A DNA stretch of 33,809 nucleotides from Spirochaetes bacterium ADurb.Bin218. Lineage in GTDB: Bacteria; Spirochaetota; UBA4802; UBA5550. The position numbers and the translations under genes are program-made. The first letter of the stretch is position 1. Each line of letters opens with the position of its first letter. Positions 1 to 33,809 of this stretch are shown here, in pieces. The stretch covers positions 1 to 33,809 of the forward strand of contig MWCI01000035.1 in the NCBI GenBank assembly GCA_002069965.1, in the 5' to 3' direction. The notes beneath the pieces are model-generated. The model had not been told where the DNA came from. It searched no databases and worked only from the letters and a program-made list of their open reading frames with translations.

Positions 1-1
1 G

Positions 2-538
2 GCATTGTTCTGGGGAATAACACTTAGAGGTGAAGGAGCCTATTACACAAAGGGAAAGTATTTCTATTATAGCGAAGAGCCACCTGCAGGTGCAACAGGA
101 CTCACAGCTTTACTGCTTTCCCCTCTCGGGAAAGACCTTGTTGCTGGTGGAACAGGAGCAGTAGAGAAGAACTATGGCGAGTGGACAGCGGGCTTTGATG
201 ATCATGACTTTGTATTTGATGATCTCTATCTAAACCTGCAGTTTAACCAGAAGGTAATAATTAAGCATGAGGAAACACTTTCTCAGGATAAATACATTAA
301 TCATGTCCTCTGGAATGTAAAATACTTTATGGTGAATAAAAAATACTGCATATCCACAAAAGGAGCATATAATATCAAAGATAAAAGCCTTTACGGCAAT
401 GGTGAATTTCTTGTCAAACCTGCAGACAACCTTGAGCTTATGGTTGGAGCATGGATAATGGAAGGAAAGGAAGACACAGACATAGGGCAGTTTGATCACA
501 ACGATATGGTATATATTGCAGGAAAGCTTACATTTTAA
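2..538 (+). CDS. Outer-membrane beta-barrel protein, C-terminal part
   Basis: The reading frame is open to the left edge of the window, so only the last 179 or so residues are seen and the true start lies outside. The visible part is rich in alternating polar and hydrophobic or aromatic residues, as in amphipathic beta strands. It ends in Lys-Leu-Thr-Phe; a terminal Phe after alternating hydrophobics is the usual BAM-recognised beta-signal of outer-membrane barrels. No enzymatic motif is visible. A strong terminator follows 30 bp after the stop. It is probably a porin-like or channel protein, but family and substrate cannot be named. That it is a barrel is inferred from composition and the C-terminus. 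Confidence 0.6.
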   Translation, partial: ALFWGITLRGEGAYYTKGKYFYYSEEPPAGATGLTALLLSPLGKDLVAGGTGAVEKNYGEWTAGFDDHDFVFDDLYLNLQFNQKVIIKHEETLSQDKYINHVLWNVKYFMVNKKYCISTKGAYNIKDKSLYGNGEFLVKPADNLELMVGAWIMEGKEDTDIGQFDHNDMVYIAGKLTF

Positions 539-568
539 GCCCCAAGGACGTGCATTTTTATAACTTCA

Positions 569-596
569 AAGGCTGCCAACAAGGCAGCTTTTTTTT
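569..596 (+). terminator. Rho-independent terminator after the barrel gene
   Basis: A stem GCTGCC/GGCAGC (572-577 and 583-588) with an AACAA loop, extended by flanking A-T and G-T pairs, is followed directly by eight T residues (589-596). It ends the barrel-protein transcript. Confidence 0.9.
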
Positions 597-638
597 AAAA
601 TTGCAATAAAATTCAGTAATTATTTCTAAATATAAATT

Positions 639-744
639 CAATGTTAATCCCCTGAAGCTGTTTATAAGGGAAAAAACAGTGCAATATATCCATCAAAAGG
701 AAGGGGATATTTAAACTAAAAGGTATTCTTAGTAATTATTAGTG
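639..744 (+). mobile_element. MITE-like element, copy 1
   Basis: This 106-bp element is related to those at 5626, 9752 and 19021. It begins CAATGTTAATCCCC, like copy 3 (CAATGTTAATTCC), and ends with AATTATTAGTG, matching the AATTATTACTG end of the family with one change. A central stem ATATCC/GGATAT (686-691 and 705-710) sits where the other copies have TATCCCC/GGGGATA. Its terminal repeats are more decayed, and the flanking 9-mers ATATAAATT (630-638) and ATAAAATTT (745-753) agree at only 7 of 9 positions. It lies 30 bp upstream of the perR promoter. Strand is assigned by the internal block orientation shared with the other copies. Confidence 0.6.
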
Positions 745-774
745 ATAAAATTTATTAAATATTTAAAAAAATAC

Positions 775-803
775 TTGACAATAATAAGAATGATTACTAA
801 TAT
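775..803 (+). promoter_or_regulatory. perR promoter, predicted leaderless
   Basis: TTGACA (775-780), a 17-bp spacer and TAATAT (798-803) form a near-consensus sigma-70 promoter. Transcription would start about 7 nt downstream, at or next to the A of the perR ATG (810). No Shine-Dalgarno sequence precedes that ATG, so the mRNA is predicted to be leaderless. Confidence 0.75.
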
Positions 804-809
804 TTAAAC

Positions 810-1205
810 ATGAATTACGAAGCAGGAAAATATAGAAAAAGCAGACAAAGGGACAGGATTCTGGAAATATTACAGAACACAAAAAGTCATCCAACAGCAG
901 ATTCTATATATATTATGCTTAAGGAGGAATTTCCAGACTTAAGCCTTGGGAATGTTTATAGGAATTTAAATATTCTTGTGGAAACAGGAATGATTCAGCG
1001 CCTTGATTTTGGCAGCACTTTTAACAGGTTTGATGGGAACTGTAACCCTCATCCACACTTTATATGTGAAAGGTGCAACAGCGTCATAGATCTGGAGATG
1101 GACGAAGGCTTTGATCCAGCAAAATTCATAAAGGATATTGATGGTAAAGTAGTTAAAAACTTTACATTGGAAATTTTTGGTATATGTGAGAAGTGCAAAC
1201 ATTAA
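810..1205 (+). CDS. perR: Fur-family peroxide regulator, PerR type
   Basis: This is a 131-residue metalloregulator with an N-terminal winged helix and a C-terminal dimerisation domain. Known PerR metal ligands have visible equivalents: His27 (in HPTAD), Asp75 (RFD), His81 and His83 (HPH) and Asp94 (VID). The Asp at the last site, where Fur usually has Glu, favours PerR over Fur. Structural zinc would be held by Cys86/Cys89 and Cys126/Cys129. In PerR proteins, Fe-catalysed oxidation of the histidines releases DNA in response to peroxide; that mechanism is family knowledge. The peroxiredoxin gene follows 65 bp downstream behind a candidate operator, which supports the assignment. The start has no ribosome binding site and lies at the predicted transcription start. 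Confidence 0.85.
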   Translation: MNYEAGKYRKSRQRDRILEILQNTKSHPTADSIYIMLKEEFPDLSLGNVYRNLNILVETGMIQRLDFGSTFNRFDGNCNPHPHFICERCNSVIDLEMDEGFDPAKFIKDIDGKVVKNFTLEIFGICEKCKH

Positions 1206-1223
1206 ATTTTTTTAAACTATAAA

Positions 1224-1244
1224 TAGTAATCGTTCCGATTATTA
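1224..1244 (+). promoter_or_regulatory. Inverted repeat, candidate PerR operator
   Basis: TAATCG-TTC-CGATTA (1227-1241) is a perfect 6-3-6 inverted repeat, extended by outer TA/TA pairs to 1224-1244. It lies between perR and the peroxiredoxin gene, 27 bp before the latter. The length and AT-rich dyad resemble a Per box, although the sequence is not the Bacillus consensus. Confidence 0.55.
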
Positions 1245-1270
1245 AAAATTAAATTTCAAGGAGAAAGAAT

Positions 1271-1909
1271 ATGGAAAAAACAATGCCTTTAATTGGAGAT
1301 AAGTTTCCAGAAATTGAGGTAGTAACAACAAGGGGGAAAATGACCCTCCCACAGGCCTACAAGGGCAAATGGTTTATACTCTTCAGCCACCCTGCTGATT
1401 TTACACCTGTGTGCACCACCGAGTTTGTTGCTTTTCAAAAGCGCTATGATGAGTTTAAAAAGCTAAATACAGAGCTAATTGGTTTAAGCATTGACCAGGT
1501 ATTTTCTCATATTAAATGGGAAGAGTGGATTAAGGAAAAGTTAAATGTAGAGATACAGTTCCCCATAATTGCAGATACAGGTAAAGTTGCAAATACCCTT
1601 GGATTAATACACCCCGGCAAAGGGACAAATACAGTTAGAGCTGTATTCTTTGTAGATCCTGAAGGAACAATTAGAGCAATTCTTTACTATCCTCAGGAAC
1701 TGGGTCGCAATTTTGATGAAATTCTGCGTATGGCAAAGGCATTCCAGATTGCAGATAAAGAGAAAGTAGCAATGCCTGCGAACTGGCCAAACAATGAACT
1801 CATAAATGACAGAGTAATTGTGCCTCCTGCTCAGGATGTGGAAACTGCTCGCAAAAGGCCCTCTGAGTATGAGTGCTATGACTGGTGGTTTTGCCACAAA
1901 AAAGTATAA
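1271..1909 (+). CDS. Peroxiredoxin, Prx6/AhpC-TSA family with C-terminal cysteine pair
   Basis: This 212-residue thiol peroxidase reduces hydrogen peroxide and organic peroxides in the cytoplasm. The peroxidatic cysteine is Cys48 in [11 protein letters not shown], the classic active-site motif. The long C-terminal arm ends with Cys202 and Cys208 (YECYDWWFC). The same arrangement occurs in archaeal Prx6-type thioredoxin peroxidases, where the first of the pair resolves the peroxidatic cysteine, so this is likely a two-cysteine enzyme in a one-Cys subfamily. AAGGAG sits 7 nt before the ATG. The candidate operator at 1224-1244 and the upstream perR imply peroxide control. The electron donor is not evident. 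Confidence 0.92.
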
Positions 1910-1935
1910 TTTATCGCCCCCATTTTAACTTCTTA

Positions 1936-1964
1936 TTGACACCCTGCTCTGGTAGATTTAATAT
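1936..1964 (+). promoter_or_regulatory. Promoter of the MBL-fold gene
   Basis: TTGACA (1936-1941), 17 bp and TAATAT (1959-1964) repeat the hexamers and spacing of the perR promoter. The predicted start near 1971 lies downstream of a GTG at 1967 and so favours the ATG at 1982 as the translation start. Confidence 0.75.
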
Positions 1965-1981
1965 CAGTGCAGGGGGAATTT

Positions 1982-2959
1982 ATGGCAATTATAAGAGAAG
2001 AAACCAACATCGGAAATCTTTATGTAATAGATACCTTGCAATTTAACTTAAGCAAAATCACCTCTGTTTTCTGCTGGTTTGATGGACAACAGGCACTCCT
2101 CCTTGACTGCGGCACCTCTGATAATACAGAAACAATTCTTGCAAAGCTAAAGAAAATAGGCATAGAGCTATCAAAGCTCATTGGCGTAATTCCAAGCCAT
2201 TATCACTTTGACCATGGCGGAGGCTGCTTTTCTCTATGGAGCAAAATGAAAGAGGTAAACCCTTCGTTTAAAATATACACAAACCCTCTTACAAAGATGA
2301 AGCTACAAAATCCACAGTCCCACTTGCAAGGAGCTCAAAGCACCTTTGGAAAATTTGTTGGAACAATGGAGCCTCCTCCAGATGAGGCCTTTGTGCTTAT
2401 AAAGCCAGATGACTTTTTAGCCTTTGAATTTAAAAACAACGTAAGAGTTAAGCTTGTCCACACACCGGGACACACTCCAGATCACTGCAGCCCTTCTTTC
2501 TTTTGTGATGAGAAATGTATTTTTTCCTTTGTGGCAGAATCCTGCGGAACAATTTACAGAACAGATAAAGCCCTTTCCACTTCATCCTCCATGCCACCAA
2601 ACTTTAGCTATGACACTTACATGAAAAGCTTTGAGAAAATATGCTCTCTTTCTCCTGAAATTATTGGGCTTTGCCACTTTGGCTTAATTACAGGAGAGGA
2701 TGTTGCATTTTTTTTAAATGATCACCACACCTTTATGCAAGATCTAAAGAATGCAATAATTTCTGCTTTTAAAGAAGATCCCTCAACTGCCCATGTGATG
2801 AAGGCAACAGAATATCTCTGGAGAGATCGCTTTGGAGCAGAGCTCCTTGGCATGAAGGGCAGCGAACAATTTTTTGGAAACCTCAGACTTGCTCTTACCT
2901 ATGGGATAATGGTAGATTTAAACCTGAGGCCTCCAAAATATGAGGAAAGACTTGTATAG
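1982..2959 (+). CDS. Metallo-beta-lactamase-fold hydrolase
   Basis: This 325-residue protein has the MBL zinc-binding motif His-Tyr-His-Phe-Asp-His-Gly (HxHxDH), a later His in THTPGHTPDH-like context and another in GLCHFG, giving the expected di-metal ligand set. A long alpha-helical C-terminal extension follows the core. The substrate cannot be read from sequence; family members include glyoxalase II, hydrolases and oxygen-reducing or sulfur-metabolising enzymes. The ATG at 1982 is chosen because AGGGGG lies 5 nt upstream and the in-frame GTG at 1967 precedes the predicted transcript start. Its own promoter and position after the peroxiredoxin suggest a stress-linked role, which is inference. 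It ends one base from the end of the convergent transporter gene. Confidence 0.8.
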   Translation: MAIIREETNIGNLYVIDTLQFNLSKITSVFCWFDGQQALLLDCGTSDNTETILAKLKKIGIELSKLIGVIPSHYHFDHGGGCFSLWSKMKEVNPSFKIYTNPLTKMKLQNPQSHLQGAQSTFGKFVGTMEPPPDEAFVLIKPDDFLAFEFKNNVRVKLVHTPGHTPDHCSPSFFCDEKCIFSFVAESCGTIYRTDKALSTSSSMPPNFSYDTYMKSFEKICSLSPEIIGLCHFGLITGEDVAFFLNDHHTFMQDLKNAIISAFKEDPSTAHVMKATEYLWRDRFGAELLGMKGSEQFFGNLRLALTYGIMVDLNLRPPKYEERLV

Positions 2960-2960
2960 C

Positions 2961-3608
2961 TTAATTATTTTTACAGCTATGGCAGGAGCAGGTATTTATA
3001 CCGCTTTTAACTTTTTCAAAACACTCCTGCCCTTCCCTGAAGGAGTAAAAAGCAAGACCAAGGGCTCCTATTGAGTCTGCATAGGCAAAGCCTGTTAATT
3101 CATAAAGTCCACTTGAGAGAAGCAATATAACAGACATGTAAAGACAAACCTTTGTGCATCCTGCATCTGAAATTATAGGCTCAGAGCCTAAGGCAATTCC
3201 TGTTTTAAGCTTTGCATTCATTAAAAAATACATGGTGATAATTGAGACAACAGAAATAATAATCCCCCAGAATGTTGTCTCTGGCCTGTGACCTGTATAT
3301 ACATTTAAAATTACTGTTGCAACAAGTCCAAGTGTAAGGAGATAAAAAGCAACACCTGTAATTCTTAGGGCTGTGTTTTCAAAGGAATCATTTTTTTCGT
3401 AGCTATTTTTCTTAAGCCGCACTATCATGTGAGCAATGCCGATCCCTGACATGACCTCTATAAAACTATCCAATCCAAAACCAAATAGAGCTAAAGTTTC
3501 ATCAGAGTATCCCAAAAAGGTGGAAATAAGGCCCTCAAGTATATTGTATGTAATTGTTATTATGCTCAAAATAAATGCTTTTTGAAACAACTTTGTTCTT
3601 TCATCCAT
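2961..3608 (-). CDS. Cation diffusion facilitator-like membrane protein, transmembrane domain only
   Basis: This is a 215-residue, mostly hydrophobic protein with about six transmembrane segments. The first part holds GFGLDSFIEV, corresponding to the DSxxD metal site of helix II in CDF transporters but with Glu in the last place. The second part holds ISDAGCTKVCLYMS and ADSIGALGLAFYSF, resembling the helix V and VI motifs. The usual C-terminal cytoplasmic metal-binding domain (about 80 residues) is absent; a short tail with CSCHSC replaces it. A role in divalent metal export is likely, with the ion unknown. GAGG lies about 8 nt upstream of the ATG. Sitting next to a PerR-type regulator it could help iron or manganese balance, which is inference. 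Confidence 0.7.
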   Translation of the reverse strand: MDERTKLFQKAFILSIITITYNILEGLISTFLGYSDETLALFGFGLDSFIEVMSGIGIAHMIVRLKKNSYEKNDSFENTALRITGVAFYLLTLGLVATVILNVYTGHRPETTFWGIIISVVSIITMYFLMNAKLKTGIALGSEPIISDAGCTKVCLYMSVILLLSSGLYELTGFAYADSIGALGLAFYSFREGQECFEKVKSGINTCSCHSCKNN

Positions 3609-3910
3609 AAATCAATCCTCAAAATTACAAAATTTTATAAAATAATTAGTAACTATACCTCTACTTAAGTTAAAAATAAAACAAAAAATAATACAAAAGA
3701 TCAACAATCCCTTTTTTAAAAAAATATAACAAAATTCTAAAGCGCCCATTGCAGATATTCCAATAATTTTTGGGCAAAGATCCTATTAAGTAAAAACCTT
3801 GTAAAGGTTATCATAAAATATGTTTCTAATTTTTTTATTAATTCTTGACAGTAAAATATATATCTTGCTATATGCAACAAGTTGAATAATATCGTAGATT
3901 TAAGGTAAAC
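3609..3910. other. Intergenic gap with possible decayed MITE
   Basis: This gap separates the divergent CDF-like and PadR genes. The right part (3845-3877) is the PadR promoter. About 3702-3801 there is weak similarity to copy 3 of the MITE family: AATCCCTT near the start, AAAATTCTAAAG in the middle, a GCCCA/TGGGC stem and AAAGATCC-TTAAG near the end (copy 3 has AAAGATCCCTTAAG). No convincing terminal repeat or target duplication remains, so this is a suggestion only. Nothing else is recognised. Confidence 0.3.
3845..3877 (+). promoter_or_regulatory. padR promoter with overlapping inverted repeat
   Basis: TTGACA (3845-3850) is followed after 17 bp by CTATAT (3868-3873). The inverted repeat TTGC-TATAT-GCAA (3865-3877) covers this -10 region, which is where an autoregulatory PadR operator would be expected. 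Confidence 0.55.
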
Positions 3911-4459
3911 ATGGCTCTATCGCACTCAATACTTGCAACATTGGTTGGCAGAGGTAAATCTCTAAGTGGATATGATCTTGCCAAAGAATTTAATAGCTCT
4001 GTTGGGTTTTACTGGAAAACCACTCATCAGCAGATCTACAGAGAGCTTGCAAGGCTTGAAAAAGAAGGAATGGTTACATCAGAAATCATCAAGCAAAAGG
4101 ATAGACCAGACAAAAAAATATACAGTATCACAGAAAGTGGTATGAAGCATCTTGTTGAGTGGATTGCAGAGCCATCTATGCCCACTCCAATTAAAGAGGA
4201 CATGCTTGTCAAAATGTATGTTGGTTTCCTTGTTCCAAAGGAAATACTCATAAAAGAACTTGAGCAGCTCAAAAAATTACACGAAGAAAAACTTAATCTA
4301 TTCAGGGAATATGAAAAAATATATTTTTCTGATATAAAAAGCCTTCCACTAAAAGGCAAGTATAGATATTTGAACTTACGAACAGGTATTAATTTTGAAA
4401 TTTTTCACATCAAATGGTGTGAAGAAGCTATAGAGTTTTTAAAAAACGAATTTGAATAA
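3911..4459 (+). CDS. PadR-family transcriptional regulator
   Basis: This 182-residue DNA-binding protein has an N-terminal PadR winged helix (about residues 5-80): SILATLVGRGKSLSGYDLAKEF, split here only for naming, then QQIYRELARLEKEGMV and KKIYSITESG, the typical wing. A C-terminal Vir_act-type helical domain (about 90-180) provides dimerisation through a coiled helix (ELEQLKKLHEEKL). PadR proteins are usually repressors that release DNA on binding a phenolic or other hydrophobic ligand. The nitronate-monooxygenase-type gene starts 23 bp downstream, so the two are very likely one operon and the flavoprotein is the probable target. The ligand is unknown. Confidence 0.88.
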   Translation: MALSHSILATLVGRGKSLSGYDLAKEFNSSVGFYWKTTHQQIYRELARLEKEGMVTSEIIKQKDRPDKKIYSITESGMKHLVEWIAEPSMPTPIKEDMLVKMYVGFLVPKEILIKELEQLKKLHEEKLNLFREYEKIYFSDIKSLPLKGKYRYLNLRTGINFEIFHIKWCEEAIEFLKNEFE

Positions 4460-4482
4460 AAAATTTTAAGGGGTAATAAAAC

Positions 4483-5520
4483 ATGAAAACCAGAATAACT
4501 GAACTCTTTGGCATCAAGTATCCAATCGTTCTGCCTGGCATGAGCTGGATCAGCACACCGGAACTTGTTGCAGCAGTATGTAATGCTGGTGGTATAGGCT
4601 GGCTTGCTACAGGGCCACTCTCTACAAAGGAGACAGAGGCTGCTATTAAAAAAATCAGATCTCTCACAGACAAGCCCTTTGGCGCAGGTGCTACACTCCT
4701 TATGCCAGGTGCAAAGGAAAATGCTGAGGTCCTTATTGATATGCAGGTTCCTGTAATCAACGTATCTCTTGGCAAGCCTGATGATATAGTGAAAAGAGTA
4801 CATGCCTATGGCGGCAAGGTTATCCAGACAGTTGTAAGCGAAAAGCATGCCCTCTCTGCAGTAAAAGGTGGAGTTGATGCTCTTCAGGTTACAGGATATG
4901 AGGCAGCAGCTCACGGTGGCAAGGTTGCTAATCTCTGCTTAATCCCTGCCATAAGAGAAAAAGTTGATGTGCCAATCGTTGCATCAGGTGGATTTGCAAC
5001 AGGACATGGTCTTGCTGCTGCCCTTGCTCTTGGCGCTGATGCTGTTGCAATGGGAACAAGACTTGCAACAACAAAGGAAAGCCCTGTTCACGAAAGGACA
5101 AAACAAGCTCACCTTGCAGCAACTGTGGAAGATACATTGTATTCCAATAGATTTGATGGATTGTGGTGCAGAGTGCTTAAATCCCCATCTGCAGAAAAAT
5201 CAATCAGACAGGGAATGAACCTCTTCCGTGCAGCCATAGTTGGTCCAAGAATAGCTAAATCCCTTAATCTCTCTGTTGTGAAGGTTATGCTTGGAATGCT
5301 TGCTCAGCCAGACAAGATGATCACTCTTGCTCACATGGCTACAGCCTTTGACAAAATCAAAGCTGCAACAGAAGATGGAGATTACGATAAAAAAGGCGTT
5401 CAGCTCATTGGACAATGTGCTGGTCTCATACATGACATGCCAACAGTTCAAGAGGTTATAGAAAAGATTATGCAAGAGGCAAGAGAAGCCTCATCAAAAG
5501 CTGCAGAAATGCTCAAGTAA
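4483..5520 (+). CDS. Nitronate monooxygenase / FabK-like FMN enzyme
   Basis: This 345-residue TIM-barrel flavoprotein belongs to the nitronate monooxygenase (2-nitropropane dioxygenase) and FabK superfamily. Visible motifs are the N-terminal LFGIKYPIVLPGM and AGGIGWLA, the catalytic His144 in GYEAAAHGG, and the FMN phosphate-binding segments ASGGFATGHG (about 168-177) and LGADAVAMGTRLA. Family members oxidise nitronates or reduce enoyl-thioesters; which applies cannot be decided. The upstream PadR gene suggests inducible control by a toxic compound. AAGGGG precedes the ATG by about 10 nt. A strong terminator follows, so the operon has two genes. Confidence 0.85.
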   Translation: MKTRITELFGIKYPIVLPGMSWISTPELVAAVCNAGGIGWLATGPLSTKETEAAIKKIRSLTDKPFGAGATLLMPGAKENAEVLIDMQVPVINVSLGKPDDIVKRVHAYGGKVIQTVVSEKHALSAVKGGVDALQVTGYEAAAHGGKVANLCLIPAIREKVDVPIVASGGFATGHGLAAALALGADAVAMGTRLATTKESPVHERTKQAHLAATVEDTLYSNRFDGLWCRVLKSPSAEKSIRQGMNLFRAAIVGPRIAKSLNLSVVKVMLGMLAQPDKMITLAHMATAFDKIKAATEDGDYDKKGVQLIGQCAGLIHDMPTVQEVIEKIMQEAREASSKAAEMLK

Positions 5521-5535
5521 ATAGATTTATCTTCA

Positions 5536-5561
5536 GGGTGCCATCTGGCACCCTTTTTTTT
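5536..5561 (+). terminator. Rho-independent terminator of the padR operon
   Basis: GGGTGCC (5536-5542), loop ATCT, GGCACCC (5547-5553), then eight T residues. This is a perfect 7-bp G+C-rich stem. Confidence 0.95.
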
Positions 5562-5625
5562 ATCACTTTAAATACTACAATTTTTACTTTTACATTATTT
5601 CATTATAACTGAAACAATATCAAAA

Positions 5626-5746
5626 CAGTATTTATTCCTTAACTTCTTTTAAAAGAAAAATACTCTATATATCCCCGAAGCCTTCGGCTTCGGGGATAAT
5701 ATTTTCTTGATTTTACACTAAAAAGTATATTAAAGAATAATTACTG
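5626..5746 (+). mobile_element. MITE-like element, copy 2, with 9-bp target duplication
   Basis: This 121-bp element has terminal inverted repeats CAGTATTTATTCCTTAA (5626-5642) and TTAAAGAATAATTACTG (5730-5746), which pair at 15 of 17 positions. It is bracketed by a perfect 9-bp direct repeat ATATCAAAA (5617-5625 and 5747-5755), the footprint of transposase-mediated insertion. The centre is a perfect 13-bp hairpin, TATCCCCGAAGCC / GGCTTCGGGGATA (5670-5682 and 5686-5698). The internal block 5712-5728 (TTTACACTAAAAAGTAT) is shared with copy 4 at 16 of 17 positions, and AAAATACTCTA (5657-5667) with copy 3. It encodes no protein and lies between two convergent genes, a safe landing place. It looks the youngest copy. 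The mobilising transposase is not in the window. Confidence 0.85.
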
Positions 5747-5769
5747 ATATCAAAATAAAATTTTTGTGG

Positions 5770-6543
5770 TCAGTTATTTTTGATCTTACTCATCTTGAGA
5801 GCTGCTCCCATTGCAAGGAGTGTCTGGTTTCTGTCTTCCATGTTAAGAGCCTGCTCCATACCGCCAGCATCTATATTCATGTTTATGGCCTCTTTTGTAA
5901 GGCGCAAACCCATGTGATTTTTGGTCATCATTATCCTTGCATACTCCATTGCAGCATCATGAAGCTTGTCTCTCTCTACAATCTTTGATACAAGCCCAAG
6001 ATGATAGGCCTCTTCTGCAGTCATGAACTTTCCTGTATACATAAACTCATAGGCTCTTCCTGCACCAATCATACGTGGAAGCAAATAGCTGCATGCCATA
6101 TCTGCTCCACCAAGCCCTATATTGATATAGGCAGCACTGAATTTAGCATCAGGGCTTATGACTCTAATATCCGAAGAAAGAACAAAGCTAAAGCCCTGGC
6201 CTGCTGCAGCTCCATGAACTGCTGCAATTATTGGCTGAGGTGCTCTCCTCATGTGGAGATTTATCCTTGCAAGCCGGGCTTGAAATCTGTAAAACTCCTC
6301 TGTGGTCATCTTTGGTGCTGTTTCTAAAGACTCCTTCATATCAAGGCCTGCACAAAATCCCTTGTCTCCGTTACCTTTGAGAATAACTATCACAGTTTCA
6401 AGATCATAAAGTCTTTCTCTCCAAAAATGCTCCAATTCTTCCATCATAAGATGATTAACAGCATTATAGCTTTCTGGCCTGTTAAGGCAAAGCTGCATAA
6501 TACCCTTTTCCAGAACTGATACTTCTATGGTTTTGTAGTCCAT
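5770..6543 (-). CDS. Enoyl-CoA hydratase/isomerase (crotonase) family protein
   Basis: This 257-residue crotonase-fold enzyme acts on an acyl-CoA. The oxyanion-hole segments are DKGFCAGLDM (about 60-70) and AAVHGAAAGQGFSFVLSSDI (about 108-127), followed by INIGLGG and LLPRMIGAGRA typical of the fold. The two glutamates that make enoyl-CoA hydratase active are not seen: GQGFS lacks one, and Asn replaces the acid near INIGL. This favours an isomerase, hydrolase or other branch rather than a beta-oxidation hydratase. No acyl-CoA dehydrogenase or ligase is nearby. A G-rich Shine-Dalgarno (AGGGGGG in the coding sense) precedes the start. It is monocistronic, divergent from the chalcone-isomerase-like gene. 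Confidence 0.8.
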   Translation of the reverse strand: MDYKTIEVSVLEKGIMQLCLNRPESYNAVNHLMMEELEHFWRERLYDLETVIVILKGNGDKGFCAGLDMKESLETAPKMTTEEFYRFQARLARINLHMRRAPQPIIAAVHGAAAGQGFSFVLSSDIRVISPDAKFSAAYINIGLGGADMACSYLLPRMIGAGRAYEFMYTGKFMTAEEAYHLGLVSKIVERDKLHDAAMEYARIMMTKNHMGLRLTKEAINMNIDAGGMEQALNMEDRNQTLLAMGAALKMSKIKNN

Positions 6544-6572
6544 ACCGCCCCCCTATAAAAAATCATGGGCGT

Positions 6573-6600
6573 ATGTTAAATTAAAAAAATTAAATGTCAA
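6573..6600 (-). promoter_or_regulatory. Crotonase gene promoter
   Basis: On the minus strand TTGACA (6600-6595), a 16-bp spacer and TAACAT (6578-6573) form a sigma-70 type promoter about 30 bp upstream of the ATG. Confidence 0.5.
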
Positions 6601-6641
6601 TATTAATTGTAATATTAAACAAAATAGTCATTGTAATAGGC

Positions 6642-6670
6642 TTGACATTTTAAAATAGCTAAAGTATTTT
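6642..6670 (+). promoter_or_regulatory. Promoter of the chalcone-isomerase-like gene
   Basis: TTGACA (6642-6647), 17 bp, TATTTT (6665-6670). The predicted transcript starts near 6677 with a leader of about 65 nt. Confidence 0.65.
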
Positions 6671-6741
6671 TAGTTAAAGTTTACAGCTAAATTCTTATTA
6701 AAATTTTGGCTATCTCAATAAAAAATCAGGAGGATTGTTTA

Positions 6742-7287
6742 ATGAAAAAATCAGTTATTCTCAAAAGCACTATGGCTGCACTTCTTGCTCTTCTGGTAGC
6801 TTTCCCAGCTTTTTCTGTAAAATTGGGCAATAAAGAAGTGGTGGCAAATGGTTCAGGAACAAGAACAAAGCTTGGCATGACAATGTATAATGCAACATTA
6901 TTTGTTCCTCAGGAGCTCAAAGGTGCTGCAGACTCTGCTATAATCAATGCAGATGAACCAATGTCAATTTATATAAATATCGTTTCTGGTATGATATCAA
7001 AAGATAAATTCGTTGATGCTGTATCAGAAGGTCTTGACAAAGCTGCAAGTGCTGGCTACTCAAGTGGAGATAAGCAAACCTACATCAACCTTTTCAAAGA
7101 TGTAACAATTGTAAAAGGTGACAAATTTAACCATTACTATATACCTGGTCAAGGTCTTACAATAACTCACAATAATAAAACTCTTGGAGTTATCAAAGGT
7201 GTTCAGTTTAAAAAGGCATTCTTTGCAATATTCATAGGACCAAAACCTGTTCAAGATTCACTAAAAAAAGGTCTTCTTGGTCAGTAA
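6742..7287 (+). CDS. Secreted chalcone-isomerase-like protein
   Basis: This 181-residue exported protein has a signal peptide with Lys-Lys at the N-terminus, a hydrophobic stretch to about residue 23 and a likely cut after AFS. The mature part matches the bacterial chalcone-isomerase-like fold: NGSGTRTKLGMTMYNATLFVP near the start, a central helical region, and the C-terminal FFAIFIGPKPVQDSLKKGLLG, split here to GPKPVQDSLKKGLLG for the diagnostic end. Bacterial members are mostly periplasmic with unproved function and should not be assumed to act on flavonoids. The ATG at 6742 is chosen over an in-frame TTG upstream because AGGAGGA lies 7 nt before it. It is monocistronic between its own promoter and a strong terminator. 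Confidence 0.8.
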   Translation: MKKSVILKSTMAALLALLVAFPAFSVKLGNKEVVANGSGTRTKLGMTMYNATLFVPQELKGAADSAIINADEPMSIYINIVSGMISKDKFVDAVSEGLDKAASAGYSSGDKQTYINLFKDVTIVKGDKFNHYYIPGQGLTITHNNKTLGVIKGVQFKKAFFAIFIGPKPVQDSLKKGLLGQ

Positions 7288-7305
7288 TTTTTAAATACCA
7301 AAGAA

Positions 7306-7338
7306 ATAAAAAGGAGGCAACACCTCCTTTTTATTTTA
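7306..7338 (+). terminator. Terminator between convergent genes
   Basis: ATAAAAAGGAGG (7306-7317), loop CAACA, CCTCCTTTTTAT (7323-7334) make a perfect 12-bp stem with A and T arms on both sides, so it could serve both strands. Confidence 0.9.
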
Positions 7339-7418
7339 AAAATTACCATACAAAAAATACATAGCAATAAAAACAAAAACAGAAATTGCAACTAAAGTTA
7401 TGGAAAAATTATAAAAAC

Positions 7419-8954
7419 CTAATTGCTAAAAGAAAAGTCAACTCTTCTGTGATTCTGCATTGTTTCTGAGTCAGAGGATGAAACAGCACCTTTAGCCTCT
7501 ATTTGAATTCTCTCAGAGTTTATGCCATGTGTACATAGATAATCTCTGACAACTTCCGCACGCTTACGGCTTATAGATATATTTGCAGCAACAGTTCCAA
7601 CACTATCAGCGTATCCTTCTATATAAATATTTTTATCAGGGTTAGCTCTTAAATAATCAATTAGCTTATGCAGATATGGAATATCCTGAATAAGAATTTC
7701 TGCAGAATTAAAATTAAAAAATATTGATCTAAGCTCAAAAGATTCCTTCTCTTTATCTTTTATCTCGATAGTGTGAACTCGATTAAAATCTTTATATACT
7801 ATCTCATAGGCAAATTCTGCAACCTCTGCTGTCAGTGGTAGTATAACAATACGTGAAAATTCATTGCCTGTTTTAATTTTTACATCTTGAGACTTAGTAA
7901 CAGAAATCTCTTCAACTTTTAATAGTTTCTGCCTTTTCTTTGCGAAATATAAAATCTTTAATCTGAATTCTTCACCACTATAAGAATCCCCAGAAAATGC
8001 CAATCTCACGTAGCCAGAATTATCAATTGCTACTGCCTTCTTCTTTTGAACAGAAGCTATATTTATAGATTTTTTAGTTTTATCGTCTTTTATTTTTAAA
8101 TCAGGTTGCATATTCTTCAAAAAGAAATCATACCCCGCTCCCCCTTTATCAGAAGAGACCACAAGTGTTGATTTGTCAACTTCACAAAAAGAGACATAAT
8201 CTTCATCATCATTTTGAAGGAGAATCTCAGACTTTCTTTTTGATAATGGGAATAAAAAAATTTGTCTTTTTTGAGTTCCTGTTTTATATCCAGAAAAAAT
8301 ATAAGAATCATAAAATTTAGACATGACTATCATATAAGGAGAAATATTTTCTTTGGTAAAAAAATCAAACCTTTCTGGCTCTTCCCAGGAATCACTGATC
8401 TTTTTTACCTTTATTGCACTTGCCCTGTCTTTATTGCCATCTGCTCTTCTTACAAAAAATAGTTCTTTACCTCCTGCAGATAAAAAAGGAGACAACTCAT
8501 CATGAGATGAATTAACTGCTCCAAAAATCCTCACAGGAGCACTCCATCCAGAAAGAGTTTTTTCACTCGCATAAATATCAAAAGATGGTTGATTTCCACT
8601 ACCTTTAAGGCTTTCTTGTCTGTTTGATGCAAAGAGCAGAGTTTTTCCATCGGCAGAAAGAAAAGGAGTAATCTCCTGAGCTGAGGTGTTTACCTCTTTC
8701 AAAGGAGAAGGTCTGCTCCATTGATTATTTTTAAATTCTATATAATAAAGATCGCTATTATCTGAATCAGAGGATTTTCTGACAAAAACAATAAAAGTCC
8801 CATCGCCATTTTTGGTAAAGGCAGTCTCCTCTCCATCTGAATTAATGAGTTCCAGCACCTTCTGATTTATGTTCCCATAAAGAAAAAATTCTGCACAAAA
8901 TAAAAATAATAATATAAAAAAAACCCTATCTATTTTACGGAAAAAAACATTCAT
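7419..8954 (-). CDS. OmpA-family protein with N-terminal PD40 (TolB-like) propeller
   Basis: This 511-residue exported envelope protein has a signal peptide (about residues 1-25). Residues about 40-300 contain repeated PD40/WD40-like blades such as ITPFLSADGKTLLFASNR and LSPFLSAGGKELFFVRR, the fold of TolB. The last 110 residues are an OmpA peptidoglycan-binding domain: a first strand FNFNSAEI, IYIEGYADSVG, ISRKRAEVVRDYL and a terminal NHRRVDF. It probably links the outer membrane or a periplasmic complex to the cell wall, like Pal/TolB joined in one chain. The ATG at 8954 is preferred; an in-frame TTG lies upstream at 8978, but AAGGGG falls between them, 10 nt before the ATG. It is downstream of the RsbW-like gene on the same strand. 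Confidence 0.8.
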   Translation of the reverse strand: MNVFFRKIDRVFFILLFLFCAEFFLYGNINQKVLELINSDGEETAFTKNGDGTFIVFVRKSSDSDNSDLYYIEFKNNQWSRPSPLKEVNTSAQEITPFLSADGKTLLFASNRQESLKGSGNQPSFDIYASEKTLSGWSAPVRIFGAVNSSHDELSPFLSAGGKELFFVRRADGNKDRASAIKVKKISDSWEEPERFDFFTKENISPYMIVMSKFYDSYIFSGYKTGTQKRQIFLFPLSKRKSEILLQNDDEDYVSFCEVDKSTLVVSSDKGGAGYDFFLKNMQPDLKIKDDKTKKSINIASVQKKKAVAIDNSGYVRLAFSGDSYSGEEFRLKILYFAKKRQKLLKVEEISVTKSQDVKIKTGNEFSRIVILPLTAEVAEFAYEIVYKDFNRVHTIEIKDKEKESFELRSIFFNFNSAEILIQDIPYLHKLIDYLRANPDKNIYIEGYADSVGTVAANISISRKRAEVVRDYLCTHGINSERIQIEAKGAVSSSDSETMQNHRRVDFSFSN

Positions 8955-9034
8955 CAATAGAGATCCCCTTTCTTTCAACTTTATACAGAATTTATCGGAA
9001 AAATCAAGAGAAAAATGATTAAATTAAAAAAGGC

Positions 9035-9478
9035 TCAGCAGTAAACTCGAGAGGAAACAGGAAGTATTATTTTTAGAACAGCTCCCCCTTTAAGCCACTG
9101 GACATCGCAGAGTCTTTTGAGTATAGGAATGCCTCGGCCTCTCACCTCAAGAGGGGAACTATTGCCATTTAACGAAGAGTTATAATCAAAGCCTTCTCCC
9201 TCATCTTCAACAAAAAGAATCAGCTCTTCATCATAAAGCTCCATCTTTACACAGACCTTTTTGGTGGGATCCCAGTTATTGCCATGTTCCATTGCATTGG
9301 TGATAGACTCATCAAGTATAAGCTCCAGATCAAAATTGCTTATCCTTAGCATGAGATTATTTTTTGCCAATACAGCGTGTAGATTCTCTTTCAAATCAGC
9401 TATAAGTTGAGTCTTCTTATCTCTGGAAGATGAAAAACATTTTTGAAAAATTAGCATAATTCTAACATTTAATCTCAA
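9035..9478 (-). CDS. RsbW-type anti-sigma / serine kinase (HATPase_c)
   Basis: This 147-residue GHKL ATPase domain protein has the N-box LDESITNAMEHGN, G1 box DEGEGFD and G2 box RGRGIPILK. Such stand-alone kinases phosphorylate anti-sigma-factor antagonists or bind sigma factors in partner-switching pathways controlled by SpoIIE-type phosphatases. A SpoIIE-domain protein is encoded at 28942-31089, and could be a pathway partner, but no STAS-domain antagonist is seen in the window. The gene begins only 14 bp after tRNA-Pro on the same strand, so it may share that transcript. A second ATG lies at 9457 if the first is not used. Confidence 0.82.
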   Translation of the reverse strand: MRLNVRIMLIFQKCFSSSRDKKTQLIADLKENLHAVLAKNNLMLRISNFDLELILDESITNAMEHGNNWDPTKKVCVKMELYDEELILFVEDEGEGFDYNSSLNGNSSPLEVRGRGIPILKRLCDVQWLKGGAVLKIILPVSSRVYC

Positions 9479-9492
9479 TATAAGCTGTAAAC

Positions 9493-9566
9493 TCGGGGTG
9501 GGGAGATTCGAACCCCCGACTTCTTCGTCCCGAACGAAGCGCGCTACCAGGCTGCGCTACACCCCG
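9493..9566 (-). tRNA. tRNA-Pro (anticodon CGG)
   Basis: The minus strand folds into a full cloverleaf: acceptor CGGGGTG/CACCCCG, anticodon stem CTTCG/CGAAG with loop TTCGGGA (anticodon CGG, G37), T-arm with GGTTCGAATC, and discriminator A. The 3' CCA is not encoded. The bacterial tRNA-Pro pattern of C1-G72 with A73 is present. Confidence 0.96.
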
Positions 9567-9580
9567 TTTATGCAGGGATA

Positions 9581-9608
9581 AAATTACTGGAGACTCTATT
9601 TAAGTCAA
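9581..9608 (-). promoter_or_regulatory. Promoter of tRNA-Pro (and probably the RsbW-like gene)
   Basis: On the minus strand TTGACT (9608-9603), 16 bp and TAATTT (9586-9581) lie just upstream of the tRNA 5' end at 9566. No other clear promoter separates the tRNA from the kinase gene. From 9609 to 9751 nothing else is recognised. Confidence 0.5.
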
Positions 9609-9751
9609 TAAAATTATGAGATAAGAGTAAATTTCTCCCCAAATGAATTAGAAAACTTGCTATACAAAAAAGATAACACAAAGAATATTTTATTGACATT
9701 AAATATAAAAGTCTCTTTTATAAAAAAATCTTTAAAAATAAAATTAAAAAA

Positions 9752-9870
9752 CAATGTTAATTCCTTAATTATTATAGGGAATAAAATACTCTAATATCCC
9801 CAACCAATGGCGGCTGGGATATTGATAATAGTATTTATTGCTATAAAAGATCCCTTAAGAATTATTACTG
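9752..9870 (+). mobile_element. MITE-like element, copy 3
   Basis: This 119-bp family member has ends CAATGTTAATTCCTTAA (9752-9768) and TTAAGAATTATTACTG (9855-9870), imperfect inverted repeats. The flanks TTAAAAAA (9744-9751 and 9871-9878) are an 8-bp direct repeat, compatible with a target duplication but low in complexity. The central stem is AATATCCC/GGGATATT (9793-9800 and 9816-9823) with an inner CC/GG part. AAAATACTCTA (9783-9793) is shared with copy 2. It ends 28 bp upstream of the metF start, so metF transcription must start inside it, cross it, or begin in the short remaining gap. Confidence 0.75.
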
Positions 9871-9898
9871 TTAAAAAAATAAATTATGGTGAGAATCC

Positions 9899-10789
9899 GT
9901 GCATATTAGAGAAATTTTAGAAAAACATAAAATATCCTTCAGTTTTGAATTTTTTCCTCCAAAGACAGAAAAGGGCTCTGAGGCACTATTTAAAACAATA
10001 AATGAGCTTGTGCCACTAAATCCAGCCTATGTAAGTGTCACCTATGGTGCTGGAGGTTCCTCACGGGATTTAACTCATGATCTCATAGTCAAAATTCAAA
10101 ACCAGACAAATCTAACTGTTGTTTCACATCTAACATGCGTTGGTTCAACAAAAGAAGAAATACACAACATCCTTTCACGCTATAGAGAAAATAATATTAT
10201 GAACATAATGGCTCTAAGGGGCGATCCTCCCGCTGGTGAGTCTAAATTTAAAAAGGTTGAAGGGGGATTTGAATATGCCTGCGAGCTTGTAGAGTTCATA
10301 AAAAAGCACTTCCCCTATATGGGGATAGGTGTTGCTGGATATCCAGAGGGTCACCCTGAGACTCCAAACAGAATCAAAGAAATGGATAATCTCAAGCGCA
10401 AGGTTGATGCAGGAGCTGACTATATTTGCACACAGCTTTTTTTTGATAATAATGACTTTTACGATTTTAGAGAAAGATGTGAAATTGCAGGTATCCATGT
10501 CCCTATAATTGCAGGGATTATGCCTGTAACCTCTATAAAGGGGATGTATAAAATGGCAGAGCTTGCCCTTGGAACAAGAATTCCTGCAAAGCTGCAAAGA
10601 GCTCTACTGAGGGCTGAGGATGACAGCTATGTTGAAAAAGTTGGTATCCACTGGGCTACCCAACAGGTTTATGATCTCATTGATAATGGCGTTAAGGGGA
10701 TTCATTTCTATACACTTAATCAATCTAAGGCTACAAGAGAGATTTATGCCTCAATTGGGATCTCAAACTCAGAATCTTTAAATAAGTAG
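9899..10789 (+). CDS. metF: Methylenetetrahydrofolate reductase
   Basis: This 296-residue FAD-dependent TIM-barrel enzyme reduces 5,10-methylene-THF to 5-methyl-THF (or runs in the oxidative direction of the C1 pathway). Glu17 in FSFEFFPPKTEKG is the catalytic acid, Asp109 is in the ALRGDPP motif contacting the flavin, and TYGAGGSSRDLTHD and GVAGYPEGHPE are further family signatures. Length is normal for bacterial MetF without the eukaryotic regulatory domain. The start is GTG at 9899 with GGTGAG about 6 nt upstream. No methionine-synthesis genes or recognisable SAM riboswitch are near; the leader contains MITE copy 3 instead. Confidence 0.95.
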   Translation: MHIREILEKHKISFSFEFFPPKTEKGSEALFKTINELVPLNPAYVSVTYGAGGSSRDLTHDLIVKIQNQTNLTVVSHLTCVGSTKEEIHNILSRYRENNIMNIMALRGDPPAGESKFKKVEGGFEYACELVEFIKKHFPYMGIGVAGYPEGHPETPNRIKEMDNLKRKVDAGADYICTQLFFDNNDFYDFRERCEIAGIHVPIIAGIMPVTSIKGMYKMAELALGTRIPAKLQRALLRAEDDSYVEKVGIHWATQQVYDLIDNGVKGIHFYTLNQSKATREIYASIGISNSESLNK

Positions 10790-10803
10790 AAATTATTAAA
10801 TTC

Positions 10804-10840
10804 TTGACATGGTGCAACAATTTGTTTAGTGTGCAGTTGC
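10804..10840 (+). promoter_or_regulatory. pta promoter with dyads
   Basis: TTGACA (10804-10809), 17 bp, TAGTGT (10827-10832). The spacer contains the dyad AACAA-T-TTGTT (10816-10826), and GCAAC/GTTGC (10814-10818 and 10836-10840) flank the -10 region. Either could bind a repressor, but no regulator is implied by sequence. Confidence 0.5.
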
Positions 10841-10889
10841 TTTACTCATTTTATAAAGAAAATAAATAAAATAAACAGGAGTGGTAATT

Positions 10890-11885
10890 ATGAGTTTTGT
10901 TGAAACCATGAGGGCCAAAGCCAGAAGTGCCGGAAAAAAGCTGGTTCTTGCTGAGGGAACAGAACCAAGAACAGTTAAGGCTGCAAGAGTTATTCTTGAT
11001 GAAAAAATTGCCTCTGCAGTATATCTTGTAGGGAACAAAGATGCAATAGCAAAGGTTGCTCAGGAACAGGGGGTTAACCTCGATGGGTTGCTTCTTGTTG
11101 ATCCAGCAACATCAGAATGGAAAGATGATTTTGCTCATTCTTTCTATGAACTGAGAAAGCACAAAGGCGTTACAGAAGAGGAAGCTGCAAAGGCTATGCA
11201 GGATAACCTCAGATGGGGAGCAATGATGGTTAAAAAAGACATAGTTGGAGCTATGGTTGCAGGTGCAGAAAATGCAACAGGTAAAGTTCTCCTTGCAGGC
11301 TTTAATATCATTGGAACTCTTCCAGGAGTTAAATCCGCATCCTCATGCTTTGTTATGGATCTCCCTGACAAAAAATGGGGCAAAGACGGACTTATGATCT
11401 TTGCAGATTGTGCAACAATACCAAATCCAACTGCTGAACAGTTAGCTGAGATTGCTTTGCAGTCTGCTGAATCATGCAGAACATTCCTTAACACTGAGCC
11501 AATCGTTGCTATGCTCTCTTTCTCCACAAAGGGATCTGCAAAACATGAAAACGTTGATAAGGTAATTCAGGCTCTTGAAATAGTAAAACAAAAAGATCCA
11601 AATCTCATGATTGATGGGGAATTACAGGCAGATGCTGCACTGGTTCCAAGTGTTGGCCAGCAAAAAGCTCCAGGATCCAAGGTTGCAGGATATGCAAATA
11701 CCTTAATATTCCCGGACCTCCAATCTGGAAATATAGGTTATAAATTAGTTCAAAGATTTGGAAATGCAGCAGCTTACGGCCCATTCCTCCAGGGATTTGC
11801 AAAACCAATTACAGACCTATCTCGTGGATGCACATGGGAAGAGATAGTAAATACAGCTGCAGTTACACTCACACAGGTAAAATAA
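10890..11885 (+). CDS. pta: Phosphate acetyltransferase
   Basis: This 331-residue enzyme interconverts acetyl-CoA and acetyl phosphate. Signatures are KLVLAEGTEPRTVKAA at the N-terminus, AGAENATGKVLLAGFNIIGT, AMLSFSTKGSAKHENV, DGELQADAAL and ANTLIFPDLQSGNIGYKLVQRFGNA, the last two being the CoA/phosphate site region (motifs given in parts). It is the short form without the N-terminal DRTGG domains. The ATG at 10890 has AGGAG 8 nt upstream, better than the in-frame GTG at 10881. Acetate kinase is not adjacent, unusual compared with the common ackA-pta pairing, so acetyl phosphate fate is not shown here. It is transcribed alone, ending at a terminator. Confidence 0.93.
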   Translation: MSFVETMRAKARSAGKKLVLAEGTEPRTVKAARVILDEKIASAVYLVGNKDAIAKVAQEQGVNLDGLLLVDPATSEWKDDFAHSFYELRKHKGVTEEEAAKAMQDNLRWGAMMVKKDIVGAMVAGAENATGKVLLAGFNIIGTLPGVKSASSCFVMDLPDKKWGKDGLMIFADCATIPNPTAEQLAEIALQSAESCRTFLNTEPIVAMLSFSTKGSAKHENVDKVIQALEIVKQKDPNLMIDGELQADAALVPSVGQQKAPGSKVAGYANTLIFPDLQSGNIGYKLVQRFGNAAAYGPFLQGFAKPITDLSRGCTWEEIVNTAAVTLTQVK

Positions 11886-11899
11886 CTAATCATACTTAT

Positions 11900-11930
11900 G
11901 GGGCTAAGCTTTTCTGGCTTAGCCCCTCTT
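11900..11930 (+). terminator. Terminator after pta
   Basis: GGGGCTAAGC (11900-11909), 7-nt loop and GCTTAGCCCC (11917-11926) form a perfect 10-bp stem. The T tract is weak (TCTTAT). The remaining gap up to 12125 shows nothing else recognisable. Confidence 0.75.
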
Positions 11931-12125
11931 ATAAATCATAGTCAAAATCCAGCAATAACCAATATACAATGACCCAGAAGAATTCCTTAAAATGCTGAAA
12001 ATGAAAAATTTTTGTTAGTTTCAATTTAAACATTCATCATGTCTAAAAAATTCTTGAAATATATTATAGCTGCCACAAAAATTAACAAATAAATAAATTT
12101 GCCAATGAATGATTGAAGAGGAGAA

Positions 12126-13082
12126 ATGAAAAAATTTTTTGTATTTCTGCTATTTCCCATGATAATGCTTTGTCTTGGGGCAGAAAAAGAACTGGATCTA
12201 TCAAATATAAAATACAAAATTGTATATGAATCATATTCAAATAACAACTGGGACATATATATTATAAATGCAGATGGCTCAAACAAAAAAAACATAACAA
12301 ACACCCCCAATATTCACGAAATGTACCCGAAGGTATCTCCAAATGGAAAAAAAATTGCCTTTGTTGTTGATACAGGAGAGGAACGCAACAGAGGAAGAGA
12401 TCTATATCTAATGAACATAGATGGAAGCAACAGAAGACTTATTGCGCAACATGGACGACAACCATGCTGGTCACCTGATGGTAAATATATTGCCTTTACA
12501 AAATCAGAGTCAACAAGAAGATTTTCCCTTGAAAGCTGGTCAACAAAGGGGCTTTTCTTCTACAATATGCAAACTGGAAAAATTACAGAGCATCCAGAGA
12601 CAACACTGGAACATCTCTATAATCTGTGCTGGTCACCTGATGGCCAATATATAATTGCAACTGTTCTGGGCGGAATGGGTTTTAAGCATACAAATATTGC
12701 CATAGAAGTAAAGGGAAGCTCATACTTTGAGTTAAATGTAACAGGATGCAGACCTGAGTTTTCACCAAGAGGTAAGTATATAGGATGGGGACCTTCTGAT
12801 AGGCAATTTAATATTGCAAAGATAGATTTGTCAAAAAGGCCACCTGTGGCTGATAAAGATAAAATCCCTTTTCTTTATGTGACAGAGGGATATGAGGTCT
12901 ACCACCTTGATTGGTCCCCTGATGGAAAGTATATTGCCTTTAGCTTTGGTCCAGATGGTGAGCAAAATGTAGGAGGTATGGCTCCAGGATGGAATATCTG
13001 CGTAGCAGAGGTAGCAACAGGGCGATGGAAAATGATTACCTTTGACGGAAATCATAATAAAGAACCAGATTGGGTTCCATGA
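12126..13082 (+). CDS. Exported TolB-like PD40 beta-propeller protein
   Basis: This 318-residue protein with a signal peptide (about residues 1-19) is otherwise a beta-propeller. Repeats include MYPKVSPNGKKIAFV, PCWSPDGKYIAFT, LCWSPDGQYIIAT, PEFSPRGKYIGW and LDWSPDGKYIAFS, each the end of a PD40 blade. TolB-like propellers usually bind periplasmic partners. There is no OmpA domain, unlike the 7419-8954 protein. GAGGAGA lies just before the ATG. The SUMF1-like lipoprotein gene starts 23 bp downstream and MBOAT and SGNH genes follow, so it heads a four-gene envelope operon. Its specific role there is unknown. Confidence 0.75.
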   Translation: MKKFFVFLLFPMIMLCLGAEKELDLSNIKYKIVYESYSNNNWDIYIINADGSNKKNITNTPNIHEMYPKVSPNGKKIAFVVDTGEERNRGRDLYLMNIDGSNRRLIAQHGRQPCWSPDGKYIAFTKSESTRRFSLESWSTKGLFFYNMQTGKITEHPETTLEHLYNLCWSPDGQYIIATVLGGMGFKHTNIAIEVKGSSYFELNVTGCRPEFSPRGKYIGWGPSDRQFNIAKIDLSKRPPVADKDKIPFLYVTEGYEVYHLDWSPDGKYIAFSFGPDGEQNVGGMAPGWNICVAEVATGRWKMITFDGNHNKEPDWVP

Positions 13083-13105
13083 TAATTATATCTCCAGAGG
13101 ATTAT

Positions 13106-13921
13106 ATGAAAAAAATAATTTCATTAATGTGTATTATATTTATCCTATCTTCACTTTCATGCAAGAAAAAGACTGAAACATCTATTAAAGAAATAACAAC
13201 AAAATCCGGGATAGAGATGATCTTTGTTCCTGAAGGGGAATTTATTATGGGAGATGGCAGCGCTGATGCTCCTTTGCATAAAGTAAAGATCTCTTCCTTT
13301 TATATGGATAAATATGAAGTTACTCAAAAAATGTACAAAACTCTTGACCTGCCAAACCCCTCTCACTTTAAAGGGGAAAACAGACCAGCTGAAATGGTTG
13401 CATGGATAAATGCTGCAATTTATTGCAATGAGCGCTCAATAGAGGAAGGCCTTACTCCATGCTATGACGAAAAAACATGGGAATGCAATTTTGAGGCTAA
13501 TGGATATAGACTACCAACTGAGGCAGAATGGGAATATGCCGCAAAGGCAGGAACTTCAGGTAAACTTTTCTTTGCCCCTGATCCAAAAAATCTCAAGAAT
13601 TATGCAGTATTTAGCAAAAACTCTCAGGGTAAAACAGAAACTGCAGGTTCAAAAAAGCCAAACCCATGGGGCTTCTTTGACATCTATGGGAATGTTGCTG
13701 AATGGTGTAATGATTTTTATGATAAAGACTATTACAAAAACTCCCCCTCAAAAGATCCACGGGGACCAAAAAATGGAAATGAGAGAGTTATACGCGGAGG
13801 CTCATGGAATGATTCTGAAGAGATTGTAAACTCAACAGCAAGATCAAAAGATCCCTCCCTAAGCGATGCATGTATATTGAGAGACACCATAGGTTTTAGA
13901 TGCGTCCGAAAGGGAGACTGA
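13106..13921 (+). CDS. SUMF1-like (formylglycine-generating-enzyme fold) lipoprotein
   Basis: This 271-residue protein has a lipoprotein signal: hydrophobic stretch then LSSLSC, with the lipid-modified Cys near residue 19. The domain (about 40-270) shows the SUMF1 pattern: FVPEGEFIMGDG, YEVTQKMY, NRPAEMVAWINAAIYCN, YRLPTEAEWEYAAKAG, GFFDIYGNVAEWCNDFY, RVIRGGSWND and GFRCVR. The cysteine pair that makes true FGE an oxidase is not present in its usual place, so this is a fold relative of unknown activity. The ATG at 13106 is preferred because AGAGG lies 5 nt upstream and the lipobox is then well placed. It sits 6 bp before the MBOAT gene. Confidence 0.82.
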   Translation: MKKIISLMCIIFILSSLSCKKKTETSIKEITTKSGIEMIFVPEGEFIMGDGSADAPLHKVKISSFYMDKYEVTQKMYKTLDLPNPSHFKGENRPAEMVAWINAAIYCNERSIEEGLTPCYDEKTWECNFEANGYRLPTEAEWEYAAKAGTSGKLFFAPDPKNLKNYAVFSKNSQGKTETAGSKKPNPWGFFDIYGNVAEWCNDFYDKDYYKNSPSKDPRGPKNGNERVIRGGSWNDSEEIVNSTARSKDPSLSDACILRDTIGFRCVRKGD

Positions 13922-13927
13922 TAAATA

Positions 13928-15301
13928 ATGCTCTTTTCTACATGGAGCTTTTTGCTTTTTATAATCTCTACGGTGCTTATTTTCTCCTTTGTTAAGAGTA
14001 TAAAGGGGAAAATAATAACTCTGTTAATATTTTCTATAATTTTTGCAAGCTGGAAAAATCCACTTCATGCTGCTATACTTTTATGGGTTATATTTTTTGA
14101 TTATTTCTTGATAAAAAAAATAAATAACTCAGAAAAAAAAAGGCTCTGGCTATATCTATCTATTATAAACAGCATCTCAATACTTGCTATTTTTAAATAT
14201 TCTCTCTTAATATTAACATCACTTAATGAAATACTTCAGCTTGCCGATGCTTCACTGAGATTGCCTGTTATAAATTTTCAAGCTCCCACTGGATTATCAT
14301 TTTTTATTTTTATATCCATGGGATATGTCATTGATAGCTACTATGGAAGGCTCCAACAGGAAAAAAATTTTGCTATTCATGGTCTATTTGTTTCTTTTTT
14401 TGCACAAATTTCTGCAGGTCCAATTGCAAGAGCCTCAAATCTCATCCCACAGTTAAAATCCCTTTCTCACCTAAAAAAAGAAAATTTAATAATAGGATTT
14501 AACCTCTTTGTATATGGACTTTTTAAAAAACAGGCCCTGGCAGATTATTTTGCTTTATTTTCTGATAAGATATTTTCTAATCCAGCAAACTTCTCATCAG
14601 GTGATCTAATCTTAGGAGCCCTTGCCTTTACCTGGCAAATATACTTCGACTTCAGTGGATACACAGATATGGCAAGAGGCGTTGCTAAACTTTTTGGCAT
14701 AGATCTTATGGAAAACTTCAGACTTCCTTATATGGCTGCAAGCACCGGAGACTTCTGGTCAAGATGGCATATTAGCCTCTCTTCATGGTTTAGAGATTAT
14801 CTTTACATACCGCTGGGTGGAAACAGAAGCGGACGGATAAAGGAAATCCGCAATATTATGCTAACAATGATTTTATCAGGGCTGTGGCATGGAGCTGCCT
14901 GGAATTTTCTATTATGGGGGTCTATCCACGGAGTATTACATGTAGCATCTAAATTGATCTCCAGTGTAAAATTGATATCTTATATTCCTCTCAGCATAAA
15001 GCGAATATTGATTTTTATTGTAATCATATTTACCTGGATTTTCTTCAAAGCAGAAACTGCCACTGATGCCTTTGATTTTATATATGGAATATTTTCTTTC
15101 AATTTTAAATCTACCGATATACCACCTTTTATGATTGCCCTTATGATTATTGCCTATATTCATCACTGGCTTAAGGAATACAGAATTATTGAATTTATGG
15201 AAAGGGATATAATTAAGACCATACTTTCATGTCTGATGATCTTCTATATAATCTTTTTTTGTTCCGGTAATCTCAGCGATTTTATATATTTCCAGTTTTA
15301 G
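13928..15301 (+). CDS. MBOAT-family O-acyltransferase (AlgI/DltB-like)
   Basis: This 457-residue integral membrane protein has about ten or more hydrophobic segments. Signatures of the AlgI branch are GLSFFIFISMGYVIDSY, DFSGYTDMARGVAKLFGI, DFWSRWHISLSSWFRDYLYI (in order, about 240-295) and SGLWHGAAWNFLLWG, whose His321 matches the catalytic His of the family; His281 lies in the RWH motif. Such enzymes move an acyl group, usually acetyl, across the membrane to a surface polymer together with an SGNH-type partner. The next gene, 9 bp downstream, is such a partner. The acceptor polymer is not identifiable. AGGGAGA serves as ribosome binding site at the end of the SUMF1 gene. Confidence 0.92.
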   Translation: MLFSTWSFLLFIISTVLIFSFVKSIKGKIITLLIFSIIFASWKNPLHAAILLWVIFFDYFLIKKINNSEKKRLWLYLSIINSISILAIFKYSLLILTSLNEILQLADASLRLPVINFQAPTGLSFFIFISMGYVIDSYYGRLQQEKNFAIHGLFVSFFAQISAGPIARASNLIPQLKSLSHLKKENLIIGFNLFVYGLFKKQALADYFALFSDKIFSNPANFSSGDLILGALAFTWQIYFDFSGYTDMARGVAKLFGIDLMENFRLPYMAASTGDFWSRWHISLSSWFRDYLYIPLGGNRSGRIKEIRNIMLTMILSGLWHGAAWNFLLWGSIHGVLHVASKLISSVKLISYIPLSIKRILIFIVIIFTWIFFKAETATDAFDFIYGIFSFNFKSTDIPPFMIALMIIAYIHHWLKEYRIIEFMERDIIKTILSCLMIFYIIFFCSGNLSDFIYFQF

Positions 15302-15310
15302 GAAAGCAAA

Positions 15311-16348
15311 ATGAAAAAAGAAATAAATTATTCCATAGCAATAATATTTTTTTTAGTGATATCAATAATAATGCTGCCAAAGCTCTTTCCTCTCATTGAT
15401 GAGAAAATATTTACACAAAACTATAGAATTCCCTATTACGCTGGGGAAGATTACTTTTTGTTTAATAAATATGCAAAATTTCTCTCACAGATTGACTCAA
15501 TCCCTTTACTGGGAGACTCTGTTATATGGGGACATTATGTCCATGAAGAGGAAAGCCTTTCTGGGGAGCTAAATTTATTGTCACAAAAAAATTTCAGAAA
15601 TGCCGGAATAGATGGAGTGCATCCTGCAGCAATGAATGGCCTTGTTGAATATTTTGCTGGAGATATAAAAAACAAAAAAGTCATCATAGGAATAAACCTC
15701 CTGTGGATGAGCTCAAGGAGACACGATCTCTCTGGAGAACAAAATAATGAGATTAACCATAAAATTTTGCTGCCACAATTTCTGGAAAAAATACCTGCAT
15801 ATCAGCCCACCATAGAAGAAAGATTATCATCAGCTATTAAAAAAAATTTTGAATTTCTTTTATGGGCAGATCATATAAAAATAAGCAAATTCAATTCTTC
15901 CAATTTATACCAATGGACAATGGAAAATCCTCAAAAGAATATAATTGAGTTTTTTAAACCAGAGGAAAAAAAATTCATGCCACCTGAATCAATAACTCCA
16001 AGGGGTCTTACCATACAGGATATTCAATGGGTAGATATGGAAGCCTCCTTACAATGGAGATTTATTTTAAAGACAATAAAAATTCTTCAAGACAGAAACA
16101 ACAAACTACTTGCAATAATAACTCCCTTTAATGAACACATGATGAGTGCCAGTAGCATAAAAAAAATGGACTCCATGACTAAAGCAATAAAAGAAGAGCT
16201 TAAAAGGGAAGATATAGAGGTAATAGATTGTCCAATGCTTTTGCCAGAGGAATTTGCCGATAGCAGTCACCCAACAGCAAAGGGATACGAAAAAATAGCA
16301 AAATATCTTATAAGCAATAAATCATTCTTAAAATTTATTGAAAGATAA
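15311..16348 (+). CDS. Membrane-anchored SGNH-hydrolase-like acyltransfer partner
   Basis: This 345-residue protein has one N-terminal membrane anchor (about 8-27) and an extracytoplasmic domain. It shows block I LLGDSVIWG (Asp69-Ser70), a later Asn/Gly-containing GIDGVHPAAMNGL and the block V DSSHPTAKGY (Asp317, His320), giving a Ser-His-Asp triad like AlgJ, AlgX, DltD-type and PatB proteins. It probably takes the acyl group delivered by the MBOAT protein and moves it onto an envelope polymer. It is the last gene of the plus-strand operon. It ends 3 bp from the end of the convergent SUMF1-like gene with no terminator between them. Confidence 0.78.
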   Translation: MKKEINYSIAIIFFLVISIIMLPKLFPLIDEKIFTQNYRIPYYAGEDYFLFNKYAKFLSQIDSIPLLGDSVIWGHYVHEEESLSGELNLLSQKNFRNAGIDGVHPAAMNGLVEYFAGDIKNKKVIIGINLLWMSSRRHDLSGEQNNEINHKILLPQFLEKIPAYQPTIEERLSSAIKKNFEFLLWADHIKISKFNSSNLYQWTMENPQKNIIEFFKPEEKKFMPPESITPRGLTIQDIQWVDMEASLQWRFILKTIKILQDRNNKLLAIITPFNEHMMSASSIKKMDSMTKAIKEELKREDIEVIDCPMLLPEEFADSSHPTAKGYEKIAKYLISNKSFLKFIER

Positions 16349-16351
16349 AAA

Positions 16352-17302
16352 TTACTCCGCAGGTAGCACCAACCTTATCCCATTCAGGCCACTCTTTTCA
16401 AAGGGAGCAAATTGCCATCTTCTGAAGGACTCAAGCTCCTCAGGAGCATTTAAAATATCACCACCTCTTACCACCCTATATTTATATTGCCCCTGCCATC
16501 CCATGGGATCAATGTCATCACCTGAGAAATAATAATTATATTCATATCTATCAAAGCACCACTCTGCAACATTGCCAGCCATATCATAGATTCCAAAGGG
16601 ATTAGGCCTTCTTTTACCAACAGGCTTAACAGTATGATATTTGACCCACCAAAACCTGCCTTTGCTATAGCTTTTAACTCCTGAATTAAAGAGATGCCAG
16701 GCATATTCCCCTGCGCCATTCCATGAGGAATTACCTCCCCAAAAAAAACGCTCTCTTTTCCCTGCGCTGCAGGCATATTCCCACTGAGCCTCTGTTGGCA
16801 ACCTAAAGCCATTTGCATCTTCATTTATCGTCACAGTCCACTTTACATCATCATAGTCAGAGATGTTATCCCTGTCTTCATCTTTACTTATTTTATAATA
16901 GCTTTCAAGTCCATACTTTTCACTTAAGATATTGCAAAAAACAACTGCCTCATACCAGCTTACATTATAAACAGGGAGATTATCACCAGTTCCGTATTTG
17001 CTTCCCTGGCAGGGATTAGTTCCAGTGACATCATAATACTCTTTTTGTGTAATTTCATATTTGCTAATCCAGAAAGCCTTTGTAATATGGACCTTTCTTT
17101 GCGGGGAGTAGTCTGCACCATCAACAGTTCTGCCCATAAAAAAAGAACCAGCAGGAACAAATACAAGGCTTATGGAACCAATAGTCTTTTCTTTTGAATT
17201 TTTCACAAGACTTTGAGAGAAAAGATTAGAAAATCCAGCAATGAGGAAAATAAGAAGGCCATTAAAGAACAATTTTGAAAAAATTTTTTTACTGCAAATC
17301 AT
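16352..17302 (-). CDS. Exported SUMF1-like protein (second copy)
   Basis: This 316-residue protein has a signal peptide (about 1-29, ending near NLFSQ). Its SUMF1 domain shows FVPAGSFFMGRT, YEITQKEYYDVTG, LPVYNVSWYEAVVFCN, NGFRLPTEAQWEYACSAG, GIYDMAGNVAEWCFDRY and YRVVRGGD. The C-terminus GLNGIRLVLP lacks the oxidase cysteines. It is not a simple duplicate of the 13106-13921 protein: an insertion with DEDRDNISDYDD resembles calcium-binding loops found in some relatives. It starts 2 bp after capA and is certainly cotranscribed with it. AAAGG within the end of capA may act as its ribosome binding site. Confidence 0.82.
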   Translation of the reverse strand: MICSKKIFSKLFFNGLLIFLIAGFSNLFSQSLVKNSKEKTIGSISLVFVPAGSFFMGRTVDGADYSPQRKVHITKAFWISKYEITQKEYYDVTGTNPCQGSKYGTGDNLPVYNVSWYEAVVFCNILSEKYGLESYYKISKDEDRDNISDYDDVKWTVTINEDANGFRLPTEAQWEYACSAGKRERFFWGGNSSWNGAGEYAWHLFNSGVKSYSKGRFWWVKYHTVKPVGKRRPNPFGIYDMAGNVAEWCFDRYEYNYYFSGDDIDPMGWQGQYKYRVVRGGDILNAPEELESFRRWQFAPFEKSGLNGIRLVLPAE

Positions 17303-17304
17303 AT

Positions 17305-18492
17305 TTAAAAATTAGCCTTTGAAGTATAGTAATCAATATACCTGCTTTCTTTGTCTACAAGAATGTTATCTATTACACCTCTTCCTTTTTTTTCTGGAAG
17401 TATAACAGGGGAATACTGAACCTCAAGGGGGTTTATATTAACAGGAATAATAGTAAAAGATTCAAGGCCTCTGGCACTTAAATTAACCCTTGCAATTATG
17501 CTAACTCTATGATTTGCTGAATTTCTTCCGGCAAAGACAAAGTCCCCTAAGCTATAAAATATTATTCCATTTTTATAAAGTTCCACCTTACCTATTCCGT
17601 GAGATTGATGTCCAAGAATACAGCTTACACCTGCGTCAATCAGCTTATGGCCAAGCTCAACTTGTTCTTTTTGAGGCACAGCAATAGGAAAATCTACAAC
17701 AACCTCTTCGCCCCAGTGAATGCTCACAACAACAGTATCAACCTCATCTTTAACCCTTTTTATTGCAGAGATTATAAGCTCATCGCTACCACCAGCAGCG
17801 CCTGGACTGAAGGGGGTTGCCCATACACTTTTTGGTATTACATTATTTATAGCAAAAAAAGCAATTCTCACACCTCTGTGCCATACATAAAGAGGTCTTA
17901 AAGCCTCATCAATATTTTTCCCTATGCCAACAGGATTTATATTAACAGAGAGGAGTCTTTCTGCAGTTTCAAACATTCCCTCATCGCCACAGTCTTTAAT
18001 GTGATTATTTGCAAGAGAGGCTATATTAAACCCAGCTTGTTTTAAAATATACTCGCTGCCTGCAGGAGAGGCAAAGTAAAAGACCTCGTCCTTATCTGGA
18101 AAGGCCTTGATGCTATTTTTTGTAATTGGAGCCTCTAAGTTGCAAAAGACAATGCCCTTAAATTCATTTTTTACATTTTTAAAAGGATATTTCAATGCAG
18201 CCTCTTTGCCATATTTTGAAGAGACCTTTGCCATAACCTCTTCCATAAATGCAAAGTTAAGAGCCACATCTCCAACTGCAGTAATTGTAGCTTCCTGCTT
18301 TGGCCAGTTTTTTTTAGCCTGAAGTTTCTCTTTATGAAAAAGATCTATTTTATTTGCAGAAGTTTCCCATACAGGGTCATCTATCATGTATTTAGAATAA
18401 TCATATTCAATTGCACTTTTTGAAGAACAAAAGAGAGATATAAATATAAAAATGAAAAAAAGCACTCCAAAAAATTCTATTCTTCTTTTCAT
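17305..18492 (-). CDS. CapA-family metallophosphatase-like envelope protein
   Basis: This 395-residue protein begins with a hydrophobic stretch and Cys at about residue 22 in ISLFCSSK. That is a poor lipobox by enterobacterial rules but acceptable by the looser spirochaetal ones. The CapA metallophosphatase fold is clear: ITAVGDVALN, CNLEAPIT, SLANNHIKDCGDEG, VSIHWGEE, LGHQSHGIGKVE and IIFYSLGDFVFAG, which together supply the metal ligands. CapA proteins take part in poly-gamma-glutamate or other capsule assembly; no capB or capC ligase genes are present, so the polymer is unknown. It lies 48 bp downstream of the Rrf2 gene on the same strand and 2 bp ahead of the SUMF1 gene. No clear Shine-Dalgarno sequence is seen. 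Confidence 0.82.
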   Translation of the reverse strand: MKRRIEFFGVLFFIFIFISLFCSSKSAIEYDYSKYMIDDPVWETSANKIDLFHKEKLQAKKNWPKQEATITAVGDVALNFAFMEEVMAKVSSKYGKEAALKYPFKNVKNEFKGIVFCNLEAPITKNSIKAFPDKDEVFYFASPAGSEYILKQAGFNIASLANNHIKDCGDEGMFETAERLLSVNINPVGIGKNIDEALRPLYVWHRGVRIAFFAINNVIPKSVWATPFSPGAAGGSDELIISAIKRVKDEVDTVVVSIHWGEEVVVDFPIAVPQKEQVELGHKLIDAGVSCILGHQSHGIGKVELYKNGIIFYSLGDFVFAGRNSANHRVSIIARVNLSARGLESFTIIPVNINPLEVQYSPVILPEKKGRGVIDNILVDKESRYIDYYTSKANF

Positions 18493-18540
18493 TGTTAACT
18501 ACAAAATATTAATAATAGTTATATTAAAAAACATACTTAC

Positions 18541-18951
18541 CTATCCCTGAAGAATAAAATCGCTCAGTTTATTTTTAGCTATAAAATCCATAAACTCCTT
18601 CTGAAACTTAAACATTATGCCACTGAATATACATTTACTAAAGGGACAGGAATCCTTAATCATTGGGCAAACATCAGGTCTCATAGGACCTTCTATTGCA
18701 TTAAATATCTCAAGCAAGCTTATATCCTGTGGATTTTTTTTGAGCTTAAAACCTCCATGGGGACCTCTGTGAGAGACAACAAGATCAGTCTTAACAAGCC
18801 TTTGAAAAACCTTTGCCAGATGAGCTTCACTGGCATTAAGCCTCTCTGCAAGAGTCTTTGCTGTAAACACAGTATCACTCTCCCTGGCCATAAGTTCCAT
18901 AGCATGTAGAGCAAGTGAAATAGCCTCAGAAAAATGGAAACAACCCGCCAC
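18541..18951 (-). CDS. Rrf2-family regulator with probable Fe-S ligands
   Basis: This 136-residue winged-helix regulator has the Rrf2 core: ISLALHAMELMA, TAKTLAERLNASEAHLAKVFQRLVK (recognition region) and SHRGPHGGFKL (wing). Three cysteines, Cys95, Cys102 and Cys107, sit where IscR and NsrR hold an iron-sulfur cluster, though the spacing (six and four residues between) differs from IscR. It may sense oxygen, NO or iron-sulfur status. The start is GTG with AGAGG 6 nt upstream. It is followed by capA and SUMF1 on the same strand, so it may regulate its own operon. MITE copy 4 is inserted just upstream of its promoter. Confidence 0.85.
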   Translation of the reverse strand: MAGCFHFSEAISLALHAMELMARESDTVFTAKTLAERLNASEAHLAKVFQRLVKTDLVVSHRGPHGGFKLKKNPQDISLLEIFNAIEGPMRPDVCPMIKDSCPFSKCIFSGIMFKFQKEFMDFIAKNKLSDFILQG

Positions 18952-18985
18952 TCTTAACCTCTCATAAATAAAAATAAAGGTTTAT

Positions 18986-19014
18986 TCTATAGCATATCTT
19001 TTTATAATTTGCAA
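18986..19014 (-). promoter_or_regulatory. Rrf2 gene promoter
   Basis: On the minus strand TTGCAA (19014-19009), 17 bp and TATAGA (18991-18986) form a sigma-70 type promoter 35 bp before the GTG start. The MITE at 19021 begins 7 bp from its -35 box. Confidence 0.5.
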
Positions 19015-19020
19015 CAATTT

Positions 19021-19148
19021 TAATGTATAATCCGATATAAATATAAACTTTATCTCCTGAGTTTTTCAGGCAAAACATTGTATATTGCTATCATCAGGAG
19101 ATATAAGTCATTACTTTACACTAAAAACTATTTCAGGAATTATTACTA
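19021..19148 (+). mobile_element. MITE-like element, copy 4
   Basis: This 128-bp family member begins TAATGTATAATCC and ends GGAATTATTACTA, with decayed inverted ends and no clear target duplication. The central stem TATCTCCTGA/TCAGGAGATA (19051-19060 and 19094-19103) is perfect over 10 bp and differs from copy 2 by paired changes on both arms. The block TTTACACTAAAAACTAT (19115-19131) differs from that of copy 2 at one base. TTTACA with AATTAT 17 bp later (19138-19143) could act as an outward promoter toward the 19236 gene; this is inference. Confidence 0.7.
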
Positions 19149-19235
19149 AAATAAAAAAATAATCTTGAAAAGTATTTATTTTAAAGCTATAAGAAACTTA
19201 AGTTAAAAAAGACACTTAGACATAAGGTAAACGCT

Positions 19236-20060
19236 ATGGCAATAACAAAGGTTCAAAAAGCCACATATAATGATGAGATTAAACCTTTAAAAGCACAATC
19301 TGACGAAATTGAAAAAAAAATAAGAGAGATCACCCTTAAAAAAAAGAGCAATCCAAAACTTGAACCATATTATAACCTGGAGATTATAGCTTATTTATTT
19401 AAAACTATAGATATTTATATAAGAATGAGCAATCTTTCAGTAAATATTCTGGGCATAAAAAACAATAAGAGCCTTGATCTGGCTAAGTCCAACTTTTCCA
19501 AAATACTACAGCTGATGAAAGAAATAGTAGGAGATGACGTTGACAGAGATTCCCTTAAAGAGAATGAGGAATATCTTGAGAGAATAAACAGGTTAAATCC
19601 AAGGCATCTTTATGATCTGGCAACAAAAATAGATGACACCCTGAACAATCTCAAAAACAGCATGGGTGAAGAGTCAAAATGGAAATGGTTTTTTGTGGAA
19701 TTACAGGCCAAAGTGGCAGTTATAACAAGAAATCTCATAAATTTTTCTGATATATTAAAATACCGAGATCCACGAGAAGAATTTTTTCGCACAAGGATAG
19801 AGCATCTTCGCTTTGCAAAGGACCTCCTTGAGGAGGCAGCGAAACAATATAGAACAAAATATGAATTATCCTCAAAATCCAGAGAGGATCTAAAAAAATC
19901 CATAGATATCCTTGAGGCCTTAAGAAAAATCCACATAACTATGGGAGAGGCCAATGAAGCTGAAAAACTAAAAACAATAATAGATGCAGCAAGACTTAAC
20001 CTTGAAGCGGATGATAAAAAACAAAATCCAGAAGAAAAACTCAAAAAAAAGCCTAAATAA
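19236..20060 (+). CDS. Unknown highly charged helical protein
   Basis: This 274-residue protein matches no family I recognise. It is rich in Lys and Glu, with no signal peptide or membrane segment, and is predicted almost entirely alpha-helical. An early coiled-coil-like stretch (about 10-35), two central amphipathic helices and a long region from about 185 to 260 (EEFFRTRIEHLRFAKDLLEE then repeated Lys/Glu heptads) could form a helical bundle of tetratricopeptide-like character. The C-terminus is lysine-rich. AAGGT precedes the ATG by 7 nt. It lies 108 bp upstream of hrcA but outside the CIRCE-controlled transcript. Confidence 0.65.
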   Translation: MAITKVQKATYNDEIKPLKAQSDEIEKKIREITLKKKSNPKLEPYYNLEIIAYLFKTIDIYIRMSNLSVNILGIKNNKSLDLAKSNFSKILQLMKEIVGDDVDRDSLKENEEYLERINRLNPRHLYDLATKIDDTLNNLKNSMGEESKWKWFFVELQAKVAVITRNLINFSDILKYRDPREEFFRTRIEHLRFAKDLLEEAAKQYRTKYELSSKSREDLKKSIDILEALRKIHITMGEANEAEKLKTIIDAARLNLEADDKKQNPEEKLKKKPK

Positions 20061-20092
20061 CGAAAAAATATCAAAAAATCAAAAATTTTTCC

Positions 20093-20121
20093 TTGACGTT
20101 TAAAAAAGCTACTATTATATT
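20093..20121 (+). promoter_or_regulatory. hrcA operon promoter
   Basis: TTGACG (20093-20098), 17 bp, TATATT (20116-20121). The predicted transcription start near 20128 falls in the CIRCE operator, consistent with repression by HrcA. Confidence 0.8.
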
Positions 20122-20125
20122 ATTA

Positions 20126-20152
20126 TTAGCACTCACATAAAACGAGTGCTAA
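20126..20152 (+). promoter_or_regulatory. CIRCE element (HrcA operator)
   Basis: TTAGCACTC (20126-20134), 9-nt spacer and GAGTGCTAA (20144-20152) match the CIRCE consensus exactly. It overlaps the predicted start of transcription and precedes hrcA by 16 bp. Confidence 0.98.
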
Positions 20153-20168
20153 TAATAAGAGGTGAGCC

Positions 20169-21221
20169 ATGAAAAAGGTGTTTGAAAATGAAAGAATGCT
20201 GGACGAAAGAGAGTCCGCTGTTCTTAATTCAATAGTATACGAGTATATTGCCACTGGTAAGGCAGTGGGGTCCAGATCTTTTGTTCAAAAATACTCTTTT
20301 TCTCTCTCCCCTGCTACCATGAGAAACATAATGTATGACCTTGAAAGGATGGGTTACCTTATGCAACCTCATACATCTGCTGGTAGGGTCCCGACTGATA
20401 AGGGTTACAGGTATTATGTCAATTCTCTTCTGGATAGCTATGACTCAACCTTTCAGGATTTAGAAATTGAAGAAAAAATATTTCAGAGGGAGTTACAGCT
20501 TGATAAAATCTTTGAATCTGTGACTAAGATGCTCTCTGTAATATCAAATTATGCAGGGGTTATGCTCTCACCAAACCCTGATTTTACTATTCTAAAACTT
20601 ATTGAGCTCATACAGCTTGAAAGCAATGAGGTTCTTGTTATCATAGTTACACGGACAGGTATGATCTTAACTAAAAAGGTGAATATTTCTGTAAGAGTTA
20701 CCCAGGATGAGCTATCTGAATATTCAAAATTTCTCACAAGGGAACTCTGTGGATACTCTTTGAATCAAATCAAGGAAAATATATTTAAAGAATTGAGAGA
20801 CGACAGAAGAACTTCTACAAATAAAGAGCTTGCTCTTGATATTGCCCAAATTGCTCTATCTGAAACAGGAGATGCAAAAATAAACATTGATGGAATAGAA
20901 AACCTCTTAAGGCTTCCTGAGATGGTGGAGGAGTCAAGACTTAAGAGCTTGCTCAATATAATTGAAGAAAAAAATATACTAAAAGAGATACTGGAACAAT
21001 ACATAGAAACAGATGGGATCAACATCCTAATCGGAGAGGAGATAGAAAACGAAAAAATCAGTGGATGTAGCCTTGTAGCCTCCTCCTACAAAATAGGTAA
21101 TAAGCCTGTAGGAGCTGTGGGCGTAATAGGACCTACAAGGATGGACTATGAAAAAGTAGTCCCCCTTGTAGACTACACAGGAAAAGCAGTTACAGGGCTG
21201 CTCACAAAAATGTCAAAATAA
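20169..21221 (+). CDS. hrcA: Heat-inducible transcription repressor HrcA
   Basis: This 350-residue repressor binds CIRCE and blocks transcription of chaperone genes until heat shock; in known systems its activity depends on GroEL. The N-terminal winged helix contains LNSIVYEYIATGKAVGSR and SLSPATMRNIMYDLERMGYL, followed by the conserved PHTSAGRVPTDKGYRYYV. The middle and C-terminal parts match the HrcA inserted domain, including GVIGPTRMDYEKVVPLVDY. AGAGGTGAG lies just upstream of the ATG. It is the first gene of the hrcA-grpE-dnaK-dnaJ cluster, with a perfect CIRCE in its leader giving autoregulation. Confidence 0.96.
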   Translation: MKKVFENERMLDERESAVLNSIVYEYIATGKAVGSRSFVQKYSFSLSPATMRNIMYDLERMGYLMQPHTSAGRVPTDKGYRYYVNSLLDSYDSTFQDLEIEEKIFQRELQLDKIFESVTKMLSVISNYAGVMLSPNPDFTILKLIELIQLESNEVLVIIVTRTGMILTKKVNISVRVTQDELSEYSKFLTRELCGYSLNQIKENIFKELRDDRRTSTNKELALDIAQIALSETGDAKINIDGIENLLRLPEMVEESRLKSLLNIIEEKNILKEILEQYIETDGINILIGEEIENEKISGCSLVASSYKIGNKPVGAVGVIGPTRMDYEKVVPLVDYTGKAVTGLLTKMSK

Positions 21222-21236
21222 TTACTGGGAGCGGAA

Positions 21237-21926
21237 ATGATGACAAAAGAACAGGCTAAGAAAAAAAAAGAGATGTCACATGAAGATGTGCATAATGAAG
21301 AAGTCTCAGCAGAAAATGAAAATAATAACTTGAGCAATGAAAGTAGCACCTGTGAGCCTTGTCTGGAGAGTCAAAAAGATGACTCTGCAGATTTACTTGC
21401 ACAAAAGGATGCAGAGATAGAAAGGCTTGGAAAGGAGCTTGAGACTTTAAAAGATCTCCTCCAGAGAAGACAGGCGGATTTTGAGAATTATAAAAAACGA
21501 AACGCCAGAATGCAGGAGGAATACAAAAAAATAGCAATTAAAGATTTTGCACTGGATGTGCTCAACATAAATGATGATCTGCTGAGAGCCATAGATATAG
21601 CTTCTTCATTATCAGAAAGCAATTCCAATGAAGTGGGCGGTTCCCTCATTGAAGGAGTAAAGCTTACTTCTAAAAGACTCATGGAGGCAATGGGGAAATA
21701 TGGCATAGAGGAGATTGAATCAGAGAATATGCCCTTTGACCCAAATTTTCATGAGGCTGTAGAGATTACAACAGATCCAGATGTAGAGATTGATACAGTT
21801 ACAAAGGTTTATCAAAAGGGATTTAAGCTTGATGAATATGTAATACGAACTGCTAAGGTAAAAGTTTCAAAACCAATGCCAAAGGCTGAAACAACGGAGG
21901 AAACAAATACTGAGGCAGTTCAATAA
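21237..21926 (+). CDS. grpE: Nucleotide exchange factor GrpE
   Basis: This 229-residue cochaperone releases ADP from DnaK. A long charged, low-complexity N-terminus (about 1-55) leads to the coiled-coil dimerisation helix (KDAEIERLGKELETLKDLLQ, about 56-75) and the core RRQADFENYKKRNARMQEEY. The C-terminal beta domain shows GVKLTSKRLMEAMGKYGIEEI, FDPNFHEAVEI and KGFKLDEYVIRTAKVKVSKP, the DnaK-contacting part. It starts 15 bp after hrcA with two adjacent ATG codons; GGGAGCGGA upstream is the probable ribosome binding site. Confidence 0.95.
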   Translation: MMTKEQAKKKKEMSHEDVHNEEVSAENENNNLSNESSTCEPCLESQKDDSADLLAQKDAEIERLGKELETLKDLLQRRQADFENYKKRNARMQEEYKKIAIKDFALDVLNINDDLLRAIDIASSLSESNSNEVGGSLIEGVKLTSKRLMEAMGKYGIEEIESENMPFDPNFHEAVEITTDPDVEIDTVTKVYQKGFKLDEYVIRTAKVKVSKPMPKAETTEETNTEAVQ

Positions 21927-21943
21927 TTTAAATTAAATTTATA

Positions 21944-21972
21944 TTGAAAAATAATCTTTAAAATAATATCTT
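21944..21972 (+). promoter_or_regulatory. Possible internal promoter before dnaK
   Basis: TTGAAA (21944-21949), 17 bp and TATCTT (21967-21972) lie in the 64-bp grpE-dnaK gap. No CIRCE is present here, so dnaK could have some HrcA-independent expression. Confidence 0.4.
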
Positions 21973-21990
21973 CAATAAGGAGTAAAAACT

Positions 21991-23877
21991 ATGAGTAAAA
22001 TAATAGGAATAGATTTAGGGACAACCAACTCATGCGTTGCTGTTATGTCAGGTGGTGAGCCTATAGTTATTCAAAATTCAGAGGGACAGAGAACTACACC
22101 TTCTATAGTTGCATATACAGATAAAGGTGAAAGGCTTGTTGGTCAGGTTGCAAAGAATCAGATAATCACCAATCCAGAAAATACAATTCGCTCAGTTAAG
22201 AGATTTATGGGTAGAAGGTTTTCTGAGGTTACAAATGAAATATCAATGGTTCCATATACTGTCAAAGATGACGGTAAAGGCGGTGTAGTTATTAAAACTG
22301 TTGCTGGAGAGTTCACTCCTCAGGAAATATCTGCAAGAATTTTACAAAAGATGAAACAAACAGCAGAAGACTATCTTGGAGAAACTGTTACAAGAGCTGT
22401 TATAACAGTTCCAGCATATTTTAACGATGCTCAAAGACAGGCAACAAAGGATGCAGGTAAAATTGCAGGTCTTGAGGTTGAGCGAATTATAAATGAGCCA
22501 ACTGCTGCTGCTCTTGCATACGGCCTTGATAAAGGCAAACAAAACCAAAAGATTGCAGTATATGACCTCGGCGGAGGAACATTCGATATATCCATACTTG
22601 AATTGGGAGATGGAGTTTTTGAAGTTAAATCTACCAATGGTAATACTCACCTCGGTGGTGATGACTTTGACCAGAGGATAATGGAGTGGCTTATAGCTGA
22701 ATTCAAGAAACAAACCGGAATAGATGTATCAAAAGACAAAATGGCTCTGCAGAGATTAAAAGAGGCTGCAGAAAAAGCAAAAATTGAGCTCTCTGCAAAG
22801 ATGCAGACAGAGATAAACATACCATTCCTTACTGCGGATCAAAGCGGTCCAAAGCACCTTGTTACAACTCTCACAAGGGCAAAATTTGAACAGCTAATTG
22901 AAGACCTTGTTGAGTCTACAAAAATACCATGTCTGAAGGCCCTTGAGGATGCAGGACTTACCCCAGGTGATATAGACGAGGTAATACTTGTTGGTGGTTC
23001 CACAAGAATCCCAATGGTGCAGGATCTTGTTAAGCGTATTTTTGGAAAGGATCCACACAAAGGCGTTAACCCAGATGAGGTTGTTGCTATTGGTGCAGCA
23101 ATTCAGGGAGGAGTTCTTGCAGGAGATGTTCACGATGTGCTCCTGTTGGACGTTACTCCTCTATCCCTTGGTATAGAAACTCTTGGCGGTGTAATGACAA
23201 GGCTTATAGAGAGGAATACCACTATACCTGCAAGAAAGAGCCAGATATTCTCTACTGCAACAGATAATCAAACAGCGGTTTCTATTCATGTTTTACAGGG
23301 AGAAAGAGAGCTGGCTTCACAAAACAGGACTCTCGGCAGATTTGAGCTTACAGATATTCCTCCTGCACCACGTGGAGTTCCTCAAATAGAGGTTACCTTT
23401 GACATAGACGCAAATGGTATTGTTCATGTATCTGCAAAGGATCTTGGAACTGGCAAAGAGCAAAAAATACGAATTGAATCTTCCAGTGGACTTTCTGAGG
23501 CTGATATAGAAAAAATGATTAAAGATGCGGAGCTCCATGCAGAAGAAGACAGAAAGATGAAGGCTCTTATTGAAGCAAGGAATGAATCCGACTCTCTCAT
23601 ATACTCAGTAGAAAAAATGATGAGAGAGCATGAAGCTAAGCTTGACGCAGGAGAAAAGGACAGAATAAATTCTGCAATATCAAAGCTTAAAACTGCTATG
23701 GAGGGAAATAACATAGAAGCTATAAAGCAGGCTAAATCAGAACTTGAACAGGCTTCTCATGGTTTTGCCTCAAGGATATATCAGGATGCAGCAAATCAAC
23801 AACAGACATCAGAAGGTAGCACAAAGACCTCCTCTGAGTCTGGAGAGAAGGTATATGATGCAGAGGTAGTTGACTGA
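21991..23877 (+). CDS. dnaK: Chaperone DnaK (Hsp70)
   Basis: This 628-residue ATP-dependent chaperone is of normal length. The nucleotide-binding domain shows [14 protein letters not shown] at the start, [17 protein letters not shown], the [16 protein letters not shown] phosphate loop and [11 protein letters not shown]. The substrate-binding domain follows (about 385-500) with [12 protein letters not shown] and a helical lid. The C-terminus ends with a short acidic tail (VYDAEVVD) resembling the EEVD-like end of bacterial DnaK. AAGGAG lies 8 nt before the ATG. A stem-loop separates it from dnaJ. Confidence 0.98.
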
Positions 23878-23894
23878 TAAAAGTCCAGCTATCC

Positions 23895-23924
23895 TTTATA
23901 GCCGGCCCTTTGTGGCCGGATAAA
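23895..23924 (+). other. Stem-loop in the dnaK-dnaJ gap
   Basis: CCGGCC (23902-23907), loop CTTTGT and GGCCGG (23914-23919), extended by TTTAT/ATAAA around a 2-nt bulge. There is no T tract, so it may attenuate, protect or mark processing of the operon mRNA rather than end it. Confidence 0.7.
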
Positions 23925-23956
23925 AATCTGAGCCTAAAAGAAAAAAGAGGCACAAC

Positions 23957-25057
23957 TTGGCAAAGAGAGATTATTACGAAATATTGGGAGTACCCAGAAC
24001 AGCAACAGAGCAGGAGATAAAGCAGGCTTATAGAAAGCTGGCTTTAAAGTATCATCCTGACAAAAATAAGACTGACCCTGATGCCGAAGAAAAGTTCAAA
24101 GAGGCAACAGAGGCTTATGAGGTTTTGCGAGATCCCAAAAAGCGAGCCTCTTATGATAAATTCGGCCACGAGGGAGTCCAGGGCTTTGAAGGCTTTGGCC
24201 GTGGTGCCTATACAGACTTTGCAGACATTTTTGGGGACCTTGACCTTGGTGATATATTTGAAGGATTCTTTGGAACATCCTTTGGCACAAGGGGAAGAGC
24301 CAGAAGGCAAAAGAGAGGAGCAGATCTCCAATACGATCTCTCAATAACTCTGGAAGAAGCAGCCACTGGCAAAGAGGCACATCTTGAGATACCAAGGAAT
24401 GAAGCCTGCGAGGCCTGCGATGGCACTGGTTCTGCTTCAAAGAGTCAGCCAACAACCTGCCCTACATGTAACGGAATAGGACAGATCAGGCAGACTCAGG
24501 GATTCTTCTCTATATCGCAAACCTGTCCACGATGCAGAGGAGAAGGCAAGATTATAACATCTCCATGTAAGGTGTGTAATGGCACAGGGCTTACAAAGAA
24601 AAAACGAAATATTACTGTTAAGATACCTGCAGGAGTGGAATCTGGTTCAAGGCTTAAAATAACAGGCGAAGGAGAACAGGCTCCTGCTGGCGGAATTGCT
24701 GGAGATTTATATGTAGTGATTCATGTTAAAAAACATGATGTATTCGATAGACACGGCAATGATCTACTCTGTGTCATAGATGTTCCTTTTACAACAGTAT
24801 GCCTTGGAGGAGAGGTGGAAGTGCCAACTATTACAGGAACAAAGGTAAAAATGAAAATTCCTGCAGGGACAGAAAATGGGCAAATGTTCCGACTTAAAGG
24901 TCACGGAATTCCCTATCTTGGTTCCTATGGCAAAGGAGATCAGCTGGTAAAAATAAATATAGCTGTGCCAAAAAAACTCTCATCAAGGCAAAAGGAATTG
25001 CTAAAGGAATTTGCTAAGCTTTCTGGAGATAATTCATCTTTTACTGATTTTTACTAA
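23957..25057 (+). CDS. dnaJ: Chaperone DnaJ (Hsp40)
   Basis: This 366-residue class I Hsp40 stimulates DnaK ATPase. The J-domain (1-70) has the HPD motif at 33-35. A Gly/Phe-rich region (about 71-115) precedes four zinc repeats, [24 protein letters not shown] and CKVCNGTG, with cysteines at 151/154, 168/171, 190/193 and 204/207. The C-terminal peptide-binding domains follow (about 220-350). Translation starts at TTG (23957), placed 6 nt after AGAGG and exactly matching the usual [10 protein letters not shown] beginning; no ATG is available at that position. The rare start codon may lower DnaJ relative to DnaK. Confidence 0.96.
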
Positions 25058-25081
25058 AATTTTACAGTAATTCCTTTTTAT

Positions 25082-25112
25082 AAAAAGGGTGGGCAAGATG
25101 CCCGCCTTTTTT
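25082..25112 (+). terminator. Terminator of the hrcA-grpE-dnaK-dnaJ cluster
   Basis: AAAAAGGGTGGGC (25082-25094), loop AAGAT, and GCCCGCCTTTTTT (25100-25112), with one G-T pair. The stem is G+C-rich and followed by T residues. Confidence 0.92.
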
Positions 25113-25240
25113 ATTTTTAACTGATAAGTTGCAAAAATAATTCATATCTAATTTTTTTTAAATTTATTGTTGTGGGTAACAAGTTTTATTATTGCATTTA
25201 TAAAATAGACATAAATCAATGTAATTTATCAATTGCTCTG

Positions 25241-25295
25241 TAGTAATTATCACGATTTAAGCCCCCCACTCAGGCTTGATCAAAAATAATTACTT
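25241..25295. repeat. Palindromic element with MITE-like ends
   Basis: TAGTAATTAT...AAGCC (25241-25263) and GGCTT...ATAATTACTT (25273-25295) form a 55-bp imperfect palindrome with loop CCCCACTCA. The outer AGTAATTAT is the same as the terminal repeat of the MITE family (CAGTAATTATTC). The internal block and target duplication are absent. It may be a shortened derivative or a chance palindrome. Confidence 0.45.
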
Positions 25296-25324
25296 AAAAT
25301 TTTACTAAATTTCTGGAGAAATGT

Positions 25325-25636
25325 ATGCTACCTGTTATTGATTACGGTTCTATTGCTATAGTGATTCCAAAGATTACTGCTGTGGGAGTAACCCAGGACG
25401 AAAACAATAAATATTGCCTTGAGGTATTCCTATCTGGAACAGATGCCCCCATACTAATAGCCTTTGATTCTGAAGAAGAAGCAGAAGAAGAAAAAAAAGA
25501 ACTGGTTGCAATAATAGCCCAATATTATTATATATCAGAATTTGGTCCTGATTTTGATATAAAAGATATCCTCAGGAGCCTGAGGGATTCCAATAGCGAC
25601 GATGATGATGACGATGACAATAAAAAAGAACATTGA
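25325..25636 (+). CDS. Small acidic protein of unknown function
   Basis: This 103-residue protein is not recognised. The first 50 residues look like beta strands (VIDYGSIAIVIPKITAVGV, CLEVFLSGTDAPILIAF), followed by a strongly acidic helix (EEEAEEEKKELV) and a C-terminal run of seven Asp residues encoded by mixed GAT and GAC triplets, ending in a basic tail. There is no signal peptide or membrane segment. GGAGAA lies 5 nt before the ATG at 25325; an out-of-frame ATG at 25321 is too close to be used. tyrS begins 29 bp downstream on the same strand and uses an almost identical initiation region, so the two may be cotranscribed. Confidence 0.7.
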   Translation: MLPVIDYGSIAIVIPKITAVGVTQDENNKYCLEVFLSGTDAPILIAFDSEEEAEEEKKELVAIIAQYYYISEFGPDFDIKDILRSLRDSNSDDDDDDDNKKEH

Positions 25637-25665
25637 TTAAATTTTAAAAAATCTGGAGAAATGCA

Positions 25666-26886
25666 ATGATAAAGAATGATTTTGAACTCCTTGTGAGAGG
25701 AACTGAAGAGATAATACCTATTGAGGAATTTAAAAAAAAGCTGGAAAAATCAGAAAAAGAAAACAAGCCCTTAACAATAAAAGCTGGTTTTGATCCTACA
25801 GCACCGGATATTCATCTTGGCCATACAGTTCTCCTGAGAAAGATGAGACACTTTCAGCAGATGGGGCATAGAGTTATATTCCTAATAGGCGATTTTACAG
25901 GCATGATTGGAGACCCCTCTGGAAAATCAGAAACAAGAAAGAGGTTATCACGGGAAGAGGTTCTGGAAAACGCAGAAACCTACAAAAAACAGGTTTTCAA
26001 AATTTTAGATCCTGAAAAAACTATCGTGGACTTTAACTCAAGATGGTGTAGCCCAATGACCTTTGCTGATGTTCTTGATCTTACATCAAGATATACTGTG
26101 GCAAGGATGCTTGAAAGAGATGACTTTGCAAATAGATATAAATCAGGCAAACCCATATCCATCCTTGAGTTTATGTATCCACTCGTTCAGGGATATGACT
26201 CTGTAGCTCTTAAGGCAGATGTAGAGCTTGGGGGAACAGATCAAAAATTCAACCTTCTTGTAGGGAGAGATCTTCAAAAGGAATATGGCCAGGAGCCACA
26301 GATTATCATGACTCTTCCCCTTCTTGTTGGCCTTGATGGGGTTCAAAAAATGAGCAAATCACTTAACAATTATATAGGAATAAATGAACATCCACGGGAT
26401 ATCTTTGGCAAAACAATGTCCATATCAGATGACATTATGTTTAGATACTATGAGCTTGTAACAGATGTTCCAATGGATGAGGTAAAAAGGCTTGAGCAGG
26501 GAATGAAAGATGGCACCATACATCCAAGAGACATAAAGGTAAGACTTGCCAAAGAGATATGCGCCCAGTTCTATGATCAAAAAACTGCTGATGATGCTGA
26601 GGCGGAATTCAACAGGATATTTGTTCAAAAGGACATACCTGATGAAATGCCAGAGATTGAAATATCAAAGGAAGAGCTTAAAGATGGCAAAATCTGGATT
26701 GTAAAACTCATAACTCTTGCAGGCTTTGCTGAAAGCAATGGAGAGGCAAGAAGGTTAGTTACTGGAGGAGGAGTTTACTTTGACAGCGAAAAAATAGCAG
26801 ATCCAGACACAGAGTTGCAGGCCAGAGATGGGATTCTCAAAGTGGGCAAAAGAAAATTTGCAAAAATTGTATTTAAAGTGAATTAA
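25666..26886 (+). CDS. tyrS: Tyrosyl-tRNA synthetase
   Basis: This 406-residue class I aminoacyl-tRNA synthetase charges tRNA-Tyr. The HIGH signature is HLGH (50-53), in [17 protein letters not shown], and the KMSKS signature is intact at 228-232. [19 protein letters not shown] forms the tyrosine pocket. The C-terminal S4-like RNA-binding domain (about 340-406) contains [15 protein letters not shown]. The HxGH with long spacing and GFDPTAPD is the TyrRZ type. No T-box leader is seen in the short upstream gap. The ECF sigma factor starts 24 bp downstream on the same strand. Confidence 0.96.
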
Positions 26887-26910
26887 AAGTGTAACCTTAA
26901 CAGGATAACC

Positions 26911-27483
26911 ATGTCCACTATAAATGACATTGAAATAGTAAACAGAGTTCTGGAGGGAGATAGAGACGCCTTTGCAGAGATAATAAAGAAATACCAGAAT
27001 ATGGTATTTAGATATGTTTATTATCAATGCGGTAATTATGATGAGGCTATGGATATTACTCAGGATATTTTTATAACAGTGCTGGAGGCGCTTGATTCTT
27101 TTAGGCAGGAATCAAAATTCTCTACATGGTTATATAGTATAATGGTTAACCATTGTAAAAATTACAAAAAGAAAAACAGCAGATTCAGCATGGTGCCATT
27201 AAAGATAACCAGAGGTGAGGATGAGGTGGATATTCAACTTCACGATACAAGAGAAAATCCAGAGGCCAAGATAATAACAGAGGATTCTCTGAAAATAATC
27301 AAAGAGGAGATAGAAAAGCTCCCGGATGATTTCAGAGAAATTCTCACTTTAAGGGACATTGAGGGGTTGTCTTACAACGAGATATCAGACATCCTTGGGA
27401 TAAACCTCTCCAATGTGAAGGTTCGCATTCATAGGGGAAGAGAATATTTAAAAAACAGACTACATGCCAGAGGTTTAGTATGA
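26911..27483 (+). CDS. ECF-type RNA polymerase sigma factor
   Basis: This 190-residue sigma-70 family protein has only regions 2 and 4. Region 2 (about 20-90) shows FAEIIKKYQNMVFRYVYY, DITQDIFITVLEALDSF and FSTWLYSIMVNHCKNY; region 4 (about 130-185) shows LPDDFREILTLRDIEGLSY and EISDILGINLSNVKVRIHRG, a helix-turn-helix for -35 recognition. The next gene overlaps by ATGA and encodes a zinc-finger anti-sigma factor, the usual pairing. It probably directs an envelope or redox stress response. The target promoter is unknown, and no autoregulated upstream promoter is evident because tyrS runs straight into it. Confidence 0.93.
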   Translation: MSTINDIEIVNRVLEGDRDAFAEIIKKYQNMVFRYVYYQCGNYDEAMDITQDIFITVLEALDSFRQESKFSTWLYSIMVNHCKNYKKKNSRFSMVPLKITRGEDEVDIQLHDTRENPEAKIITEDSLKIIKEEIEKLPDDFREILTLRDIEGLSYNEISDILGINLSNVKVRIHRGREYLKNRLHARGLV

Positions 27484-28127
27484 CTTCAAAACATCTTACT
27501 ACAGAGCAGCTTTCGGATTTTATAGACGAAATTCTCTCTGAGGAAGAGAAGATATTTGTTCTTGAGCACATCAAAAGTTGTGAAATATGCAGATGTGAGC
27601 TATATGCATTGCAGAGATGCATTTCTTTGCTATCGCAACTACACAATGAGTGCTTTGAATTTCCTGACTTATGCGAAAAAACTCTCTCTATATGCAAAGC
27701 CCGTCACAGAAGGAAAATGTATATAAAATCTATACCAGCAATAGCTGCCTCTATGATGATAATAGCAACAGCCACTGCCGTTAAAAGCGGATTTGATCCA
27801 CAAAACAGAGCATACGTTCAAACGCTATCTGCTCAAAATGATGTGCAGAGCATAATAAATGCCATTAGAGACTCTAAGGGAAGAATTGTAAACATTACCT
27901 CAAATTATATAGATGGCGAAATAGATCACAGATATCTTGAAACCATAAAATCATTCATGGAATCTCAAAAGATCAAGCATGAAATTATACAAATGGAATA
28001 TGCAATTCAAGGAAATTCAGGAAGGCTCACTAATACAAGCCTTAGTGGGAGTAATTACAATGAAAAATTAGTGCAGCTATACAGAAATAAAGATAGAGAT
28101 AAAATCATGATTCGCTTTTTTAAATAA
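27480..28127 (+). CDS. Zinc-binding anti-sigma factor, membrane-anchored
   Basis: This 215-residue protein has an N-terminal ZAS-type anti-sigma domain with the motif His30-x3-Cys34-x2-Cys37 (EHIKSCEIC). One transmembrane segment lies at about 83-102 (SIPAIAASMMIIATATAV), and the C-terminal 110 residues would face the periplasm. It would hold the sigma factor at the membrane until a signal triggers release. Its start overlaps the sigma gene stop (ATGA), giving translational coupling. The sensory domain is unlike families I recognise; INAIRDSKGRIVNI and an Ile-rich end are all that stand out. It ends 11 bp from the convergent hydrolase gene. Confidence 0.85.
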   Translation: MTSKHLTTEQLSDFIDEILSEEEKIFVLEHIKSCEICRCELYALQRCISLLSQLHNECFEFPDLCEKTLSICKARHRRKMYIKSIPAIAASMMIIATATAVKSGFDPQNRAYVQTLSAQNDVQSIINAIRDSKGRIVNITSNYIDGEIDHRYLETIKSFMESQKIKHEIIQMEYAIQGNSGRLTNTSLSGSNYNEKLVQLYRNKDRDKIMIRFFK

Positions 28128-28138
28128 AAAAGGAATAT

Positions 28139-28804
28139 CTAAACATGATATAGCTCTTTGTAATATTGGATAAAACTCTCTGTATCAAATAAGGCTCCAC
28201 CACAAACTCCTCTTGAGCTATAGAGAGATGCTCTATGAGTCATTTCATCATAGTCAGCCTGAGCATCTTCTATATGAATAACGTCATATCCCCTATCTGA
28301 GGCATCCCTTGCTGTTGTTTCAACACACTGGCTTGTTGCAAGACCAGTGAATATGAGAGAAGAAATTCCCAGAGACTTCAATCTGATATCTATATCCGTT
28401 GAGGAAAAAGGACTGAAAGTGGTTTTGTTTACAACAATATCACCTTTGCAAGGGGCAATTTGGGGAATAACATCTGCCTCTTCTTCATGACATAAAGGAT
28501 AGACCCCATCATAGCCATTCCTTTTGCCTTCAAGATAAGAATTCAAAAAAAATCTGTGGAGATCGCTTCTATCTGGCTTTTCTCCGCAGAGTCTTAAGTA
28601 TATTACAGGAAGATTATTATTTCTCCAGAAATCTATTAATTTTTGTATATTAGGGATAACTACTTTTTGAGATCTGTCCCTTATATAGCTCAAAGATCCT
28701 GGATATAAAAAATTAAAATACCTGCTATAGGCAGAATCATCTTCCAGATAATATCGCTGCATATCAACAATAACAAGAGCTGAACTTGAATGCAAATAAT
28801 CCAT
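28139..28804 (-). CDS. Cysteine hydrolase of the isochorismatase family
   Basis: This 221-residue cytoplasmic hydrolase has the alpha/beta fold of isochorismatase, nicotinamidase and N-carbamoylsarcosine amidase. The catalytic triad is visible: Asp14 in ALVIVDMQRYY, Lys127 in VVNKTTFSPF and Cys160 in GLATSQCVETTARDASDRGY, with the cis-peptide preceding Cys region. Metal ligands typical of nicotinamidase are not obvious, so the amide or ether substrate is not known. It stands alone with no evident operon partner. Confidence 0.85.
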   Translation of the reverse strand: MDYLHSSSALVIVDMQRYYLEDDSAYSRYFNFLYPGSLSYIRDRSQKVVIPNIQKLIDFWRNNNLPVIYLRLCGEKPDRSDLHRFFLNSYLEGKRNGYDGVYPLCHEEEADVIPQIAPCKGDIVVNKTTFSPFSSTDIDIRLKSLGISSLIFTGLATSQCVETTARDASDRGYDVIHIEDAQADYDEMTHRASLYSSRGVCGGALFDTESFIQYYKELYHV

Positions 28805-28880
28805 AAAATCAAATATCCCTTAATTAAATATAAATCTTTATTCTTTTTGAGTCAATATTTTTTATTATAGAGTAAAATAG

Positions 28881-28909
28881 TTGCATTATAAATAGTTATA
28901 CTTTAAGAT
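28881..28909 (+). promoter_or_regulatory. Possible promoter of the SpoIIE-domain gene
   Basis: TTGCAT (28881-28886), 17 bp, TAAGAT (28904-28909), 32 bp before the ATG. The hexamers are only moderate matches. Confidence 0.4.
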
Positions 28910-28941
28910 AAATTCATAAATACAAAATCAAAGGGTCATTT

Positions 28942-31089
28942 ATGCTTTATTATATAAACACGATATCACCTGCTGTCTGTGTTATAGTGCTCATATTTAC
29001 AGCCTTTTATGTTTTGATAAAAAATAGAGGTGGACAGTCTCCTGTATACTATTTCTGGTATAACATTTCTGGTGCAATGATAATGCTTTCCATATTCCTC
29101 ACCTATTACTTTTACGATTCAAAATACACTCTTTTATTTGCCAGAATGAGTCAGGCCTCAACTATTATATTTTCTGCAGCCTTTTTTAACCTCTCACTTA
29201 CATATCCAGAGAAACAAAAAAAGATTAAATGGTATATCACAACTATAGCAGCAATGCCAGCTATTCTAATTGCAGCTTTAATTCTCAAGACTGACTACTC
29301 CATATCTGCAGTTAGATTTGAAAACCTTACGCCTATAAGGACTTATGGATTTTTATACTACATATATGCTTCACTATCTTTTTTATACTTTCTTGCAAGC
29401 ATGTTTGTATTTATTTATAATTATGTAAAAACTAAAGTTGAAACATTCAGGCTTCAAATCAGGTATGTGATCTTTGCCACATCCATTTTTATAATCTTCA
29501 CATATACTGGCTCCATATTTTTACCACTATTTTACAATAACTACACCTTCTATGTTATAGCACCAACTCTTACGTCAATTGCAACAACAGTAACACTCTT
29601 TTACTCAATTATAGCATACAACCTGATGAATATCAGAACTGCAATTTTTCTTACAATGCGCTACTTTGCATTGACTTCTGTATTTTTCGCACCTGTCATT
29701 GCAGCTATTTTTGCAAGTGACTTTATCTCTGATAGATATAAAATTTATCCAGAAATAACCTCCATGGTAATAGCAGCAGTATTTTTGACATTAACAATTA
29801 TTTTACAAAGGTGGATAAATAGAACATATAGAAGAGGATCTTATAATATAGAGGAATTGACAAACAAATATATCAAAAAAGCAGAAAAACTTAAAACAAT
29901 TAATGAACTCATAGAAACCAGCGCTACCTACCTCTATAAAGAATTATCTCTTGCACGAGTAATATTTTTTCTCTACGATGAAGAGGATAGAAACTTTAAA
30001 ATATTTTTTGATACATCAAAAGAGAAAAACTCGCCATACATAATAGAACGATACTCACCTCTTGTTAAATGGTTTGCACGAAACCAACAGATTCTCACAG
30101 AGGATAGAATATATAGAGATGATGAATACTTTAAATCCATACGTGATGAGATTGCAGAATTTATAAACAAATACGATATTGGATTTATTATGCCTATTTA
30201 TTACGAAAACCGACTACTTGGCATGCTTTGTCCAGGCAAGAGAGTCAATGGTAAAAATCTTCCTGTGGAAGAGATTTTGTCACTGGAGGACTTTAGAACC
30301 CGATTAAATGATTTTTTGATTGCAGTCATGGCCTACGACAAAGCGAAAAAAGATAAATTCATATCAAGGAGTCTTGAGCTTTCATCTAATATTCTTGATA
30401 GTGCTATAATTAAAAGTGTGCCAAATATATCAGGTCTCAGGGTATCTTTTATGTATGCTCCAAGATATCAGAGAGGTTGCGACTATCTGGACTTTCTTCA
30501 TCCCACAGAAAATACTCTGGCAATGCTTTGCACCGATGTTTCTGGTATAGGCATTCATAATGCTTTATACTCTGTGATTTTTAGATCTGTTTTTCACTCC
30601 TGCATAAATGAAGCAGCATCACCTTATGCCATGATGAAGCGTATAAACCTTGTAATACATGAATACACAAAAGGAGCTGGAGAATTGGTTACAGCCTTTT
30701 ACTGTTTTATAGACATAAAGAATAAGCGAATATACTATTCCAATGCAGGATTCCCCCCAATGGATGTATACAGAATTGACAAAAACGATTTTGATACTCT
30801 TGATACAGAGGGGTCTCCACTGGGATATGATCCAATGTCAGAATATGGAGAGGCAACCTCTGAGTTTAAATCTGGTGATATATGTGTCCTTTATTCAAAA
30901 TCAATAATAAATTCAAAAAATAGTGCTGGAGAAAACTTTGGCCTTTTGAGGCTAAGGAACCTGGTGAAAGAAAATAAGGCAAAAAATCCAGCAGACATTA
31001 TAAAAAATATCAAAGATTCATACGAAAGATTTATGGGGATTTCTCTGCCAACATCTGATTTGACTCTTGTTGTCACAAAAATACAATAG
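28942..31089 (+). CDS. Membrane 7TM-GAF-SpoIIE (PP2C) signalling protein
   Basis: This 715-residue protein has about seven to eight N-terminal transmembrane helices (1-305, like the 7TM sensor region of histidine kinases), a GAF-like domain (about 320-460) and a C-terminal SpoIIE-type PP2C phosphatase domain (about 495-713). Such proteins dephosphorylate STAS-domain antagonists in partner-switching pathways, and an RsbW-type kinase is encoded at 9035-9478. Metal-site residues Asp514 (RGCDYLD) and Asp532 (DVSGIG) are present, and Asp706 is in TSDLT. The expected TDG motif is instead Ser-Lys-Ser at 652-654 (YSKSI), and NAGH is NAGF. Activity is therefore doubtful; it may be a weak enzyme or a binding module. 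Confidence 0.85.
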   Translation: MLYYINTISPAVCVIVLIFTAFYVLIKNRGGQSPVYYFWYNISGAMIMLSIFLTYYFYDSKYTLLFARMSQASTIIFSAAFFNLSLTYPEKQKKIKWYITTIAAMPAILIAALILKTDYSISAVRFENLTPIRTYGFLYYIYASLSFLYFLASMFVFIYNYVKTKVETFRLQIRYVIFATSIFIIFTYTGSIFLPLFYNNYTFYVIAPTLTSIATTVTLFYSIIAYNLMNIRTAIFLTMRYFALTSVFFAPVIAAIFASDFISDRYKIYPEITSMVIAAVFLTLTIILQRWINRTYRRGSYNIEELTNKYIKKAEKLKTINELIETSATYLYKELSLARVIFFLYDEEDRNFKIFFDTSKEKNSPYIIERYSPLVKWFARNQQILTEDRIYRDDEYFKSIRDEIAEFINKYDIGFIMPIYYENRLLGMLCPGKRVNGKNLPVEEILSLEDFRTRLNDFLIAVMAYDKAKKDKFISRSLELSSNILDSAIIKSVPNISGLRVSFMYAPRYQRGCDYLDFLHPTENTLAMLCTDVSGIGIHNALYSVIFRSVFHSCINEAASPYAMMKRINLVIHEYTKGAGELVTAFYCFIDIKNKRIYYSNAGFPPMDVYRIDKNDFDTLDTEGSPLGYDPMSEYGEATSEFKSGDICVLYSKSIINSKNSAGENFGLLRLRNLVKENKAKNPADIIKNIKDSYERFMGISLPTSDLTLVVTKIQ

Positions 31090-31402
31090 AAAACGATATA
31101 ATACAGCCATCTGCATAAAAATTCAACAATCACCCAGCCAGAGTTATGTCTCAAGTTCCAAAAACCCCTATCCCATAACTTATAACAGTAGCAAAAACCT
31201 GTTACTTCAAATATGGAACCTTTTTGCTAATGATTTTTCAATATACCTTATTCCATGATAGAGATTAAAAAATTAACATTGAAAATTTTTTTAAAAAAAA
31301 TATATTTTTTTTACTTTTTTTTTGACTTTTGAACCATATTTTAGTATGTTTTTGTCAGACAAAAGCTGATTCCCTGTAGGAATAATTATAGGAGGAACTT
31401 AA
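31090..31402. other. Intergenic gap, 313 bp
   Basis: Two signals are visible. TAACAG/CTGTTA (31183-31188 and 31199-31204) form a small inverted repeat with no T tract. Near the right end is the promoter at 31322-31350. Otherwise it is AT-rich with long T and A runs (31293-31321) and no recognisable gene. Confidence 0.5.
31322..31350 (+). promoter_or_regulatory. Promoter of the 31403 gene
   Basis: TTGACT (31322-31327), 17 bp and TATGTT (31345-31350) follow a T-rich tract that could act as an UP element. GGAGG lies at 31391-31395, 7 nt before the ATG. Confidence 0.55.
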
Positions 31403-31750
31403 ATGGCTAAAGAAAAACAAAAAGCCTATATACCTGAGCTTACAGATGAAATATCTCTCTGCAATGAACTCTATTCAAAATGTTGCAATGATGAGCTCAG
31501 AGAAATGGATAAACATGAGATCATAGTGAAAATATGTGAAACCTTAGGCTCTTCACCTGAATGTCTTGCAAAGGCAGAAACTATTTTCAATTTAATAAAA
31601 TATGACATAACCAGATATGTTTTACATCATGAGTATTGTCCAGAAACAAGAAATGAGGTTAAACCAAAATTTCTGCTGTGGCTGGATGGTAAAGCAGAAC
31701 CAAAAAAAGCTGAAGAGTTTTCAAAATTCATGGATAAATATCTCAAGTAA
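31403..31750 (+). CDS. Unknown small helical protein
   Basis: This 115-residue protein is not recognised. It is soluble, charged and predicted helical. Cys residues at about 20, 27, 28, 49, 59 and 84 are unusually many for its size but do not form a standard zinc motif; SKCCND and HHEYCPE are the nearest to metal-ligand clusters. A good ribosome binding site and its own promoter suggest strong expression. The QueH-Smr gene begins 8 bp downstream, so they form a probable operon. Confidence 0.7.
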   Translation: MAKEKQKAYIPELTDEISLCNELYSKCCNDELREMDKHEIIVKICETLGSSPECLAKAETIFNLIKYDITRYVLHHEYCPETRNEVKPKFLLWLDGKAEPKKAEEFSKFMDKYLK

Positions 31751-31758
31751 TTAAAGCT

Positions 31759-32619
31759 GTGAAAAAACTTCTGCTTCACACCTGCTGTGCCCCTTGTATG
31801 GCCTATGTCTATGAGGTGCTACAAGAGAATTATGAGGTAACTGCTTTTTTTTACAATCCAAACATTATGCCCCAGGAAGAGTATATTGTGAGGCTTAACG
31901 AGCTTACCTCATACAGCAAAACTCGGGGGTTCCCCTTGCTCATTGAGGAGCCAGATGTAAAAAAATGGGTCTCCCTGGTAAAGGACTACAAATTTATGGG
32001 TGAAAGATCACAGCGCTGCTGGATTTGCTACGAAATGAGGCTTGAAAAGACATTCCAGAAGGCTAAGGAATTAAAATTTGATATAGTTGCAACATCTCTC
32101 TCCATAAGCCCCCACAAAGATGCATCAAAAATAAACGAGGCAGGCGATAGACTATCGCAAAAATATGGTGTGGCTTTCCTTATTGCAGATTTCAAAAAAA
32201 ATGATGGTGTGCGCAAATCAATTGAGCTCTCAAAAAAGAATAGTTTTTACAGGCAAAACTACTGTGGTTGCATTTACTCAAAATTGGAAAAAAATAAAGA
32301 TAGCGGCTGGTCAAGGAAATCTCTTGAATACAGACTCTCTCAGGCTCAAATAAATAGCAGCACAATGCAGCTTGAATTTACAGACACAATTGATTTGCAC
32401 CACTTTCATCCTGCAGATACAGAACTCATTATTGATCATTTCCTAAGAAACGCTGTGGAAAAAAAATACAAAGTTGTAAAGATAATCCACGGTAAAGGTA
32501 AATCAGTCAAAAAGCGCAATCTCTATAAAATTCTAAAAGTTAGACCTGAGGTGGTTTTGTTTCGCGATGATAGTGATAACTGGGGAGCAACTATTGTTGA
32601 GATTTTTCTACCTAAGTAA
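31759..32619 (+). CDS. queH: Epoxyqueuosine reductase QueH fused to an Smr domain
   Basis: This 286-residue protein has two parts in one uninterrupted frame. Residues 1-185 are QueH: Cys9-Cys10-x2-Cys13 (HTCCAPC), Cys87 and Cys90 (CWICYEMRLEKT) and Cys169-Gly-Cys171 (YCGCIYS), which in known QueH bind a 4Fe-4S cluster and another metal and reduce epoxyqueuosine to queuosine in tRNA. Residues about 205-286 match the small Smr domain: TIDLHHFHPADTELIIDHFL and VKIIHGKGKSV (DLH at 212-214, HGKG at 244-247), the fold of MutS2-type nucleases. The GTG start follows the upstream gene by 8 bp. Smr may bind or act on RNA, perhaps tRNA; the pairing is unusual. Confidence 0.85.
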   Translation: MKKLLLHTCCAPCMAYVYEVLQENYEVTAFFYNPNIMPQEEYIVRLNELTSYSKTRGFPLLIEEPDVKKWVSLVKDYKFMGERSQRCWICYEMRLEKTFQKAKELKFDIVATSLSISPHKDASKINEAGDRLSQKYGVAFLIADFKKNDGVRKSIELSKKNSFYRQNYCGCIYSKLEKNKDSGWSRKSLEYRLSQAQINSSTMQLEFTDTIDLHHFHPADTELIIDHFLRNAVEKKYKVVKIIHGKGKSVKKRNLYKILKVRPEVVLFRDDSDNWGATIVEIFLPK

Positions 32620-32866
32620 CATTCCTTTAAAGAGGTCTACAGAATAATTACCCTCAGACCTCATGATAATTTTATTGTAAATATAACATTTAGATTCAAA
32701 AGCAACCACACTCTCACTTATAGTCCCTATAAGTGGCTCTTTTCCATTGTGAACAAAGGGATTTCCCAGTAGAAAAGTTATTGCGTGCTATTTTTTTATA
32801 AGTTCTGAACATTTGCCACCTTAAAATAACATAGTCGTTACAATTTATCTTTATATTCTGGAAAAG
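32620..32866. other. Gap between convergent genes with two stem-loops
   Basis: GAGGTCT/AGACCTC (32632-32638 and 32656-32662) and CACTTATA/TATAAGTG (32715-32722 and 32728-32735, loop GTCCC) are two hairpins that could end transcription from either side, although T tracts are weak. The first loop contains AGAATAATTAC, identical to 11 bases of a MITE end, and AAGTAACATTCCTTTAA (32614-32630) resembles the other end at 12 of 17 positions. A MITE remnant is possible but unproved. Confidence 0.45.
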
Positions 32867-33508
32867 TTATTTTAAAAAATACTGAAAAAGTCCCACAAGA
32901 AGGCCGCTTACTGCAATTAGTTGAGTAATCATAAGCCCTACAAGCCATCTTATGGCAGAGACATTGTTACTGTGAATCGCAATTGTAAGATCAGAGCGAG
33001 CCTGCGCTACATCACCTCTAACTTTTTCTATTTCAATCGTTAAATCTGAGCGCACTTTTTCTATCTCCCTGATTAACTTTAATTCAGTTTCTTTTATCTC
33101 ATTTCTGACCTTTTCTATCTCCTTAACTAACTTTAATTCAGTTTCCTTTATCTCGTTCCTGACCTTTTCTATTTCAATTGATAAATCCGATCTAACCTTT
33201 TCTATCTCCTTGACTAACTTTAATTCAGTTTCCTTTATCTCGTTCCTGACCTTTTCTATCTCCTTAACTAACTTTAATTCAGTTTGTTTTATCTCATTCC
33301 TGACCTTTTCCATTTCTATGGCAAAGTTTGCTCTGTTTTGCTCTATCTCCTTTATGAGTGTTAACTCTGTCCTGGTTAAATCATGGGATGTCACTATATC
33401 CACATCGCTCATGCCAATCTCTATTCTCTCTATAACATCTGCCAGAACTCTTGCCTTGTTCTCATCTTCCTTAAAAGCTTCGTAGACTTTTGCAGCAAGG
33501 GTCATCAT
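32867..33508 (-). CDS. Coiled-coil protein with C-terminal membrane anchor
   Basis: This 213-residue protein is a long coiled coil (about 45-175) between a short N-terminal globular part (LAAKVYEAFKEDENKARVLAD) and one C-terminal transmembrane segment (about 190-210, WLVGLMITQLIAVSGLLVGL). The coil is built from an 18-residue repeat, approximately EKVRNEIKETELKLVKEI, present four times with a spaced variant. This layout resembles DUF1640/CCDC90-type proteins, whose role in bacteria is unknown. GAGGAGA lies 7 nt upstream of the first of two adjacent ATG codons. Copy number of the repeat may vary between strains. Confidence 0.75.
   Translation of the reverse strand: MMTLAAKVYEAFKEDENKARVLADVIERIEIGMSDVDIVTSHDLTRTELTLIKEIEQNRANFAIEMEKVRNEIKQTELKLVKEIEKVRNEIKETELKLVKEIEKVRSDLSIEIEKVRNEIKETELKLVKEIEKVRNEIKETELKLIREIEKVRSDLTIEIEKVRGDVAQARSDLTIAIHSNNVSAIRWLVGLMITQLIAVSGLLVGLFQYFLK
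33056..33304 (-). repeat. 54-bp tandem repeat inside the coiled-coil gene
   Basis: Four 54-bp units (33056-33109, 33110-33163, 33197-33250 and 33251-33304) with a 33-bp variant unit between the second and third (33164-33196). Units 2, 3 and 4 are nearly identical; all keep the reading frame, each giving 18 residues of coiled coil. Confidence 0.9.
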
Positions 33509-33616
33509 CTTTTAATCTCCTCTTTTGCCATTTACAAAATGGACGAAAGTTTTTATAATTTTGAAAAAATTTTTTCAAAAAAGTTTAAATTTTATTCATC
33601 TTAAAAAACTCTTTAT

Positions 33617-33645
33617 AAGTTATATAAATATGTAAGTTTTGTCAA
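33617..33645 (-). promoter_or_regulatory. Promoter of the coiled-coil gene
   Basis: On the minus strand TTGACA (33645-33640), 17 bp and TAACTT (33622-33617), about 110 nt upstream of the ATG. Confidence 0.5.
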
Positions 33646-33809
33646 GAAACAAACATGAGATTTCCTCATCGCCGGGATCACAAGTAGCAGAGGGAAAACT
33701 CCTCTGGAGGACATAAAAGAAAACACTCCTCAAGATGAAGAGCAAGGTTAACCACGGAGCACACAGAGAGTGGAACTAAAGTCTCTCCCAATCAAAGCTT
33801 ACTATGTTT
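33646..33809. other. Window end without recognised gene
   Basis: No open frame of note. A motif ACCACGGAGCACACAGAGAG (33751-33770) resembles a short dispersed sequence found in many bacterial genomes, often near 23S-intervening-sequence-type protein genes; that link is not testable here. The rest shows nothing. Confidence 0.35.

What the first reader, a model, noticed from the sequence alone, without database searches (positions are those of the whole stretch)
5617..5755. Young MITE with perfect 9-bp target duplication
The 121-bp element 5626-5746 has 17-bp terminal inverted repeats (15 of 17 paired), a perfect 13-bp central hairpin and identical 9-mers ATATCAAAA on both sides. It carries no gene, so a transposase elsewhere must mobilise it. 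A 9-bp duplication is compatible with several IS families and cannot name the parent.
Basis: seen in the sequence. Interest (0 to 1): 0.7.

Follow-up and report, generated by a model that had tools for sequence, protein, structure and literature searches.

The report
Spirochaete MITE targeting phased A-tracts
A 121-base gene-less jumping element sits between two genes of an uncultured spirochaete; it is one of about sixty copies in that genome, belongs to a family spread patchily through the whole bacterial order, and its landing sites are evenly phased A-runs that should bend the DNA.

Summary
It is a MITE. The same genome holds at least 59 copies; 26 of 46 full-length copies keep a perfect 9-bp duplication. 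The same convergent gene pair lacks the element in three relatives. Related elements occur in 10 of 46 genomes of this Spirochaetota order, in two families. 'Young' is not supported: this copy is mid-ranked in divergence (19th of 46). No parent transposase was found. The hairpin decays after insertion and is not kept by compensation. An apparent preference for divergent gene pairs is explained by the supply of AT-rich DNA. New result: the target is not just AT-rich. AnTn tracts phased at about 10.4 bp lie at -10, 0 and +10 around the duplicated 9-mer, in three genomes independently. This suggests a transposase that selects intrinsically curved DNA. Ordinary as a kind of element; a new family with an informative target rule.

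The parts
5617..5625 (.). left copy of the 9-bp target duplication, ATATCAAAA
   Evidence: direct reading; identical to 5747-5755
5626..5642 (+). left terminal inverted repeat, CAGTATTTATTCCTTAA
   Evidence: 15/17 against the right end; conserved in the family
5626..5746 (+). MITE, 121 bp, no ORF of 20 aa or more
   Evidence: consensus of 40 copies
5670..5698 (+). central hairpin: 13-bp perfect stem, TTC loop
   Evidence: intact in only a few of the 46 copies examined
5730..5746 (+). right terminal inverted repeat, TTAAAGAATAATTACTG
5747..5755 (.). right copy of the 9-bp target duplication, ATATCAAAA
4483..5520 (+). left neighbour: nitronate monooxygenase family protein
   Evidence: Pfam PF03060, E 2.6e-57; orthologues used to find the element-free locus
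5535..5561 (+). host intrinsic terminator of the left neighbour; also present at the element-free loci
5770..6543 (-). right neighbour, convergent: enoyl-CoA hydratase/isomerase family protein
   Evidence: Pfam PF00378, E 4.2e-40
9752..9870 (+). second, older relative of the element in the window (119 bp; eroded repeats; flanks ATTAAAAAA / TTAAAAAAA)
   Evidence: nhmmer 23.0 bits, E 2e-6 over the window

Best explanation
The element is one copy of a family of miniature inverted-repeat transposable elements of about 120 bp. A DDE-type transposase encoded elsewhere cuts at the CAGTA...TACTG ends and joins them to target DNA with a 9-bp stagger; gap repair then makes the 9-bp duplications. The target complex prefers DNA with A-runs and T-runs (AnTn) phased on the helical repeat and centred on the 9 bp, that is, DNA expected to be intrinsically curved; this places most copies in AT-rich intergenic DNA, often between divergent genes. 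After insertion the copy decays neutrally: G+C positions mutate towards A+T and the central hairpin falls apart. Shown: family, copy number, ends, 9-bp duplication, element-free locus, phased target signal, loss of the hairpin. Inferred: DDE chemistry, trans mobilisation, curvature as the property that is read.
For: At least 59 places in this genome and 40 aligned copies, most flanked by identical 9-mers; 26/46 perfect and 9/46 with one mismatch. Same gene pair without the element in G001, G002 and G007. Related copies: 149 matches in G007, 76 in G011, 7 in G002; 10 of 46 genomes in the order. Target signal in G000: observed 5.43 against -0.26 with sd 0.97 when phases are randomised on the same sites (none of 20,000 reach it); G007 p = 0.00025; G011 p = 0.00015. 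The flanks alone (more than 5 bp from the centre) also pass: p below 1/20,000, 0.002 and 0.004. Flanks also beat controls matched for the central 9-mer and base composition. Precedent: MuA prefers bent or flexible target DNA (PMC5357137); bent targets reported for IS2 and, cited there, for IS10 (PMC3299598).
Against: No transposase with matching ends was found, so the enzyme is hypothetical. Curvature was not measured or modelled; the signal is a phased A/T asymmetry. Controls for G007 and G011 came from G000 intergenic DNA; the phase test does not depend on them. A host protein that binds phased A-tracts could guide insertion instead of the transposase reading shape.
Confidence: 0.8

Rival explanations
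1. It is a functional element kept by selection: the hairpin works as a bidirectional terminator or RNA structure.
For: Stable 13-bp hairpin followed by a T-rich tail, scored as terminator-like; a GC-rich central stem also occurs in relatives.
Against: Left and right stem halves of the same copy pair no better than halves swapped between copies (269 vs 263 +- 6.7 Watson-Crick pairs, p = 0.20; with G-U p = 0.05). Core G+C positions outside the lineage-variable ones decay like G+C positions in the arms (15.9% vs 13.6%). A 72-bp derivative lacks the hairpin. The left gene already has its own terminator, also present where the element is absent.
Confidence: 0.07
2. It is a regulatory element that spread because it serves promoters: most copies lie upstream of genes.
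For: 30 of 51 copies with both neighbours called lie between divergent genes, against 28% of intergenic regions (p = 3e-6). A sigma-70-like match reads outward at the right end.
Against: Divergent regions hold 52% of the AT-rich 9-mers available in intergenic DNA, so the excess is not significant (p = 0.19). In tandem contexts the orientation is balanced, 9 to 6.
Confidence: 0.08
3. It is a REP/BIME-like palindromic repeat moved by a Y1 (TnpA-REP) transposase.
For: Short, GC-rich central palindrome, many copies, intergenic.
Against: Well-conserved terminal inverted repeats and 9-bp target duplications point to DDE transposition; such duplications are not a feature of Y1 elements (general knowledge).
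Confidence: 0.03

Closest known systems
MITEAba12 (Acinetobacter; PMC6382973)
   Same: 113 bp, AT-rich, no coding sequence, 16-bp imperfect TIRs, 9-bp duplications, mobilised in trans
   Different: its TIR is GGCTTTGTTGCACAAA and matches a resident IS (ISAba12); here the TIR is CAGTATTTATTC and no parent was found; its copies show little divergence, here they are 81-94% identical to the consensus
ERIC / Correia-type MITEs (review PMC10969869)
   Same: short, intergenic, tens to hundreds of copies per genome, spread over related taxa
   Different: different ends; 9-bp AT-rich duplication here against TA duplications of ERIC and Correia (general knowledge)
IS10 / IS50 group of IS4 (general knowledge)
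   Same: 9-bp duplication; a bent IS10 target has been reported (cited in PMC3299598)
   Different: different ends (CTGA...); the only DDE_Tnp_1 genes found in this genome and in five relatives have other ends
IS256 family
   Same: 8-9 bp duplication (general knowledge); IS256-like transposase genes or fragments are present in this genome
   Different: no MITE-type end near these genes

Membership tests
MITE | short (about 50-600 bp), no transposase gene | tested here: met
   121 bp, no ORF of 20 aa or more
MITE | terminal inverted repeats | tested here: met
   15/17; conserved over the copies
MITE | target-site duplication of constant length | tested here: met
   9 bp: 26/46 perfect, 35/46 with at most one mismatch
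MITE | multiple dispersed copies | tested here: met
   59 places, spread over contigs as expected by chance (p = 0.08)
MITE | insertion into a formerly empty site | tested here: met
   same gene pair without the element in G001, G002 and G007; the exact single 9-mer could not be aligned because the intergenic DNA has diverged
MITE | a parent IS with the same ends (usual, not required) | tested here: inconclusive
   none found; draft genome and a limited set of transposase models, so absence is not proven
IS256-derived MITE | ends match the resident IS256 | tested here: not met
IS4/IS5 (DDE_Tnp_1)-derived MITE | ends match a resident DDE_Tnp_1 element | tested here: not met
IS1- or IS1595-derived MITE | family transposase present | tested here: not met
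   no match in four genomes, controls positive
ISLre2-derived MITE | family transposase present | tested here: inconclusive
   no match, but no control genome was positive either

The most novel reading that the evidence does not exclude
An order-wide, long-lived MITE family whose unknown transposase picks targets by intrinsic DNA curvature, reading three phased AnTn tracts over about 30-40 bp instead of a base sequence; natural insertions then serve as a map of curved DNA in uncultured spirochaetes.
Probability: 0.5. Interest if true: 0.55.

Novelty: new member of a known kind. Interest (0 to 1): 0.4.

Why it matters
Bacterial MITEs with 9-bp duplications are known, but this family (ends CAGTATTTATTC) matched nothing in the plasmid and phage collections, nor in the 120 virus contigs examined, and the paper searches turned up no description of it. 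It spans an uncultured Spirochaetota order. Its target rule is statistically sharp and repeats in three genomes, so it gives natural evidence that a transposition complex follows phased A-tracts. That is testable in vitro once the enzyme is found.

Tried and rejected
Parent search: Pfam DDE_Tnp_1, IS256, ISLre2, IS1 and IS1595 models; solo ends examined for neighbouring transposase genes, only host genes or deletion derivatives seen; TIR pairs 0.5-4 kb apart with an 8-9 bp duplication in all loci held, none. Virus contigs gave 120 matches to a 16-base end pattern (scan stopped at its limit); none resembled the MITE. Plasmids and phages: no match. Rfam: nothing near a gathering score. Compensatory maintenance of the hairpin: not supported. 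Hypervariable core as a special process: mostly explained by G+C decay, lineage differences at eight stem positions and loop flips. Divergent-promoter preference: explained by AT supply. Clustering on certain contigs: not significant. Hairpin pairing or arm divergence as a clock against duplication mismatches: no correlation.

Full report
What is there. The element at 5626-5746 is 121 bp, 28% GC, has 15/17 inverted repeats at its ends, a perfect 13-bp central stem with a TTC loop, and ATATCAAAA on both sides. No ORF of 20 aa or more overlaps it. It is the only place in the window with identical flanking 9-mers, matching ends and this size.

Copies. A BLAST search of the window's own genome (3.03 Mb, 160 contigs, 97% complete) listed 40 places at 80-100% identity, before weak matches of the complementary strand. 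A sequence-only model built from 35 copies gave 107 matches, in which I counted 59 separate listed places down to E about 1e-14. They are spread over the contigs as expected by chance (p = 0.08; some contig lengths were interpolated). Flanking 9-mers are identical in 26 of 46 full-length copies and differ at one position in 9 more, allowing a boundary shift of one base.

The same locus elsewhere. The left neighbour (nitronate monooxygenase family) and the right neighbour (enoyl-CoA hydratase family) lie next to each other, convergently, in two genomes of the same genus and in G007 of another genus. Those intergenic regions keep a terminator-like hairpin after the left gene but have no element and no pair of ATATCAAAA. 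The intergenic DNA is too diverged to show the single 9-mer itself.

Distribution. G007 shares contig lengths and element positions with the MAG Spirochaetae bacterium HGW-Spirochaetae-5, so the host belongs to Spirochaetota. G007 has 149 matches, G011 76 and G002 7. In 46 genomes of the order, 10 have matches, including one genus of another family (G025 with 48). The family is old, patchy, and amplified separately in several lineages (the last is inference).

Age. Copies are 81-94% identical to the consensus. The window copy differs from the reference in 4.4% of arm positions, rank 19 of 46. The mean duplication mismatch suggests about 3.6% change per copy since insertion, so a perfect 9-mer is unremarkable. 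'Young' should be dropped.

The hairpin. Alignments suggest a strikingly variable centre (69% majority against 94% in the arms). Most of this has ordinary causes. G+C positions decay at 13.6% in the arms and 15.9% in the non-lineage core. Eight stem positions and the loop differ between sub-lineages, and the loop occurs in both orientations (GAA 14, TTC 13). Copies L103 and L104 are near-identical apart from an inverted loop. Stem halves within a copy pair no better than halves from different copies. So the stem is not visibly kept by selection after insertion. Perfect but different stems in some copies (window, L103/L104, L135) suggest that source copies had intact palindromes; that is inference. 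A 72-bp derivative has lost the centre and kept both ends.

Position. Thirty of 51 copies lie between divergent genes. A 400-kb background sample shows that divergent regions contain 43% of intergenic length and 52% of AT-rich 9-mers, so target supply explains this (p = 0.19). The gene calls are simple ORF calls.

Target rule. Joining the flanks around one 9-mer gives the empty site. Over 40 sites the A-minus-T profile is a wave with a period near 10.4 bp: A-runs followed by T-runs centred at -10, 0 and +10. Phase-randomised controls on the same sites give -0.26 +- 0.97 against an observed 5.43 in G000. G007 (13 sites) gives p = 0.00025 and G011 (10 sites) p = 0.00015. The flanks alone remain significant in all three, and against composition- and centre-matched controls. 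Phased A-tracts in register with the helix are known to curve DNA (stated in PMC4132750). MuA prefers bent targets (PMC5357137) and bent targets are reported for IS2 and IS10 (PMC3299598). I therefore infer that the transposition complex favours curved DNA. A host A-tract-binding protein as guide is not excluded.

Parent. DDE_Tnp_1 genes and IS256-like genes occur in this genome but have other ends. No IS1 or IS1595 transposase was found in four genomes with working controls; ISLre2 was not found, but without a positive control. No transposon-sized pair of these ends was seen in any locus held. Draft MAGs often lose multi-copy IS, so the parent may be missing from the assembly.

Verdict. A real MITE and a new family of a known kind. 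The unusual part is the sharp phased A-tract target rule.

Noticed in passing
window 9752-9870: A second, more eroded relative of the element (CAATGTTAATTCC...GAATTATTACTG), with a near-duplicate AT-rich flank, upstream of the methylenetetrahydrofolate reductase gene (9899-10789).
   Followed up: partly
window 19088-19148: Weak match (13.9 bits, E 0.001) to the right arm of the element; possibly a further remnant.
   Followed up: no
L058 2418-2489 (G000:C48): 72-bp deletion derivative: both ends kept, central hairpin lost, flanking 9-mers CCAAAATTT/CTAAAATTT.
   Followed up: partly
L103 and L104 (G000:C9 and C7): Two sister copies whose perfect stems are identical but whose loop is inverted (GAA against TTC), suggesting flipping at the palindrome.
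   Followed up: partly
L071/L197 (G002:C28) and L072 (G001:C387): An old copy with similar right-hand flanks in two species of the same genus, apparently an insertion that predates their split.
   Followed up: no
G000:C31 12286-12630 and 16019-16363: Two DDE_Tnp_1 transposase genes of the same kind about 3.7 kb apart; no MITE-type ends.
   Followed up: partly
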